Shown in pieces: positions 1 to 64,000 of a stretch of 64,000 bases of DNA. The notes below the pieces were generated by a model, which saw only the letters and a list, made by a program, of their open reading frames with translations, did not search any database and was not told the origin of the DNA. The DNA is taken from the NCBI GenBank assembly GCA_018056425.1, contig JAGPFR010000008.1, forward strand, positions 16,538-80,537, read 5' to 3'. How positions within the stretch are numbered: the stretch's first letter is position 1; every line of letters begins with the position of its first letter. Made by a program: the position numbers and the translations under genes. This DNA comes from Lachnospiraceae bacterium. Lineage in GTDB: Bacteria > Bacillota > Clostridia > Lachnospirales > Lachnospiraceae.

Positions 1-2085
1 AAGGTTCTCACCCTTGATGCGGGCTACCTTTCCGGTAAGGTTCTGGTCGCTGTTTCTAACCTCTTTCAGAATTCTGATGGCAAGATTTTCTACATCGATT
101 CCGTCATCACCTGCCAATATGGCATTTCCGGTATAGGATGCCATGCTGAGCGAATCGAGGAGAACGGCAAGCTGACGCTTTGCGGCTCTGCTCTGGATAT
201 AAGGTCCGAAGAGTTCCTTTTCCTCTTTGGTAAGATCTCTGATACTCTCGTCTTCACCGACAAGACGGATTCTTTCCTGATTGTCACGGATACGCTGCTT
301 GGCTGCTTCATCATCCGCTTCCTTCTCGGTTAGCTCCGCGATAGTGGTAACGGGAATAAGTCCGGTCTCAAGCTTTGCTTCATCGGGAAGGTCATCGAAC
401 TCATTGACTCTTCCTTCGTAGATTGTCTGGCTTGCTTCTTCCTCCTCATCGGATTCTCTTTCGAGAACTTCGAGAAGTGAATTTAAGATCTCGGTTTCAA
501 AATGATCGAAGAGCTCTCCGGTCTGTTCCTTTACCTGTTCATGGAATTCTTCCTGAAGGCTTCTTTCAAGCTCTGCCTGTCTGTTTTCCCACTCTTCGAG
601 AACCTGGGCGATATTCATCTGCCCGGTGATCTGTCTTGTGATCTCGGTATCATCGGGAAGAACCAGCTTGATCTGTCCGTCCTCACCCTGTGAAAGTGCT
701 GAGGCGATGGATTCGGGAGGCTGCGCGGATGCCGCCTCGCGGAAACGGATCATTCCTGTTTCGGACATCTGCTCGTAACGGGACATATCCTTGGGATAAT
801 ATGTATTGATCCCGTCATTTTCCGTAACAAGCCTGTCTTCACTCCGCTGAGCTCTCTCTTTATCTTCCTTCGCCGCAAAAGCGGGATACTCTTCTATATC
901 GGGAATGACTCTTGTGTAATCGTCTAAGTTCTCTTCCTCGGAAGGCTCTGCGGATACTGCTCCGGTCTCCGCAAAAACAGTCTCGGGAGACTCATCAGCG
1001 GGAATCTCGGAAGTATCGTAGTCATATTCCTTCTCGCTGGGTTCAGCGAATTCGGGATTATCAAGACTTCCCGTATCGGGATCGATCATGGGAGCCATAA
1101 GAGTTCTGGTTACGTCGCTCCGGGAGGGTTCTCCGACTACTTCCCTGACTGCGGAAGCAAGAGCTTTCTGAAGATCGATGGTATTGTATTTGCCGACATC
1201 CAGTGTTTTAACACGGATCTCGGGCTCGGCAGGAACATCGATTGCCTTGAATATCCTGGTTTCGTCTGACAGATTAACCTTATCAAGTGCCATCTGTACC
1301 TGTGCGGGATCATAAATAACCGTATCGGTAGATACCGCATTGTTTATACGGTCGAGTTCCTCTGAAGTGATCTCTCTGGTTGCACCCTCTTCCGACTTCG
1401 GAATCTCGCGGGTATCCGCGGTCATCTCATCCTGAGCGGATGCCTGCTCTTCTGCCTTGGATGCAGTTTTTTCTTCCTTCCAGTTATCGAAGATCTTCTG
1501 CTGGTCGGGATCAAGCTCTCTGTATTTTTTCTTAAGGAGCATTGCGGCATAGACATATTTTCCGTCGCCGAATGCTGCGATAAGTTCGTCACATTCTCTT
1601 ACGCAATCGTTCTCTCTTCCGTCAAGATAATACTGGTAAGCAAGCGTATAAGCCCACTTTTCGGAATACTCAAGTTTCTTGAGGGTTTCGAGAGTCTCAA
1701 TCTTCTGGGCCATCTCTACATGCAGCATCTGATCGCGCATGTATTTAAGCTTATAGACTCTTGAATCGTTCTCACGGGCGATCCTTTCGAACTCGTTATA
1801 AGCATAAACGGCCTGAACTATATATTCTTTCTTGATGTAAAGCTTGCAGAGATAGTAGCAGATATTCTTGTTTTCGGGACTCTTTCTGTATGCGAGCCTG
1901 AGAAGATCGATGGCATCGTCATATCTCATAACCTTTCTGTAAAGGTCACCTATACGAACAAGCGTCTCAACGGGCTTTTTCTCCCAATCGATGGTATCTG
2001 CTATCGCAGCGGCATCAAAATAGTTCTTTTCATCTATAAGATTGTTTATTTCCTGTAATTTTACTTTATATTCGTACTTATCCAC
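1..2085 (-). CDS. TPR protein with degenerate AAA-like C-terminal region (3' end outside window)
   Basis: The reading frame is open from a GTG at 2085 to the window edge, giving 695 residues without a stop. The GTG follows AGGGG at a proper distance (TCTAGGGGTGGAACC). Residues 1 to about 200 look like tetratricopeptide helices (paired helices with YxxLCxLYIKK and YxLAYQYY patterns). About 210-560 is acidic and of low complexity, probably a flexible linker. The last 45 residues contain GNAILAGDDGIDVENLA, which lines up with a P-loop (GxxGxGKTxLA) but lacks the Gly-Lys-Thr. I recall similar TPR proteins with AAA-like tails in Lachnospiraceae, of unknown function. Promoter-like sequence lies at 2144-2173. 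The function is not known; a scaffold or regulatory role is a guess. Confidence 0.8.
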   Translation of the reverse strand, partial: MDKYEYKVKLQEINNLIDEKNYFDAAAIADTIDWEKKPVETLVRIGDLYRKVMRYDDAIDLLRLAYRKSPENKNICYYLCKLYIKKEYIVQAVYAYNEFERIARENDSRVYKLKYMRDQMLHVEMAQKIETLETLKKLEYSEKWAYTLAYQYYLDGRENDCVRECDELIAAFGDGKYVYAAMLLKKKYRELDPDQQKIFDNWKEEKTASKAEEQASAQDEMTADTREIPKSEEGATREITSEELDRINNAVSTDTVIYDPAQVQMALDKVNLSDETRIFKAIDVPAEPEIRVKTLDVGKYNTIDLQKALASAVREVVGEPSRSDVTRTLMAPMIDPDTGSLDNPEFAEPSEKEYDYDTSEIPADESPETVFAETGAVSAEPSEEENLDDYTRVIPDIEEYPAFAAKEDKERAQRSEDRLVTENDGINTYYPKDMSRYEQMSETGMIRFREAASAQPPESIASALSQGEDGQIKLVLPDDTEITRQITGQMNIAQVLEEWENRQAELERSLQEEFHEQVKEQTGELFDHFETEILNSLLEVLERESDEEEEASQTIYEGRVNEFDDLPDEAKLETGLIPVTTIAELTEKEADDEAAKQRIRDNQERIRLVGEDESIRDLTKEEKELFGPYIQSRAAKRQLAVLLDSLSMASYTGNAILAGDDGIDVENLAIRILKEVRNSDQNLTGKVARIKGENL

Positions 2086-2143
2086 GGTTCCACCCCTAGA
2101 AAGACAGAAATAAACCACAATATCTATTAATCCAATCTCCGAA

Positions 2144-2173
2144 ATTGTACCATAACTAGTGTGATTGTGTCTA
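2144..2173 (-). promoter_or_regulatory. Probable sigma-A promoter of the TPR gene
   Basis: On the minus strand, TAGACA (2173-2168) and TACAAT (2149-2144) are separated by 18 bp and lie about 60 bp before the GTG start of the TPR gene. Both hexamers are one mismatch from consensus. Confidence 0.5.
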
Positions 2174-2196
2174 TAATTCAAGCCATATTTTGTGTT

Positions 2197-2228
2197 TTTT
2201 CCACATTTGGAACACCAAATGTGGATAT
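2197..2228. repeat. Perfect inverted repeat carrying two DnaA-box-like 9-mers
   Basis: Arms CCACATTTGG (2201-2210) and CCAAATGTGG (2215-2224) are perfect reverse complements around a 4-nt AACA centre. The outer edges extend into TTTTCCACA (2197-2205) and TGTGGATAT (2220-2228, reverse of ATATCCACA), each one mismatch from the DnaA box TTATCCACA. No U-tract follows on either strand, so it is not an intrinsic terminator. It sits upstream of the promoter at 2144-2173 and could be an operator or a DnaA-binding site. Confidence 0.5.
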
Positions 2229-2246
2229 GTCAAGGTATGCAGGCAT

Positions 2247-2284
2247 AAAAAAACACCGCCAAAGCCAGAGCTCATGCGGTGTTT
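2247..2284 (-). terminator. Intrinsic terminator after rsmA
   Basis: Read on the minus strand, AAACACCGC pairs with GCGGTGTTT across a loop and is followed by a run of T. It lies shortly downstream of the rsmA stop codon at 2309. Confidence 0.8.
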
Positions 2285-2308
2285 ATATGGTTATGCACAT
2301 AACGTTCA

Positions 2309-3163
2309 TTATACAAGAAGATCGGACAGAGCAGCGAACTGCTCCAGTGTCAGCGCCTCACCTCTTATCATGGGGTCAAGTCCGAGCTTTTCAAGTGCCT
2401 CTGCGGTCTTTTCCCTGGAGATTTTGGTCTCCGGATTATTCTGTAATGCATTCTGCAGGGTTTTTCTCCTCTGCATGAAGGATGCTTTGATGATGCGGAA
2501 CATAAAACCGGGATCATCAGCCTTTACGGGGGGCTCCTCGTAAAGATCGAGTTTTATAACCGAACTTCCTACACCGGGCATCGGATAAAAGCACTCGGGA
2601 GGAACATCTATCATTATCTCGGGCTTTGAATAATACTGGACCGCAAGGGGTAATGCGCCGTAATCTTTGGATCCGGGTCCTTTCTGCATGCGCTCGGCAA
2701 CCTCGGTCTGAACCATTACGGTTATGCTTTTATACTTTATCCCGCTCTCCAGAAGCGATGTGACTATAGGTGTGGTGATGTAATACGGAAGATTTGCTAC
2801 AACCTTTATATCCTCTCCGGGATAAGTCTGCGCGATTTCATTCATATCGGTCTTAAGAACATCCGCACAAATGACCCTCGTATTATCAAATCCTTCGAGG
2901 ACCTCATCCAGCACGGGGATCATCTGCGTATCTATCTCGATGGCGGTAACATGGGATGCTTTTTCGGCAAGTCTCTTGGTCAGCGCTCCGAGTCCGGGTC
3001 CTATTTCCACTATATGGTCCCTGTCACAGACGCCTGCTGCCTCAACTATTTCATCAAGAACACCGTCATCCGTCAGGAAATTCTGTCCGTATTTTTTTTG
3101 TGCCCTGATATCATGCTTTCGCACGATACTCATGGTAGTGCTTTTCTGATTCGAATTTGACAT
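2309..3163 (-). CDS. rsmA: 16S rRNA (adenine(1518)-N(6)/adenine(1519)-N(6))-dimethyltransferase
   Basis: This is the KsgA/RsmA enzyme, which uses S-adenosylmethionine to dimethylate the two adjacent adenines in helix 45 of 16S rRNA during small-subunit maturation. Visible marks are KYGQNFLTD near the N-terminus, the SAM-binding VEIGPGLGALT and the catalytic NLPYYITTPI. The length of 284 residues is normal. ATG at 3163 begins 5 nt after the stop of the aminotransferase gene, so the two are probably cotranscribed. No good ribosome binding site precedes it, and ATG at 3133 (MSIVRKHD) is an alternative start. A terminator at 2247-2284 closes the operon. Confidence 0.95.
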   Translation of the reverse strand: MSNSNQKSTTMSIVRKHDIRAQKKYGQNFLTDDGVLDEIVEAAGVCDRDHIVEIGPGLGALTKRLAEKASHVTAIEIDTQMIPVLDEVLEGFDNTRVICADVLKTDMNEIAQTYPGEDIKVVANLPYYITTPIVTSLLESGIKYKSITVMVQTEVAERMQKGPGSKDYGALPLAVQYYSKPEIMIDVPPECFYPMPGVGSSVIKLDLYEEPPVKADDPGFMFRIIKASFMQRRKTLQNALQNNPETKISREKTAEALEKLGLDPMIRGEALTLEQFAALSDLLV

Positions 3164-3168
3164 TTGAC

Positions 3169-4344
3169 TTATGCGTTCTTTGCGGCGCGCAGTTTCTCTA
3201 CAAAATGCGCAAATCTCTCCATTGCTTCTTCAAGTCTTTCAAGGGAATATGCATAGGATATTCGTAAGTAACCTTCTCCGCTGTCTCCGAATGCGGTTCC
3301 GGGTACTGCAGCAACCTTCTCTTCCTGGAGGAATCTTGTAGCAAACTCGTCACTGGTCATGCCGAATTCCTTGATACAGGGGAATACGTAAAATGCCCCG
3401 AAAGGCTCGAAGCATTCAATATTCATCTCCCTGAAAGCATTGAGAAGGAATCTTCTTCTCATATTGTAGCTTTCTCTCATCCTTGCGATATCCGGATCGC
3501 CGTTTTTAACCGCTTCTATGGCAGCATACTGGCTGGTCGTGGGAGCACACATTATCGCAAACTGGTGTATCTTGGTCATCTGTGCAAGGATGTTCTTGGG
3601 GCCGCATGCATATCCGAGTCTCCATCCGGTCATTGCGTATGCTTTGGAGAAACCGTTGATGAGAATGGTTCTCTCCTGCATTCCGGGAAGGGCTGCGATA
3701 GATACATGCTTTCCCTTATATGTAAGTTCTCCGTAGATCTCATCGGAAATCACATAAAGATCGTGCTTAATGATAACTTCCCTGATAGCCTCGAGATCAC
3801 TCTTTTCCATGATCGCACCGGTAGGATTGTTGGGGAAGGGAAGTACCAGGATCTTGGTCTTTTCGGTAACTGCCTCTTCAATCTCCTGAGCGGTAAGTCT
3901 GAACTCGTTTTCGGGTTTAAGATTTATGATAACCGGCTTGGCACCCGTAAGTACCGCACAGGGCTCATATGATACATAACTGGGCTGGGGGATGAGTACC
4001 TCATCTCCGGGATCGCACATTGCTCTGAGCGCAATATCAATACCCTCGGATCCTCCGACGGTAACGAGTATCTCACCTACAGGATCGTACATGATGCCCT
4101 GTGTACGCTTTAAATATGCTGCGATCTCTTCTCTGAGCTCTTTAAGTCCCGCATTGGATGTATAGAAGGTTTTACCTTTTTCGAGAGCATAGATACCCTC
4201 ATCCCTGATGTGCCAGGGGGTATCAAAATCGGGCTCTCCTACGCCGAGTGAAATGGCATCTTTCATCTCACTTACGATATCAAAGAATTTTCTTATGCCA
4301 GAAGGCTTTATCTCAACGACTTTCTTTGCAAGAGGATCTCTCAT
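3169..4344 (-). CDS. PLP-dependent aminotransferase, class I/II
   Basis: A fold-type I aminotransferase of 391 residues. Lys234 in NGFSKAYAMTGWRLGYACGP is the predicted Schiff-base lysine, FPNNPTG and SDEIYGELTY are the usual cofactor-contacting segments, and LGVGEPDFDTP is the N-terminal substrate-side signature. Its closest relatives are the aspartate/aromatic aminotransferases of the PatA type; the exact amino donor cannot be read from sequence. The ATG overlaps the stop of the upstream Lrp-type regulator by 4 bp (ATGA), so translation is coupled. That pairing suggests the regulator senses an amino acid handled by this enzyme. Confidence 0.9.
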   Translation of the reverse strand: MRDPLAKKVVEIKPSGIRKFFDIVSEMKDAISLGVGEPDFDTPWHIRDEGIYALEKGKTFYTSNAGLKELREEIAAYLKRTQGIMYDPVGEILVTVGGSEGIDIALRAMCDPGDEVLIPQPSYVSYEPCAVLTGAKPVIINLKPENEFRLTAQEIEEAVTEKTKILVLPFPNNPTGAIMEKSDLEAIREVIIKHDLYVISDEIYGELTYKGKHVSIAALPGMQERTILINGFSKAYAMTGWRLGYACGPKNILAQMTKIHQFAIMCAPTTSQYAAIEAVKNGDPDIARMRESYNMRRRFLLNAFREMNIECFEPFGAFYVFPCIKEFGMTSDEFATRFLQEEKVAAVPGTAFGDSGEGYLRISYAYSLERLEEAMERFAHFVEKLRAAKNA

Positions 4345-4829
4345 GGTGTAACAATCTCCCTCGTGTCTTCTTTTTTCTTACCAAGTATGGTTCCGTGATC
4401 CTTATATTTCTTGAGGATAAAGTGGGTCGCGGTTCCGGTTACGGTTTCAAGTGCGGAAAGTTTCTCGGTTACGAATCCGGAAACCTCTTTAAGGGTCTTG
4501 CCCTCAAGGATTACCATCAGGTCATATCCTCCGGCCATGAGATATACGCTCTCAACCTCGGGATAGTTATAGATACGCTCCGCAATGTTATCAAAGCCCT
4601 GTCCTCTCTGGGGAGTAACCTTAACTTCGATAAGAGCGGTAACTTTCTCGGTGGAAACATTGTCCCAGTTGACCATTGTGTGGTAACCGCAAATGGTTCC
4701 CTCATCTTCAAGAGCCTTGAGTTCATTTATCGCCGCTTCTTCGGAAACTCCGAGTAACACCGCCAATTCCTTGGTGTTCATGCGGCTGTTTTTTTCCATA
4801 ATGCGAAGCAGTTCTTCTCTGAATTCCAT
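4341..4829 (-). CDS. Lrp/AsnC family transcriptional regulator
   Basis: The protein has 162 residues. Its N-terminal winged helix-turn-helix (MNTKELAVLLGVSEEAAINELKALEDEGTICGYH) is followed by a RAM/AsnC ligand domain (VTALIEVKVTPQRGQGFDNIAERI... VYLMAGGYDLMVILEGKTL). Lrp-type proteins form dimers or octamers and respond to amino acids. It is transcribed just ahead of the aminotransferase and overlaps it by 4 bp, so it probably controls that operon. A ribosome binding site AGGAGG lies before ATG 4829 (ATCAGGAGGAAAAG). Confidence 0.92.
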   Translation of the reverse strand: MEFREELLRIMEKNSRMNTKELAVLLGVSEEAAINELKALEDEGTICGYHTMVNWDNVSTEKVTALIEVKVTPQRGQGFDNIAERIYNYPEVESVYLMAGGYDLMVILEGKTLKEVSGFVTEKLSALETVTGTATHFILKKYKDHGTILGKKKEDTREIVTP

Positions 4830-4863
4830 CTTTTCCTCCTGATCCCATATAGGTATGAAATAA

Positions 4864-5337
4864 TTAATCTGTCCCGGGTCTGTTCATGCAGGACACATCC
4901 TCTCCGTTAACGAGAAGCTTGTCCTTTCCGGGTATGATCTCACCTATCCGGACATATCCTTCCGGATAAGGATAAGTACTGATACTTACGTCCAGATCCG
5001 CAGATTCAAGCTCATAGATATTCATACCCAGGGCTTCGCAGATCTCAACCGCTTCCTGATGAAGAGGTATATCACGTATGTTTACGCAAAATCCGTATTT
5101 TTTTTCACCGATATCCCACAAAAGCTTATGAATACTCTCTGTTTTTGCGGATTCGGAATACTGTGAAAGGATCTTTTCGGACCATTCCGAAAGTCTCTTC
5201 CAGATATCCTCTCGGACCCCGTCCGGACATCTCCCGGTTACGATACAGGCTTTGGCCGCACCGTATGTCCCGGCAAATCCGGATACCGTAATATCAAAAG
5301 AGGCGCAAGCAGATGCTGCGCCATTTACATTATTCAT
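4864..5337 (-). CDS. Truncated HypE/AIR-synthase-related protein
   Basis: 157 residues. The C-terminal part (ALWELAE-like KLLWDIGEKKYGFCVNIRDIPLHQEAVEICEALGMN, then DKLLVNGEDVSCMNRPGTD) matches, from memory of the family, the C-terminal domain of a HypE-like AIR-synthase-related protein often found beside this aminotransferase/Lrp pair in Lachnospiraceae. Full-length relatives have roughly 320-340 residues. Here the N-terminal ATP-binding domain is absent, and the motif with an Asp-Val-Ser-Glu-Gly-Gly core is replaced by unrelated residues (SAKTES). No dehydratase or synthase activity is expected. It may be a reduced gene with a remaining binding role or a decaying one; the frame is intact. 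Confidence 0.6.
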   Translation of the reverse strand: MNNVNGAASACASFDITVSGFAGTYGAAKACIVTGRCPDGVREDIWKRLSEWSEKILSQYSESAKTESIHKLLWDIGEKKYGFCVNIRDIPLHQEAVEICEALGMNIYELESADLDVSISTYPYPEGYVRIGEIIPGKDKLLVNGEDVSCMNRPGTD

Positions 5338-5370
5338 TCCGTAGACCCTCCGGCGCCCTCACTGATTGAA

Positions 5371-5478
5371 TCAGCCAAAGGCAGATGCTATAATCGGAAC
5401 TATCATTGCAATGGCCAGTATAATAACAATGGCCGCCGCGAGGATTTTCTTATTTTTACGACTGTGAAAGTTCATCAT
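5371..5478 (-). CDS. 35-residue single-span membrane peptide
   Basis: A short frame from ATG 5478 to TGA 5371 encodes 35 residues. The N-terminus is basic (SRKNKK) and is followed by one hydrophobic helix (ILAAAIVIILAIAMIVPIIASAFG) reaching the C-terminus. It has its own signals: AAAGGG about 9 nt before the ATG and a promoter TTGCAA-18-TATAAT at 5543-5514. Its architecture resembles the Prli42/DUF4044 membrane miniproteins of Firmicutes, but the match is by layout only. It is first in the run of minus-strand genes leading to the HypE-like, Lrp and aminotransferase genes. Confidence 0.6.
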   Translation of the reverse strand: MMNFHSRKNKKILAAAIVIILAIAMIVPIIASAFG

Positions 5479-5513
5479 ATCGAATTACCCTTTATTAACG
5501 TATATCGGGGACT

Positions 5514-5543
5514 ATTATAGTATGAAGTATCCTGTTTTTGCAA
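5514..5543 (-). promoter_or_regulatory. Strong sigma-A type promoter
   Basis: TTGCAA (5543-5538) and a perfect TATAAT (5519-5514) with an 18-bp spacer on the minus strand. Transcription would begin near 5507 and run into the small membrane peptide at 5478. The promoter overlaps the start of the divergent gene at 5522. Confidence 0.65.
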
Positions 5544-6124
5544 GTTTCATAATCTTCATCCTTCTCGTCAGACACAACATCAGACGAAACAGAAGAATTG
5601 AAGAAAATACCGAGAAAGCTTTTTGGGAAAGAGAACGCAAAGCCAACGATGTCCGCAAAAAGCCTCTCGATGATCTCATCTACGTTAAACCCGATATGTC
5701 TTCTTTTCCCATGGATGTTATGGAAGATGACCCTGTGATAGCAGAATGCAGAAATCTTCTTGATGAACTGAAAGACTCTAAGATCGTTAATCTGACCGGC
5801 ATGACAAATACCGATCTTAAGCTTCGCTATGGTGTCGCCAACTTAAAGCTTCTTTCGGAATACGATGACCGCTATACCCTTCTCGTTCAGACAATCCAGA
5901 AGTGGGCGGACAGATTATGGGAAAACGGATATACCAATGAAGCCATACCTCTTCTGGAAGAACAGATCAGAATACATGCCGATGTTACTTCCGCCTACAG
6001 AAAGCTCGCGGTCTATTATCGTGAAAATAACGAACCCGATAAGATCGAAAATCTGAGAAAAACCGCAGAGACTCTTAATTCATCCAGCAAGACGGTAATA
6101 CTGCGCTCACTGGATGAAATCTGA
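5522..6124 (+). CDS. Membrane-anchored TPR-like protein of unknown function
   Basis: 200 residues. An N-terminal hydrophobic segment (VFASFIIFILLV, about 4-15) is followed by basic residues, so the chain is probably anchored with its bulk in the cytoplasm. The C-terminal half has two helix-turn-helix units like tetratricopeptide repeats (WADRLWENGYTNEAIPLLEEQIRI and AYRKLAVYYRENNEPDKIENLRKTA). I do not recognise a named family. It is one of the few genes here transcribed against the replication fork. Its stop TGA directly abuts the stop of galK, making the joint palindrome TGATCA with no gap. Confidence 0.75.
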   Translation: MKYPVFASFIIFILLVRHNIRRNRRIEENTEKAFWERERKANDVRKKPLDDLIYVKPDMSSFPMDVMEDDPVIAECRNLLDELKDSKIVNLTGMTNTDLKLRYGVANLKLLSEYDDRYTLLVQTIQKWADRLWENGYTNEAIPLLEEQIRIHADVTSAYRKLAVYYRENNEPDKIENLRKTAETLNSSSKTVILRSLDEI

Positions 6125-7309
6125 TCATATCTCACTCGGACCGTCGCCTATATCCACTACATAAAAGTCAGCGGCATATCCGATCTTATTCAGATACTCT
6201 TCACCGACTTTCTTGATGAAATCATCCACGGATGATCCTTTTACTATGTTTACGGTGCAGCCGCCAAAGCCCGCACCGGTCATCCTTGCTCCTATAACTC
6301 CGGGAACCTTTCTGGCCGCATCCACAAGAGTATCGAGCTCAACACCGGTAACCTCATAATCATCCCTGAGGGATTCGTGAGATGCGTTCATCAGCTGACC
6401 GAATACCTTGATATCTCCGCGCTTTAGAGCCTCAACCGCAGAAACGGTTCTTCTGTTTTCGTATACGGCATGTCTTGCTCTTCTGACTCTAACCTCATCC
6501 TTGATAAGGGATTCAAACTTACCGAAGGTTGCTTCATCAAGATCACCCAAAGTCTTAACATCAAGGAAGGTTCTTATCTCAGACAGCGCCTTCTCACACT
6601 CGGCACGTCTTTCGTTATATTTGGATTCTCCGAGGCCTCTTTTTTTGTTGGAACAAACGATTACCAGCTTGGCATCGTGAAGGACCACGGGAGCATATTC
6701 GTACTGAAGGGTAGCGGTATCAAGGAAGATCGCATTATCCTTTTTGCCCATGGCAATGGCAAACTGATCCATGATCCCGCAGTTTACACCGTTATATTTG
6801 TTCTCGGAAAACTGTCCTATAAGAGCTATATCCTGATTGGATACGCCTTCAAATCCGAAAAGTTCACGCAGGAAATATCCGGTAAGAACCTCTACGGATG
6901 CAGAAGAAGACAGTCCGGATCCGTTGGGGATATTTCCGTAAAGAACAAGGTCAAAACCTCTGTCGGCTTTGTATCCCTTTTCTCCGAATGCCCAGATCAT
7001 ACCCCTGGGATATGCAATCCAGTCCTTGTCCTCAAGAGGCTTAAGCTCATCCAGTGAAGAGGTGATAACTCCCTTATCTTCGAAATTCATCGAATAAAAG
7101 CGGAGCTGTCTGTCTTCTCTGAGACGAACAGCCCCGTATGTTCCTATCGTAAGAGCACAGGGAAATACATGTCCGCCGTTATAATCGGTATGCTCGCCTA
7201 TCAGATTGACTCTTCCGGGGGCAAAGAAAACCCTTGCTCCTTCCGATGAACCGTACTTATCGGCAAATACTTCCAAAATCCTGCTTTTTACTTCCTGTGC
7301 ACTTTCCAT
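6125..7309 (-). CDS. galK: Galactokinase
   Basis: A GHMP kinase that phosphorylates alpha-D-galactose to galactose 1-phosphate, the entry step of the Leloir pathway. Visible motifs are the galactokinase signature GRVNLIGEHTDYNGGHVFPCA, the GHMP phosphate loop GSGLSSSASVEV and the C-terminal GARMTGAGFGGCTV. The ATG at 7309 (MESAQEVKSRI) is preferred because it gives the usual N-terminus and follows GGGG at a workable distance. The frame extends to a GTG at 7360 that overlaps the previous stop (GTGA), so an 18-residue longer form cannot be excluded. No galT or galE is nearby. Confidence 0.95.
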   Translation of the reverse strand: MESAQEVKSRILEVFADKYGSSEGARVFFAPGRVNLIGEHTDYNGGHVFPCALTIGTYGAVRLREDRQLRFYSMNFEDKGVITSSLDELKPLEDKDWIAYPRGMIWAFGEKGYKADRGFDLVLYGNIPNGSGLSSSASVEVLTGYFLRELFGFEGVSNQDIALIGQFSENKYNGVNCGIMDQFAIAMGKKDNAIFLDTATLQYEYAPVVLHDAKLVIVCSNKKRGLGESKYNERRAECEKALSEIRTFLDVKTLGDLDEATFGKFESLIKDEVRVRRARHAVYENRRTVSAVEALKRGDIKVFGQLMNASHESLRDDYEVTGVELDTLVDAARKVPGVIGARMTGAGFGGCTVNIVKGSSVDDFIKKVGEEYLNKIGYAADFYVVDIGDGPSEI

Positions 7310-7356
7310 ATAAAATACCCCGTATTGATTCTCTGAAGAATTCTCCCCGTCCGAGA

Positions 7357-7677
7357 TCACTGAATATAGACTGCGGTACCGCTTGCGGTAACCATGAGCA
7401 TGCCGTTATCGGTCCCGAGTACCTCATAATCAATATCCACACCCACAACCGCATTTGCTCCCATCTGGGCAGCACGCTGTGTCATTTCATTGACCGCCTG
7501 CTGTCTGGCCTGGATAAGCTCATCTTCGTAGGTTGAGGAACGGCCGCCGAAGATATTGGAAAGTCCGGCAACCATATCCTTGATCATATTGACTCCGGCA
7601 ATAACCTCGCCAAATACAATGCCTTTATATTCAACAATATTGTGTCCTTCTACGCTCGGTGTTGTGGTGACTATCAT
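7357..7677 (-). CDS. YbjQ/UPF0145 family protein
   Basis: 106 residues from ATG 7677, chosen because AAGGAG precedes it directly (AAGGAGAACATT); the frame runs open further upstream without such a site. The sequence [34 protein letters not shown]... [16 protein letters not shown] is typical of the YbjQ family, whose members form pentameric rings and have no established activity. It lies between metY and galK, 19 bp after metY, and is probably cotranscribed with both. Confidence 0.9.
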
Positions 7678-7696
7678 AATGTTCTCCTTAAAAAGT

Positions 7697-8965
7697 TTAA
7701 GCAAGTGCCTGCTTAAGATCATCGATAATATCATCCGCATTCTCAAGACCCACGCTGAGTCTGATAAGATCGGGACCTACGCCTGCTGCCACAAGCTCTT
7801 CGTCGGTAAGCTGTCTGTGTGTCGATGAAGCGGGATGAAGTACGCAGGCATGAGCATCTGCAACATGAGTTGCTATCATGGCAACTTTAAGCTTTCTCAT
7901 AAATTCCTCGGCTGCTTTTCTTCCGCCCTTTACGCCGAAAGAGATAACTCCGCAGGTGCCGCCCGGCATATATTTCTGAGCACGCTCATAATACTTGTCT
8001 CCCTTAAGACCGGGATAAGTGATCCATGCAACCTTGTCATTACCCTGAAGGAACTCTGCTACCTTCTGAGCATTCTCGCAATGTCTGGGCATTCTGACGG
8101 CAAGGGACTCAAGTCCGAGGTTGAGATAGAAAGCATTCTGAGGAGCCTGGATACATCCGAGGTCTCTCATAAGCTGTGCGGTACACTTGGTGATGAATGC
8201 GCCCTCTTTTCCGAACTTCTCGGCATAGGTGATCCCGTGATAGCTCTCATCGGGGGTGCAAAGTCCGGGGAACTTGTCGGCATGTGCCATCCAGTCAAAC
8301 TTACCGGAATCAACGATACATCCGCCTACCGCTACATCATGTCCGTCCATGTATTTGGTGGTTGAATGAGTTACGATATCAACTCCCCACTCGAAGGGTC
8401 TGCAGTTGATAGGGGTTGCGAAGGTATTGTCTACGACAAGGGGTACTCCGTGCTTATGTGCAGCCTTGGAGAATTTCTCAAAATCGAAAACGGTAAGAGC
8501 GGGATTTGCGATGGTTTCGCCGAATACCGCCTTGGTGTTGGGTTTGAATGCGGCCTCAAGCTCTTCTTCGGTGCAATCGGGAGAAATGAAGGTGAAATCA
8601 ATGCCCATCTTTCTCATGGTAACGTTAAAGAGGTTGAAGGTTCCGCCATATATTGAAGAGGAAGAAATGACATGATCCCCGCAGGTGGCAAGATTGAAGA
8701 TGGCAAACATATTGGCTGCCTGTCCCGAACTGGTAAGCATTGCAGCGGTTCCGCCCTCAAGTGCCGCGATCTTTGCGGCAACATAATCATTGGTAGGGTT
8801 CTGAAGTCTTGTATAGAAATATCCGCTCGCTTCAAGATCGAAGAGCTTTCCCATATCCTCGCTGGTGTCATATTTAAACGTAGTGCTCTGAACAATGGGA
8901 ATCATACGGGATTCGCCGTTTTTGGGTTCGTATCCTGCCTGGATACATTTGGTTTCCTGTCTCAT
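7697..8965 (-). CDS. metY: O-acetylhomoserine aminocarboxypropyltransferase (sulfhydrylase)
   Basis: A Cys/Met-metabolism PLP enzyme of 422 residues that makes homocysteine from O-acetylhomoserine and sulfide. Lys204 in [17 protein letters not shown] is the predicted PLP lysine; [12 protein letters not shown] and the SSGQAANM segment are also characteristic. The length and the YxRxxNPT motif match MetY rather than the shorter MetB/MetC enzymes. AAGGAGG precedes the ATG at 8965. The leader is short and I see no SAM riboswitch or T-box in it. Confidence 0.93.
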
Positions 8966-9040
8966 CTTTCCTCCTTAATAAGACCTAAATAAAATCTTTT
9001 CTTATTTTATCCCAGCGGGTTTTGCGTATCAAGGAAATAT

Positions 9041-9094
9041 TTGACTAACGGGTGTATATGACTGTAATATGTTACATTAGCGTACTAAAGTACG
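9041..9094 (+). promoter_or_regulatory. Promoter and operator-like palindrome of the ABC importer
   Basis: TTGACT (9041-9046) and a -10 element GTAATA/TAATAT (9064-9070) are 17-18 bp apart. A perfect inverted repeat CGTACT-AA-AGTACG (9081-9094) lies at the expected transcription start, where a bound repressor would block initiation. Confidence 0.5.
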
Positions 9095-9115
9095 TTATTT
9101 TGAGGAGTGCCTATT

Positions 9116-9136
9116 ATGGCAGAAAGGATATTATGA
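9116..9136 (+). CDS. Possible six-codon leader ORF
   Basis: ATG at 9116 follows GAGGAG by about seven bases, which is a better ribosome binding site than that of the lipoprotein gene. It reads M-A-E-R-I-L and stops at a TGA overlapping the ATG of the lipoprotein gene (ATGA at 9133-9136). It may serve to couple translation. Its tiny size makes the call tentative. Confidence 0.3.
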   Translation: MAERIL

Positions 9137-10131
9137 AAAAGAATCTTTTCAAAAAAGCGGTTGCGCTCGCTTCCGCAGCACTGATGACCCTGTCTCTTGC
9201 AGGATGCGGACAGTCCCAGTCCTCTTCTTCCAATGAGATCAAGGTTGCTGTTATCAAGCAGCTCGATCATGCATCTCTTGATGAGATCGCAAACGCCATC
9301 ACTGCAGAACTTGATGTTCTTGCAGAGACAAACGGAGTAAACATCACCTACACCGTATATTCGGGACAGAACGACCAGAGTACTCTCAAGCAGATCTCCG
9401 ATCAGGCAGTAGCAGACGGATGCAGCGTCATCATCCCCATCGCTACCATGGCAGCACAGGTTGCTGCAACCAGCACCTCTGCTTCCAACACTCCCGTTGT
9501 TTATGCGGCTATTTCGGATCCCGAGGGAGCAGGACTTACCGGAATCGAAAATGTTACCGGAACCAGTGACATGCTCGATACCGCTACCATCATCGACATG
9601 ATCTTCACCGCTAACCCCGATGCTTCCAAGATCGGTCTTCTTTATTCCCTTTCCGAAGCAAACTCAGCTCTTCCCATTGAGCAGGCTAAAGCTCTTATCG
9701 AAGAAAAGGGAGCTTCTTATGTAGAGTACACCGCTTCCACCAATGACGAAGTAGTTGCGGCTGCATCTTCTCTCATCGCTGAGGGCGTAGACGCTGTCTT
9801 CACTCCCACCGACAATGTGATCATGGCAGCAGAGCTTGCAATTTATGAAGACCTTGCCGCAGCAGGAATTCCCCACTACACCGGTGCTGATTCCTTCGTA
9901 AGAAACGGCGGATTTACCACCTGCGGAGTTAACTACACCGCACTCGGAACCAAGACCGCTGACCTTGCTTACCAGGCTGTTACCCAGGGAATGGGTGACA
10001 TGGAAGATTTCTACACCATGGAAGGCGGAATCGTTACCGTAAACACCGAAACCGCTGAGGCTCTCGGAATTGATTATTCAGGATTTTCCGCATTCGGAGA
10101 AATCGTAGAAGTTACCACTTCCGAAGACTGA
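9133..10131 (+). CDS. ABC transporter substrate-binding lipoprotein (TrpX-like)
   Basis: 332 residues from ATG 9133, chosen because the lipoprotein signal begins there: basic KKNLFKK, a hydrophobic stretch and the lipobox LAGCG. The mature part is a periplasmic-binding-like fold of the family that includes streptococcal TrpX (VIIPIATMAAQVAATSTSASNTPVVYAAISDPEGAGL and VDAVFTPTDNVIMAA). It would bind a small ligand outside the cell and deliver it to the permease and ATPase encoded next. The ligand is not certain; tryptophan is known for TrpX, but other members differ. An attenuator-like terminator separates it from the permease gene. Confidence 0.88.
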   Translation: MKKNLFKKAVALASAALMTLSLAGCGQSQSSSSNEIKVAVIKQLDHASLDEIANAITAELDVLAETNGVNITYTVYSGQNDQSTLKQISDQAVADGCSVIIPIATMAAQVAATSTSASNTPVVYAAISDPEGAGLTGIENVTGTSDMLDTATIIDMIFTANPDASKIGLLYSLSEANSALPIEQAKALIEEKGASYVEYTASTNDEVVAAASSLIAEGVDAVFTPTDNVIMAAELAIYEDLAAAGIPHYTGADSFVRNGGFTTCGVNYTALGTKTADLAYQAVTQGMGDMEDFYTMEGGIVTVNTETAEALGIDYSGFSAFGEIVEVTTSED

Positions 10132-10147
10132 TATGGTATATAATAGT

Positions 10148-10185
10148 ATCCGGCTCACCTTTGAGGGAGCCGGATATTTTTATTT
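10148..10185 (+). terminator. Intra-operon terminator or attenuating hairpin
   Basis: ATCCGGCTC (10148-10156) pairs with GAGCCGGAT (10167-10175), followed by ATTTTTATTT. It lies between the binding-protein and permease genes and would make the binding protein more abundant than the membrane components. Confidence 0.7.
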
Positions 10186-10199
10186 GAGGAGGTTTAGTT

Positions 10200-11129
10200 T
10201 TGGCCTATATTATCAAAACCGCTTTGGAACTCGGTCTTTTGTATGCTCCAATACCGCTTGCCCTGTTTCTCAGTTTCAGAATACTTAACATAGCCGATAT
10301 GACTACGGACGGATGTTTTGTTTTGGGGGCCGCCGTATCTGTTACATGGGCCGCAGCGGGACATCCTTTCTTAGGAATTCCCATGGCTATGGCAGCAGGC
10401 GTCCTGGCAGGTTTTGTAACCGCCATGCTCCAGACCAGATTCGGTGTCCCTTCGATACTTGCGGGAATCATCACCAATTTCGGCCTGTACACCGTTAATC
10501 TCATGGTTATGGGATGGAGTTCAAACGTTAATCTCCTTAAAACCGATACCATGTTCACTATTTTTGCAAAAGGAGCATCCTTTGCGGGAGCTTATTCGGA
10601 CATGCTCCTTGTCGCCATTATCACAGCAATATCCGCCTCAGCACTGATCTGGTTCCTTTCCACCAGACTGGGCCTCTCCATAAGAGCTACCGGCGATAAC
10701 TCCGATATGGTCAGGGCATCCTCCGTTAATCCCAGATTCACCACCACGGTCGGTCTGTGCGTATCCAACTCCCTTACTGCACTTTCGGGTGCAATGGTAG
10801 GTCAGTATCAGAATACCGTAGATATCAACAACGGAACCGGAATCGTAGTAATCGCCCTTGCATGCCTCATCATCGGTGAGACAATCCTCGGCAAAAAGAA
10901 CGTTGTCAAAGGCGCTTTCGCCGCAATTCTCGGTTCTATCGTCTACAGAGTGATCTATGCCATAGTCCTTAAGACCAGGATAGTTCCGATACAGGGACTC
11001 AAACTCGTAACCGCACTTGTTGTTGCATTTGCCATCGCTTTCCCCACCATAAAAGAGTACATTCACTTTGTCCGTAAAAAGCATATGGCGGCAAAAGCTT
11101 CCGTTAAGGAGGAAAACGAAAATGCTTGA
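10200..11129 (+). CDS. ABC transporter permease (TrpY-like)
   Basis: A polytopic membrane protein of 309 residues with about eight hydrophobic segments. Its N-terminus (LRILNIADMTTDGCFVLGAAV-like) and the internal TGDNSDMVRASSVN loop are typical of the branched-chain/ribose-like permease family found with TrpX-type binding proteins. It starts with TTG at 10200, supported by GAGGAGG nine bases upstream. The coding region overlaps the ATPase gene by 8 bp, which points to coupled translation. Confidence 0.88.
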   Translation: MAYIIKTALELGLLYAPIPLALFLSFRILNIADMTTDGCFVLGAAVSVTWAAAGHPFLGIPMAMAAGVLAGFVTAMLQTRFGVPSILAGIITNFGLYTVNLMVMGWSSNVNLLKTDTMFTIFAKGASFAGAYSDMLLVAIITAISASALIWFLSTRLGLSIRATGDNSDMVRASSVNPRFTTTVGLCVSNSLTALSGAMVGQYQNTVDINNGTGIVVIALACLIIGETILGKKNVVKGAFAAILGSIVYRVIYAIVLKTRIVPIQGLKLVTALVVAFAIAFPTIKEYIHFVRKKHMAAKASVKEENENA

Positions 11130-11922
11130 GATCAGAAATATCAGCAAAACCTTCGCCCCCGGAACGGTAAATGAAAAAAAGGCGATCACCAATTTGTCAC
11201 TGAATGTTGAAGACGGCGACTTCATCACCATAATAGGTTCAAACGGTGCCGGAAAATCCACACTCTTCAATGCCATAGCGGGTTCTTTTTTCGTAGATGA
11301 CGGATATATATTCCTCGGAGGACAGGACATAACCTATCTTGAGGAGCACAAAAGAAGCCGTGTCATAGGAAGAATGTTCCAGGATCCTCTCAAGGGAACG
11401 GCTCCTTCCATGACGATCGAAGAAAACCTCGCACTCGCATACTTAAGATCTTCCGAGGGAACCTCTCCTTTCAGCAGGATCTCCTCAAGGGACAAGAAAA
11501 ATTTCCGCGAGCAGCTCTCAAAGCTCGGAATGGGACTTGAGGACAGAATGAAAGATCCCGTGGGGCTGTTATCGGGCGGTCAAAGGCAGGCCCTTACACT
11601 TCTTATGGCCACGATCGTAACTCCCAAGGTTCTTCTTCTTGACGAACATACCGCCGCTCTCGATCCCGGAACCGCGGATAAAGTAATAGAACTCACACAG
11701 AGCATCGTCGAAGGCGGACACATCACCTGCCTTATGATCACTCATAATATGAAGCAGGCTTTAAGCATAGGAAACAGAACTCTTCTTATGAACAACGGAC
11801 ACATCGTTCTAGATGTAAGCGGTGAGGAAAGATCCGCACTCACACCCAAGGACCTTATCGAGAAATTCAAAAACAAGGTCGGGGAAGAACTTGATAATGA
11901 CAGAATCCTGCTTTCCACCTGA
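11122..11922 (+). CDS. ABC transporter ATP-binding protein (TrpZ-like)
   Basis: 266 residues from ATG 11122, placed after GGAGG inside the end of the permease gene. Walker A is GSNGAGKST, the signature is LLSGGQRQALTLLMA and Walker B is VLLLDEHTAAL. Between Walker A and the signature lies the Q-loop GRMFQDPLKGT. It energises the importer encoded by the two genes upstream. A bidirectional terminator follows at 11936. Confidence 0.92.
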   Translation: MLEIRNISKTFAPGTVNEKKAITNLSLNVEDGDFITIIGSNGAGKSTLFNAIAGSFFVDDGYIFLGGQDITYLEEHKRSRVIGRMFQDPLKGTAPSMTIEENLALAYLRSSEGTSPFSRISSRDKKNFREQLSKLGMGLEDRMKDPVGLLSGGQRQALTLLMATIVTPKVLLLDEHTAALDPGTADKVIELTQSIVEGGHITCLMITHNMKQALSIGNRTLLMNNGHIVLDVSGEERSALTPKDLIEKFKNKVGEELDNDRILLST

Positions 11923-11935
11923 TGAATGCATATTA

Positions 11936-11965
11936 AAAAGAGGACCCTTTAAAGGGTCCTCTTTT
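11936..11965. terminator. Bidirectional intrinsic terminator between convergent genes
   Basis: AAAAGAGGACCC and GGGTCCTCTTTT form a perfect stem around TTTAAA, with A-rich and T-rich flanks on both sides. It serves the importer operon on the plus strand and the DUF3048 gene on the minus strand. Confidence 0.85.
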
Positions 11966-11975
11966 AAGTTTTTGA

Positions 11976-13211
11976 TCAATAATATCTCGTAAAGGTTTTG
12001 TACTCATCCCATACAAGACATATCCAGGTCTTTCCTTTGTTAAGGATTACCTCGTCACCGGTCTTGGCATCATAATATCTGGTCTGAGCATATACCGATG
12101 AATTGTAATTCAGATTCTCGTCAAAGGGAAGGTCCCTTTTCCAGGTAAGAGGAATGCACTTTCCGTTTGTAAACAAAACACCTTCACCGACTCCCGATAC
12201 ATTGAAGTTCATATATCCCTGATCGTCGAGCTTCTCTCCGGATACAAATTTGATGATCACATTCGTAACCGCAACCTGTTCTCCGTTATATTCGTCAATA
12301 TGAGGAGCATCATTCTGATATCTGTAGTAGAGTCTGTCATCCTCATTATATTCGAAGTAGGGATTTAACTCACTGTAACCGTTAGGGGAAGACTGATTTC
12401 CTCCGCCTCCGGGATAAATGGTATTGCAATCACCGTATCCCTCGTACTCTGCCAGATTTGCGGAAGTTGCAAATACAAGAGGGAAAGTATAATCGGGTGT
12501 CGGATATTTGGTGTCATAACCGAGTCTTGCCACAGCAGAATTATAACCTTCAATGGTCATTATTCCGGTGTACTCAAGTGAATATCCGAGTTCCTGACGC
12601 TCCTTGTCTCTGGAGAAAGCTTCATCGGCCGTAACATTTACACCCGAAACGGAAGCACTGACATTGTCTACCAGATCACTGTTAAGAAGAGGTCCGACAT
12701 ATGCCGCAGCAAGTCCCCAGTTACAATAAATGGCATCATAACTGAGTGCCTCGAGCAGGAAGTAATGCCTGCTGCTTCGTATGGGCTCGATATATTCAAG
12801 ATCTCCGTAATTCTGGAAAATGCCCATAAGTCTGGTACAGCTGCATTTTTCCATGGGAGCTTCATATACGATATCCGCATAAGAGATTCCGTACTGGGGA
12901 AGAGCATTGCGGTTATTGGGTATCATTACCGCCATGGGTCTTCTGTACGCTATCTCTGTATCGATCCATTCACCGGTCAGATAACTTTCGATCTGTCCGT
13001 CCTTCTCATATCTCTCACCGATAGCCATAAGTCCGGGATCATAAGAAGGTCCGGGGCTTGATTCGGTCCCGGGTGAAGGAGTCGCAGTGGGTTCAACCTC
13101 AGGGGGAGGATCCTGATGAGGCTGATAATCCGAAGGGCTGCAACCGGTAGCCAAAACAGCAAGTGCCGCAGCCATACATATACTCTTTTTGGCAAATTTC
13201 CTGAAATGCAT
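11976..13211 (-). CDS. DUF3048 domain-containing lipoprotein (YerB-like)
   Basis: 411 residues. The N-terminus is a lipoprotein signal (FAKKSICMAAALAVLATGCSPS, lipobox around ATGC), followed by a Pro/Thr/Ser-rich linker (about 35-58). The rest is the DUF3048 region, recognised from RPMAVMIPNNRNALPQYGISYADIVYEAPMEKCSCTRLMGIFQ and the C-terminal half ending in TWICLVWDE. B. subtilis YerB belongs to this family; the biochemical role is unknown, and a cell-surface function is likely. It appears to be a single-gene transcript. Confidence 0.9.
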   Translation of the reverse strand: MHFRKFAKKSICMAAALAVLATGCSPSDYQPHQDPPPEVEPTATPSPGTESSPGPSYDPGLMAIGERYEKDGQIESYLTGEWIDTEIAYRRPMAVMIPNNRNALPQYGISYADIVYEAPMEKCSCTRLMGIFQNYGDLEYIEPIRSSRHYFLLEALSYDAIYCNWGLAAAYVGPLLNSDLVDNVSASVSGVNVTADEAFSRDKERQELGYSLEYTGIMTIEGYNSAVARLGYDTKYPTPDYTFPLVFATSANLAEYEGYGDCNTIYPGGGGNQSSPNGYSELNPYFEYNEDDRLYYRYQNDAPHIDEYNGEQVAVTNVIIKFVSGEKLDDQGYMNFNVSGVGEGVLFTNGKCIPLTWKRDLPFDENLNYNSSVYAQTRYYDAKTGDEVILNKGKTWICLVWDEYKTFTRYY

Positions 13212-13253
13212 ATTCTTATATATATCAAAAAAATAATTTTTTACATGTTAAAA

Positions 13254-13337
13254 TGCGGGTAGCCGGACTCGAACCGGCACGGAGTCGCCCCCGAGGGATT
13301 TTAAGTCCCTTGCGTCTACCTATTTCGCCATACCCGC
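13254..13337 (-). tRNA. tRNA-Leu (UAA)
   Basis: The acceptor stem GCGGGTA/TACCCGC is perfect, the T arm contains GGTTCGAGTCC, and the anticodon loop CTTAAAA within stem AGGGA/TCCCT gives anticodon TAA. The extended variable arm fits a class II leucine tRNA. The discriminator is A at 13254 and CCA is not encoded, in keeping with the CCA-adding enzyme at 21950. Confidence 0.97.
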
Positions 13338-13364
13338 ATGCTCAATCTGCAAGTGAGAATTATA

Positions 13365-15476
13365 TCAAACAGATTTATAAAAAGCAAGAATCGTGGCTGA
13401 TTCCGGCGGTACGGTTATATCCAGGATACCGCATTTGAGATTATATTGCTCTCCGCCCATATTATAACCGTTTTTGTCCGTAGAAAAAACAGTCTTCATA
13501 ACACCGCTTCTGGTGGTTCCGATCTCCCAAACGGTCAGGTTCTTGTGAACTTCCGTGTTGTTATTGTTGATGATGACCAGGATCTGTTCGTTTCTGTCAA
13601 ATCTTCCGTATGCGATGAAATTGTAATCACTGTCGACCATCTTGATCGAACCGGTCCTGAATACGGGATGTCTGTGTCTGAGTGAGATAAGATCCCTGTG
13701 AAAAGAGATCATCTCTTTATCTTCACGTCCCCAGGGATATGTACGCCTGTTATCCGGATCGGTAAAACCGCATACCCCGGCTTCATCACCGTAATAGATC
13801 GGGGGGGATCCCATCCAGGTCATCTGTATGACTACCGCTTCCCTGAATACCGCCTTATCGATGTTTTTCTCCGCAGCTTCGGGACCCAGTGTTCCGGTTC
13901 TTCCGACCATGTGATTGGTTCTGGTAAGGAATCTCGAATGGTCATGATTTGAGAGTTCATTCATGGCGGACTGCATACTCGGAGTCGAGAATGTTGCCCC
14001 GTGGTGGATCATCGCGCCCCAGAATCCGTCGGCATTTCCGAGAAGATCTTCCCTGAAGTCATCGGAGTGCTTCTCCATTCCGGTCAGGAACCAGGTAACG
14101 GGTTCCATGAACGCATCATAGTTCATTACTGAATCCCATTCATCACCCTGAAGCCATGCCTTTTTATCCCCATAATGCTCCGCAAGTATCAGAGCATCGG
14201 GATTGGCCTCCTTAACCGCGGTTCGGAATCTTTTCCAGAACTTATGGTTATATTCCTGGGAATGACCGAGATCGGCAGCTACATCCAAACGCCATCCGTC
14301 GGCACAGAAAGGTTCGGAAACCCATTTTGCGGCTATCTTAAGCACGTAATCGACAAGTTCCTCGGAACCTTCGTAATTGAGCTTGGGAAGCGTATCATAG
14401 CCCCACCATCCGTCATAGGAACCGTTGTATGGCCATCCGTTTTCATTGTTGAATGAAAAATAATTATGATAGGGGCTTGAAGGACTTACATACGCGCCCT
14501 TGTCATATCCCTCTTCGTTCTCGTAAATCCTCTCTCTGTCCATCCACTTGTTGAATGAACCGCAGTGGTTGAAAACGCCGTCAAGGATCACCTTCATACC
14601 GCGTTTATGGGCTTCCTTAACCACTTCGATAAACAGCTCATCACTGGCAGTAAGGTTTGCCATACCGGCTACTCTTCTGATGTATCTCTTTGAAAGCCTG
14701 TTCTCAGAAGCTCCGAGTGGAAGTACTTCTCCGCCGTCATCAACGATCCTGCCGAAATGGGGATCTATGTGATCATAGTCCTGGATATCATATTTATGGT
14801 TGGAAGGTGATACAAAAAGCGGATTAAAATATATTACCTCTACACCCAGGCTCTTAAGATAATCCATCTTGTCGAGGACACCCTGAAGATCTCCGCCGTA
14901 AAAATTCCTTACATCCATCTGGGAGGGAGGTGCATACCAGTCCTCAACCTTATGAACCGGCTGGCCTATATAGAGGTATTCGTTATCCAGTACATCATTG
15001 GTCTTATCGCCGTTACAGAAACGGTCGACATAGATCTGATACATGACCGCACCCTTGCTCCAATCGGGAGTGGAGAATCCGGGGAATACAACAAAATCGT
15101 AATATTCGTTGGGATCGGTGACCGCACCCCTGGAATCAAAAAATACCTTCAAAGCGCCCGAGATAATCTCGAAATGATAGGAAAGCTTTTTATCCGAAAG
15201 CTCTAAACGGGTTTCGTAATAATCAAAATGTCTTTCCGTCTCCGCCTTGGTCATGACAAGTCTCTTGCCGCCGCTCACGAGAAGGACGACATCGACATTA
15301 TTCTTGGCCGTTCTGAATCTGACTGTGATCTCTTCACCGGGCTCAGGTTCTTCGGGATTAAGATAATTGGATGTGGTATCGGAATAGAGAGCCCTGACAT
15401 TGAATACGGCTCTCATGGAAAGGATATAATCCTGATTGTTCAGGACCCTCTTCCGATGTATCAAATCTGCAGACAT
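13365..15476 (-). CDS. GH13 alpha-glucan hydrolase (neopullulanase/cyclomaltodextrinase-like)
   Basis: 703 residues. An N-terminal beta-sandwich of about 130 residues precedes the (beta/alpha)8 barrel, an arrangement typical of GH13 subfamily 20-like enzymes that act on maltooligosaccharides, cyclodextrins or pullulan. Catalytic residues are Asp398 (ADGWRLDVA), Glu433 (ILAEHYG) and Asp512 (LSNHDHSRF), with DGVFNHCG at 299-306. A C-terminal domain follows. There is no signal peptide, so it probably acts in the cytoplasm on imported oligosaccharides. CGGAGG precedes the ATG at 15476, and a promoter lies at 15520-15548. Exact substrate preference cannot be told. Confidence 0.9.
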   Translation of the reverse strand: MSADLIHRKRVLNNQDYILSMRAVFNVRALYSDTTSNYLNPEEPEPGEEITVRFRTAKNNVDVVLLVSGGKRLVMTKAETERHFDYYETRLELSDKKLSYHFEIISGALKVFFDSRGAVTDPNEYYDFVVFPGFSTPDWSKGAVMYQIYVDRFCNGDKTNDVLDNEYLYIGQPVHKVEDWYAPPSQMDVRNFYGGDLQGVLDKMDYLKSLGVEVIYFNPLFVSPSNHKYDIQDYDHIDPHFGRIVDDGGEVLPLGASENRLSKRYIRRVAGMANLTASDELFIEVVKEAHKRGMKVILDGVFNHCGSFNKWMDRERIYENEEGYDKGAYVSPSSPYHNYFSFNNENGWPYNGSYDGWWGYDTLPKLNYEGSEELVDYVLKIAAKWVSEPFCADGWRLDVAADLGHSQEYNHKFWKRFRTAVKEANPDALILAEHYGDKKAWLQGDEWDSVMNYDAFMEPVTWFLTGMEKHSDDFREDLLGNADGFWGAMIHHGATFSTPSMQSAMNELSNHDHSRFLTRTNHMVGRTGTLGPEAAEKNIDKAVFREAVVIQMTWMGSPPIYYGDEAGVCGFTDPDNRRTYPWGREDKEMISFHRDLISLRHRHPVFRTGSIKMVDSDYNFIAYGRFDRNEQILVIINNNNTEVHKNLTVWEIGTTRSGVMKTVFSTDKNGYNMGGEQYNLKCGILDITVPPESATILAFYKSV

Positions 15477-15519
15477 AAAATCCTCCGATATGTCCGGTAC
15501 ATCTATAAAACCACAAAAT

Positions 15520-15548
15520 ATTGTAGCTCATTTCCCCTGCCTATACAA
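15520..15548 (-). promoter_or_regulatory. Promoter of the GH13 gene
   Basis: TTGTAT (15548-15543) and TACAAT (15525-15520) with a 17-bp spacer on the minus strand, about 45 bp before the GH13 start and just past the ftsH terminator. Confidence 0.65.
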
Positions 15549-15556
15549 GTTAAACG

Positions 15557-15591
15557 AAAAAGAAAAAAGACAGCCGGGGAAGCTGTCTTTT
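15557..15591 (-). terminator. Intrinsic terminator after ftsH
   Basis: On the minus strand, AAAAGACAGC pairs with GCTGTCTTTT and a T-rich run continues. It lies about 150 bp beyond the ftsH stop. The stretch between them (15592-15739) shows no gene I can support. Confidence 0.8.
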
Positions 15592-15739
15592 CTCCAGAGA
15601 ATCTATCTCTTTGGGGTATTTCCAAAACAAAATGTATTGGGGGTACGTGTATATAGTATCATCCGACCCGATTTTGCAAAATGGCACAGATTCACAAATC
15701 TTACTAACACTTTGCACTCTTTTTGTGCAACTCTTACAA

Positions 15740-17557
15740 TCAATTTGCCTCAAAAAGAGCTTCGAACTCTTCTCTGCCGATTTTTTCCTTTTCAAGAAGG
15801 AGTTCTGCGCACTTGTGAAGGATATCCTCATGCTGGAGGATGATATCCTTGGCTTTTCTGTAGCAGTCATCGATAATGCTTCTTACTTCCTTATCGATCT
15901 GTGCCGCAACATCCTCACTGTGGGACTTGGCATGTGCAAGGTCTCTTCCGATGAACACTTCGTCGTCATCATCGTCATAGCATACAACGCCGATATTGTC
16001 GCTCATGCCATAGCGTGTAACCATGCTGCGTGCTTCCTTGGTCGCTCTCTTGATATCGGATGAAGCTCCGGTCGTGATATCTCCGAAAATGATCTCTTCG
16101 GCAATTCTGCCTCCGAGGGTAACCATGATATCCTGAAGCATCTTTCCCTTTGAAAGGAACATCTCATCACGATCGGGAAGGGGCATCGTATAACCTGCAG
16201 CGCCTACTCCGGTAGGAATGATAGATATCGAATAAACAGGTCCGACATCGGGAAGAACATGGAAAAGAATTGCATGTCCCGTTTCGTGATAAGCCGTGAT
16301 CTTCTTTTCCTTATCGGAAATAATACGGCTCTTTTTCTCGGTTCCCATTCCGACCTTAACGAATGCGTTCTTGATCTGATCTCCGGTAATATATGGACTT
16401 CCGGATCTTGCTGCGCCGATTGCGGCTTCATTCATAAGGTTCTCAAGATCCGCACCGGTAAATCCCGCGGTGGTACGGGCAATGTTCTCGAGATTGACAT
16501 CCTCTGCAAGCTTTTTGTTTCTTGCATGGACTTTAAGGATCTCTTCTCTTCCGGCCACGTCGGGTCTTTGGACGGTAACCTTGCGGTCAAATCTTCCGGG
16601 TCTGAGGATTGCAGGATCGAGAATATCCACTCTGTTGGTTGCTGCCATAACAATGATTCCGGAATTTTCCTTAAAACCGTCCATCTCAACGAGGAGCTGG
16701 TTTAAGGTCTGTTCTCTCTCATCATGTCCGCCTCCGAGACCGGTACCGCGTCTTCGGGCAACGGCATCTATCTCGTCGATAAAAATAATACAGGGCATGC
16801 GCTTCTTGGCTTCTTCAAAGAGATCTCTTACTCTCGAAGCACCGACACCTACGAACATCTCTACAAAATCCGAACCCGAGATGGACAGGAAAGGAACCTT
16901 GGCTTCTCCGGCAACCGCCTTCGCAAGCAATGTCTTACCTGTTCCGGGAGCACCCTCGAGAAGGACGCCTTTGGGGATCCTTGCACCGAGGCTTGAATAT
17001 TTACCGGGATCTTTGAGGAAATCAACAATCTCCGACAGTTCTTCTTTTTCTTCTTTAAGACCTGCAACATCGGCAAACGTGATCTTACCGTCACCGTTGA
17101 TGATATTGATCCTGATCTTACCGAAATTCAGCATCCGGCTTCCCTGACTCTGCCCCTGGGCAGATCCGAGCAGTGCCGACATCAAGAATACGACTACGAA
17201 AGCAAGCAGAATGATCGGGAGTAGTATGTTGACCAGCTGGGTCGAAACCGATTTATCCCTGATCACGGGATCGAGTCCCGCTTCTCTCAAAATGCTGTCC
17301 GCTTCATTAACATCCGTGACATAGACTCTCTGGGTGGTTCCGCTTTTGAACTTAACCTCTACGTATCCGCATCTTCCCGAAGAATCCGGGGTGATCTCAC
17401 AAGCTACAATTTTGCCTTCCGTCAGGTCACTCTGAAGCTGACCGAATGAATAAGAAGAAGAATTCTCCCTCAGGGTCTGCAATATCCATACCAGTACGAG
17501 TATGAAAAAGATCAGCCACAGGTATGATCTGAACGGGTTTCTAGCACTCTTTTCCAA
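15740..17557 (-). CDS. ftsH: ATP-dependent zinc metalloprotease FtsH
   Basis: A membrane-bound AAA+ protease of 605 residues that degrades damaged or regulatory membrane and soluble proteins. Two transmembrane segments (about 11-27 and 107-130) flank an extracytoplasmic domain. Walker A is GAPGTGKT (202-209), Walker [10 protein letters not shown], the SRH lies around [22 protein letters not shown], and the zinc site is HETGH (424-428). The commoner form of that motif is HEAGH; Thr in place of Ala should not affect zinc binding. It is the last gene of the rqcP-ftsB-tilS-hpt-ftsH cluster and is 19 bp from hpt. Confidence 0.97.
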
Positions 17558-17576
17558 AATAATTCCTCCAAACGGA

Positions 17577-18101
17577 TCAATCGAACTTTACAACACCAAT
17601 ATAGGGCAGGTTTCTGTATCTCTGATCATAATCAAGTCCGTAACCTACCACAAACTCATCGGGAATCTGAAATCCCGTATAAGCGACATCCACCTCGGTA
17701 ACACGTCTCGAAGGTTTATCGAGAAGCGTACAGAGCTTAAGGGATCTGGGGCCCCTCTCGGAAAGCATCTTCAGAAGGTAGCTGAGCGTTCTTCCGCTGT
17801 CGACAATATCCTCAACCACGATCACATCCTTATCCTTTAAAGGCTCATCAAGATCCTTAACAATCTTGATCAGACCGCTGGATTCGGTTCCGGAACCGTA
17901 ACTGGATGCGCTCATGAAATCCAGTGAGGTATCAAGCTTGATCCTCTTGGCAAGCTCACACATAAAGAAAGCTCCACCCTTAAGAACGCATACAAGATGA
18001 ACCTGTTTTCCCGCATAATCCCTGGTTATCTGATCGCCGATCTCCTGAATTCTCTTATCTACTTCTTCTTCACTAAGCATTACTTCGACATGTTCAGCCA
18101 T
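17577..18101 (-). CDS. hpt: Hypoxanthine phosphoribosyltransferase
   Basis: A purine-salvage enzyme of 174 residues that converts hypoxanthine or guanine and PRPP to IMP or GMP. The PRPP-binding motif is VIVVEDIVDSGRTL; the C-terminal VVGYGLDYDQRYRNLPYIGV is characteristic of bacterial Hpt. The ATG at 18101 overlaps the tilS stop by 8 bp. Linkage of tilS, hpt and ftsH is a conserved Firmicutes arrangement. Confidence 0.96.
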   Translation of the reverse strand: MAEHVEVMLSEEEVDKRIQEIGDQITRDYAGKQVHLVCVLKGGAFFMCELAKRIKLDTSLDFMSASSYGSGTESSGLIKIVKDLDEPLKDKDVIVVEDIVDSGRTLSYLLKMLSERGPRSLKLCTLLDKPSRRVTEVDVAYTGFQIPDEFVVGYGLDYDQRYRNLPYIGVVKFD

Positions 18102-19533
18102 TTTTTGCCTCCAACACGACTTTTAATATATTTTCTGTTTCGTCTGACAACTTGGCGCTGTCGCCCATCCTGTAGCCGATGACCCACAGCACTTCACTTC
18201 CCACGGCCAATACTCTGATCTTTTCCTTCTCGGAAAAAGAAAGCTTCAGGTCCGTCAGGTAATCGCTCACGGACTTTTTGCATTTTTTGCCGTCTCTGTC
18301 GCGGATAACAATATAGTCTCCGGTTTTTCTGGGTCTTACCTCATAGACAGGGGAAATATTTATTCCTAAATTTGATGCGATGAGGGATATTTTATCACAA
18401 TCGAAATATTTAGTGTACCTGTTAAGAGGATTTGAGGGCTCATAAAGCGCCTCTTTCTCTTCAGTGGTCATATCCGATGACTTTATTTCCGAGACGGTAA
18501 GTCCGGGCTCTTCCGGTGAAGGCATTTCTTTGCCCGGACGTCTCAAAGTAATCCTGTCATGGGAAAAATCCACCAAAATCCCGTACGGAAGGTCCAAGTG
18601 TTTCCCGGAATCTCCCTTAGAAAGCTCCGTTAAAGCAGCTGCATGGACCTCTCCGATGTCTTTTTTGCCCGGGGTAAGGGATGTAAGAACCCTGATCGCA
18701 AGCATTGAAGCGATCACATCCGGAAGCCGGTTAAATGCCTGCTTATCCATTTCGATAAAACCGTCCCCGGAATCACAGATCACATCTTCCTGTGCTTTAT
18801 CCACCACCGTATCGAGATAATCGGTTATATCCCTGAGCTTTGAGCAGGCTCCGGCAATATGGCGAAGCGCTCCGTTACAAACTTTTTCCGCCTCGGGCAG
18901 GATCAGGTTTCTGATACGGTTTCTTGCATACGCATTATCCGCATTTGTCCTGTCCGTTCTGAATTTCTGCCCTATCTTTGCAAGATATTCCTCGATATCT
19001 GCTCTTGATGCGCTTATCAAAGGCCTTATTATCCGGTCTCTTTTATCGGAGATACCGGAAAGCCCTCTTATTCCACTTCCCCGGAAAAGATTGAACATGA
19101 AAGTCTCTGCGCTGTCCTCGATATGATGCGCAACTGCGATCCGGACACTGCCACCCGGAAGGCCCTCTTCCGATTCCCAAAGGGCAGCTTCCTTTTCGAA
19201 GCTTTCATATCTGATCTTTCTTCCGGCCTCTTCTTCCGAACAACCGCTTTTTCTTGCGATCTTCGGAATGTCCTTTTTTATCTCTTTAAAAAGAATACCT
19301 TCCGCTTCGCAGATATTTCTTACAAATTCAGAATCCTCATCCGCTTCACTTCCGCGGATCATATGATTGATATGTATAACCCTGATATGGTCTCCAGGGA
19401 GCAATTTCTTCATCAAAAATAAAAGGCAGATAGAATCTGCCCCGCCGGATACTCCTATGACAAGACGGACAGGTCCGCCTGCCATAATATCATCCATATA
19501 TTCTTTGCAGACGATCTCGGCTTTTGTTTCCAC
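18094..19533 (-). CDS. tilS: tRNA(Ile)-lysidine synthase
   Basis: 479 residues. TilS attaches lysine to C34 of the CAU-anticodon isoleucine tRNA so that it reads AUA. The N-type ATP pyrophosphatase loop is VSGGADS, followed by HINHMIRGSEADEDSEFV and the AVAHHIEDSAETFMFNLFRGSGIRGL segment. The C-terminal TilS domain (TGDYIVIRDRDGKKCKKSVSDYLTDLKL) is present. It begins with GTG at 19533, sharing one base with the TAG stop of ftsB, after GAGG. Confidence 0.95.
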   Translation of the reverse strand: METKAEIVCKEYMDDIMAGGPVRLVIGVSGGADSICLLFLMKKLLPGDHIRVIHINHMIRGSEADEDSEFVRNICEAEGILFKEIKKDIPKIARKSGCSEEEAGRKIRYESFEKEAALWESEEGLPGGSVRIAVAHHIEDSAETFMFNLFRGSGIRGLSGISDKRDRIIRPLISASRADIEEYLAKIGQKFRTDRTNADNAYARNRIRNLILPEAEKVCNGALRHIAGACSKLRDITDYLDTVVDKAQEDVICDSGDGFIEMDKQAFNRLPDVIASMLAIRVLTSLTPGKKDIGEVHAAALTELSKGDSGKHLDLPYGILVDFSHDRITLRRPGKEMPSPEEPGLTVSEIKSSDMTTEEKEALYEPSNPLNRYTKYFDCDKISLIASNLGINISPVYEVRPRKTGDYIVIRDRDGKKCKKSVSDYLTDLKLSFSEKEKIRVLAVGSEVLWVIGYRMGDSAKLSDETENILKVVLEAKNG

Positions 19534-19874
19534 TAGTTATCCTCAAGTCGGAAGATTATCTCGCCTTCGTTTACGAGTCCGAGCTTTTCATGAGCCTGTT
19601 CTTCGGCATACGCTTTGGTCTGAACGTACTTCTCGAGTTCGTTCAGTTCCTCGGCTCTATCAAGTTCGAGTGCGATCTGCTCATCAAGTGCCTGATCCTG
19701 CTCCTCATATACACTGAGTCTGGATTTTACATCCTTGATCTGGATCAGAACAACAACGGTGATCATCAAAATGATGATCGATGCGGTAATATAACCGTAA
19801 GCACCGGATCTTCTGCGGCGCTTTTCCATAGCAGTCTGTTTTTTCTTTTTTGATCTGTTTAAAGCAGTTGCCAT
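19533..19874 (-). CDS. Septum formation initiator family protein (FtsB/DivIC)
   Basis: 113 residues: a basic cytoplasmic head, one transmembrane helix (YITASIIILMITVVVLIQI, about 29-47) and a coiled coil (SRLSVYEEQDQALDEQIALELDRAEELNELEKYV), which is the DivIC/FtsB layout. This protein stabilises the divisome with FtsL at the septum. The ATG overlaps the rqcP stop by one base (TAATG) and follows GAGG. In spore-forming relatives yabP and yabQ usually lie between rqcP and this gene; here nothing does. Confidence 0.92.
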   Translation of the reverse strand: MATALNRSKKKKQTAMEKRRRRSGAYGYITASIIILMITVVVLIQIKDVKSRLSVYEEQDQALDEQIALELDRAEELNELEKYVQTKAYAEEQAHEKLGLVNEGEIIFRLEDN

Positions 19875-20113
19875 TATAATTCCTCATACATCGCGTCGGC
19901 CTCTTCTTTTTTGACCGTTTCGCGAACATCCGTCACTTTTACCCTGAGTTCTCTGTTTCCGAACGAAACACAGATCACATCTCCGACTTTGACATCGGTT
20001 GATGCCTTGGCAGGTCTGTCGTTTATCGTAACTCTTCCGGCATCACAGGCAGAATTCGCCACGGTTCTCCTTTTGATCAGCCTGGAAACCTTCAGATATT
20101 TATCGAGTCTCAT
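19874..20113 (-). CDS. rqcP: S4 domain RNA-binding protein RqcP (HslR family)
   Basis: 79 residues from ATG 20113, where the S4 domain starts at once (MRLDKYLKVSRLIKRRTVANSACDAGRVTINDRPAKASTDVKVGDVI). RqcP works with RqcH in ribosome-associated quality control, helping add alanine tails to stalled nascent chains on 50S subunits. Identity rests on the S4 sequence and on the position upstream of divIC-tilS-hpt-ftsH. Confidence 0.9.
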   Translation of the reverse strand: MRLDKYLKVSRLIKRRTVANSACDAGRVTINDRPAKASTDVKVGDVICVSFGNRELRVKVTDVRETVKKEEADAMYEEL

Positions 20114-20133
20114 ACCATACCTCTGATACAAAA

Positions 20134-20165
20134 GTGCACCCGCCTGACAAGTCAAACGGGTGCGC
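20134..20165 (-). terminator. Hairpin terminator after hup
   Basis: The arms GTGCACCCG and CGGGTGCGC pair almost fully; on the minus strand the stem is followed by TTTTG, a short U-tract. It may allow some read-through into rqcP. Confidence 0.6.
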
Positions 20166-20184
20166 TGTTATACACATAAAACAA

Positions 20185-20457
20185 TTAGTTAAGAGCGTCC
20201 TTAAGAGCCTTGCCAGCCTTGAACTTAGGAGCCTTTGAAGCTTTAATCTTCATAGCCTTGCCGGTCTGAGGATTTCTTCCCTCTCTGGCAGCTCTCTTAA
20301 CAACTTCGAAAGTTCCGAATCCAACAAGCTGAACCTTTTCGCCCTTCTTGAGAGCCTTGGTAACTACGTCAGTGAAAGCCTTAACAGCCTTCTCAGCGTC
20401 CTTCTTGGTAAGATCAGCGGAATCTGCAACAGCTGCAACCAACTCGGTCTTGTTCAT
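20185..20457 (-). CDS. hup: HU family DNA-binding protein
   Basis: The histone-like protein HU, 90 residues, which bends DNA and shapes the nucleoid. The start at ATG 20457 is fixed by AGGAGGAG and by the canonical beginning [25 protein letters not shown]. The arm motif [30 protein letters not shown] is complete. It has its own consensus promoter and terminator, consistent with high expression. Confidence 0.97.
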
Positions 20458-20522
20458 GATGTAACTCCTCCTGTATTGATGTATGTTTGCGCGGTTTTTT
20501 ACACGAGAAACCACTAAATTAT

Positions 20523-20551
20523 TATATAAACAGAATATGCTTGTTTGTCAA
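20523..20551 (-). promoter_or_regulatory. hup promoter
   Basis: A perfect TTGACA (20551-20546) and TATATA (20528-20523) with a 17-bp spacer on the minus strand; an overlapping TATAAT occurs two bases further on. Confidence 0.8.
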
Positions 20552-20622
20552 GAAAAACAGGGGGTTGAGCGTAAAAAACGCAAAAACGGAGTCTGCCTCA
20601 AAAAGGCTTTGCCATGCGGTTT

Positions 20623-21960
20623 TTAAGGATTCGCCGCTTCCAGATCTGTGAATGAAAACGACATGTCCGAACTGCCTCCGTCGACCGTTATCGTATAGCT
20701 CTTTGTGTTATATCCGCTCATGCTTAAAGTAACTACATGCGACCCTTCGGTTTTGGGGAAATAACAGGGAACCACTCCCACATAATTGCCGTCAACATAG
20801 CATTCCGCGCCCGTCGGGGCATTGATGTAAACCCTGTTATTTGCCGAGGTGGTCTCCTGAGAAGTCTGACCCGATTCGGACGAAGGTGAAGCGGAACCGT
20901 TTCCGCTGACATCCTCGGGTTCTTTTTCCATCGTGATGCTGATGCCGGCACTTTCTTCTCCCACACTCAGATATCTGGTAAGCGTCTGGTATCCGTCGCA
21001 GGTACACATCAGCTGGTGCAGGCCGTATGTAAGTGAGACTGCCGCCGAGGTATCCGTCTTTTCACCGTCTATGTAAAGCGTTGCTTCCGCAGGTGTAATG
21101 GAAAAGAGAACAAGCCCTTCCTTGGGAGCTTCGGGTACTACGTCGGACAGATCCAGGATCGTTTCCAATCCGCGTTTTATGGTTACGCTCCTGTCAACGG
21201 TCGTTCCTCCGGCCGATATTGCGACATTATACGTACCCTCCGGAACCGTTAACAGCATGTCATCCGTGACCTTTTGGATATTCTTGGTACCTATCTCTAT
21301 CCATCCGCCGACAAAATACTCATGCCCGGAAAGCCTTAAATAGCCGTGTCCTTTTTCCACATTGACACTCAGAACGGTTGAGTCTATACCGTGGAAAGTC
21401 AGTATATCCGCACTGTTAAGTTCCCTGTAATCCAGCTCTTCCTTACCAGAATAGCAAAACAGATCGGCGGATAATTTATATATGTCACTTCCGAGAGTTA
21501 CTTCGTTCTTGATATCATCGAAAAGGTACTGATCCGTTGCCTCCTTCGTCCAGGCAGATGCGGACAAAGAAGCCATTGTCAGATGTCTTTTATCCTTGAC
21601 AAACCTCAGCTCCAAGATATCTCCCTCGGATAATTGTGAAAGCGAGATCATCTGTCCGTACCTGTCATAGAATCCCGTAGTTCCGTCATAGCCAAGAGTA
21701 TATCTCTTACCCAGTTCGGAATTCATAAAAGTAAGGGTTGCGCCTTCAATATCCTTACTTACAAGTACGGCCGTATCAGTCGAATCATAATCATATGTTC
21801 CGTATAATACAAAACCGGTATCCGAAACGGTACTTTCACCCGAAGGTGCGCCTGTTACCGGAGTTTTTCCGCATCCGCCCAGGCTTGCGAGCACCATTGC
21901 ACATGCCGTGACAACGGAAATCTTGGTTTTAATGGATTTGAACAAAGAATCAAACAGCAT
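20623..21960 (-). CDS. PEGA domain lipoprotein
   Basis: 445 residues with a lipoprotein signal (KTKISVVTACAMVLASLGGCGK). The middle is beta-rich. Two PEGA-type repeats occur, one with LFSITPAEATLYIDGEKTD...LTYGLHQLMCTCDGYQTLTRYLSVG and one at the C-terminus with VYINAPTGAECYVDGNYVGVVPCYFPKTEGSHVVTLSMSGYNTKSYTITV. They are joined by a Ser/Thr/Gly-rich linker. PEGA domains occur on surface proteins and probably bind carbohydrate or protein. The start overlaps the cca gene by 11 bp. Confidence 0.85.
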   Translation of the reverse strand: MLFDSLFKSIKTKISVVTACAMVLASLGGCGKTPVTGAPSGESTVSDTGFVLYGTYDYDSTDTAVLVSKDIEGATLTFMNSELGKRYTLGYDGTTGFYDRYGQMISLSQLSEGDILELRFVKDKRHLTMASLSASAWTKEATDQYLFDDIKNEVTLGSDIYKLSADLFCYSGKEELDYRELNSADILTFHGIDSTVLSVNVEKGHGYLRLSGHEYFVGGWIEIGTKNIQKVTDDMLLTVPEGTYNVAISAGGTTVDRSVTIKRGLETILDLSDVVPEAPKEGLVLFSITPAEATLYIDGEKTDTSAAVSLTYGLHQLMCTCDGYQTLTRYLSVGEESAGISITMEKEPEDVSGNGSASPSSESGQTSQETTSANNRVYINAPTGAECYVDGNYVGVVPCYFPKTEGSHVVTLSMSGYNTKSYTITVDGGSSDMSFSFTDLEAANP

Positions 21961-23290
21961 CTTTCATCCCGCCTGCGATTTTCAACAAGGTTTCTTTTTC
22001 ATTCAATGAAGGATCATCAATTACTTTATCCAAAAGCAATCCCAGGACTTTACCCAGTCCGGGACCGGGATCTATTCCGAGGGCAACCAGATCTTTTCCG
22101 TTTACCGCCAGATTTTTGAGGCTGTAGCACTGGTTTTCCTTAAGAACGGTCTCATATCCGGCCGAATACTGCGCAAGCGTCTCCAGCTTTTCATCTCTTT
22201 TGAACATGCTCTGCGCTAAAATATCAGCCCTTTCCACTTCCAGAAGAAGAGGAAAATCTTCTTCCATCAGCCTGACGCCTTTTCGCACCGCCCTTGGACT
22301 GCAGGGGATTCCCTTCCCGAGGTCATGGTACCTGATCAGTCTGCAGACCCTTCTTATAGTATCATTATCTAGCTTCCACCTGCGAAGGATTTCTTCGGCC
22401 ATCTCCGCACCGAGCTGCGCATGACCGTGAAAATGAGTTATTCCTTCATCGTCTATGGTAAGGGTCTCCGGCTTGGCGATGTCATGGAGAAGCATCGTCA
22501 GACGGATTATCCTGTCGTTTTTCGATAATCTTACCGATTCGATCAAATGCTCGCCCACATTGTACATATGATGCGGGTGATTTTGTGCGGTCACCATGGC
22601 TTTATCGAATTCCGGAAAAAATACCGCAGTCAGTCCCGTTTCGTAAGCTGTCCTTATCATCTCGGGATGATCCGACGTGAGAAGTTTGATCAGCTCGGTT
22701 GTGATCCTCTCGGCGGATACGACCGAAAGGGTTTCGGATCTTTTTTTGATCGAAGAATAAACATCCGGGTCGAGTTTATATCCGAGTTTTGCTGCAAATC
22801 TCACTGCCCTGAGCATTCTGAGAGCATCCTCGGAAAAACGTTCTTCCGCATTTCCGACGCAGCGGATGATCCCGTCCCGAAGATCCTGCATTCCGCCGAA
22901 AAGATCGATCAAACCGGAGCGGTCATTGTACGCCATGGCATTGATCGTGAAATCTCTTCTTTTCAGATCATCCTCAAGGCTTGGAACAAAGGTCACTTTA
23001 TCGGGGTGCCTTCCGTCACTGTATGCTCCGTCCGTGCGATAGGTCGTTACTTCGTATCCTTCGCTTCCTCTCATTACGGTAATGGTTCCGTGCTGAAGTC
23101 CGGTATCCACTGTTCTCTTAAAAAGTGACTTTACCTCAAGCGGAAGAGCATTGGTGGTTATATCCCAGTCATCGGGTTCTTTTCCCAGAACGCTGTCCCT
23201 GACACAACCGCCGACGATGTAGGCTTCGTATCCCGCATCAAAAAGTGTCTCCAATATATAATTTACTTCTTTTGGAATCTTTATGTTCAT
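21950..23290 (-). CDS. cca: CCA tRNA nucleotidyltransferase
   Basis: 446 residues. It belongs to the class II nucleotidyltransferase family: YIVGGCVRDSVLGKEPDDWDITTNALP carries the GGxVRD and DxD motifs, and RRDFTINAMAYN follows. An HD-type segment (LTMLLHDIAKPETLT...HFHGHAQLGAEMAEEILRRWKLDN) is present in the C-terminal half. The enzyme builds or repairs the 3' CCA end of tRNAs, which matters because both tRNA genes here lack an encoded CCA. The downstream PEGA gene overlaps it. Confidence 0.95.
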   Translation of the reverse strand: MNIKIPKEVNYILETLFDAGYEAYIVGGCVRDSVLGKEPDDWDITTNALPLEVKSLFKRTVDTGLQHGTITVMRGSEGYEVTTYRTDGAYSDGRHPDKVTFVPSLEDDLKRRDFTINAMAYNDRSGLIDLFGGMQDLRDGIIRCVGNAEERFSEDALRMLRAVRFAAKLGYKLDPDVYSSIKKRSETLSVVSAERITTELIKLLTSDHPEMIRTAYETGLTAVFFPEFDKAMVTAQNHPHHMYNVGEHLIESVRLSKNDRIIRLTMLLHDIAKPETLTIDDEGITHFHGHAQLGAEMAEEILRRWKLDNDTIRRVCRLIRYHDLGKGIPCSPRAVRKGVRLMEEDFPLLLEVERADILAQSMFKRDEKLETLAQYSAGYETVLKENQCYSLKNLAVNGKDLVALGIDPGPGLGKVLGLLLDKVIDDPSLNEKETLLKIAGGMKDAV

Positions 23291-23296
23291 ATATCA

Positions 23297-23345
23297 AAAA
23301 AATGCGACCGTAAGAAGAGTCTTGACCTCTGTCTTCCGGCCGCAA
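23297..23345 (-). terminator. Intrinsic terminator after the foldase gene
   Basis: On the minus strand, TGCGGCCG pairs with CGGTCGCA (one G-T pair), with an inner GAAGA/TCTTC pairing, and is followed by seven T residues. It separates the foldase gene from cca. Confidence 0.8.
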
Positions 23346-23366
23346 AAATTTCGGTAATCGGATATA

Positions 23367-24914
23367 TTATTCAGCAGGAGCCGTATTATAAAGCTCTTCC
23401 ATCTGCTGAAGGAGCTGAGCAGCAGCTTCAACGGATATATACTCGAGGTTTCCGTTAGGATCATCAACCGTAAGAGGTTCGGTGATTCCTGCCAGATAAT
23501 TGTCCATTTCCTCCGACATCAAGATATTCTTAATAGTATAATACCACGAAGGCTTTCCTTCGCCCACATAATAAACCACATAAGTAACGGATGAAACTTC
23601 ATCGAAGTAATATGTGGTATCACCGGCAACACGTGAAGCATCGTTTGACCAGGCGCTGAGATCTCCGGGAAGAGCAGATCCGGTTATTCCCTCATAAAGA
23701 CCATCCGGTACGTTCTGATCCTGTGCATACTGGTTATAGAGTGAAATGAATGCTTCTTCAGTGCTTCCTGCGGCAGCATACTCTGAAAGGATCTGAGCTC
23801 CGTTATCTTCATTGGTGGAGATGATCCTGAGGGAAAGAGTGGGCTCCTCATCTCTGTATCTTGCAACGAATCCTACTACGAAATAACTGTTTGATACCTC
23901 AGCCTTAACTACGGTAGTATCACCTTCTTTTCTGGAAGGATCAAGGATCCAGTTACGGATCTGATAATTTACGACAGCTGACTTTTCGGCTTCATGAACC
24001 TCACCATCTTCAAAAACGGTGGTTTCAGCTTCATCGGCAAGTTCCTTGGCAGCATCCATAGCTGCGTTTACTTCTGCTTCGGAAGGAGTATAGGTTCCGT
24101 CCTCTGCTACGGCTGCACCTTCATCTGCAAGATCGGTAGGCTCAGTGGGAAGTTCCGCATCGATTCTGACCATCTTATAATCGAAAACATCATAATCGTC
24201 GGCATCTTCGGTATAACGTGCTTCGATCTGCTCATCGGTAGGCTCGAAGCTGTTCTGCTTATAATCGCTGTACTCGGCAACGAGAAGGGTCTCTCTTACA
24301 TACTTCTCGATCTTGCTTTCGGTAGCAAATTCACCGAGGGACTCTTTGTAATATGCTCCGACGCTCATCTCGGCTTCTTTTGCTTCATCTCTCATGCGCT
24401 GAGCATAATTGTCATACGCCTCGGTGATATCAGCCGTATAGCCTTCTTTGGCAATCTCCGCATTAAGGGCAATGGTCTGCTTAATGCGATCTACAGCTTC
24501 CTTCTGGAAATACTGTCTGAAGGTAAGAGTATCGTCATACATCTGGTCTTCGATGGTGTTAACATCCATTCCGTAATATGAGAGAACGGAACTGTAATTA
24601 TTTATGTATGCATTCTTTACCATGTTGTAGTTGTAGTCATACTCAACACGGCTGATCTGTCTGCCCCCGATGGTACAGATAGTCTCATTCATCGCCAGAT
24701 ACTTTCTGATAGGGAAAGATGCGATAAATGCGATGATCGCAACAAGGATCACGATACCTGCGATCTTCCAGATAAGCTGCTCACGCTTCTCACGCTTTCT
24801 GGCCTCCTTGCGCTTCTCCATTTTCATATCATAGTGCGTTTTGACGGTCTTTTCGGCCTTTTCCGTCTGTTCGGTATTCTCCGTCTTAACGGCACTTTCG
24901 GTTTTCTCGGACAT
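23367..24914 (-). CDS. Membrane-anchored SurA/PrsA-like foldase
   Basis: 515 residues. A hydrophilic N-terminal tail with Lys-Thr-Glu-rich repeats (1-45) precedes one transmembrane helix (IWKIAGIVILVAIIAFIASFPI, about 48-69). The large outer part begins with a SurA_N-like helical chaperone module (ICTIGGRQISRVEYDYNYNMVKNAY...AVDRIKQTIALNAEIAKEGYT). I see no clear parvulin active-site motif, so peptidyl-prolyl isomerase activity is doubtful. It probably assists folding of exported proteins. Anchoring by an N-terminal helix rather than a lipid sets it apart from PrsA. Confidence 0.75.
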   Translation of the reverse strand: MSEKTESAVKTENTEQTEKAEKTVKTHYDMKMEKRKEARKREKREQLIWKIAGIVILVAIIAFIASFPIRKYLAMNETICTIGGRQISRVEYDYNYNMVKNAYINNYSSVLSYYGMDVNTIEDQMYDDTLTFRQYFQKEAVDRIKQTIALNAEIAKEGYTADITEAYDNYAQRMRDEAKEAEMSVGAYYKESLGEFATESKIEKYVRETLLVAEYSDYKQNSFEPTDEQIEARYTEDADDYDVFDYKMVRIDAELPTEPTDLADEGAAVAEDGTYTPSEAEVNAAMDAAKELADEAETTVFEDGEVHEAEKSAVVNYQIRNWILDPSRKEGDTTVVKAEVSNSYFVVGFVARYRDEEPTLSLRIISTNEDNGAQILSEYAAAGSTEEAFISLYNQYAQDQNVPDGLYEGITGSALPGDLSAWSNDASRVAGDTTYYFDEVSSVTYVVYYVGEGKPSWYYTIKNILMSEEMDNYLAGITEPLTVDDPNGNLEYISVEAAAQLLQQMEELYNTAPAE

Positions 24915-24981
24915 AAAAATCTCCTTTCATACCGGGCGATCTGGTCTATCAGCCCCGCGCATTGCAATATTCTATCCCATT

Positions 24982-25797
24982 TTAGAGCTTTTGGGAAGAT
25001 TTTTCACAAATATGACACATATACATATCGGCTATGTCAAGGTCGGTCAAACTGTAGAGCATCCTTGCACCGGCCGCATCTTCGACCTCATTTACAACCC
25101 ACTTTCCGTGATCTTTGATAACATCAACCCCGATGTAATCAGCCAGCAGGTAATCCGAGAGCTTAAGAGCCATGTCGGCAACCTCGGCCGGCGGCTCAGC
25201 TAGGGCAGCTTCTCCGCCCAGACTGAAATTACTCCTGAAATCTTTTTGGGAAGTACGGAGAACCGAAGCAACTATTTTCCCGCCGAGTATGTACAGGCGC
25301 ATATCCTGACCCGGGGTATCACACATCTTTTGGATTATCCACTCCGAAGGATTCAGCCCCCTGATGATCTCGCGAACTTCCTCATATTTACGGGCCATAA
25401 ATACCCTGTTTCCGCCATGACCCCTTCTGTGCTTTACAATATAAGGAGCCTTGAACGGGATCTCGTCTTCGGGAGTATCCCCGGGAACAGTCTCCATTAC
25501 AGGCATGCCCAATTCGCGGAAAAGATCGTACTCTTCCAGTTTGTCATTTCCTATTCGAACCGTTTCCGAATTATTAAAGCTCTTGATACCCAGGCCTTCA
25601 AAATATCTTGATACCTCTTCGTCCCTGGATCTGTTAATTACAAAAACCGCTTCGGTTTCCTCAAAAGCCTGCCAGGGGGTTACCAGATCGAGCCTGATAC
25701 CTTTTTCGGCTGCTTTTTCGGTTAACCGGTCTATAAACCATCTGTTTTTTTCTGCATCCGCTTCGAAATATACAAGAAGCGCTCTTTTATCTTTCAT
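24982..25797 (-). CDS. ATP-grasp protein, RimK-like (second of a pair)
   Basis: 271 residues. The ATP-grasp fold is shown by APYIVKHRRGHGGNRVFMA (phosphate-binding loop), the EWIIQKM hinge and the metal-binding end VVNEVEDAAGARML. RimK-type enzymes join an amino acid to a carboxylate through an acyl phosphate. Here the common metal-site pattern Glu-x-Asn is replaced by Asn-Glu-Val-Glu-Asp. The start lies 11 bp inside the end of the other ATP-grasp gene, so the two products are probably made together. The substrate is unknown. Confidence 0.75.
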   Translation of the reverse strand: MKDKRALLVYFEADAEKNRWFIDRLTEKAAEKGIRLDLVTPWQAFEETEAVFVINRSRDEEVSRYFEGLGIKSFNNSETVRIGNDKLEEYDLFRELGMPVMETVPGDTPEDEIPFKAPYIVKHRRGHGGNRVFMARKYEEVREIIRGLNPSEWIIQKMCDTPGQDMRLYILGGKIVASVLRTSQKDFRSNFSLGGEAALAEPPAEVADMALKLSDYLLADYIGVDVIKDHGKWVVNEVEDAAGARMLYSLTDLDIADMYMCHICEKSSQKL

Positions 25798-26659
25798 CTA
25801 CGTGCTCTTTTATATAACTGATTATGTGTTCGGCCATATTTATGCCGGTGCATTCAAGGGTAGTTTTAAAATGCGGATTTGAGTTGACCTCGCATATGAT
25901 CGGTCCCTCTTTTCCAAACAAAACGTCCACTCCGGCAAAATCCAGGCCAAGTGCTTTACATGCGGCAATTGCCAGCTCTTCCTGTTCTTTGGTCGCATCA
26001 AATCTTTTCATGCTTCCGCCGTTTGTGATATTCGAACGGAAATCATTGTCATTATATCTGTACATCGAGGCCACAACCCGGTCACCGACAACATTTATCC
26101 TGACGTCCCTTCCGGCGGACTCTTCTATGTATTCCTGCATTATAAAGGGATGTTCCTTAAAAGATGCTATCAGGACTTCGGCTTCATATGAATTCTTGAC
26201 CAGATGTACCTGCTGCCCGAAAGATCCCCTGTTTTCTTTGATGATCATCGGGTATCCGATTTCTTCCTCGGCTTTCCTTAAGAAAGACATATCGGTACAG
26301 CCAAAAGTCGGATATGCCTTGGGGGATAGAAATGTTTTGGGCGTTCTTATACCTTCTTCAACAAGCGCAATGGCTGTCTGGCCTTTATCATCGCAGACCT
26401 CAATACTCTGAGACGAGTTAAAAAGTCTGAGTCCGCGCTTTTCAAGGCGTGATGCAAGGAGAATATCCTTGTCCCAGAAGATTCCGAAATCGGGAAGTTC
26501 ATAATCCTCAAATCTGCTCTGAACACTGCAATTAATATCGGATGAGGTCTTCATCTCCAGCTCGACTCCGACCTTCTTTCCGGCTTCGAGAAGCAGATTA
26601 TATATCTCACTGAACTTATCCCACTTAACAAATGAATTTACGATTAGCCAACCCTTCAA
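25787..26659 (-). CDS. ATP-grasp protein, RimK family (first of a pair)
   Basis: 290 residues. The ATP-grasp core is well kept: GYPMIIKENRGSFGQQVHLV, PFIMQEYIEESAGRDVRINVVGDRVVASMYR and the metal-binding CEVNSNPHF. These match RimK/LysX-type amino-acid ligases. It overlaps the next ATP-grasp gene by 11 bp. No dedicated peptide-carrier gene (such as lysW) is seen near it, so the acceptor remains unknown. Confidence 0.82.
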   Translation of the reverse strand: MKGWLIVNSFVKWDKFSEIYNLLLEAGKKVGVELEMKTSSDINCSVQSRFEDYELPDFGIFWDKDILLASRLEKRGLRLFNSSQSIEVCDDKGQTAIALVEEGIRTPKTFLSPKAYPTFGCTDMSFLRKAEEEIGYPMIIKENRGSFGQQVHLVKNSYEAEVLIASFKEHPFIMQEYIEESAGRDVRINVVGDRVVASMYRYNDNDFRSNITNGGSMKRFDATKEQEELAIAACKALGLDFAGVDVLFGKEGPIICEVNSNPHFKTTLECTGINMAEHIISYIKEHVDER

Positions 26660-26732
26660 TGCATTATCCTTCCCGATGCTTACTTATCGCACGAACAGAA
26701 TTTTATCATAAGCCGGATTTATTGAATATCCT

Positions 26733-26939
26733 TCAGCGAATGATCTCATCCACGGTGAAAACCTCTTCTATAGGGACGTCAAAGACCTTGGCCACCTTCC
26801 ATGCCAGTACCAGACTGGGATTGTAGCGTCCGTTTTCGAGATTTCCGATGGTTTCACGGCGTACTCCTACCTTAAATGCCAGCTCTTCCTGGTTAATTCC
26901 GAGCTTGGCACGGAATTCTTTGATCCTGTTTTTGATCAT
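26733..26939 (-). CDS. Small XRE-family transcriptional regulator
   Basis: 68 residues from ATG 26939, which follows AAAGGAG directly (AAAGGAGTCACG). The chain is almost only a Cro/CI helix-turn-helix (IKEFRAKLGINQEELAFKVGVRRETIGNLENGRYNPSLVLAWKVAKVF), like the YozG-type one-domain repressors. The gene lies 73 bp upstream of the ATP-grasp pair. A 10-bp inverted repeat flanks its promoter region and may be its own operator. Confidence 0.88.
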   Translation of the reverse strand: MIKNRIKEFRAKLGINQEELAFKVGVRRETIGNLENGRYNPSLVLAWKVAKVFDVPIEEVFTVDEIIR

Positions 26940-26958
26940 CGTGACTCCTTTCCGGTTC

Positions 26959-27066
26959 AAAAGAGGTAAATGGATAACATTTTGTGATATATTTGGTGCA
27001 TTTTGTTTCATTTAACGCTTATATCGTTATATTATCTGCACTTATTGTTATAAATATACCTCTTTT
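26959..27066. repeat. Widely spaced inverted repeat upstream of the XRE gene
   Basis: AAAAGAGGTA (26959-26968) recurs as its exact complement TACCTCTTTT at 27057-27066, 88 bp apart. The AT-rich interval must hold the XRE promoter. Two sites could be bridged by the encoded repressor. Confidence 0.35.
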
Positions 27067-27124
27067 TCGTTTTTGTCAACCCTTCGATTTATATCCGGGG
27101 GCGGATCTTACACAAGCCATATTC

Positions 27125-27158
27125 AAAAAACAGCTCCCGAACCCTTGGATCCGGGAGC
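27125..27158 (-). terminator. Intrinsic terminator after leuA
   Basis: GCTCCCG (27133-27139) pairs with CGGGAGC (27152-27158). Read on the minus strand, the stem is followed by TGTTTTTTG. It lies shortly beyond the stop of the leuA-AraC gene. Confidence 0.85.
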
Positions 27159-27182
27159 CGCAATATGTGAAAACCCGCTTGT

Positions 27183-29186
27183 TTACTGCTTTCTGTACTG
27201 TACAGGGGTTACTCCGTAAGTCTTCTTGAACATTCTGTTGAAATGCTCGACATTTTCGTATCCGACTTCAAGTGCGATATTTTCGATGGTCTTGGTGGTG
27301 TCCTTGAGAAGAGTTTTTGCCCTCTTGAGCTTCTCTAAACGAAGGACATCCTGGAAAGTCTCACCGGTCTTTTCCTTAATATATTTTGACAGATAAGGTC
27401 TGGAAAGGTGGAATTCCTCAGCCATGGAATCAAGGGAGACATCCTGATAGTTTCTCTGAATATAGGTAAGGATCTCGACAAGTCTCTCCTCACGTGCCCT
27501 GTTGATGTGCTGGTCGGAAGCAACCTTATTTACACAGCTGACGAGTGCAGCATTGGAAGCCTTGATGATATCCTCATCGACTCCGACACCCCAATAGGTC
27601 TTTCCTTCGGATACTACGCTGACATAGGAAGCCGCCTTGGAGGAACTGGTCTTGGAGATCGCATGCTCTTCATATCCGGTCAGTTCATAATCAACTCCCA
27701 GATACAGTTTGATGGCGTTACTTACGGAGTCAAGTCTTCCGTTTCCTACGGTAACGACTTTCTGCTCTCCGCTCTTATCCTTAAAGCTTACGGATGCCTC
27801 GATTCCGCCGTTTCCGAGCTGCTTATAGTGTATCTCGGTCGCATCGAATACGGGTCTCGAGGTTACATATACATCTTCAAAGACTGAAAACATCTCGTCA
27901 GGCTTGAGCTCTTTATGCTTTCTGTCGGATACGCCCTTCATCAGGTAGCCGACTTCTTCCTTCATCGCTGCGGGAAGGCTGAAGCCGAACTGCTGCTTAA
28001 GAACGAATGCGACGCCGCCCTTTCCGGAAGTTGAATTAATACGTATAACATCGGATTCGTACTCTCTTCCGATATCCGAGGGGTCGATGGGAATATAAGG
28101 GATATCCCATCTTACTCCGGTCTTACCTTCGGCGCGGTAATTCATACCCTTGCTGATGGCATCCTGGTGAGATCCCGAGAAAGCGGTAAATACCAGATCG
28201 CCGCCGTAAGGAGTTCTCTCATGGACCTTCATATTGGTAAATCTCTCATAAGCCTCACGGATCTTCATTATGTTGGAGAAGTCAAGTCCGCTGTCGACAC
28301 CGTGGGTGATCATGTTCATGGCTACGGTTACAAGGTCAACATTACCCGTTCTTTCACCGTTTCCGAAAAGAGTACCCTCAACGCGGTCGGCTCCCGCAAG
28401 AACGCCCAGCTCTGCATCGGCTACTCCGGTTCCTCTGTCATTGTGGGGGTGTACGGAAAGTACGACTCCTTCACGATACTTCATATTATCCGACATGTAT
28501 TCGATCTGATCTGCAAAAACATGGGGCATTGCTACCTGTACGGTTGAAGGCAGATTGATTATAGCCTTCTTCTCGGGGGTGGGCTTCCATACATCCAGAA
28601 CCGCATTGCATACTTCAAGAGCAAATTCGGGCTCGGTCTGTGAGAAGCTCTCCGGACTGTACTCAAACATAAAGTTTCCGTCAGTCTCATCAGCAAGCTC
28701 TTTTAACAATTTGGCTCCGTCCACCGCAATCTTCACGATCTCGGGCTTTTCTTTCTTAAATACCTGCTCCCTCTGCTCGACGGAAGTCGAATTATACAGA
28801 TGAACTATTGCCTTGGGGCATCCCTTAACGGCATCGAAGGTCTTGCGGATGATATGCTCTCTTGCCTGGGTAAGAACCTGAATGGTCACATCATCGGGAA
28901 TCATGTTCTTATCTATCAGTGCTCTGATGAATTCAAACTCGGTATCGGATGATGCAGGGAATCCTACTTCGATCTCTTTAAAGCCGACATCAACGAGAAG
29001 CTTGAAAAACTCGAGTTTTACTTCCAGGCTCATCGGATCGATAAGTGCCTGGTTTCCGTCTCTTAAGTCCACGCTGCACCAGATAGGGGGCTTGGTAATC
29101 CTGTCTTTTTTAACCCAATTGTGGTTAAGAACGGGAGGCATATAATATGTAGGCCTGTATTTCTCACTGATGTTGATCTTACTCAT
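27183..29186 (-). CDS. leuA: 2-isopropylmalate synthase fused to an AraC-type DNA-binding domain
   Basis: A single frame of 667 residues. Residues 33-320 are the HMGL-like catalytic barrel: SVDLRDGNQALIDP, SVHPHNDRGTGVADAELG and GTLFGNGERTGNVDLV give the metal ligands and signature of 2-isopropylmalate synthase, which condenses acetyl-CoA with 2-oxoisovalerate in leucine synthesis. About 430-555 is the LeuA regulatory domain, where leucine binds in known enzymes. Residues 566-667 are a complete two-helix-turn-helix AraC domain (YIQRNYQDVSLDSMAEEFHL... IENIALEVGYENVEHFNRMFKKTYGVTPVQYRK). AAGGAG precedes the ATG. Other leu genes are not adjacent. An enzyme that also regulates transcription in response to leucine is inferred. 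Confidence 0.93.
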   Translation of the reverse strand: MSKINISEKYRPTYYMPPVLNHNWVKKDRITKPPIWCSVDLRDGNQALIDPMSLEVKLEFFKLLVDVGFKEIEVGFPASSDTEFEFIRALIDKNMIPDDVTIQVLTQAREHIIRKTFDAVKGCPKAIVHLYNSTSVEQREQVFKKEKPEIVKIAVDGAKLLKELADETDGNFMFEYSPESFSQTEPEFALEVCNAVLDVWKPTPEKKAIINLPSTVQVAMPHVFADQIEYMSDNMKYREGVVLSVHPHNDRGTGVADAELGVLAGADRVEGTLFGNGERTGNVDLVTVAMNMITHGVDSGLDFSNIMKIREAYERFTNMKVHERTPYGGDLVFTAFSGSHQDAISKGMNYRAEGKTGVRWDIPYIPIDPSDIGREYESDVIRINSTSGKGGVAFVLKQQFGFSLPAAMKEEVGYLMKGVSDRKHKELKPDEMFSVFEDVYVTSRPVFDATEIHYKQLGNGGIEASVSFKDKSGEQKVVTVGNGRLDSVSNAIKLYLGVDYELTGYEEHAISKTSSSKAASYVSVVSEGKTYWGVGVDEDIIKASNAALVSCVNKVASDQHINRAREERLVEILTYIQRNYQDVSLDSMAEEFHLSRPYLSKYIKEKTGETFQDVLRLEKLKRAKTLLKDTTKTIENIALEVGYENVEHFNRMFKKTYGVTPVQYRKQ

Positions 29187-29200
29187 ATTTACTCCTTCTG

Positions 29201-29220
29201 CAGATATATTAATATATCTG
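29201..29220. repeat. Perfect 20-bp palindrome in the leuA leader
   Basis: CAGATATATTAATATATCTG is its own reverse complement. It lies 14 bp before the leuA start, between the predicted transcription start and the ribosome binding site, and could be an operator or a leader hairpin. Confidence 0.6.
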
Positions 29221-29238
29221 CCCTGAACAGTTATGAAT

Positions 29239-29305
29239 TTAAAATACTCCTCTAAAATTTAAAAATCAAGAGGTATTTTAATCTAAAGTTCAGATGTATT
29301 TTAAT
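29239..29305 (-). promoter_or_regulatory. leuA promoter with three GTATTTTAA repeats
   Basis: GTATTTTAA occurs at 29296-29304 and 29273-29281 in the same direction, 23 bp apart, and inverted at 29247-29239. On the minus strand, TTGATT (29269-29264) and TATTTT (29246-29241) have a 17-bp spacer. The inverted copy therefore overlaps the -10 and the direct copies flank the -35. The spacing of about two helix turns suits an AraC-type regulator, here possibly the LeuA fusion itself. Confidence 0.45.
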
Positions 29306-29349
29306 GCGTACAACAGGGAAATGCCGTTTTTGCGGGATTTTGGCAAAAT

Positions 29350-29387
29350 AATAAGTCAATTTCTTCTCCAAAAGAAATTGACTTATT
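29350..29387 (-). terminator. Hairpin after the Smr gene
   Basis: AATAAGTCAATTTCTT (29350-29365) pairs fully with AAGAAATTGACTTATT (29372-29387); the flanks are T-rich in the minus direction. It probably terminates the Smr transcript. Confidence 0.6.
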
Positions 29388-29411
29388 TTAACATATCTTA
29401 TTGATTTATCT

Positions 29412-29660
29412 CTAATATAATTCTTTTAAAACCAGGATTGTAATCCCTTGATTATCACCGGGCATTATACGTTTGACTTTCTTATCATACCTGAAACTGT
29501 CATATATCATATCTCTAAGGTTTGTTCCCCTGTTAAACCCATGGATAAGACGTATCTGATATGTACCGCTTCCTGCTTCCGAAAGAACTTTTTCTATTTT
29601 TTTCTCCGCTTCCTCACGCCTCATTCCATGAAGATCCACGGTAATAAAAGGTTCGTCCAT
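29412..29660 (-). CDS. Smr-domain protein
   Basis: 82 residues, nearly all of it a Smr domain: TVDLHGMRREEAEKKIEKVL carries the DLHG motif and IRLIHGFNRGTNLRDMI the second conserved motif. Stand-alone Smr proteins have nicking or RNA-cleaving activity in some relatives, and related domains cap MutS2. The ATG at 29660 follows AAAGGAG. It has no partner gene; a hairpin follows. Confidence 0.85.
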   Translation of the reverse strand: MDEPFITVDLHGMRREEAEKKIEKVLSEAGSGTYQIRLIHGFNRGTNLRDMIYDSFRYDKKVKRIMPGDNQGITILVLKELY

Positions 29661-29849
29661 CCGTACTCCTTTCGATTCGGAAGTGTATTATGACATTGGT
29701 ATTTTAACATACATAAGTTTCTCAGAATAACAAAAAATGCCCATTTTTTATGCAAGAAAACGGTATCGGGTTTCCGGCAAATGATGTATTATATGAAAAG
29801 ACACTGATTTTGGGTGTACGGGGTATTTTATTATATAGGAGGTTTCACT

Positions 29850-30485
29850 ATGCAGTTAATCTCAGTTCACAGCAAAGAATTCGAAAAGTACGGAAAGGTT
29901 TTAACCGGATACGATGTATCTTCATTGCAGGACGCGATGAATAAGATAGATCTTCCCGCAGAGGGAGTTGCTTACGAGCCCGGAATCGATAGCCTTGAAG
30001 CTTGCACCGATCTTTACAAGGATTTCACGGACCGTGCTTACGGCGGAATGCCCATTCAGGTAGGCATGTGCTGGGGAAGAAACACCAAGCTCAACTGTCT
30101 TGAGTATCACAGAGGAAGCGAGCTCAACATCGGAACCACTTCATTCGTTCTTCTCCTTGCCAAGGCAGAGGACATTCACGACGGAAAGCTTGATACCAAG
30201 GATGTTGTAGCATTTAAGGCTGATGCAGGCGATGTTGTTCTCGTGTACGAAGACAGCCTTCACTATGCACCCTGCCAGTGCGACGGAAATGACGGATTCC
30301 GCGTTGCCATTGTTCTTCCCAAGGGAACCAACACCGAAAAGCCCGCTCTTAAAGAAGGAAATGACGAGGATAAACTCCTTTGGGCCCGCAACAAGTGGCT
30401 CATAGCTCATCCCGAGAGCTCTGAGGCTTCTGACGGAGCTTATGTAGGCCTTACCGGCAAGAACATCGATATTGCAGTCGACTGA
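29850..30485 (+). CDS. DUF4867 family protein (cupin-like)
   Basis: 211 residues from ATG 29850, chosen because ATAGGAGG stands directly before it. The sequence (MPIQVGMCWGRNTKLNCLEYHRGSELNIG... DAGDVVLVYEDSLHYAPC) is beta-rich and matches my recollection of DUF4867, a cupin-like family often near sugar-catabolic genes. No enzyme activity is established. It is a single-gene plus-strand unit facing the replication fork, bounded by its own terminator. Confidence 0.8.
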   Translation: MQLISVHSKEFEKYGKVLTGYDVSSLQDAMNKIDLPAEGVAYEPGIDSLEACTDLYKDFTDRAYGGMPIQVGMCWGRNTKLNCLEYHRGSELNIGTTSFVLLLAKAEDIHDGKLDTKDVVAFKADAGDVVLVYEDSLHYAPCQCDGNDGFRVAIVLPKGTNTEKPALKEGNDEDKLLWARNKWLIAHPESSEASDGAYVGLTGKNIDIAVD

Positions 30486-30501
30486 AGATCCGAATGATAA
30501 A

Positions 30502-30538
30502 AAGAGCAGATCACACAATGATCTGCTCTTATTTTATT
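30502..30538. terminator. Bidirectional terminator
   Basis: AAGAGCAGATCA (30502-30513) pairs with TGATCTGCTCTT (30519-30530), followed by ATTTTATT on the plus strand. It lies between the convergent DUF4867 and ABC ATPase genes. Confidence 0.85.
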
Positions 30539-30548
30539 GCATTTTTGA

Positions 30549-31304
30549 TCACTCGGATGCTTTCGCCTGTTCTTTTTCTGCTTCGGAAGGCGCTGCGCTT
30601 TCCTGCGCAGGGGCTTCCTGATCGCTTTCTCCGCCGACAATCTTTCCGCTGTCGAGGAGAACGGTTCTGGTTCCGTACTCCGCGCACTTCTCAGAATGGG
30701 TTACCTGAAGGATGGTAAGGCCTTTTTCTTTGTTAAGTCTTGCGAAGAGCTCCATGATCTCTGCGGTTGATTTGGAATCGAGGTTACCGGTGGGCTCGTC
30801 CGCAAGGATGATCGAAGGATTGCCGAGGATCGCTCTTGCGATCGCTACTCTCTGCTGCTGTCCTCCGGAAAGCGTTGCGGGCATTGCCTTTCTCTTCTCG
30901 GTAAGACCGGTGATCTCAAGGATCTCATCAAGCTCTTTCTTAAGCTCACTCTTTTTCCTGCCGTTTACGGTCATGGGAAGAAGGATGTTATCCTCAACAT
31001 TTAAGTTCATGACCAGGTTATAGAACTGGAATACAAATCCGATATTTGCGAGTCTGAGTTTGGACAGTTTATTGTCCTTAAGGGCCCTGATATCTTCTCC
31101 GCAAACCTCGATTTTGCCTTCAAAATCCCTGTCCAGTCCGCCGATCAGATACAGAAGGGTCGATTTTCCTGATCCGGATGCACCCATGAGAGATACAAAC
31201 TCGCCTTCATTTACATATAAACTGCAATTATCAAGAACTTTATTAATATTGGTTCCTTTACCGAAGGTCTTGCTCACTTCTGCAACATCTATAATTTTCT
31301 TCAT
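30549..31304 (-). CDS. ABC transporter ATP-binding protein (MacB/LolD-like)
   Basis: 251 residues from ATG 31304, eight bases after GGGAG; an ATG two codons earlier is too near the site. Walker A is GASGSGKST, the signature LSGGQQQRVAIARAI and Walker B IILADEPTGNLDS, the last typical of the MacB/LolD class that works with FtsX-type permeases. A tail rich in Ala, Glu and Gln follows (EAPAQESAAPSEAEKEQAKASE). It lies 42 bp downstream of the FtsX-like permease and is the last gene of a four-gene operon. Confidence 0.92.
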   Translation of the reverse strand: MKKIIDVAEVSKTFGKGTNINKVLDNCSLYVNEGEFVSLMGASGSGKSTLLYLIGGLDRDFEGKIEVCGEDIRALKDNKLSKLRLANIGFVFQFYNLVMNLNVEDNILLPMTVNGRKKSELKKELDEILEITGLTEKRKAMPATLSGGQQQRVAIARAILGNPSIILADEPTGNLDSKSTAEIMELFARLNKEKGLTILQVTHSEKCAEYGTRTVLLDSGKIVGGESDQEAPAQESAAPSEAEKEQAKASE

Positions 31305-31346
31305 TATCATTTCTCCCTGAAATAATTATCCTGAAATCACTGCCGA

Positions 31347-33812
31347 TCATTCATATTTAAGCTGTTCCGAAAGCTTCATCTTCTTCAGATTTTTGATGGG
31401 GAACAGTGTGGTCAAGGTAAATACCACTATCATAGCGACATAAACCAAAAATACCGTTAACGGTTTATAGTTAAAATACATCATAACGGATTCCGAATTG
31501 TCGACAGCTCTCTTGATAACGGCTACAAGAAGCAGCCCAATAAGAGTTCCGGAAGTAACTGCAGTGACCGAAGTTATAAGCATCTCTCTGAATAAGACGC
31601 CCGAAAGTGTACGTTTGCTCATGGAAGTCGAAACCATTACCGCACATTCCTTTTTTCTTCCTTCAAAACCGATAAGCTGGTTTGTGATCATTCCGATACA
31701 GGTCATGCCCATTGCCACGGCGATCACGATAAAAAGAACTCTTGCAGAGGATGCATTATCCTTTTCATTTTCTTCTATCAGCTCCGCTTTGGTCTGTACT
31801 TTGGATACCGAACCGACGGCATATTTATCGATCATATCTCTTACGCCTTCCGGATCGTCGCTTTGGATAAGGATATATCCGGGATTGTCGTGATATATGC
31901 TCTTGTATTCATCCTCAGATATCAGGAAATTATTTTTGACGGACTCATAATCATCCATCTTAAAGAAGGAGACAACTACGTATTCTTTTTCGATGGGAAA
32001 TACACCGGATGAATTGAATGTAAGCTTAATGGTATCCCCGATGGACACATTGTTTCGGCCTGCCCAGACTTTCTCCACACATATGGTTCCTTCTTCAAGA
32101 GAATCGGGGATTTCATCGAATGCATGGAAGAATCGGAATCCGCCTTCGGGAAGTCCGATGACCTGACAGGTTTTTTCCGTTTCATCATCGCCTACCATCA
32201 CATAGTCCAGTGAGTGATAGACATACTCAAGATCATTAACACCGTCCAGATACTGAATGAATGAAAGCTGCTTCATATTGCCTGAACAGGTAACGATGGT
32301 ATCGCAATCATAAATATCCGCATTGAACAATCCGGACATAGCCATTGCGATAACATATATAAGGATGCACATGGCAGCGGATGTGGCGCACAATACTCCG
32401 CTTCCCACGGTACTCTTCCTGGACATAGCCTCTCCGGAAGCAAGATACATCTTGCCGTTTTCTCTTTTTTCAGAGATCCGGGATAACAGTCCTGTAACGA
32501 GCTTGAGGAGTCTGGGAAAAAGAAGTGCCAGAGCAATCACGGATGTGATAAGGCAAAGGCCCGCTCCGAAAAGAGTTTTACCGAAAATAAGTGAAAGAAT
32601 CGCTATAACGCACATAACTATTCCGGTAAAGGTTCCGCTCTTGCTGAATTTATACTCCGTATCCCTGTTATCAAAAATGATGTCCCTGATGGAGGTGTTC
32701 AGCGCTTTAAGAACCGCCTTAAGAGGGATCAGACACTCTATTAAAACGGCGGATATAATTACTGTCGCGATCAGAGCAACCGAAACTTCGGGAATATCAA
32801 ATTCCACTTCCAGTCCCTGCGACGATACATCAAAAAGCGTCGACATCATGGGGCCTCTGAAAGATAAGTAAAGCCATACTCCCGGGATACTTCCGATAAG
32901 GGCATACATGACATTTTCCATCAATAGAACACCGGCAGTCTGTGCCGAGCTCAGACCGAGGCTTCTGAGAGTTCCGATAAAGGACATTCTCTCTCCTACG
33001 ATCCTCTCGCAAATGGAGAAGGTGATAAAAACCACAAGCAGGAAAGTAATGGCAAATAGAATGAACAAAATGCCATATAGTTCATTCATAAGTTCCTCCA
33101 TCTCTCCGGTCATCGCATATCTCGAAACATTGTCCGACTGGAATTCTTCTTTGAGAATATTTTCCGCTTCATCGATTTTTGTATTATCGATGATGTCTAT
33201 CATCATTGTTCCGGACACAGGTTTTCCGCATGTAAGAATATCCGCAGACTCTTCATTGACTACTCCCGTATAATCCTGGAACAGGAGATTTTTAAGGTCT
33301 GCCTTAACGATATCAATGACTTCAAATTCATGAATATCTCCGGCAAGATCGTGTACCCGGGCCATATCTCCCACACCGTATCCGCAGGCTTCGGCAACCT
33401 TATCGGTTATAATGATCTCTCCGGTCTTAAGATTCGGATCATCAAGATAGCCCATTGAAACTGCCATCTCGGGATCGATGCCGTATATATAAAGGGTTTC
33501 CATCTTTACATATGCATACTCGCCTTCAATATCGGTATAGATGGAATCGTTAACTCCCCTGAGCCTGAACGCATTATACTCGGGAAGACCTTCCGGCAGC
33601 TTGGAAAACTCACAAACCTTCATGTACACGCCAAGATCCGCCTCTCCACTCATAACACTTAAGAGATTGTTGATCAGATTCTTTTCCGTCTTGGCAAGGT
33701 CGAAACAAAACATTGCGGAAAGTGCACAGAAAAAGATCGAGAAAATAACCAGAAGTGATCTTAAGGGCTTTCCGAATGTATTTTTTATTACTGTCTTTAA
33801 AATAATTCTCAT
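31347..33812 (-). CDS. ABC transporter permease with FtsX domains
   Basis: 821 residues. The N-terminal helix (LLVIFSIFFCALSAMFCFDLA) precedes a large extracytoplasmic domain, then an FtsX block of three helices near 240-370. A second unit of the same kind lies at the C-terminus (VLFIVIAVAMGMTCIGMITNQ... VYVAMIVVFTLTTLFPIKNLKKMKLSEQL). Permeases of this type, with the ATPase encoded next, export peptides or antibiotics or signal across the membrane rather than import solutes. The M13 peptidase gene ends 15 bp upstream. Confidence 0.9.
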   Translation of the reverse strand: MRIILKTVIKNTFGKPLRSLLVIFSIFFCALSAMFCFDLAKTEKNLINNLLSVMSGEADLGVYMKVCEFSKLPEGLPEYNAFRLRGVNDSIYTDIEGEYAYVKMETLYIYGIDPEMAVSMGYLDDPNLKTGEIIITDKVAEACGYGVGDMARVHDLAGDIHEFEVIDIVKADLKNLLFQDYTGVVNEESADILTCGKPVSGTMMIDIIDNTKIDEAENILKEEFQSDNVSRYAMTGEMEELMNELYGILFILFAITFLLVVFITFSICERIVGERMSFIGTLRSLGLSSAQTAGVLLMENVMYALIGSIPGVWLYLSFRGPMMSTLFDVSSQGLEVEFDIPEVSVALIATVIISAVLIECLIPLKAVLKALNTSIRDIIFDNRDTEYKFSKSGTFTGIVMCVIAILSLIFGKTLFGAGLCLITSVIALALLFPRLLKLVTGLLSRISEKRENGKMYLASGEAMSRKSTVGSGVLCATSAAMCILIYVIAMAMSGLFNADIYDCDTIVTCSGNMKQLSFIQYLDGVNDLEYVYHSLDYVMVGDDETEKTCQVIGLPEGGFRFFHAFDEIPDSLEEGTICVEKVWAGRNNVSIGDTIKLTFNSSGVFPIEKEYVVVSFFKMDDYESVKNNFLISEDEYKSIYHDNPGYILIQSDDPEGVRDMIDKYAVGSVSKVQTKAELIEENEKDNASSARVLFIVIAVAMGMTCIGMITNQLIGFEGRKKECAVMVSTSMSKRTLSGVLFREMLITSVTAVTSGTLIGLLLVAVIKRAVDNSESVMMYFNYKPLTVFLVYVAMIVVFTLTTLFPIKNLKKMKLSEQLKYE

Positions 33813-33827
33813 TCTTTCATCCCTCCC

Positions 33828-35822
33828 TTAATGCCATCTCGAGATCCTGTCCTCGGGAGCAATATACATTCCGTCTCCTTCGGCTACGTCGTACGTCTCA
33901 TAGAAACAATCAAGAGTTGAAAGAATCGCATTTACCCTGATGTATGAAGGGCTGTGCGGATCCGAATCTATCTGATCTATAAGCATGGAATCAACACATT
34001 TCTCGGACCATATAGTCGCATAATTGGTAAAGAGAAGCTGTCTCTCCTCGTTGTTATGTGTCAGTGATGTTATACATTCCATCGCACCGAGATCCGCATA
34101 GTTCTCGCCCAGGGTTTGCTCGCCGTCAACATGATATACCCCGAAAACAGTGAAATTGTCTTCAAAATATCTGACTGCTGATTCATTTCTCGCAACAAGT
34201 TTGTCGTAATCCTCGGATGAGATCCAGGATGGATCGTACTTTCCGTCCGCATCAAAAAGAATACAGTTACTGTCAAAGGCATGTCCCATCTCGTGGGCCA
34301 CTATCATTCCGAGCCCGCCAAGATTGGTATAATAATCGGCATTAAGATCAAAGAAGGGTGAATTCATTATTGAAACGGTTATATTAATATTGTTGTATGC
34401 CGGATTATAGCATGCATTCATAATCTGCATCGCCATCATGACGGACTCTCTGTCAAATTCATCATCCAGAGATCCGAAGGTTTCCTTGACGGACTGTCTG
34501 GTATAGCTGAGGTATAATTCGAAATAATCCTTCCCGGTGATGTTTTTATATTCGGAATTATCATGTCTTTTGACATCGGCGCCGGTTACATAAACTATAT
34601 TTTCCAGCTTTTCCAGCAGACCTGCTCTGGTTTTTTCGCTAAGCCAATCCGCATCATTTATTAGATGTCTGTAGCCTTCCTTTATGTCATCACACATTGC
34701 GATCAGAGCATCATCCATCGCCTCGGAATAATACTTCTCTACATAAAGGGGATCTGTTTCCGAAGTGAACACGTCATATATCTCATTGATCACTCTTTCT
34801 TCATCGGATGAATAATCAACGGTAGTGTATTTTTCCAGCGCATCATATCCGTACACGATAAATCTGCGATATCTGTTGATGAGATTTACCATTTCCCAGG
34901 CTTTAAGCGCATCGAGTCTTTCTTCTGTCAGGATCTCTCCCAGAAAACTGAGCTGACCCGGATCATAAATGCCGAACTCATCCAGATGTTTTGCATCAAC
35001 TCCCAGTTTGAGAATATATCCCTCTATGTCGATTCCGGGAAGCAGTTCTTTTATCTGATCTGCGGAATAGACGTTGAAATAGGTAAACGGCATTGCGGCT
35101 TCCGCAACATCCATATCCGTCTTGTTGAACAGATCCAGTGCGATATATCCGAATCCGTTTCCGGCATTATCCGAATACTCTGCATCATGTCCCATAGCCT
35201 TCATTGCGGCACTGCCGTAGTCTTTAAGAGAATTCAGACTTCTGTAAGAATCTTCCAGATCCTTGAACATTACATCGACAATACCCGTATACTGTCCAAA
35301 AACAAGAATCCTCTCACCTGATGCCAGATAATTCTCACTGACGGACAGGTTAAAAATATTACCGATTCCATACTCTTTCTGAAGCTTTGCATCCAGTTCA
35401 AGATACTCTTCGATGGTTTCAACCGAATCGATTTCATGAAGAAGCGCATCCAATTGGGCAGGAACGGGGCTGTTTTCAAAATCATACTCAACGAATTTAT
35501 CGTAAGCATTCTTGATGATGTATTCCTCGGAGCCGGCTTCATATCCGCTTCCTGCAGCAACTTCCCTTATGATATCTTTAACCTGGTTCTCCACCAGCTT
35601 CGTATCAAAACCTGAGCCCGCAGCCATTGCGCCATATTCAAATTCGGCATTGGCGAGTCTTTCTTCGTTAATGAAACGATAATAATCATCCTGAGCCCTG
35701 GCAGGAGGAAGTTCTATAACTTCACTTTCCTGCTCTTCGGGAATGTCCATGGTAATCCCGCATCCGCTCAGCATGCCGATTGCCATACTGATGCAAAGCA
35801 TTATCCCGATCTTTTTTCTCAT
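33828..35822 (-). CDS. M13 family zinc metallopeptidase, lipoprotein
   Basis: 664 residues from ATG 35822; GGAGG makes this start better than the ATG two codons earlier. The N-terminus is a lipoprotein signal (KIGIMLCISMAIGMLSGCGI). The neprilysin-type zinc site HEMGH (MIVAHEMGHAFDSN) is followed by GENYADLGA, which supplies the third ligand. The end, DPHSPSYIRVNAILSTLD...GDGMYIAPEDRISRW, is the usual M13 C-terminus. Such enzymes cut short peptides outside the cytoplasm. Its place between a membrane protein and an FtsX-type exporter points to processing or destruction of a peptide. Confidence 0.93.
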   Translation of the reverse strand: MRKKIGIMLCISMAIGMLSGCGITMDIPEEQESEVIELPPARAQDDYYRFINEERLANAEFEYGAMAAGSGFDTKLVENQVKDIIREVAAGSGYEAGSEEYIIKNAYDKFVEYDFENSPVPAQLDALLHEIDSVETIEEYLELDAKLQKEYGIGNIFNLSVSENYLASGERILVFGQYTGIVDVMFKDLEDSYRSLNSLKDYGSAAMKAMGHDAEYSDNAGNGFGYIALDLFNKTDMDVAEAAMPFTYFNVYSADQIKELLPGIDIEGYILKLGVDAKHLDEFGIYDPGQLSFLGEILTEERLDALKAWEMVNLINRYRRFIVYGYDALEKYTTVDYSSDEERVINEIYDVFTSETDPLYVEKYYSEAMDDALIAMCDDIKEGYRHLINDADWLSEKTRAGLLEKLENIVYVTGADVKRHDNSEYKNITGKDYFELYLSYTRQSVKETFGSLDDEFDRESVMMAMQIMNACYNPAYNNINITVSIMNSPFFDLNADYYTNLGGLGMIVAHEMGHAFDSNCILFDADGKYDPSWISSEDYDKLVARNESAVRYFEDNFTVFGVYHVDGEQTLGENYADLGAMECITSLTHNNEERQLLFTNYATIWSEKCVDSMLIDQIDSDPHSPSYIRVNAILSTLDCFYETYDVAEGDGMYIAPEDRISRWH

Positions 35823-35824
35823 GA

Positions 35825-36322
35825 TCATCCTCCAAAACTTACATTTTCGGATATTTCTTCATCCGATTCTTTTCTGATAATTCCGAATCTTCCGATAGCA
35901 ACTACAATAAGCACACCCGCGGTCAGAGTAAAAGGAGCAGTGACTACGGATATGGCTGTATTCATGCTTGAATATGCAACCAGATACTTTTCACCCTGCC
36001 GGGCGATGATAACATTTTCAACAAATCCCCCGTATAAATTCACCATGCCGCGAATACAGTACACAACCAGCATGATGATTCCGATCACGCGGTTATATTT
36101 TCCGTTTGCCGCCTGCATAATGACCAAAAATACAATGTACAGACCCAGAACCACCACACTTTTTAATATTGACTGAGGGAAAACATTGCCCTCATATTCA
36201 ACCGTTGTAAATATCGGAAGGATAGCCTGTGTGTTCAGTGCACAAAGAACACTCAGTAATATGGAAATTCCATATACAACTATCCCTGCGACCATGGGTA
36301 TTTTCACTCTTTTATCTAACAT
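35825..36322 (-). CDS. Four-helix membrane protein of unknown function
   Basis: 165 residues with four hydrophobic segments (about 9-30, 50-69, 76-95 and 117-145). It is the first gene of the operon with the M13 peptidase and the ABC transporter. GGAGG-like sequence (AAAGGAGGC) lies before the ATG at 36322. I do not recognise a family. It could be an immunity-like or accessory subunit, but that is only suggested by the neighbours. Confidence 0.75.
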   Translation of the reverse strand: MLDKRVKIPMVAGIVVYGISILLSVLCALNTQAILPIFTTVEYEGNVFPQSILKSVVVLGLYIVFLVIMQAANGKYNRVIGIIMLVVYCIRGMVNLYGGFVENVIIARQGEKYLVAYSSMNTAISVVTAPFTLTAGVLIVVAIGRFGIIRKESDEEISENVSFGG

Positions 36323-36469
36323 TTGAAGCCTCCTTTTATATGCATCGTTTCAAAGGATAGTTTCCGATGAAACACACAGTTTTCATAATACTATGCTGGA
36401 TTATACGAATACAACATATTTAATGATAAATTAATAGTTTCCAAAAACAAATTATATATAAGCTCCAAG

Positions 36470-36498
36470 AAAGGGCTGATACATATGATCAGCCCTTT
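36470..36498 (-). terminator. Hairpin after the membrane XRE regulator gene
   Basis: AAAGGGCTGAT (36470-36480) pairs with ATCAGCCCTTT (36488-36498). The U-tract is poor, so read-through into the peptidase operon is possible. The remaining part of 36323-36469 is AT-rich, with no gene I can support. Confidence 0.5.
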
Positions 36499-36511
36499 CC
36501 ATGATTCATTA

Positions 36512-37666
36512 TTAAAAACTGGGGATTCCCAACTCTTCTCTCCGTCTGAGTGCGTAAGGATTATTGGTACTTACATCCAGTCCTTCGAGAATATGCTCTT
36601 CGGGAAGATAATCTCCGGGATCAAGATCCATGAAGTAATTACAGAACCATATTCCGACATATGTGATCTCGGTATTATCCGCCGCTGCTCCTTCCGGAAT
36701 CATCGCATATACAAAACCGTAATACTCATCCGCATCCATGGCGATAATATCGTATCCTTCGGGCTCTCCCGTTACATTATAGTAATCGAGATATTCCTCT
36801 TCCACACCTATCGATTCAAGTCTTGCGATCTCTGCGGCATAATCATCAGGTGTATAATCCACTACAAGATCCGTGACAAACTGAGGGTCCCAGGGATTAT
36901 AGTAAACAACCATGAAATCCTTAGGATCCATGTCAGAAGTAATTGTTTCGGGGTAGATCCTGAACATTTCTTCATCCAGCTGATGAAATATCTGATAATC
37001 ACCATCGTCGTCTATGGTTGTGTTGAAGTAATTGTCGTAATTTTCGATATCGTCATATACTTCTATCTTCTCAAACCATACCGACAGAATCAAAAGTCCG
37101 ACAGCAACAAATATCCAAAGCAGTCTTATCAGCGCATACGCAAGGAGAACTCCGACCACTATTATTACCGTGGTGAAAAATCCCTTTTTGTTTTTAACTA
37201 TCTTCTGAAGAACTCCCGTAACATAAAGCGTGATCACTGCCATTACGCCCAGTCCGAGTATGGATACAATAAGTGTTGCTACATTTTTGGCATCATATTC
37301 AAACTTAATTGACTGAAGTACTATTGATGCCGCCAATAATACAATCCCTATGATCGAAACTATCTGTACAAATGTCAGAAGCTTGCTTTTTTCCTTGCCT
37401 GCATAAGCCGCCATATGTTCGGCGACTTCCCTTACTTCATTGTTCATCATCTCGCTTTTCCTTTCTCCGTCTATGATTTCCCTTACATCAACTTCGTAAA
37501 AGTCCGCTATCTCGACAAGCAGAGAAATATCCGGAAGATTGCTTCCGGTTTCCCATCTGGATACAGATCTGGAACTTACGTTAAATACCTGAGCCAGTTG
37601 TTCCTGGGTCATCTGCTTTTCGTTGCGAAGCATTTTTAAAAATTGTCCTGTTTTTTTCTGATCCAA
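36512..37666 (-). CDS. Membrane-bound XRE-family regulator
   Basis: 384 residues. I start it at TTG 37666, seven bases after AAAGGAGG, since the frame upstream lacks any other site; the first residues are DQKKTGQFLKMLRNEKQMTQEQLAQVFNVSSRSVSRWETGSNLP, a Cro/CI helix-turn-helix. Four hydrophobic segments (about 103-190) place the rest in the membrane, and an acidic outer domain follows. A DNA-binding domain tethered to a membrane sensor suggests a response to an envelope signal. It lies upstream of the M13/ABC operon in the same direction and may control it. Confidence 0.82.
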   Translation of the reverse strand: MDQKKTGQFLKMLRNEKQMTQEQLAQVFNVSSRSVSRWETGSNLPDISLLVEIADFYEVDVREIIDGERKSEMMNNEVREVAEHMAAYAGKEKSKLLTFVQIVSIIGIVLLAASIVLQSIKFEYDAKNVATLIVSILGLGVMAVITLYVTGVLQKIVKNKKGFFTTVIIVVGVLLAYALIRLLWIFVAVGLLILSVWFEKIEVYDDIENYDNYFNTTIDDDGDYQIFHQLDEEMFRIYPETITSDMDPKDFMVVYYNPWDPQFVTDLVVDYTPDDYAAEIARLESIGVEEEYLDYYNVTGEPEGYDIIAMDADEYYGFVYAMIPEGAAADNTEITYVGIWFCNYFMDLDPGDYLPEEHILEGLDVSTNNPYALRRREELGIPSF

Positions 37667-37814
37667 CTTGCGACCTCCTTTCACGATTGATTTTGGGAAA
37701 AAATGTCGGAAAATACCACGACACAAAGCGAGAAGTGCCTGTTTTTCACGGCCGGACAAGGTATGTCCTGTAGAAAAATCCTTAAAAACTATACCATAAT
37801 AGGGAGTTTTCTAC

Positions 37815-37849
37815 AAAAAAAATCCGGCTGGCATTTGCCAACCGGATTT
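37815..37849 (-). terminator. Intrinsic terminator after phosphoketolase
   Basis: AAATCCGGCTGGC and GCCAACCGGATTT pair over a short loop; on the minus strand a run of eight T residues follows. Confidence 0.88.
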
Positions 37850-37897
37850 AAATAAAGGAGTTTATGAACTTGAAAACTGTTTAATAGAATTAATAAT

Positions 37898-40291
37898 TTA
37901 TTTGTGCTCCCACTTCCATCCGGCAACTTCGGGAAGATCTTCGCCGTACTGGTGGATGTACTGGGTGTGCTCAACAAGCTTGTCGCTCATCTTCTGATAG
38001 AGGTAAGCACCTCTGTTTCCGAGCTGAGGAAGATTCTTAAGTGCAAGCTGTACAAGGTGGAAACGATCCACATGGTTCTGAACACGTACATCGAAAGGAG
38101 TGGTGATGGTACCTTCTTCTTTGTATCCTCGTACATGCATGAGACGGTTGTTGTGACGTCTGTAAGTAAGCTCATGTACAAGTGATGCATATCCGTGGAA
38201 AGCAAATACAACGGGCTTATCCTGGGTGAAGAGCATATCGTACTCGGCATCCTGAAGTCCGTGAGGATGCTCGTTAGCAGGCTGGAGCTTGAAGAGATCG
38301 ACTACGTTGATAAAACGGATCTTAATCTCGGGGATCTCACTCTTGAGGATTGAAACTGCTGCAAGAGCCTCAAGGGTAGGAGTCTCACCTGCACAGGCAA
38401 ATACGATGTCAGGATCCTGTCCCTGATCGTTGGAAGCCCACTCCCAGATTCCGATACCCTGAGTGCAGTGCTTTACTGCTTCGGGCATGGAGAGCCACTG
38501 AGGTCTGGGATGCTTAGATGCTACGATTACGTTTACATAGTTACGTGAACGGATGCAGTGATCGAAGCATGAAAGCAGGCAGTTAGCATCGGGGGGAAGA
38601 TAGAGTCTTACGACGTCTGCCTTCTTATTTGCGATGTGATCCATGAATCCGGGATCCTGGTGAGTGAATCCGTTGTGGTCCTGCTGCCATACGGTTGATG
38701 CCATGATAAGGTTGAGGGAAGCGATCTCCTCTCTCCAGGGAAGCTGGTTGCTTACCTTGAGCCACTTAGCATGCTGTGCAGCCATTGAGTCGATGATACG
38801 AGCGAATACTTCGTAAGTTGCGAAGAATCCGTGACGTCCGGTGAGGAGATATCCCTCGAGCCAGCCCTCGCACATGTGCTCGGAAAGCATGGAGTCCATA
38901 ACTCTTCCGTCTGCTGCAAGGTGATCGTCATCGTCATAACGCTCTGCGTTCCAATCACGGTTCTCTGCCTCGAATACGGCATTGAGTCTGTTGGAATTGG
39001 TCTCATCGGGTCCGAAAATTCTGAAGTTCTTAGCTTCTTTATTAAGCTTGAAGATATCTCTTACGAACTTACCGAGCTCGATCATATCCTGACCGTCGCG
39101 CTCGCCGTGTCCCTGCGTATCAAATGCATAATCCCTGAAATCGGGAAGTCTGAGGTCTCTGAGAAGAAGTCCGCCGTTTCCGTGAGGGTTAGCACCGATT
39201 CTTGCATTTCCTACGGGAGCGAGAGATCTGATATCCTCGAATGCTCTTCCGTTCTCATCGAAGAGCTCTTCAGGCTTGTATGAACGGAGCCAATCCTCAA
39301 GAATCTTAAGGTGCTCTTCAGGCTTCTCCATGGAGATGGGTACCTGGTGAGCAAGGAAGTTTCCTTCGATCTTCTTGCCGTCAACTACCTTGGGGCCGGT
39401 CCATCCCTTGGGAGTGCGGAGTACGATCATGGGCCAAACGGGACGAGTGGTGTCGCCGGTGGTACGAGCATGCTCCTGAATAGCCTTGATCTTCTCAATA
39501 ACAGTATCGAGAGTCTCAGCCATGAGCTTGTGCATGGTCATGGGATCGTCGCCTTCTACGAAGTAAGGCTCCCATCCGTTGCCGTGGAAGAAATCTACGA
39601 TTTCCTGATGGCTCATTCTTGCGAATACGGTAGGGTTAGCAATCTTGTATCCGTTGAGGTGCATGATAGGAAGGACTGCACCGTCGGTTACGGGGTTAAG
39701 GAATTTATTTGACTGCCATGAAGTAGCGAGAGGTCCGGTCTCAGCCTCACCGTCTCCTACAGTTACTGCAGCGATAAGATCGGGGTTATCGAAAACTGCA
39801 CCGAATGCGTGAGCAATTCCGTATCCGAGCTCACCACCCTCGTTGATGGAACCGGGAGTTTCGGGTGCGCAGTGTGAAGGCATTCCTCCGGGGAATGAGA
39901 ACTGCTTGAACAGTTTCTGCATACCGGATTCATCCTCTGAAATATTGGGATAAACCTCGGAATAAGTTCCGTCGAGGTAGTCATTTGCGATATAGAAGTT
40001 TCCGCCGTGTCCGGGACCTGAAAGAAGAATAAGGTCGAGATCATATCTCTTAATGACACGGTTTAAGTGTACGAAGACAAAGTTCTGTCCGGGTACGGTT
40101 CCCCAATGTCCTACGATCTTTTTCTTAACCTGATCGATAGTAAGGGGCTTTCTGAGAAGGGGATTCTCAAGCAGGTAAAGCTGTCCTGCTGCGAGATAGT
40201 TGGCTGCACGGAACCATCTGTCCATACGGCCGAGCAGTTCATCGGTAATCGGTCCCTTTTCGGGGATCATCACATCTGAATTTTCGTTCAT
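37898..40291 (-). CDS. xfp: Phosphoketolase (xylulose 5-phosphate/fructose 6-phosphate)
   Basis: A thiamine-diphosphate enzyme of 797 residues, the usual family length. It splits xylulose 5-phosphate (and often fructose 6-phosphate) into acetyl phosphate and glyceraldehyde 3-phosphate or erythrose 4-phosphate. The thiamine-binding [14 protein letters not shown], the LSGPGHGGN loop and the DQGFTH-like [15 protein letters not shown] segment are present. AAAGGAG precedes the ATG. It is a single-gene unit with its own terminator. No pentose operon lies nearby, so it probably serves central metabolism. Confidence 0.95.
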
Positions 40292-40498
40292 GGAAATACT
40301 CCTTTCTTATGTACGTCCTGAATGTCCATACGAATCTGCCATTATAATACTTTATAATTATTCATTTGTATCTCAGCCTATTGGTATTTTTTGAGCAATT
40401 TTTGCTAAATTTTTCACTTTCTTTTTATGAGCATTTACCTAATTTGAAAAATTATAACCAAAAAGTGTCGCGCAATTTGGTGTTTTGTTGGCTAAAAA

Positions 40499-40527
40499 TA
40501 GCGATACTTTTCAGAAAAGTATCGCTA
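40499..40527 (-). terminator. Intrinsic terminator after the ABC-2 permease gene
   Basis: TAGCGATACTTTT (40499-40511) pairs with AAAAGTATCGCTA (40515-40527); in the minus direction a T-rich run follows. The rest of 40292-40498 is AT-rich and holds the xfp promoter region, with a TATAAT at 40346-40341 on the minus strand. Confidence 0.8.
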
Positions 40528-40562
40528 AATCACTTAAATATATACAACAACTACTTAAAAAC

Positions 40563-41711
40563 TTAATTGCTTTTTATTTCATATTTCCTATATATGAAAT
40601 ATCCTCCGAATATCATAAAAAATGACAATGCAATATACGCGACCGGAGCTACTTTATATGAATTGAAAAAATGTCCTGCGAATTTAAACAATCTGAATTC
40701 ATATACAAATCTGGGTGTGATCTGAATGGCCGGGAATAATGAGATCCACTTGGAGAGAGTTTTCATTTTCATCGGGATATTTGTTCCCAGGGCAAAGATC
40801 ACAAAATATCCACCGAGCAAAACCCCCATCGATGCAAGAGAATTTCTGAGTACCTCGGATACAAACATGGCAATTGCCGAGATAAATACAGATCCGCATA
40901 CCGTAAGTATGATCAAGACTACGATTGCCTGTCCGCATGTCATATTCAGCTGTGTAAACGGATATTCGATCTGAACCGGAATATCAAGACCCGTAAATCC
41001 GTAGGCTACGCCTACATATGTTATAAATCCTCCGAGAAATACCGCTACGGAAAAAAGGCAAAAGCTCATCCCTGCAAGGATCTTCGCAAAATAGAGCTCT
41101 TTTTCTCCGTTAATACTTGAGCGGATCATGGGATCGGTTTTCCTCTGACTTTCAACAGAAAACACCGAAGCAAGTCCGAGTCCTACCACAAAGAGCATCA
41201 TGAGCATTGTATTGCAGATCCCGTTTTCAAGTCCGAAAGCTACGTACAGATCATGCCATACGAAGGGTTTATCGACTTCCTCTTCACGGGCTTTCCAGTA
41301 ATCGATCTCTTCCTGAGTCAGATATGACTCCGTATACGCTTCATCTATGGTCTCAAGTCTTTTCTCATAGATCAAATCTTCCGTAATATCTTCAAGAACC
41401 GCATGATATCCGACAATATCTTTGATCCATTCTTCCATCGAATCATAGGCGATGTCTTTTTCATCAGTGACAACACCGTACTCATCCGTTACCGCACTCC
41501 ACTCGGAAAGCAGCTTATCATCAACCGGGCGATAGTTTATGGTCTGATACTCGGCAAGAGTTTCAAGATCAATATTTCCTCTTACCTCGAATTCTCCCTG
41601 TATAAAAGAAAACACAAAGAAGATCAAAAACGTTACTATGGTGACCTTATTTCTGAGAATCTTTAAAAGTTCATATTTATACAATGTGCCGAAGCACGAA
41701 TTTTTCTTCAT
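40563..41711 (-). CDS. ABC-2 type transporter permease
   Basis: 382 residues. A first helix (VTIVTFLIFFVFSFIQGEF) is followed by an extracytoplasmic stretch of about 120 residues and then by five hydrophobic segments in the C-terminal half (NTMLMMLFVVGLGLASVFSVESQR, through to YIALSFFMIFGGYFIYRKYEI). This is the plan of ABC-2 efflux permeases. The ATPase gene ends 12 bp upstream. It is the last gene of an operon led by an ECF sigma factor. Confidence 0.8.
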   Translation of the reverse strand: MKKNSCFGTLYKYELLKILRNKVTIVTFLIFFVFSFIQGEFEVRGNIDLETLAEYQTINYRPVDDKLLSEWSAVTDEYGVVTDEKDIAYDSMEEWIKDIVGYHAVLEDITEDLIYEKRLETIDEAYTESYLTQEEIDYWKAREEEVDKPFVWHDLYVAFGLENGICNTMLMMLFVVGLGLASVFSVESQRKTDPMIRSSINGEKELYFAKILAGMSFCLFSVAVFLGGFITYVGVAYGFTGLDIPVQIEYPFTQLNMTCGQAIVVLIILTVCGSVFISAIAMFVSEVLRNSLASMGVLLGGYFVIFALGTNIPMKMKTLSKWISLFPAIQITPRFVYEFRLFKFAGHFFNSYKVAPVAYIALSFFMIFGGYFIYRKYEIKSN

Positions 41712-41723
41712 TTACAGACTCCT

Positions 41724-42413
41724 TTATTCATACTGCTTAAGATAGAATTCCTCCAGACTTCCGTCGGATTCTTTCCATACACCCTGCCAGCAGATCTGAC
41801 CGTCCTTCATCATGATCAGTCTGTCCGCCACATGCTCTATATCGGAAACGATATGTGTTGAAAGTAAAACAACGGATTCTTTGCCGAGTTCACCGATAAG
41901 ATCCCTGAACCTGACTCTTTCTTTGGGATCGAGTCCTGCTGTGGGCTCATCTAAGATAAGCACTTCGGGTCTGTTGATGATTGCCTGTGCAATTCCTACT
42001 CTCTGCTTCATTCCGCCCGAATACTTTCTGATCTTCTTATCTGCGGCTTCTTCAAGTCCGACTATCTCAAAAAGTTCCGCACATCTGGCCTTTGCGGATT
42101 TCTTATCCAGTCCTTTAAGCGCGCAGAAATACATCAGAAATTCCCTTCCGGTAAATTCGGGATAATATCCGAAATCCTGAGGCAGATATCCGAGTACATT
42201 TCTGTAATCCTCACTTTTAACGGACATATCATCGTAAGAAATCTCTCCGCTTGTGGGAGTGAGAAGTCCGCTGAGCATACGCATAAGTGTTGTTTTGCCC
42301 GCACCGTTTGCTCCGAGAAGTCCGGTCACACCCTTCTCCAGACTCAAACTTATTCTGTCCACCGCTATCTTGTTATCATATTGCTTGGTAAGTCTGTCAG
42401 CTTTTAATTCCAT
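41724..42413 (-). CDS. ABC transporter ATP-binding protein
   Basis: 229 residues with Walker A GANGAGKTT, signature KYSGGMKQRVGIAQAI and Walker B VLILDEPTAGLDP, followed by the H-loop STHIVSD. The pattern LLGANGAGKTTLMRMLSG and the short length fit the drug/peptide efflux (BcrA-like) class. Its start overlaps the upstream membrane-protein gene by 10 bp. It would power the ABC-2 permease encoded next. Confidence 0.92.
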   Translation of the reverse strand: MELKADRLTKQYDNKIAVDRISLSLEKGVTGLLGANGAGKTTLMRMLSGLLTPTSGEISYDDMSVKSEDYRNVLGYLPQDFGYYPEFTGREFLMYFCALKGLDKKSAKARCAELFEIVGLEEAADKKIRKYSGGMKQRVGIAQAIINRPEVLILDEPTAGLDPKERVRFRDLIGELGKESVVLLSTHIVSDIEHVADRLIMMKDGQICWQGVWKESDGSLEEFYLKQYE

Positions 42414-43120
42414 ACCAAAGTCTCCGTCTCAATTGTTTTTCTTACTTCAAATACATTTAGTGCAAAAAGAAGGGCTGCCACAAAGATCAAATATCTCATA
42501 TCCAAACTTTGGAAAAATCCGTTACTGTACAAAGTCGTATGTATGCATGTTACGCAAACCGCAACCGCTACAAACGAATACCTGTTGTTTCTTCCGAACT
42601 CGCTTCTCTCAACGATCAGACTGATGATCGAAGTTATAAACCAAGGGATCAGAAGCATCGATCCCGATACCGCGATTCCGTATGGATTGTTTATTCCGAT
42701 CAGGGCCGAGATTACTGCAGTCAGCATGAGCTGAAATGCGGATATCAGGGTCATCCTTGCAAAGAAAACTCCTTTTGCGGAAAACTTCGTAACCTCCTCA
42801 AGTTCGGATACGCCATGGTACTCGGATCTGAACACTTCCAGTATCGACAATCCCGCCATAAAAGGCATAAGTCCCGCAATTACAAAGAGCTTATCTTCAC
42901 TTTCCACATAAGGGAAATAGAAAGTAGCCGCGATCAGAAGGGATATGATCCAAATCCTTTTACGGATATATCCTGCCTGCATCATTACCAGTTTGATATG
43001 TCCGGTTTTTTCACTCCCGGTTTCTTTTTTGTACCTTCTGATAAATGCGTCCTTGGATGCATGATCGGGAGATTCGGTATTTATTTGTAACAGTTGTTTT
43101 AACTCTCTGTCCTTCATCAT
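42404..43120 (-). CDS. Membrane protein between an ECF sigma factor and an ABC transporter
   Basis: 238 residues. A cytoplasmic N-terminal part of about 50 residues (ELKQLLQINTESPDHASKDAFIRRYKKETG) leads to six hydrophobic segments. Its start lies immediately after the sigma factor stop (GGAGG precedes ATG 43120), the usual place of an anti-sigma factor. No zinc-binding anti-sigma motif (HxxxCxxC) is present. It is either an unusual anti-sigma factor or part of the exporter. Confidence 0.75.
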   Translation of the reverse strand: MMKDRELKQLLQINTESPDHASKDAFIRRYKKETGSEKTGHIKLVMMQAGYIRKRIWIISLLIAATFYFPYVESEDKLFVIAGLMPFMAGLSILEVFRSEYHGVSELEEVTKFSAKGVFFARMTLISAFQLMLTAVISALIGINNPYGIAVSGSMLLIPWFITSIISLIVERSEFGRNNRYSFVAVAVCVTCIHTTLYSNGFFQSLDMRYLIFVAALLFALNVFEVRKTIETETLVWN

Positions 43121-43122
43121 AC

Positions 43123-43560
43123 TTACTCCTCCAGATACTTAACCAGTTCCGACTTGGCGTTGTTTAACCTTCTGTAAAGTGCAAACCTTGAAAGTCCCGT
43201 GATCTTACATATCTCGGAAAGGGGCTCATCGTTTACAAAACGGAGGATCATTAATTCCCTATCCTCTTCGCTTAATTTTCCGAGAGCCTTTGCAACAGCT
43301 TCCCTGTCCACAACGCTCTGCTCAAAGCCTCCGTCAGCAGGTTCAACCGTTTCTTCTTCAAGGCTTACGGTTTTCACTTTTCTGTATTCGTCGATACACA
43401 GATTTCGAGCTATGGTATAGAGATAATGTTCGGGTCTGGTGCAGGTACTTTTTAAATACTTAAGGAAGGTTTCCTGGGTCAGATCTTCCGCAAGGGTTTT
43501 GTTTCCGACTTTGTAATAGCAATACCGGTATATTTTGTCGTAATACTCTTCAATTTCCAT
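43123..43560 (-). CDS. ECF-type RNA polymerase sigma factor
   Basis: 145 residues. Region 2 is IEEYYDKIYRYCYYKVGNKTLAEDLTQETFLKYL and region 4 is LSEEDRELMILRFVNDEPLSEICKITGLSRFALYRRLNNAKSELVKYL, separated by an acidic linker; region 3 is lacking, as in ECF sigma factors. Such factors normally transcribe their own operon once released. The operon contains the membrane protein and ABC transporter that follow. It starts at ATG 43560 downstream of GGGAGG. Confidence 0.93.
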   Translation of the reverse strand: MEIEEYYDKIYRYCYYKVGNKTLAEDLTQETFLKYLKSTCTRPEHYLYTIARNLCIDEYRKVKTVSLEEETVEPADGGFEQSVVDREAVAKALGKLSEEDRELMILRFVNDEPLSEICKITGLSRFALYRRLNNAKSELVKYLEE

Positions 43561-43629
43561 GGAAATTTCTCCTGCACCTCCCTTCTGTAATGATAGACGT
43601 ATGACCTTATAGAAATGTGCGCCGATTAT

Positions 43630-43661
43630 AAAAAAAAGAAGTCCGATAAACAGACTTCTTT
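43630..43661 (-). terminator. Terminator after tRNA-Arg
   Basis: AAGAAGTC and GACTTCTT form a stem; on the minus strand it is followed by a run of eight T. It ends the serS-DUF3881-tRNA transcript ahead of the sigma factor gene. Confidence 0.85.
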
Positions 43662-43663
43662 CA

Positions 43664-43737
43664 CGTTCCCGGGCGGATTCGAACCGCCGGCCTTTCGCTT
43701 AGGAGGCGAACGCTCTATCCTGCTGAGCTACGGAAAC
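43664..43737 (-). tRNA. tRNA-Arg (CCU)
   Basis: The acceptor stem is GTTTCCG/CGGGAAC with one G-U pair. The anticodon loop is CTCCTAA on stem TTCGC/GCGAA, giving anticodon CCT, and the T arm contains GGTTCGAATCC. Its length is 74 nt with discriminator G; CCA is not encoded. Confidence 0.95.
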
Positions 43738-43738
43738 A

Positions 43739-44641
43739 TTATTCTATAGGAACATCAGGTTCTTCGGGATAATTGATGCTTCCCTGAAGCCAGACGATAC
43801 CTTTAAATCTTCTGCCCGGAACAGGTTCGCCGAGCAAATCCATTATATTGATGGCAACATCAAATGTCAAATCGTTAACAAGGAGCGTGAGGATATAAAC
43901 CTCTTCCTTAGAGATGTTGTTTAAGATCCTTCGAACCTTAACGATCTCACCTAAAATGTTATATTGATCACACTCGACACCGTAAGGCATGATGCTGGTG
44001 TAAACGATGCTGTAGATGTCTTCATGTCCGACTCTTCTGGATACTTCACTGTACAGATCCATATCCTGCATGGTCAGCTCTTCGATAGCTTCTTCATTGC
44101 CGGTTCTTGCATTTTTCAGAAGTCGGTATCTTTCAACCTTCTGAAGTTTTGTTTTGACTTCATCATCTTCGGATTCTTTTCCCGCAGGGAGTAAGATTGT
44201 TCCTTTGATAGATAGTCCTGCAAGTGTCAGGGTGGTTCCTTTAATGGGAAGACGTCCCGAAACCTGGGCACTGATGTAAGGGATCTTATTCTGAATGAAA
44301 AAAATAAGGGACATGCCGAGTCTTACATCATCACATATTCCGGCATAGGAATCTCTCGCCGCATGCCTTTCGACAGAAACGTCTTCGGTCGAAGTGATCC
44401 CGGTTCCTTTAAGATAAGGAAAATAATAATCGGTATGGAAAAGATCGTCCTCACTGAATGTTCCGGCGGCAGTTATGCCGATGCCTTCACCGACATCTCT
44501 GGAAAACTCCGCGAGCATAACGTCATCAAGGGACATGGTATAGCCCCTTGAGTCATTTTTCTTGACGCTCTGGAGCACCAGGTCCTTGATGTCTTCTCTT
44601 TTTATTTTACTAAAGCCGATGGCTCTCAGAAATTTATGCAT
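43739..44641 (-). CDS. DUF3881 family protein
   Basis: 300 residues. The beginning MHKFLRAIGFSKIKREDIKDLV and the C-terminal INIMDLLGEPVPGRRFKGIVWLQGSINYP match DUF3881, a family I know only from Lachnospiraceae and close relatives; its function is unknown. It has no signal peptide or membrane segment. Its stop codon lies a single nucleotide before the 5' end of tRNA-Arg, so gene and tRNA share a transcript that must be cut by RNase P. It starts 9 bp after the serS stop. Confidence 0.88.
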   Translation of the reverse strand: MHKFLRAIGFSKIKREDIKDLVLQSVKKNDSRGYTMSLDDVMLAEFSRDVGEGIGITAAGTFSEDDLFHTDYYFPYLKGTGITSTEDVSVERHAARDSYAGICDDVRLGMSLIFFIQNKIPYISAQVSGRLPIKGTTLTLAGLSIKGTILLPAGKESEDDEVKTKLQKVERYRLLKNARTGNEEAIEELTMQDMDLYSEVSRRVGHEDIYSIVYTSIMPYGVECDQYNILGEIVKVRRILNNISKEEVYILTLLVNDLTFDVAINIMDLLGEPVPGRRFKGIVWLQGSINYPEEPDVPIE

Positions 44642-44650
44642 TTAAGTTGA

Positions 44651-45979
44651 TCAATTCTTAGGCTCGATTTTGGTCTTTCCGCCCATGTAAGGCTGAAGAG
44701 CCTTGGGAATATTGATGCTTCCGTCCTCGTTAACATTATTCTCGAGGAAAGCGATAAGTCCTCTGGGCGTTGCAAGTACGGTATTGTTAAGAGTATGAAC
44801 AAGGTAAGTTCCGTTTTCGCCCTTTGTTCTGATGCCGAGTCTTCTGGCCTGAGCATCTCCTAGGGTAGAGCATGAACCGACCTCAAAATACTTCTGCTGT
44901 CTGGGGCTCCATGCTTCAACATCGCAGGACTTAACCTTAAGATCTGCAAGGTCTCCGCTGCAGCACTCGAGTGTTCTTACGGGGATATCGAGACTTCTGA
45001 AGAATTCAACGGTATACTGCCACATCTTGTTGTACCAGTCCATTGATTCTTCGGGCTTGCAGAGAACTACCATCTCCTGCTTCTCGAACTGATGAACTCT
45101 GTATACACCTCTCTCCTCGATTCCGTGAGATCCGACTTCTTTTCTGAAGCAGGGTGAATATGAGGTGAGACACTGAGGAAGTTTATTCTCCTCAATGAGC
45201 TGTCCCTGAAATCTTCCGATCATGGAGTGCTCACTGGTTCCGATAAGATAAAGATCCTCTCCCTCAATCTTATACATCATGGCTTCCATTTCCTTGAAGC
45301 TCATAACGCCGGTAACAACATTACTTCTGATCATGAAAGGAGGGATGCAATAAGTGAATCCCTTATCGATCATGAAATCTCTCGCATAGCTGAGCATTGC
45401 GGAGTGAAGCCTTGCAGCGTCACCGATGAGATAGTAGAATCCGTTTCCGCTGGTACGTCCGGCAGCATCCTTATCAAGTCCTCCTATTCTTTCAAGAATG
45501 TCAGCATGATAAGGAACTTCAAAAGAAGGAACTACGGGGTCTCCGAATTTCTCGTTTTCTACATTTTCGCTGTCATCCTTACCGATGGGAACGGACTCAT
45601 CGATGATATTGGGGATGACCATCATGATCTTGGTGATCTTCTCACCAAGATCTTCTTCCATCTTCTCGAGCTCTTCAAGTCTCTTGGCACCTGCTTCGAC
45701 TTCTGCCTTTTTGGCATCAACTTCTGCCTTGAGTTTTTCAACCTCTGCAGTATCTCCGGTGCTCTCAGCTTTCTTCATTCTGCCCATAAGACCGCCTATC
45801 TCCTTGGAGACTGCGTTTCTCTTATTTCTTAAACTGTCACCTTCCTGTTTTGCCTTACGGACCTGATCGTCAAGTTCCGCTACTTCATCAACAAGTGAAA
45901 GCTTCTCATCCTGGAATTTCTTTTTGATATTTTCTTTTACAAGATCAGGATTTTCTCTTATGAGCTTAATGTCTATCAT
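44651..45979 (-). CDS. serS: Serine--tRNA ligase
   Basis: 442 residues. The N-terminal long antiparallel coiled coil (about 30-100) that grips the serine tRNA variable arm is followed by the class II catalytic domain. Motif 2 is CFRKEVGSHGIEERGVYRVHQFEKQEM and motif 3 is NNTVLATPRGLIAFLENN. It charges tRNA(Ser) with serine. I see no T-box before it; the leader is only about 24 bp after the DUF4446 gene. Confidence 0.96.
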   Translation of the reverse strand: MIDIKLIRENPDLVKENIKKKFQDEKLSLVDEVAELDDQVRKAKQEGDSLRNKRNAVSKEIGGLMGRMKKAESTGDTAEVEKLKAEVDAKKAEVEAGAKRLEELEKMEEDLGEKITKIMMVIPNIIDESVPIGKDDSENVENEKFGDPVVPSFEVPYHADILERIGGLDKDAAGRTSGNGFYYLIGDAARLHSAMLSYARDFMIDKGFTYCIPPFMIRSNVVTGVMSFKEMEAMMYKIEGEDLYLIGTSEHSMIGRFQGQLIEENKLPQCLTSYSPCFRKEVGSHGIEERGVYRVHQFEKQEMVVLCKPEESMDWYNKMWQYTVEFFRSLDIPVRTLECCSGDLADLKVKSCDVEAWSPRQQKYFEVGSCSTLGDAQARRLGIRTKGENGTYLVHTLNNTVLATPRGLIAFLENNVNEDGSINIPKALQPYMGGKTKIEPKN

Positions 45980-46003
45980 TTTCTTTTCCTCGCTTAAAGC
46001 TTT

Positions 46004-46522
46004 TTATTTTTTTAATGCTTTGTTCAGTGCTTCGATCTCTTCTTTTCCGAGTTCGTGTTCGCACTTTCCTTTTTCAATGACTCTGGTATATACATATCCG
46101 CCTTCGGTGGAATATACATTATTGATCAGAACTCCGTTATCTTCCTCATCGAGGATTACTACTACGGCACTCATCTCACCGCCGAGTTCTTCATAAGCAT
46201 CGTATCTTACGATACCCATTTTCTGATATACGCCTTTGAGTCTTCCGAAGATCTTTCTGATGTCATCGGAATTTCTGGATGAATCTTTGAGGAGCTTTTT
46301 GTTGTCCTCGATTATCTGATCGAGTTCCTCTTCAAGACTCTTTCCGTCTTCACCGGATGTAAGAGCATCTATCCTTTCGGAAAGGATTGATATCTGTTTT
46401 TTATTCTTCGAATTCATTACGATCAGAATGATGATCGCAAGGAAGCATACACAAAGAACTATAACCCATATTCCGGGATCAAGATTTCCCAGACCGAGCA
46501 TACTTAATATACTGCTTTGCAA
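46004..46522 (-). CDS. DUF4446 family membrane protein
   Basis: 172 residues. One N-terminal transmembrane helix (IWVIVLCVCFLAIIILIVM, about 18-36) is followed by a coiled coil and a compact domain FGRLKGVYQKMGIVRYDAYEELGGEMSAVVVILDEEDNGVLINNVYSTEGGYVYTRVI, the DUF4446 core. It commonly sits beside parB in Clostridia. Its function is unknown. It starts 28 bp after the parB stop and leads into serS. Confidence 0.88.
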   Translation of the reverse strand: MQSSILSMLGLGNLDPGIWVIVLCVCFLAIIILIVMNSKNKKQISILSERIDALTSGEDGKSLEEELDQIIEDNKKLLKDSSRNSDDIRKIFGRLKGVYQKMGIVRYDAYEELGGEMSAVVVILDEEDNGVLINNVYSTEGGYVYTRVIEKGKCEHELGKEEIEALNKALKK

Positions 46523-46550
46523 CGCGGCACCTCCAAATGTGACACTAATG

Positions 46551-47447
46551 TCAGCTTCTTAATTTTGCTGCTATACGATCGAGATCTTCATTATTATAGA
46601 ATTCGATCGTTACGGTGCCTGCTCCGTTTCCTTTGCCTGAGATAGAAACCTTGGTTCCGACTGCCATCTTCAGATTCTCTTCCATGTCGTGATAGAATAC
46701 CTTAAGTGCTTCATCGGTAACAGGTCTGGGCTTAACGGGTTTCTTAAGCGAATTGACAAGCTTCTCTACATCACGGACATTGAGTCTTTCATCAATAATC
46801 CTCTGAGCAACTTCTTCCTGCTTCTCTGTATCTTCAATTGCTAGAAGAGCTCTTCCGTGTCCGGCTGAGATCAGATCTTCGATGAGCATTTCCTGAACTT
46901 TGTCTGAAAGTTTGAGAAGTCTGATGGAGTTGGTAATAGCAGATCTGCTCTTTGAAAGCGTTTCGGCTATTTCATCCTGAGTAAGATCGTACTCATCGAC
47001 AAGTCTCTTGAATCCCTGTGCTTCTTCAATGGGATTGAGATCTTTTCTCTGCATATTCTCGATAAGTGATATCTCGAGAATCTCTTTCTCACTATAGTTT
47101 CCGATAATTACGGGAACTTCTTTTAATCCGGCAAGTTTGGATGCTCTCCATCTTCTCTCACCGGCGATTATCTCATAATGATCTCCCCTGTCCTGAACAA
47201 GAATGGGGCTGATAAGTCCGTGGATCTTAATTGAATCAGCCAGTTCCTGAAGAGCATCCTCATCGAATTTTCTTCTGGGCTGTTTTCTGTTGGGTTCAAC
47301 CTTATTGATACTTACCATGGTACGGGAATCATCGTTTTCACTTTTTGATTTTTCCCTTGCGGCTTTGGTATTTTCTTCAGCCGTATCATTTTTCACCACA
47401 TTGGGTATCAGTGCATCAAGTCCCTTGCCAAGTCCCTTCTTTGCCAT
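46551..47447 (-). CDS. parB: Chromosome partitioning protein ParB (Spo0J)
   Basis: 298 residues. The N-terminal CTPase/ParB domain has NRKQPRRKFDEDALQELADSI and GERRWRASKLAG. The central helix-turn-helix DEIAETLSKSRSAITNSIRLLKL binds parS, and a C-terminal dimerisation domain follows. ParB loads at parS, spreads by sliding clamps and recruits condensin. It lies directly downstream of parA and within 2.6 kb of the two parS sites. Confidence 0.96.
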   Translation of the reverse strand: MAKKGLGKGLDALIPNVVKNDTAEENTKAAREKSKSENDDSRTMVSINKVEPNRKQPRRKFDEDALQELADSIKIHGLISPILVQDRGDHYEIIAGERRWRASKLAGLKEVPVIIGNYSEKEILEISLIENMQRKDLNPIEEAQGFKRLVDEYDLTQDEIAETLSKSRSAITNSIRLLKLSDKVQEMLIEDLISAGHGRALLAIEDTEKQEEVAQRIIDERLNVRDVEKLVNSLKKPVKPRPVTDEALKVFYHDMEENLKMAVGTKVSISGKGNGAGTVTIEFYNNEDLDRIAAKLRS

Positions 47448-47489
47448 TTTTCCCTCCGAAAAAACAAATAATTATAACACTTGATATCT

Positions 47490-48260
47490 TTACTCGCCTG
47501 CGAGCATGGAATCAACTTCTTTAGCGAGGTTCATATAAGCTACTGCCCCGCTGCATTTAGGATCATATACGGTAATGGGCTGCTCAAATGAAGGAGCTTC
47601 CGATAACCTTATATTTCTGGGAATCTTTGTTTCAAATGTATGATACTTAACGGTATTTCTAACGCTGTCTACTACATCATTGGAAAGAACGGTTCTTCCG
47701 TCATACATGGTGAAGAGGATTCCGGTAAGATCAAGTGTGGGATTCATTCTGCTTCTGACCAGGTTAATGGTTTCAATAACCTGACCGAGACCTTCAAGTG
47801 CAAGGTACTCACACTGAACAGGAACGATTACTCCGGTTGCTGCTGCCATGGAGTTTACGGTAGTAAGACTTATGGCAGGAGGACAATCTATGAAAATATA
47901 ATCGTATTCGTCTTTTACAAAATCAAGTTCTCTTCTGAGGATGAGGTTAGCCTTATCCTTACCGGCCATCTCGATCTCAACTGCGCCAAGATTTACATTG
48001 GCAGGAACTATCGATACGTTTTTAGCAACGTCTTTAATGATTGCTTCGGACAGAGTGCACTCCTCCAGCATTACTTCATAGATGGTATTTTCTACTTCGT
48101 TCTTATTAACTCCGAAGCTGCTGGATGAATTTCCCTGAGGGTCCATATCAATAAGAAGTACTTTCTTACCGAGTTCTCCCAGTGAAGCTGACAGGTTAAC
48201 TGCCGTACAGGTCTTGCCGACCCCGCCTTTTTGATTGGCTATTGCTAAAATTCTATTCAT
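47490..48260 (-). CDS. parA: Chromosome partitioning ATPase ParA (Soj)
   Basis: 256 residues. The deviant Walker A is QKGGVGKTCTAVNL, and Walker B is YIFIDCPPAISLTTVNS; the chain has no N-terminal helix-turn-helix, so it is the Soj type. It binds DNA as an ATP dimer and works with ParB in origin segregation and in control of DnaA. A parS-like site lies 47 bp upstream of its start. Confidence 0.96.
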   Translation of the reverse strand: MNRILAIANQKGGVGKTCTAVNLSASLGELGKKVLLIDMDPQGNSSSSFGVNKNEVENTIYEVMLEECTLSEAIIKDVAKNVSIVPANVNLGAVEIEMAGKDKANLILRRELDFVKDEYDYIFIDCPPAISLTTVNSMAAATGVIVPVQCEYLALEGLGQVIETINLVRSRMNPTLDLTGILFTMYDGRTVLSNDVVDSVRNTVKYHTFETKIPRNIRLSEAPSFEQPITVYDPKCSGAVAYMNLAKEVDSMLAGE

Positions 48261-48306
48261 ATTTACCCCTTTTCGTAATGCGGACAGTGGTTATTATATC
48301 ACGAAT

Positions 48307-48322
48307 TGTTCCACGTGAAAAA
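48307..48322. promoter_or_regulatory. Degenerate parS-like site upstream of parA
   Basis: TGTTCCACGTGAAAAA matches the parS consensus TGTTTCACGTGAAACA at 14 of 16 positions. It could bind ParB weakly and regulate the parAB genes. Confidence 0.6.
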
Positions 48323-48331
48323 CTATTCGGA

Positions 48332-48685
48332 TTATTTTTCGGCTGATAAATAGAAGGTAATCCTACATTCTTTCTTTTTATATATTCCTTCTATGGTTAT
48401 CTTCCCATCATTAAACGGTATAAGTTCGACCTGTGAATCCTTATTGAAATCATCATATAAAAGACAGAAACCTTTTTCTTGGAAATGAACCACTGCATAT
48501 CCTATATTTTCCCGATTAAGATATTGAAGTTCATTCATCTTAAGAGGAAGTTCTGTGTTCCAATCTTCTGACTCTATGATCAGTGTTTTCCCTTCTGCAA
48601 GTTCTTCATTTGAATAGTATCTATATTCATCCAGAAGCTCGTTTAACTTTTTGTTTCTGTCAAAATATCTGATCAGACCAAGCAT
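48332..48685 (-). CDS. Small protein of unknown function next to parA
   Basis: 117 residues from ATG 48685, which follows AAGGAGTG; the longer frame overlaps the zinc-ribbon gene and has no ribosome site. The protein has a charged N-terminal helix (LGLIRYFDRNKKLNELLDEYRYYSNEEL) and a beta-rich remainder (KTLIIESEDWNTELPLKMNELQYLNRENIGYAVVHFQEKGFCLLYDDF). I do not recognise the family. It lies between the zinc-ribbon gene and parA in the same direction. Confidence 0.7.
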   Translation of the reverse strand: MLGLIRYFDRNKKLNELLDEYRYYSNEELAEGKTLIIESEDWNTELPLKMNELQYLNRENIGYAVVHFQEKGFCLLYDDFNKDSQVELIPFNDGKITIEGIYKKKECRITFYLSAEK

Positions 48686-48714
48686 AACCCACTCCTTACT
48701 GATAGTTACATCAT

Positions 48715-48978
48715 TCAATCGAATATGTATGCCAGTAACATCAATATAAGAAAGAAAAACAACCAGGACGCCGCCAAAATACATAACGGTTTATTTGCTT
48801 CTAATATCAATCCGAAATACGGATTTTCTTTTACCTTCTTTATCAGTTCGTCTTTTTCCCTTTTGTGTATCGCAGGCTCAGGTGTTTCAATTCGGTTATC
48901 ATATCCAATCCATGTTCCGCAATTGGGACAGGATTTTTCCTGATTATTTAGTTTTTCCTTACAGTTAGGGCATTTCAT
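48715..48978 (-). CDS. Zinc-ribbon membrane protein
   Basis: 87 residues. The N-terminus is a four-cysteine zinc ribbon (MKCPNCKEKLNNQEKSCPNCG); a charged linker (about 30-53) leads to a C-terminal hydrophobic helix (LCILAASWLFFFLILMLLAYIF) that should anchor it in the membrane. Proteins of this plan are common in Firmicutes, but their roles differ. It stands beside two parS sites and upstream of the 117-residue protein gene. Confidence 0.75.
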   Translation of the reverse strand: MKCPNCKEKLNNQEKSCPNCGTWIGYDNRIETPEPAIHKREKDELIKKVKENPYFGLILEANKPLCILAASWLFFFLILMLLAYIFD

Positions 48979-49053
48979 ATGGAATCTGTATACCTATATA
49001 TAGTGGTATAAGAATCAGGTGTTGTGAAACTTTTTTCTAAAACCACTAAAGAT

Positions 49054-49069
49054 TGTTTCACGTGAAACA
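49054..49069. promoter_or_regulatory. parS site (perfect)
   Basis: TGTTTCACGTGAAACA, the exact 16-bp palindrome bound by ParB/Spo0J in Firmicutes. Confidence 0.95.
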
Positions 49070-49091
49070 TAAAAACCCTAAATCTAGAAAA

Positions 49092-49107
49092 TGTTTCACG
49101 TGAAACA
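49092..49107. promoter_or_regulatory. parS site (perfect), second copy
   Basis: TGTTTCACGTGAAACA again, starting 38 bp after the first. The pair lies in the intergenic region between rsmG and the zinc-ribbon gene. Confidence 0.95.
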
Positions 49108-49177
49108 ATAAAATCTAGTATATCTATATTAGGAAGAAACGGGCCTAAACAATATATAGGGTATGACGAACAATCAA

Positions 49178-49894
49178 TCACAAGGGTTTCTTAGAAGGAG
49201 TACCGGGTTTTCTGGGATAGGACTTGGGACATGACCCATCTTTTGAAATAAGAATAAGATTTCTTACCATATCACTGTCCGGTAATATAAACTCATCCTC
49301 TTTAAGGATTGAGGAATTCAAAACCGATAAAGCATGAGAAGCTGCCTCTGCTTCTGAGGAGCCTTTATCAGATTTATATGAAATAAAAGTACCACCTGTT
49401 TTAACAAATGGTAAACACAGTTCACATAAAACAGGAAGATTTGCCACGGCACGGGAAACACATAGATCATATTGCTCTCTCATGGAGGCAACATGACCTG
49501 CTTCTTCTGCACGGCCGTGGTATGTAGATATACCCTTCAGGTCAAGGGCAGATATTACATCATCGAGAAATTTCAATCTCTTCTGAAGTGAATCGAAAAG
49601 AGTAATATTGAGGTTCGGAAAAATAATCTTCAAAACCATACCAGGAAATCCTGCTCCGGTACCTATATCAATAAGAGATTTATTCCCGGACATGTCTATA
49701 TCTCTTACGATAGTAACAGAATCGATATAATGTTTAATGAGTACATCATCGAATTCTGTTATGGCAGTAAGATTAAGAGACTTGTTGGTCTCTATCATCA
49801 TCTCATAATATGTATCAAGTTGCTTTATCTGATCATCGGATACTATGACTCCATACTGAGATAAATATGAAATTAATTTAGAATAATCATGCAT
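49178..49894 (-). CDS. rsmG: 16S rRNA (guanine(527)-N(7))-methyltransferase
   Basis: GidB/RsmG, 238 residues, which uses SAM to methylate G527 in the 530 loop of 16S rRNA; loss gives low-level streptomycin resistance in bacteria that have been tested. Motifs are NKSLNLTAITEFDDVLIKHYIDSVTI, the SAM loop LIDIGTGAGFPGMVLKI and CVSRAVANLPVLCELCLPFV. The C-terminus PRKPGTPSKKPL is typical. ATG 49894 is chosen over GTG 49909; neither has a clear ribosome site, so the start is uncertain. mnmG lies just upstream. Confidence 0.94.
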   Translation of the reverse strand: MHDYSKLISYLSQYGVIVSDDQIKQLDTYYEMMIETNKSLNLTAITEFDDVLIKHYIDSVTIVRDIDMSGNKSLIDIGTGAGFPGMVLKIIFPNLNITLFDSLQKRLKFLDDVISALDLKGISTYHGRAEEAGHVASMREQYDLCVSRAVANLPVLCELCLPFVKTGGTFISYKSDKGSSEAEAASHALSVLNSSILKEDEFILPDSDMVRNLILISKDGSCPKSYPRKPGTPSKKPL

Positions 49895-49916
49895 AGAATT
49901 ATGACACACGTGTCAT

Positions 49917-51857
49917 TTAATTATTGCTTATATTTTTTCTGTTCAATTTTTCAAGGTAAACCAAAAGTACTGAAATATCGGCGGGAGAAACACCTGATAT
50001 TCTTGATGCCTGACCGACAGAAACAGGTCTGAAATCTTTGAGATGCTGACGCGCTTCCAGACGAAGTGAAGGTACATCATCATAATCAATATCTTCGGGA
50101 ATAAGTTTTACTTCCAGTCTCTCCTGTTCCCTTACCTGTTTTTCCTGACGCTTTATATAACCTTCATATCTGATCTCAATCTGGACCTGCTCTATTACGT
50201 CCGAAGGAAGATCAGGTCTTTCAGGATCCAAAGGCTTTAATTTCTCATAATCAAGTTCGGGTCTGCATAAAAGTGAAGCAAGTGAAGTAGCAGTCGAAAG
50301 AGGTGATGATCCCATCGACTCCAGATATGAACAAACATCCTTACCCGCGCCGAGCATTATCTCCTTAAGTCTGACAATCTCAGAATCGATCATCTCCTGT
50401 TTTTTCAAAACTCCGGTATAAATTTCATCTGAAACAAGACCGACTTTATGTCCGTACTTCCTGAGTCTGAGATCGGCATTGTCCTGTCTTAAGAGCAGTC
50501 TGTACTCTGCTCTAGAAGTCATCATTCTGTAAGGTTCACGATTGTCTTTGGTAACAAGATCATCGATAAGAACTCCGATGTAGCTTTCACTTCTCTTAAG
50601 AACAAGGAATTCTTTTCCGAGAATTTCCATTGCGGCATTTACACCTGCAACAAAACCCTGGGCTGCAGCTTCTTCATAACCGCTGCTTCCGTTAAACTGA
50701 CCTCCGGCAAAAAGACCTTTGATCATTTTAAATTCAAGATGAGGATATAAGTCTTTTGCATTGATGCAATCATATTCGATAGCATATGCATTTCTTACGA
50801 TCTTACAATTCTCAAGACCGGGAACCGTTCTGTACATTGCAAGCTGTACATCTTCGGGAAGTGAAGAACTCATTCCGTCGACATACATCTCATCCGTATA
50901 TAATCCTTCAGGCTCAATAAATACCTGATGTGATTCTTTCTCGGCAAACTTTACGACCTTGTCTTCTATCGAGGGACAATATCTGGGACCTGTTCCCTCA
51001 ATGATTCCTGCATAAATGGGTGACCTGTCAAGATTGGCTCTTATGATATCATGCGTTTTCTGATTTGTATGAGTAAGCCAGCATGACACCTGTTCTTTTT
51101 GAATAGAATCCGGATCCGTCGAAAAAGAAAAGGGAACTATCCTCTCGTCACCCTTCTGCTCTTCCATCTTGGAAAAATCTATTGTTTTTCCATCCATCCT
51201 GGCAGGGGTTCCGGTTTTGAATCTTCGTAAATTAATCCCTGCAGCTCTAAGTGAATCCGACAGATGAGTAGCTGCCTGTAATCCGTTAGGTCCGGTATAA
51301 ACAATGGACTCTCCGGTTAGACATCTGGAATTCAGATAAACACCTGTACAAAGAACAACAGCCTTTGCATGATATACCGCACCGGTCTGAGTCTTTACAC
51401 CTGTTACTCTTTTTTCAAAAGATCCTTCTTTGGAATCGGAAGGAATCTCTTCCCACAGAAGTTCACAGACTTCAGCCTGCTTTATGGTGAGGTGTTCCTG
51501 GGATTCGAGAACTTTTCTCATCTCTGCAGAATATTCTTTTTTATCCGCCTGAGCTCTGAGTGAATGAACCGCAGGTCCTTTGGACGTATTGAGCATTTTA
51601 CTCTGGATAAAAGTCTTATCAATATTTTTACCCATCTCCCCGCCAAGCGCATCAAGTTCTCTGACAAGATGACCCTTGGATGATCCTCCGATATTGGGGT
51701 TGCATGGCATCAAAGCAATGCTGTCCACACTTACGGTGAAGATAACAGTTTCAAGTCCGAGTCTGCTGCAGGCAAGTGCGGCTTCACATCCCGCATGACC
51801 TGCGCCGACTACGACAACATCCATATCAAATTCGACGCCTCTACATTTCAGATCCAT
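49917..51857 (-). CDS. mnmG: tRNA uridine-5-carboxymethylaminomethyl synthesis enzyme MnmG (GidA)
   Basis: 646 residues. The FAD-binding start is [21 protein letters not shown] and the tRNA-binding part has [20 protein letters not shown]. With MnmE it modifies C5 of wobble uridine in tRNAs reading NNA/NNG codons. ATG 51857 follows the mnmE stop by one base and gives an N-terminus of usual length; ATG 51824 is an alternative. The C-terminal helical domain ending [18 protein letters not shown]-like is present. Confidence 0.95.
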
Positions 51858-51858
51858 T

Positions 51859-53298
51859 TTATTTGCCCATACAGAATTTGGAGAAAATTTCATTAGCAAG
51901 ATCGTCACCGATCTCTTCTCCGATTATAAGTCCCAGTGATCTGTATGCATCATACAGATCTACGGTATAAATATCAGTTTCCATGCCTGATGAGATACAC
52001 TCAAGAACATTACCGAGTGATACATCAGCCTGCATCAATAATTCTTTATGTCTGAGTCCGGTTATTACAACTTCGGATGATGAAGAGATCTCTCCGGACA
52101 TAAACAGCTTTTTAATCGTTCTTTTAAGATCATCGAGACCCTGTCCGCCGGATGCGGACATAACTACACAAGGGTATCTATCAAAAAATTCTTCTTCGGT
52201 GAGGCTTTGAAGCGAAGGATCTGCCGAAAATCTGAAATGCTCATATATATCCCTGGGTTTGATCTTAAGAACCTTATCTGCTTTATTTAATATGATAATA
52301 CACTTTCCGATATAAACGGATGAGAAAATCTCCATATCATCCGTGGTCAAAAGTTCGGAAGCATCTATCATGAAAAGCACAAGATCCGCACCGGATGCGG
52401 CATCCATTGCCTTTTTAGTTCCGATACTCTCTATGGGGTCATCTGTTTTCCTGATGCCGGCGGTATCGGTAAGCTTAAGAAGTATATCATCAAGTCTGAC
52501 ATACTCTTCTATCGTATCCCTGGTTGTTCCCGGAATATCCGAAACAATAGCTCTGTCCTGACCGGTAAGAAGATTCAGAAGTGATGATTTTCCGGAATTG
52601 GGACATCCTGCAATACAGGTATTTATCCCTTCTCTTACAAATCTTCCCGAATCATAAGAATTAATAAGCTTTTTTATAGTTCCGGATACATCCCTGACAA
52701 CTTCTTCAATATGTTCGTCATATCCCGTCAGATCATAATGCTCCGGATCATCTATTGCAGATTCTATATAAGCGGTCTCATATAAAAGTTTTGCTCTGAG
52801 ATCTTTGATCACTTCCGATACTCTGCCGGACATCTGATCTCTCGACGCTTTTAATGCCGCTTCAGATCTTGATGAAATAAGATCCATAACTGCTTCCGCC
52901 TGGGCAAGATCCAATTTTCCGTTTAAAAAAGCTCTCCTTGTAAATTCACCGGGCATGGAATGAACTGCACCGTTTTTGATGACAAGATCAAGAACTTTTT
53001 TAAGCAGAAAAACTCCGCCGTGACACTGAATCTCTACAATATCTTCTCCGGTATAAGAATGAGGAGCTTTATATAGTAAAGCAATACATTCATCAATCGT
53101 TTCTTCCCCATCCTTAACATAAAGATGTCTGAAAGAATTAGCCTGCATGGAATCAAGAACCTTTTCGCCTCCTGCATCAAACAGAATATTTGAACATACC
53201 GAAACAGCATCAGGTCCGCTGACTCTGATGATTCCTATTCCCGATTCCGACAAAGCGGTTGAGATTGCTGCAATTGTAGATGAAGTAACTTCCGACAT
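51859..53298 (-). CDS. mnmE: tRNA modification GTPase MnmE (TrmE)
   Basis: 479 residues from ATG 53298 ([29 protein letters not shown]), the standard N-terminus. The inserted G domain has [12 protein letters not shown] (G1), [12 protein letters not shown] (G2/switch I) and DTAG (G3), with NKAD (G4); the protein ends in FCMGK, the conserved cysteine motif. It is the potassium-dependent GTPase partner of MnmG. The start has no ribosome binding site and lies 5-10 bp after a terminator-like hairpin, an unusual arrangement. Confidence 0.94.
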
Positions 53299-53302
53299 AT
53301 TT

Positions 53303-53333
53303 ATAAAAAGGGCCAAGGCAGATGCCATGGCCC
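53303..53333 (-). terminator. Terminator-like hairpin after jag, abutting the mnmE start
   Basis: On the minus strand, GGGCCATGGC pairs with GCCTTGGCCC (one mismatch) over a short loop and is followed by TTTTTAT. The mnmE ATG comes only a few bases after the U-tract. This could work as an attenuator for mnmE-mnmG-rsmG. Confidence 0.7.
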
Positions 53334-53354
53334 TGTAGGGTTAAGTCTTAAGGA

Positions 53355-54152
53355 TCAATATCTTCTGCCTCTGCGTCCGTTATAACGACCGCGATCTCCG
53401 GTAGGCTTTACACCTTCTTTGAGAGCGACAACAATGTGTCTGTTTGAACCTTCACCCTCACTGTAGGTATATACATAATCGTTATCCTGAAGTGCGGAAT
53501 GAATTATTCTTCTCTCATAAGGATTCATGGATTCAAGCTCGTAAGGACGGCCTGTTCTCTTAACCTTTGAAGAAACATTCTTGGCAAGATTTTCAAGAGT
53601 TGCTCTTCTTCTTTCTCTGTAATCTTCGGTATCAACCTTAACTCTGATATACTGCTCGCTCTCCTTATTAACAACAAGGCTTACGAGATACTGGAGAGAA
53701 TCAAGAGTTGCTCCTCTTTTTCCGATAAGGATTCCCATGTCACTTCCGAGAAGTTCGATATCAAGTGCATTTTCCGAAAGTTCAAAAGAAGTCTTGATCT
53801 GAGCTTCAAGTTCCATAGCCTTGAAAACATCTTCAAGGAATTTAACTGCGATTGCTTCATACTTAGCGGGATCGGATACGGGAACTATTTTCTCGGATTC
53901 ACTCTTTTTGGAGGAAACTTCTTCGGTCTTAACTTCGTTTACGCTCTCTTCAGCTTTTTCTTCCTCAGCAGGAACTTCATCAGATTTGATACGGGCCTTG
54001 ATAACTGCATTTTTTGAACCGAGTCCAAGGAAACCTGAAGATCCTTCGGAAACAACCACATAATCAAGTCTGTCACTGGTAACTCCAAGATCCTGGCAGG
54101 CATCAGTGATCAGATCATTAACCGACTTACCTGTATATTCTTTATATTCCAT
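53355..54152 (-). CDS. jag: RNA-binding protein Jag/KhpB
   Basis: 265 residues. The N-terminal Jag domain (MEYKEYTGKSVNDLITDACQDLGVTSDRLDYVVVSEGSSGFLGLGSKNAVIKARI) is followed by an acidic linker, a KH-II domain with LGSDMGILIGKRGATLDSLQYLV and an R3H domain (YRERRRATLENLAKNVSSKVKRTGRP... NPYERRIIHSALQDNDYVYTYSEGEGSNRHIVV). It acts with KhpA in RNA control and cell elongation. The gene is 12 bp after yidC. Confidence 0.95.
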   Translation of the reverse strand: MEYKEYTGKSVNDLITDACQDLGVTSDRLDYVVVSEGSSGFLGLGSKNAVIKARIKSDEVPAEEEKAEESVNEVKTEEVSSKKSESEKIVPVSDPAKYEAIAVKFLEDVFKAMELEAQIKTSFELSENALDIELLGSDMGILIGKRGATLDSLQYLVSLVVNKESEQYIRVKVDTEDYRERRRATLENLAKNVSSKVKRTGRPYELESMNPYERRIIHSALQDNDYVYTYSEGEGSNRHIVVALKEGVKPTGDRGRYNGRRGRRY

Positions 54153-54164
54153 CTGTATGTGACC

Positions 54165-55499
54165 TCACTTACTGTTTCTCTTATTGAATTCACTGACCAT
54201 ATTAGCCTTGGCAGCCAGTGATCCGGGAGCATAATTTGAAGGCTTTGCAACTTCTTCATTTTCGGTATCATCTGAAGTTGCCTTATTTACATAAGAAGCC
54301 TTGCTCTGGATGCTGCGGGTATTCATTGCTGCATAAGCCTGCATTCTTTCCTGATTAGCCTGAATCTGCTCGAGTTTTTTCTTGCTCTTCTCGGCATTCT
54401 TTTCAATAAGCTCATTAATGTCGATCTTATCGATACGCTTATTCATTATAATCTGAATAACAATACGTACAACAGCGTTTGCCGTCCAGTAGATACCCAT
54501 ACCTGCGGGGAATGTAAAACCAAACCATACAGACATAAGAGGCAACATAACGTTCATGGTCTTCATGGACTGGGCCATTGAATCTGCGGTGGAATTATCA
54601 CCTGAAGGCTGAGGCTGACTGGGTGAAAGCTTAACGGAAAGCCACTGGGTAAATCCTGATAAAAGAGGGATCAGGATAGCCACGATCACAATCAGATATG
54701 CATGACTTGCAAAACTCTCCTTAATAATATTTATGGGAGAATTGACGATGTTAAGTCCGAGGAAATTGTTGTAAGTATCAAGAAGTCCCTTGGTAACAAC
54801 TTTTCCGGATGCATCAAGAGTAGAAAGAATCTGCTGTCCGTCTGCATTGGTAAGATTTGCAAGACCGTAATGATCACTGATCTGTGCCATATCGGATGTC
54901 GATACTCTGTTAAGAACATCGATGATTCCGTTGGTAAGATTACCTTCTTTTGCAAGATTCTTGGAATACATACCAAGAGCGGACTTTACGCTCTCGAGTT
55001 CAGCGGTATTATCCGTGATGAATGCACCGTTATCGGTAGCAACGATCTTATCGGCAAGAACTCTGAAAGTATCCCCAATCTTGGTAACATAAGCGGGAAC
55101 CTGATAGATAACTCTGTACAGAGCAATGAGAATAGGGAACTGAATGAGCAAAGTAACACAGCTTCCGGCCTGGGAAACACCGTACTTTGCGTAAACAGCC
55201 TGAGTCTCAGCCTGCATCTTCATCATTGAATCCTGATCTTTTCTGCCATCATATTTCTTCTGAATGGCTTTGATCTCAGGATTGATCTTAAGTGAAAGCT
55301 TTGAGAACTTCTGCTGCTTATAAGTAAGAGGAATCATACATACATTTACGAAAATGGTAAAAAGTATGATTGCTATACCTATGTTCGGAATTCCTATCTT
55401 ATCAAGGACAAAGAACAATCCCTCCATTATCTTACCGAGTATCCAAACGATATACTTGAAGATAGGAGTGGAATTAGGTGTTAATAAAGTAAAATACAT
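54165..55499 (-). CDS. yidC: Membrane protein insertase YidC (SpoIIIJ/OxaA1)
   Basis: 444 residues. The protein inserts other proteins into the membrane, alone or with SecYEG. The YidC/Oxa1 core has PNIGIAIILFTIFVNVCMIPLTYKQQKFSKLSLKINPEIKAIQKKYDGRKD and AGSCVTLLIQFPILIALYRVIY, with the hydrophilic groove. It lacks a lipobox and instead begins with a short hydrophobic start. A loop of about 120 residues between helices, longer than in Bacillus YidC, and a charged C-terminal tail (after 380) are present. The ATG overlaps the yidD stop by one base. Confidence 0.95.
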   Translation of the reverse strand: MYFTLLTPNSTPIFKYIVWILGKIMEGLFFVLDKIGIPNIGIAIILFTIFVNVCMIPLTYKQQKFSKLSLKINPEIKAIQKKYDGRKDQDSMMKMQAETQAVYAKYGVSQAGSCVTLLIQFPILIALYRVIYQVPAYVTKIGDTFRVLADKIVATDNGAFITDNTAELESVKSALGMYSKNLAKEGNLTNGIIDVLNRVSTSDMAQISDHYGLANLTNADGQQILSTLDASGKVVTKGLLDTYNNFLGLNIVNSPINIIKESFASHAYLIVIVAILIPLLSGFTQWLSVKLSPSQPQPSGDNSTADSMAQSMKTMNVMLPLMSVWFGFTFPAGMGIYWTANAVVRIVIQIIMNKRIDKIDINELIEKNAEKSKKKLEQIQANQERMQAYAAMNTRSIQSKASYVNKATSDDTENEEVAKPSNYAPGSLAAKANMVSEFNKRNSK

Positions 55500-55738
55500 T
55501 AAAATCTCCCTGAATATTTCTTCCTCATCTTGGGAACGGGATCATAACCTCCATGTGAGAAAGGATTACATCTTAAGATTCTCCACACAGCAAGTAAAGA
55601 TCCTATAAATGCACCGTGAATCTCTATCGCTTCCTTTCCGTAAACGGAGCAGGTAGGATAATACGGACATCTGAATCTCTTAATAGGAGAGAAATATTTC
55701 TGATAAATTGAGATCAACCAAATTAGAAATCTCTTCAT
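55499..55738 (-). CDS. yidD: Membrane protein insertion efficiency factor YidD
   Basis: 79 residues from ATG 55738. The conserved core YQKYFSPIKRFRCPYYPTCSVYGKEAIEIHGAFIGSLLAVWRILRCNPFSHGGYDPVP includes the cysteines typical of YidD. It is thought to help YidC and lies between rnpA and yidC as in most Firmicutes. Confidence 0.93.
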   Translation of the reverse strand: MKRFLIWLISIYQKYFSPIKRFRCPYYPTCSVYGKEAIEIHGAFIGSLLAVWRILRCNPFSHGGYDPVPKMRKKYSGRF

Positions 55739-55749
55739 AATATATATGA

Positions 55750-56088
55750 TCAATTGCCTGCTTTTAACAGGATGTGATGGGAAGCTGCAAGACCCATCAG
55801 AGATTCCACAGTCTCTTTATACGACATTGATGCAGCATTTTGTCTGGCTACAAAAACTATGTCCAAACCACTATTGAACATATTCTCGGAATTACGAAAA
55901 GCTTCCTTAACTAATCGCTTAACACGGTGTCTTACGACACTGTTTCCGACTTTTTTACTGATACTTACGCCTACCCGGTTAAAGGATTCACCGTTTTTTC
56001 TGACATACATGATCAAATACTTGTCTGCGAAGGAGTTGTGTAAACGGTAAACTTCCGAAAACTGTGCGTTTTTTCTTAATCTTTCCAT
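55750..56088 (-). CDS. rnpA: Ribonuclease P protein component
   Basis: 112 residues from ATG 56088 (MERLRKNAQFSEVYRLHNSFADKYLIMY). The RNR motif region is KKVGNSVVRHRVKRLVKEAFR. With the rnpB RNA it cuts the 5' leader of tRNA precursors. The frame upstream of 56088 is open for seven codons but lacks a start with a ribosome site. Confidence 0.96.
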   Translation of the reverse strand: MERLRKNAQFSEVYRLHNSFADKYLIMYVRKNGESFNRVGVSISKKVGNSVVRHRVKRLVKEAFRNSENMFNSGLDIVFVARQNAASMSYKETVESLMGLAASHHILLKAGN

Positions 56089-56136
56089 TTTAAATATGCG
56101 GAAAAACAAAGGTCACATCAAATGTGACCTTTACTT

Positions 56137-56271
56137 TTAAGCCGATAATTTCTTTCTGCCCTTTGCTCTTCTGCTCTGAAGAACCTTACGTCCACCGGCT
56201 GAAGACATTCTTGCTCTGAAACCGTGAACCTTGGCATGAGACTTTTTCTTAGGCTGAAATGTCATCTTCAT
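56137..56271 (-). CDS. rpmH: 50S ribosomal protein L34
   Basis: 44 residues, [22 protein letters not shown]..., the complete L34 sequence ending GRKKLSA. ATG 56271 follows AAGGAGGTG. It heads the leftward operon that continues into rnpA, yidD and yidC, with a strong promoter at 56376-56404. Confidence 0.98.
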
Positions 56272-56375
56272 AAGGAAACACCTCCTTTTAATCAATCTCT
56301 TCGCTTGGTGTGATTCAAACCAAATCAACACATGGATCTCACTACCTGAGATCAGTCAGAACCGACACAAAACAG

Positions 56376-56404
56376 ATTTTAATTAATATAAGAAGGAGTG
56401 TCAA
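56376..56404 (-). promoter_or_regulatory. rpmH promoter
   Basis: A perfect TTGACA (56404-56399) and TAAAAT (56381-56376) with a 17-bp spacer on the minus strand, leaving a leader of about 100 nt. The leader contains the hairpin GATCTCA/TGAGATC at 56334-56352. Confidence 0.85.
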
Positions 56405-56481
56405 GCAAAAATAGCGGTTTTTATTTAATTTAAGGGAAAAATCAGGATTTTAATCTTTTGAAAAAATGTTGAAAAATTTTC

Positions 56482-56720
56482 TTTTCCACCGAGTTATCCA
56501 CTTTAAATATCATCTATAATCTTATCCCCATTTAGTGTAAAAGATGTGGATATTTACTCCAAATTATAAACTTTTTTATGTAAAACAGTGAAAAAACCCA
56601 GTAAATATCTATATTATATTAATTTATAAATTAGGTACCTGTTTTCCACATAATTTACAATCATTTCTCCAAAAAAACCTGATTAACCCATTTCAGTACT
56701 TAATCCACAATTGTGGAAAA
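56482..56720. other. oriC, DnaA-box cluster upstream of dnaA
   Basis: Seven 9-mers within one mismatch or so of TTATCCACA lie in this AT-rich region: TTTTCCACC 56482-56490, TTATCCACT 56494-56502, TTATCCCCA 56522-56530, TGTGGATAT 56545-56553, TTTTCCACA 56642-56650, TAATCCACA 56701-56709 and TGTGGAAAA 56712-56720. Location between rpmH and dnaA is the standard Firmicutes origin. The boxes are moderately degenerate. Confidence 0.88.
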
Positions 56721-56751
56721 CCCGCAAACGCACAAAAGGGAATAACCCGAT

Positions 56752-56780
56752 TTGAATTAAAAATCCATCCATTATAAAAT
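56752..56780 (+). promoter_or_regulatory. dnaA promoter
   Basis: TTGAAT (56752-56757) and TAAAAT (56775-56780) have a 17-bp spacer. The promoter lies just right of the last DnaA boxes, allowing autorepression by DnaA. Confidence 0.55.
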
Positions 56781-56848
56781 GGTACGGCAGCCTTAATTTG
56801 AGGCATTTTAAGCTGCATAAATTATCAGGAGAAATACTTAAAATACCT

Positions 56849-58207
56849 ATGAACGCAGAGAAGTTTACCAACGAAGAATACTGGGAAGAAATCAAGAGAA
56901 AGATCCAAAGAGAAGCAGCCGTATCCGATATTACATATCATCTTTGGTTTGAAAACCTGGAATTCTGTGAAGTATCGGGAAATACCGTTTATATCAGATC
57001 CGAAAAAGAAGACGAAAGAGCGCTTGGTTACTTAAATAATAAGTTCAAGCTCTATTTTGAGACCGTTATAGGTGAAGAACTCGGCCAGATAATATCGGTC
57101 AAGTTTATTCTTAATAATAGTAATACCGTTATCGAACCCGAAGACAATAAGGTAGATAACGATACTCTCAATCCTGATTATACTTTTGAGTCCTTTGTCG
57201 TAGGAAATAACAATAAAATGGCTCATCAGGTTTCTGTTGCAGTTGCCGAAGATCCCGGTAAAACATGGAATCCTCTTTATATATACGGAGGTCCCGGACT
57301 CGGCAAAACCCATCTTATGCAATCCATAGGTCATTTTATATTAAAGAAGGATCCTTCCAAAAAAGTTATATATGTTACCAGCGAACAGTTCACAAATGAC
57401 GTTATTGAGTCATTAAGAAGCGGTAACAGTGCCGATTCCATGAGTAAACTCCGCGATAAATACCGTACCGTTGATGTACTTATGATCGACGATATCCAGT
57501 TTATTATAGGAAAAGAAGCAACACAGGAAGAGTTTTTCCACACATTTAATACCCTTCATGATGCCGGAAAGCAGATAATTCTTTCTTCGGATAAAAATTT
57601 TAAGGAATTTAAGTCATTAGATGACAGATATATATCAAGATTTGCATGGGGAATGACCGTAGATATCACTCCTCCCGACTATGAAACAAGATCCGCAATT
57701 CTTAAAAATGATGCCGAAAAGTACAATATTAAGATAAGTGAAGAGATAATCGACTATATTGCTTCAAATATCAAGTCAAATATAAGAGAACTTGAAGGAG
57801 CTCTCAATAAGATCATAGCTTTCTCTAAACTTAACAATAATATGGAACCTGACATGGATTTTGCTAAAGAAGCCCTTAAAGACTTCATTTACCCCTCAGA
57901 ATCAAACATGATCACATTTGACCGTATAGTTGATGTGGTTTGTCAGGAATGTAATGCCAGCAAAGACGCTATCATGTCCAATAAGAGAAATGCCGATATT
58001 GTCTATCCCAGACATATAATCATGTATCTGGCCTACGATATGCTCGGTATCACTTATCAACAGATAGCTCATAATCTTCACAGAAGCGATCATACTACGG
58101 TAATCAGCGGATGTAAGAAAATAGAAGCTGATATTAATTCAAATAAAAGTGGAAAAAACACCCGGGAGAAAGTGGATAGAATAAAAAAGATACTTTCAGG
58201 GTCATAA
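56849..58207 (+). CDS. dnaA: Chromosomal replication initiator protein DnaA
   Basis: 452 residues from ATG 56849 (MNAEKFTNEEYWEEIKRKI); the in-frame sequence upstream has only TTG or CTG. AGGAG lies about 17 bases before the ATG, farther than usual. Domain I (about 1-80) is followed by a short linker and the AAA+ domain, with Walker A GGPGLGKTHL and Walker B VLMIDDIQF. Domain IV ends with the DnaA signature HNLHRSDHTTVISGCKKI. It binds the boxes on both sides of its gene and unwinds oriC. Confidence 0.97.
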   Translation: MNAEKFTNEEYWEEIKRKIQREAAVSDITYHLWFENLEFCEVSGNTVYIRSEKEDERALGYLNNKFKLYFETVIGEELGQIISVKFILNNSNTVIEPEDNKVDNDTLNPDYTFESFVVGNNNKMAHQVSVAVAEDPGKTWNPLYIYGGPGLGKTHLMQSIGHFILKKDPSKKVIYVTSEQFTNDVIESLRSGNSADSMSKLRDKYRTVDVLMIDDIQFIIGKEATQEEFFHTFNTLHDAGKQIILSSDKNFKEFKSLDDRYISRFAWGMTVDITPPDYETRSAILKNDAEKYNIKISEEIIDYIASNIKSNIRELEGALNKIIAFSKLNNNMEPDMDFAKEALKDFIYPSESNMITFDRIVDVVCQECNASKDAIMSNKRNADIVYPRHIIMYLAYDMLGITYQQIAHNLHRSDHTTVISGCKKIEADINSNKSGKNTREKVDRIKKILSGS

Positions 58208-58427
58208 ATCATTGATTTACATAATTTTTTAAGTGTGAATTAAGGTTTGTAACTTATTTAATAACCGGTACTATTTCACATACTTATTCATTCCATTTTA
58301 GCCTTGAAAATAGTATAATAAATAAGGTTATGCACATAGTTCACACCCCCTATTACTTATTATACTTATTAAGATTTATATATAACATAAAAAAGGCACC
58401 ATCAATCACCAAAAGGAGTTTTTCACA
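58208..58427. other. oriC, second part between dnaA and dnaN
   Basis: This AT-rich spacer holds a perfect DnaA box TTATGCACA (58328-58336) followed by a long AT-rich stretch (58350-58400) suited to unwinding. A TATAAT at 58314-58319 is a possible dnaN -10, without a good -35. Confidence 0.7.
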
Positions 58428-59552
58428 ATGAAGATATCCTCTTCCAAATCATCATTACTTACGGGTATCCAGACTGTTCTCAGAGCTCTTCCCGCTAAAA
58501 GCACAATGTCCATTATGGAGTGCATTCTTTTTAATACTACCGGAGGAAAGATTACTCTTACCGTTAATAACCTCGATCTTGGAATAGAAACGGTTATTGA
58601 TGGAAATATAGAAGAAGCAGGTGTGGTTGCACTTGATGCCAAGCATATTTTTGAAATAATAAGAAAAATGCCTGATTCAGCATCAGATATTGAGATAATT
58701 ACGGATTCTAATTATCAGACTGTTATCAGATGTGAGCAGGTTGTCCACAATATGGCAGGAAGAAGTGATGATGAATTCACATATCTTCCCGATCTTGATA
58801 AGAATGACAATATAGTTATGAGTCAGCTTTCTCTCAGAGAACTTATCAGAAAGACTATTTTCTCGATTGCCGAGATAAGTGAGGATACTCCAGGTCAGCA
58901 GACCATGAGGGGAGAACTCATGGAGATAAAAGAAAACAAAGTAAGAATGTGCAGTCTTGACGGACATCGTATTTCAATGTGCACGATGGAACTGAGAGAG
59001 AATTATTCCGACAAGAAAGTTATTATTCCCGGAAAGAGTTTAAAAGAACTTTCAAGGATCATTAACGGCGGAGCTGAAGATGATATCGAGATTATATTCA
59101 ATCCCAATCATATAAGCTTTGAATTCGGATCTACAAAGGTTGTATCCAGAATAATCGAAGGAAATTTCTTTGATGTTAACAAGATGCTCGTAGGAGATTA
59201 TGAGACCAAAGTTAAGATCAACAAGAAGAGACTTAACGAATGTCTCGACAGATCTACAATCTATGTAAAAGAAGGCGATAAGAAACCTATCGTTCTTGAT
59301 ATTAAAGATGACAGCATTTCAATCAAGATAAATTCCGCAACCGGTAACATGAATGAAAATGTTCCTGCTTCAAAGTCCGGAAAGGATATGGTAATAGGTT
59401 TCAATCCCAGATTTGTTATAGATGCACTCAATGTTATCGACGATGAAGAAATAGAGCTTGATTTTGTTAATTCAAAAGCTCCCTGCTTTATCAAAAAAGA
59501 TGACATGTCCTATGTTTATGTAGTGCTTCCCGTAACTATAAGTGCGGTATAA
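58428..59552 (+). CDS. dnaN: DNA polymerase III subunit beta (sliding clamp)
   Basis: 374 residues in three repeated clamp domains; the dimer forms a ring around DNA and tethers the polymerase. The N-terminus MKISSSKSSLLTGIQTVLRALPAKSTMSIMECILFNT and the C-terminal FIKKDDMSYVYVVLPV (clamp hydrophobic pocket edge) are typical. AAAGGAG precedes the ATG. It follows dnaA after 220 bp. Confidence 0.97.
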   Translation: MKISSSKSSLLTGIQTVLRALPAKSTMSIMECILFNTTGGKITLTVNNLDLGIETVIDGNIEEAGVVALDAKHIFEIIRKMPDSASDIEIITDSNYQTVIRCEQVVHNMAGRSDDEFTYLPDLDKNDNIVMSQLSLRELIRKTIFSIAEISEDTPGQQTMRGELMEIKENKVRMCSLDGHRISMCTMELRENYSDKKVIIPGKSLKELSRIINGGAEDDIEIIFNPNHISFEFGSTKVVSRIIEGNFFDVNKMLVGDYETKVKINKKRLNECLDRSTIYVKEGDKKPIVLDIKDDSISIKINSATGNMNENVPASKSGKDMVIGFNPRFVIDALNVIDDEEIELDFVNSKAPCFIKKDDMSYVYVVLPVTISAV

Positions 59553-59554
59553 AA

Positions 59555-59773
59555 ATGAGAGAATTTTATCTTAAAGATGATTTTATAAAACTCGGTCAGC
59601 TCCTTAAAGCGGCAGGATTATGTGCTTCAGGAGTTGATGCAAAATATGACATAGTTAACGGTGAAGTTAAGTTGAACGGCAATACCGAAATCCAAAGAGG
59701 AAAGAAAATAGTTGCCGGCGATGTCATAGAGTACAAGGGAAACAGTCTGATCGTAAAGAAAAAGGAAAACTGA
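59555..59773 (+). CDS. S4 domain protein YaaA/RlbA
   Basis: 72 residues with an S4-like RNA-binding fold: IKLGQLLKAAGLCASGVDAKYDIVNGEVKLNGNTEIQRGKKIVAGDVIEYKG. It occupies the usual position between dnaN and recF and starts 2 bp after the dnaN stop. The B. subtilis counterpart is linked to ribosome assembly; direct evidence is scant. Confidence 0.9.
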   Translation: MREFYLKDDFIKLGQLLKAAGLCASGVDAKYDIVNGEVKLNGNTEIQRGKKIVAGDVIEYKGNSLIVKKKEN

Positions 59774-59774
59774 T

Positions 59775-60860
59775 GTGATCATAAAATCATTAGAACTTAC
59801 GGATTACCGTAACTATGACAGACTGAACATAGAATTTGATAAAGGTACCAATATCTTCTACGGGGATAACGCACAGGGAAAGACAAATATCCTCGAAGCT
59901 TTATATATAGCGGCAACAACCAAGTCACATAAAGGAAGCCGTGACAGTGAGATAGTAAGGTTCGGCAAAGAAGAATCTCACATCAGAACCGTTGTTGAGA
60001 ATGATGGAATACCCACGAGAGTGGATATGCATCTTAGAAGTTCCAAGTCAAAAGGAATTGCTATTGACGGTAACAGGATAAAAAAAGCTGCGGATCTTAT
60101 GGGTATTTGCAAAGTAGTCTTTTTTTCTCCGGAAGATCTCAACATTGTAAAAAACGGTCCTACATACAGACGTAGATTCATAGATATGGAACTGTGTCAG
60201 TTAGATCAGTTTTATCTCTATAATCTCAACAATTACAATAAAGTTTTAAACAGAAGAAATCAGGTTCTCAAAGATATTTATTTTGACAGATCACTCGAAG
60301 AGTCATTAAATATCTGGGATGATCAGTTAATATCTTACGGAACCAAGATAGTTGAAAGAAGAGAAAAATTTGCGTCCGAACTCGAAGATGAGATAAAGGA
60401 AGTTCATTACAAACTTTCCGGAGGACGTGAAAATATAAGTATCATCTATGAACCCAGTACCACTGTTGATGATTTCGAAAAAAATTTGAAGGCATCAAGA
60501 GCAAGAGATCTGAAATCAAAGATGACATCGATAGGTCCGCACAGAGATGACTTTGCATTTATGGCCGGTGATATCGATATAAGAAAATTTGGATCCCAGG
60601 GACAACAAAGAACCGCAGCTCTGTCTCTTAAATTATCTGAGATAGACATGATGAAGAAAATATCCGGTGAGAGTCCCGTACTTATGCTTGATGATGTTTT
60701 ATCAGAACTCGATAGAAAGAGACAGGGATTTTTGCTCGACAGCATAGGTGATATTCAAACATTCATAACCTGTACCGGAATCGACGACTTTGTTAATGAC
60801 AGATTTGTCATGAACAGAGTGTTTTATGTTGAAAACGGAAATGTAAGACAGATGTCTTAA
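59775..60860 (+). CDS. recF: DNA replication and repair protein RecF
   Basis: 361 residues starting at GTG 59775, after AAGGAAAAC. The SMC-like ATPase has Walker A YGDNAQGKTNILEALY, signature-type GSQGQQRTAALSLKLSEI and Walker B VLMLDDVLSELD. It helps load RecA at gaps with RecO and RecR. The gene is 1 bp after the rlbA stop. Confidence 0.96.
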   Translation: MIIKSLELTDYRNYDRLNIEFDKGTNIFYGDNAQGKTNILEALYIAATTKSHKGSRDSEIVRFGKEESHIRTVVENDGIPTRVDMHLRSSKSKGIAIDGNRIKKAADLMGICKVVFFSPEDLNIVKNGPTYRRRFIDMELCQLDQFYLYNLNNYNKVLNRRNQVLKDIYFDRSLEESLNIWDDQLISYGTKIVERREKFASELEDEIKEVHYKLSGGRENISIIYEPSTTVDDFEKNLKASRARDLKSKMTSIGPHRDDFAFMAGDIDIRKFGSQGQQRTAALSLKLSEIDMMKKISGESPVLMLDDVLSELDRKRQGFLLDSIGDIQTFITCTGIDDFVNDRFVMNRVFYVENGNVRQMS

Positions 60861-63047
<2,187 letters not shown>

Positions 63048-63081
63048 TAATTGTTAAAGACTTTCGTTCGAAAGAGGAATT

Positions 63082-64000
63082 ATGGAAGATACTATTTTTG
63101 ACAAAATACAGGAAGTAGATCTCAAAGAAAAAATGGAGACCTTCTACATCGATTATGCGATGAGCGTAATCGCGGCAAGAGCTCTTCCCGATGTAAGGGA
63201 CGGACTCAAGCCTGTTCAGAGAAGAGTTCTCTATTCCATGGTAGAACTCAATAACGGACCTGATAAGCCTCACAGAAAGAGTGCACGTATCGTCGGTGAT
63301 ACGATGGGTAAATACCATCCTCACGGTGACAGTTCCATTTACGGATCACTCGTTTTCATGGCTCAGCCCTGGTCCATGAGATATCCTCTTGTAGACGGTC
63401 ACGGAAACTTCGGTTCCATGGACGGCGACGGAGCTGCGGCAATGAGATATACCGAGGCAAGACTTTCCAAGATCAGTATGGAACTTCTTGCTGATATCAA
63501 TAAGAATACCGTAGACTTTATTCCCAACTTTGACGGAACCGAGAGTGAACCTGTTGTTCTTCCAAGCCGTTATCCCAATCTTCTGGTGAACGGAGCAACC
63601 GGAATCGCCGTTGGTATGGCTACCAACATTCCGCCTCACAATTTAAAAGAAGCAGTTGGCGGTGTTATCAAGATCATTGATGACCGTATCGAGGGAAAAG
63701 AAACCACCATCGAGGATGTCATGGAGATTATCCAGGGTCCCGATTTCCCTACCGGCGGACTTATCCTCGGACACCGTGGTGTAGAGGAAGCATACAGAAC
63801 AGGACGCGGAAAGATCAGAGTAAGAGCGGTAACGGAGATTGAGCAGCTTCCTAACGGAAAGAGTCAGATCATTGTTACCGAACTTCCTTACATGGTAAAC
63901 AAGGCAAATCTTCAGATCAAGATTGCCGAACTTGTTAAGTTCAAGAAGATTGACGGTATCACCGACATCAGAGATGAGAGTAACAGAGAAGGTGTAAGAG
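63082..64000 (+). CDS. gyrA: DNA gyrase subunit A (5' part; 3' end outside window)
   Basis: 306 codons of an unbroken frame from ATG 63082, after AAAGAGG. The beginning [30 protein letters not shown], the [17 protein letters not shown] and [10 protein letters not shown] motifs and [18 protein letters not shown], which carries the DNA-cleaving tyrosine, identify GyrA. Its place 34 bp after gyrB confirms the subunit. Confidence 0.97.

Follow-up and report, generated by a model that had tools for sequence, protein, structure and literature searches.

The stretch analysed here, referred to as the window, comprises 64,000 nucleotides of contig JAGPFR010000008.1 from a Lachnospiraceae bacterium. 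On its minus strand, an open reading frame with an ATG start and without internal stop encodes a 2-isopropylmalate synthase (LeuA) that continues into an AraC-type DNA-binding domain. The original prediction of a complete LeuA and a complete two-HTH AraC domain in a single unbroken frame was borne out by its 667 codons and by Pfam and NCBIfam, which agree on both parts. The gene, its domains and the hairpin behind it are:

27183..29186, minus strand: leuA-araC fused gene, 667 aa (open frame; Pfam/NCBIfam; AlphaFold2; PDB matches)
28254..29084, minus strand: HMGL-like catalytic domain, residues 35-311 (Pfam PF00682; kept catalytic residues)
27996..28199, minus strand: IPMS_D2 post-catalytic domain, residues 330-397 (Pfam PF22615)
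27522..27911, minus strand: LeuA allosteric (leucine-binding) domain, LeuA_dimer, residues 426-555 (Pfam PF08502; kept residues)
27486..27521, minus strand: variable junction, residues 556-567 (conservation per column)
27186..27485, minus strand: AraC-type DNA-binding domain with two HTHs, residues 568-667 (Pfam HTH_18 and HTH_AraC; model; Foldseek)
27130..27161, minus strand: terminator hairpin directly 3' of the gene (14-pair stem, T tail)

The best NCBIfam model was PRK03739, which covered residues 8-554 with 787.7 bits against a cut-off of 455, a full-length match that assigns the LeuA part to the LeuA2-type 2-isopropylmalate synthases; the equivalog cut-off of the narrower model TIGR00970 (leuA_yeast) was narrowly missed (683.8 vs. 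697.4 bits). The tail matched HTH_18 (PF12833) at residues 588-667 (E 6.1e-23) as well as HTH_AraC, and Pfam, the structure model and PDB matches concur on two HTHs in a seven-helix domain of the AraC/XylS type. Structure prediction, which had been proposed as a check of the fusion, returned a LeuA fold with an AraC-like tail. The AlphaFold2 model of the whole chain had a mean pLDDT of 78.4 and a pTM of 0.57, and its domain arrangement was left unused because pLDDT was below 50 in several stretches (residues 1-11, 44-49, 216-218, 277-280, 325-348 and 358-390). A model of residues 426-667, comprising the leucine domain and the tail, reached a pLDDT of 87.2 and a pTM of 0.78, with seven helices in the tail. 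The closest PDB match of the fused protein was LeuA of Mycobacterium tuberculosis, and Foldseek matched the tail to the DNA-binding domains of YesN, MarA, SoxS and AraC.

Counterparts of M. tuberculosis residues were placed by sequence alignment. R42, D43, E179, H246, H248 and H340, presumably equivalent to the metal-binding and catalytic residues R80, D81, E218, H285, H287 and H379 of the M. tuberculosis enzyme, were identical in 113/113 rows, and N282 and Y364 were kept in 42/42 rows, tail-less LeuA among them. In the leucine domain, G481, G483, Y505 and A518 were identical in all 113 rows, while A509 was found in 67 rows with serine in 43; E175 varied too (Q in 27). We take G481, G483, Y505 and A509 to be regulatory-site residues, based on work on the M. 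tuberculosis enzyme. As judged from the alignment, the LeuA part retains intact catalytic and leucine-binding residues, and both synthase activity and inhibition by leucine are predicted. In the tail, S600, G642, Y643, F649 and F653 had a frequency of 1.0, and average conservation was 3.08 bits per column compared to 3.04 in the leucine domain. The junction was the least conserved of the compared stretches (1.56 bits per column).

The terminator-like hairpin suggests that leuA-araC is transcribed alone as a monocistronic unit, with the reservation that terminator-type matches were no rarer in shuffled sequence (shuffle mean 2.4). Directly after leuA lies a small gene for an HTH_3 (XRE-type) protein (26733-27011, minus strand), and two overlapping RimK-like ATP-grasp genes stand in tandem at 24982-26659 (minus strand). 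A gene for a DUF4867 protein is located at 29814-30485 (plus strand), and the presence of a tRNA-Leu (taa) gene about 14 kb from leuA (13253-13338, minus strand) is probably due to chance.

Distribution of the fusion and selection on its tail

Within the genus, the fusion was found at full length in 27 of 31 genomes. In the others, the gene began at a contig edge with the tail present (G017), the tail was present in a shifted frame (G009), the match covered residues 1-370 only (G002), or no LeuA match was obtained (G019). At the family level, a LeuA match at 1e-100 was obtained in 362 of 397 genomes, and the intact fusion was present in at least 89, with matches reaching residue 665-667 without a stop. 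Among 392 genomes of the order, at least 50 matches reached the end and, among the matches listed, all of these belonged to Lachnospiraceae, while the LeuA matches listed for other families ended by residue 585. Carriers among GTDB species genomes include Faecalicatena contorta ET55, Dorea sp. 5-2, Sporofaciens musculi and Lachnospiraceae AC2028 and P6A3. A frameshift or assembly error was rejected as the source of the tail, since independent assemblies, for example the nine-contig G011 and the single-contig G285, carry the same open frame. An artefactual tail, which had been named as fatal to the original prediction, is thereby contradicted, and the proposed tabulation instead revealed a tail that is widely kept.

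For the comparisons below, 85 of the 87 fusions listed for other genera of the family were fetched (G406 and G267 were left out), together with 35 loci taken as tail-less, which were high-scoring matches and not a random draw; "tail-less" denotes the lack of a tail within the fetched flank. Two loci of one genome, L030 and L113 of G031, are both included in the 113 rows and counted once in the 145-row tally below, which omits L020 and L067 because of their short upstream regions. In two loci initially counted as tail-less, L143 (genome G115) and L150 (G132), the AraC tail is encoded just downstream of leuA in another frame, and the operator described below is kept.

The split or shifted tails of G115, G132 and G009, which may be real splits or sequencing slips, would fit a tail left over from a chance fusion and now neutral or decaying. 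Retention of the tail in so many family genomes and its substitution pattern make such a relic extremely improbable. The tail had a median dN/dS of 0.016 (14 usable pairs), compared with 0.014 in the catalytic domain (14 pairs), 0.015 in D2 (18 pairs) and 0.019 in the leucine domain (15 pairs), as estimated from 20 close pairs, some of which share a sequence and many of which have dS values near saturation. In some more distant pairs, the tail evolved faster than the enzyme (L001/L009, 0.071 vs. 0.020; L001/L005, 0.063 vs. 0.013). According to these estimates, purifying selection on the tail is about as strong as on the enzyme.

Candidate operator and promoter geometry

The upstream regions of leuA in the genus contain a direct repeat, TTAAAAT..., with a distance of 22-23 bp between the copies, which adjoins the -35 element. 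The corresponding features of the window are:

29265..29306, minus strand: tandem operator with two direct half-sites (highest-scoring position in the window with either PWM)
29293..29304, minus strand: operator half-site 1, TTAAAATACATC (sequence)
29270..29281, minus strand: operator half-site 2, TTAAAATACCTC, abutting the -35 element (sequence)
29264..29269, minus strand: putative -35 element TTGATT, with a 17-nucleotide spacer to the -10 element (sequence)
29241..29246, minus strand: putative -10 element TATTTT (sequence; its offset from the half-site 2 block, 38, is among the two usual values)
29192..29197, minus strand: ribosome-binding site AAGGAG (sequence)

The operator scored 25.3 with the family PWM and 43.0 with the genus PWM, both of which had the window promoter in their training sets. 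The TTGATT/TATTTT pair was absent from the promoter-scan listing of the window. An inverted half-site at 29239-29250 was rejected; it overlaps the -10 element and, by eye, seemed not to be kept in relatives. The region 29187-29340 had been named as a candidate binding target of the protein, and it indeed holds the tandem operator, which appears to track the tail across the family.

Tail-bearing leuA promoters share a tandem operator of the form TTAAAAnnnATCAA–TGATTAAAnnnnnCAC with a period of mostly 23 bp. A strict regular expression matched it in only 41 of 113 rows, and a PWM was used instead, trained on 53 thinned tail-bearing promoters with a cut at 99% of shuffles. This PWM found the operator in 44/53 training promoters, in 41/53 held-out tail-bearing promoters, with relatives present in both sets after thinning by shared 12-mers only, and in 2/34 promoters counted as tail-less. 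The latter two belong to L143 and L150 and are better described as split than as tail-less because of the tail encoded downstream in another frame. Tallied over 145 rows at a cut of 11.6, tail and operator occurred together in 103 cases, the tail only in 9, the operator only in 1 and neither in 32, corresponding to an operator in 103/112 tail-bearing and 1/33 tail-less genes with the half-trained PWM and with training rows and the two split genes included. The single tail-less gene with an operator, L174, had a marginal score of 12.1; it was counted only in this tally because gaps of 3-8 were allowed there and gaps of 3-5 in the following search. When about 1.1 kb upstream were searched on both strands, none of the 33 tail-less genes scored above 14, and a coding-sequence control gave 2 matches above 14 in 571,146 bases. 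For most tail-bearing promoters the search covered 400 bp, so that the different spans favoured finding sites in tail-less genes. In 13 tail-bearing loci with a T-box motif that were followed over about 1.1 kb, the operator was located farther upstream, with scores of at least 33 in 10 loci, 14-17 in two and 5.5 in one. The tail-bearing L005, which fell below the family cut, scored 36.2 with the genus PWM, of whose training set it is a member. The nine tail-bearing genes without an operator above the cut count against control of leuA by its own product.

On a FastTree phylogeny of the LeuA part, from which L015 (no usable start), L014 (shifted frame) and L030 were omitted, the tail changed at least 8 times. 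In five independent pairs that differ in the tail across well-supported branches, the operator changed with the tail in 4.9 pairs and against it in 0.0 pairs on average (200 pairings; median p of the five-pair sign test 0.0625).

The geometry was analysed in 77 promoters with clear sites, where the repeat period was 23 bp in 64, 22 bp in 11 and 24 bp in 2 cases. The -10 element was placed at two adjacent offsets from half-site 2 in 69/77 promoters (shuffles: mean 14.9, maximum 22) and was preceded by TGn in 71/77 (shuffles: mean 14.4, maximum 26), with TG entering the -10 score of real promoters and shuffles alike. The -35 elements were weak, with 3.2 of 6 matches compared to 2.6 in shuffles. 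Sites of class II AraC-type activators such as AraC, MarA and SoxS have this register and a poor -35 element, and by analogy the leuA operator looks like a class II activator site. A further half-site past the -10 element exceeded the shuffle cut in 9/77 promoters, with a weaker element of this kind in about 20 more, and could serve repression. In L073, L079, L097 and others, a half-site-like element, TTAAAAnAnnACAA...TTGAT, lies about 34 bp past the operator and likewise past the -10 element.

These additional half-sites, together with end-product repression being the usual logic for a biosynthetic gene, would suit an autorepressor in which the leucine-bound LeuA dimer covers the -35 element and blocks RNA polymerase without any activation. 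A repressor does not need a fixed register, however, and the near-fixed position of the -10 element, its extended form and the poor -35 element point to an activator-dependent promoter, so that we regard pure autorepression as a serious but unlikely alternative.

Other candidate targets and T-box control

The patterns for genome-wide searches were derived from leuA promoters, and the counts therefore measure the rarity of sites elsewhere and nothing further. Within the genus, 13 of 31 genomes contributed a total of 13 sites, every one at leuA. In one scan of the family, 15 of 55 genomes contained a total of 16 places; 15 of these were at leuA, including two that represent a single site read on both strands. 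A second scan yielded 34 places in 33 of 50 genomes, 32 of them at leuA, with 1 match for the reversed control pattern. In 34 genomes with a tail-less or split gene, 6 places were obtained, of which 3 belong to leuA in the two split genomes and the other 3 lie at different loci.

Such near-confinement to leuA, and the way in which the site follows the tail over the tree and is missing above a score of 14 from tail-less leuA of the family, argue against an operator that serves another, free-standing AraC regulator while the LeuA tail has a different task, for example scaffolding. Other AraC-domain proteins are encoded in these genomes, and one of them might take this role, but we consider this very unlikely.

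One of the two places away from leuA in the second family scan belongs to G394, where an operator with a score of 28.8 lies about 150 bp before leuB (L248:1179-1220), which is followed by ilvD, and its genus mate G071 (genus g42) has a weaker site of 16.9 before leuB (L352, from 1292). These were the only 2 of 30 genomes with an upstream same-strand site at leuB; in G314, a weak match (12.2) on the opposite strand fell at the start of leuB, and none of the remaining 27 leuB loci exceeded 12. No site over 12 was found at leuC in any of the 30 genomes. Within the genus of the window, the best place at 30 leuB loci scored 15.5 and lay about 140 bp before leuB of G021; it was not counted, as searching this amount of sequence should produce roughly one score of that size by chance. 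At 13 leuC loci from 12 genomes of the genus, the top score was 2.1 with the genus PWM and none exceeded 10 with the family PWM; one of these loci, L055, is a 776-aa aconitase-like frame and not leuC. A regulon covering the whole leucine pathway was rejected in view of these counts (leuC 0/30, leuB 2/30), and the predominance of sites at leuA suggests that control is largely confined to this gene.

Rfam (RF00230) detected a T-box upstream of leuA in 28 of the 33 tail-less cases. Among 20 tail-bearing genes chosen for a T-box motif or for lacking an operator in 400 bp, 13 were preceded by one. The other tail-bearing genes outside the window were checked only for GGTACCGC, which we take to be the T-box motif and which occurred within 400 bp in 14/113 rows. 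In the window, only two tRNAs reached the Rfam gathering score, with no T-box or other RNA at leuA. Judging by this distribution of T-boxes, the tail replaces, or adds to, tRNA-based control. In L230-L236, L240 and L241, operator, promoter and T-box leader are stacked before leuA as two control layers. In two tail-less genomes, a Clostridiales-1 RNA (RF01699) is located between the T-box and leuA (L420:259-417, L434:162-325).

Proposed self-control by a biosynthetic enzyme and its known relatives

Taken together, we put the probability that the AraC tail of LeuA controls the promoter of its own gene at roughly three in four. The fusion, the selection on the tail, the operator and its link to the tail, the promoter register and the scarcity of other sites are, at the level of sequence comparison, established. 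From these we infer DNA binding by the tail, activation over repression, and leucine as the effector. Of the original prediction, which had united catalysis, metabolite sensing and DNA binding in one chain, the presence and conservation of the respective parts stand, while binding and leucine control stay on the inferred side.

A working 2-isopropylmalate synthase would thus be the transcription factor for its own gene. LeuA is a dimer, which would provide the pairing of AraC tails that two half-sites call for. The two tails would occupy the direct half-sites just upstream of the -10 element of leuA and replace a good -35 contact, most likely by class II AraC-type activation. Leucine bound to the regulatory domain, whose end lies immediately ahead of the tail, would inhibit the enzyme and at the same time weaken activation or turn it to repression, such that one binding event lowers both activity and synthesis. 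We consider the chances evenly balanced for the full proposal, in which the feedback site of an active LeuA doubles as effector site of the attached AraC activator, leucine both inhibits the enzyme and shuts the gene, and Lachnospiraceae from dozens of genera use this control alongside the leuA T-box or instead of it, with the leuB-ilvD operon drawn in in one genus. Where a T-box is present, it already senses leucine shortage via tRNA, and a tail that also responds to leucine may be superfluous.

Alternatively, the tail could bind the operator and set leuA expression in response to enzyme abundance, a substrate or the oligomeric state instead of leucine. The active site and the regulatory domain are both possible sensors, and with so variable a junction tight allosteric coupling is not evident from the sequence. 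The position of the leucine domain directly before the tail, its invariant G481, G483 and Y505 and the pTM of the two-domain model speak for leucine, and we think a different signal possible but unlikely.

If self-control by leucine is true, allosteric and transcriptional feedback on the committed step would be united in one protein with one ligand site. Lachnospiraceae are gut and rumen bacteria, and LeuA is the first enzyme in leucine synthesis. Since the architecture is common in this family, leucine synthesis there would have an extra layer of control, hidden in family models that call the protein a plain 2-isopropylmalate synthase. The idea can be tested directly on the predicted operator, from which a leucine-responsive promoter part might also be derived.

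The LeuA of M. tuberculosis (PDB 1sr9 and 3fig; LeuA2/PRK03739 type), with 45-47% identity in Foldseek alignments, shares the catalytic, D2 and leucine-binding domains and the active-site residues with LeuA-AraC but is without a DNA-binding domain. AraC/XylS activators (AraC, MarA, SoxS and the C-terminal domain of YesN) have the two-HTH domain and direct half-sites beside the -35 element in common with it, the latter at leuA being sites predicted by comparison, whereas the partner domain in LeuA-AraC is a whole enzyme. The half-site period of AraC is 21 bp, compared to mostly 23 bp in the leuA operator. The T-box leaders of leuA (RF00230) occur in the same family and also before leuA, in some genomes downstream of the operator, but they are RNA-based and sense tRNA. 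Ada of Escherichia coli combines an AraC-type domain with catalytic parts and activates its own promoter. It is a suicidal DNA repair enzyme that senses DNA damage, unlike LeuA-AraC, which is a biosynthetic enzyme with an end-product site. In the trigger enzymes PutA, BirA and NadR, one chain of a different fold combines enzyme activity with transcriptional control of its own pathway; to our knowledge, none of these is an isopropylmalate synthase or bears an AraC domain. The sequence supports counting LeuA-AraC among the trigger enzymes, with catalysis and gene control both predicted.

In BzdR, an enzyme fold is fused to an HTH domain, and the authors of the work on this regulator propose that catalysis was lost en route (PMC3602430). 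They describe the chimera Q1 as a built version of the proposed ancestral bifunctional stage; in contrast to the catalytically dead Q2, Q1 showed no response to inducers in vivo (PMC3602430). LeuA-AraC resembles the Q1 stage and differs from BzdR in its kept catalytic residues; if the proposed self-control is true, it would be a natural counterpart of the still-bifunctional intermediate built by these workers (PMC3602430). In agreement with the earlier statement that no characterised enzyme of this kind was known, our search of openly licensed papers returned no description of a LeuA-AraC protein. Enzymes that double as transcription factors are known; the pairing of LeuA with an AraC domain and a family-wide operator at its own promoter is new.
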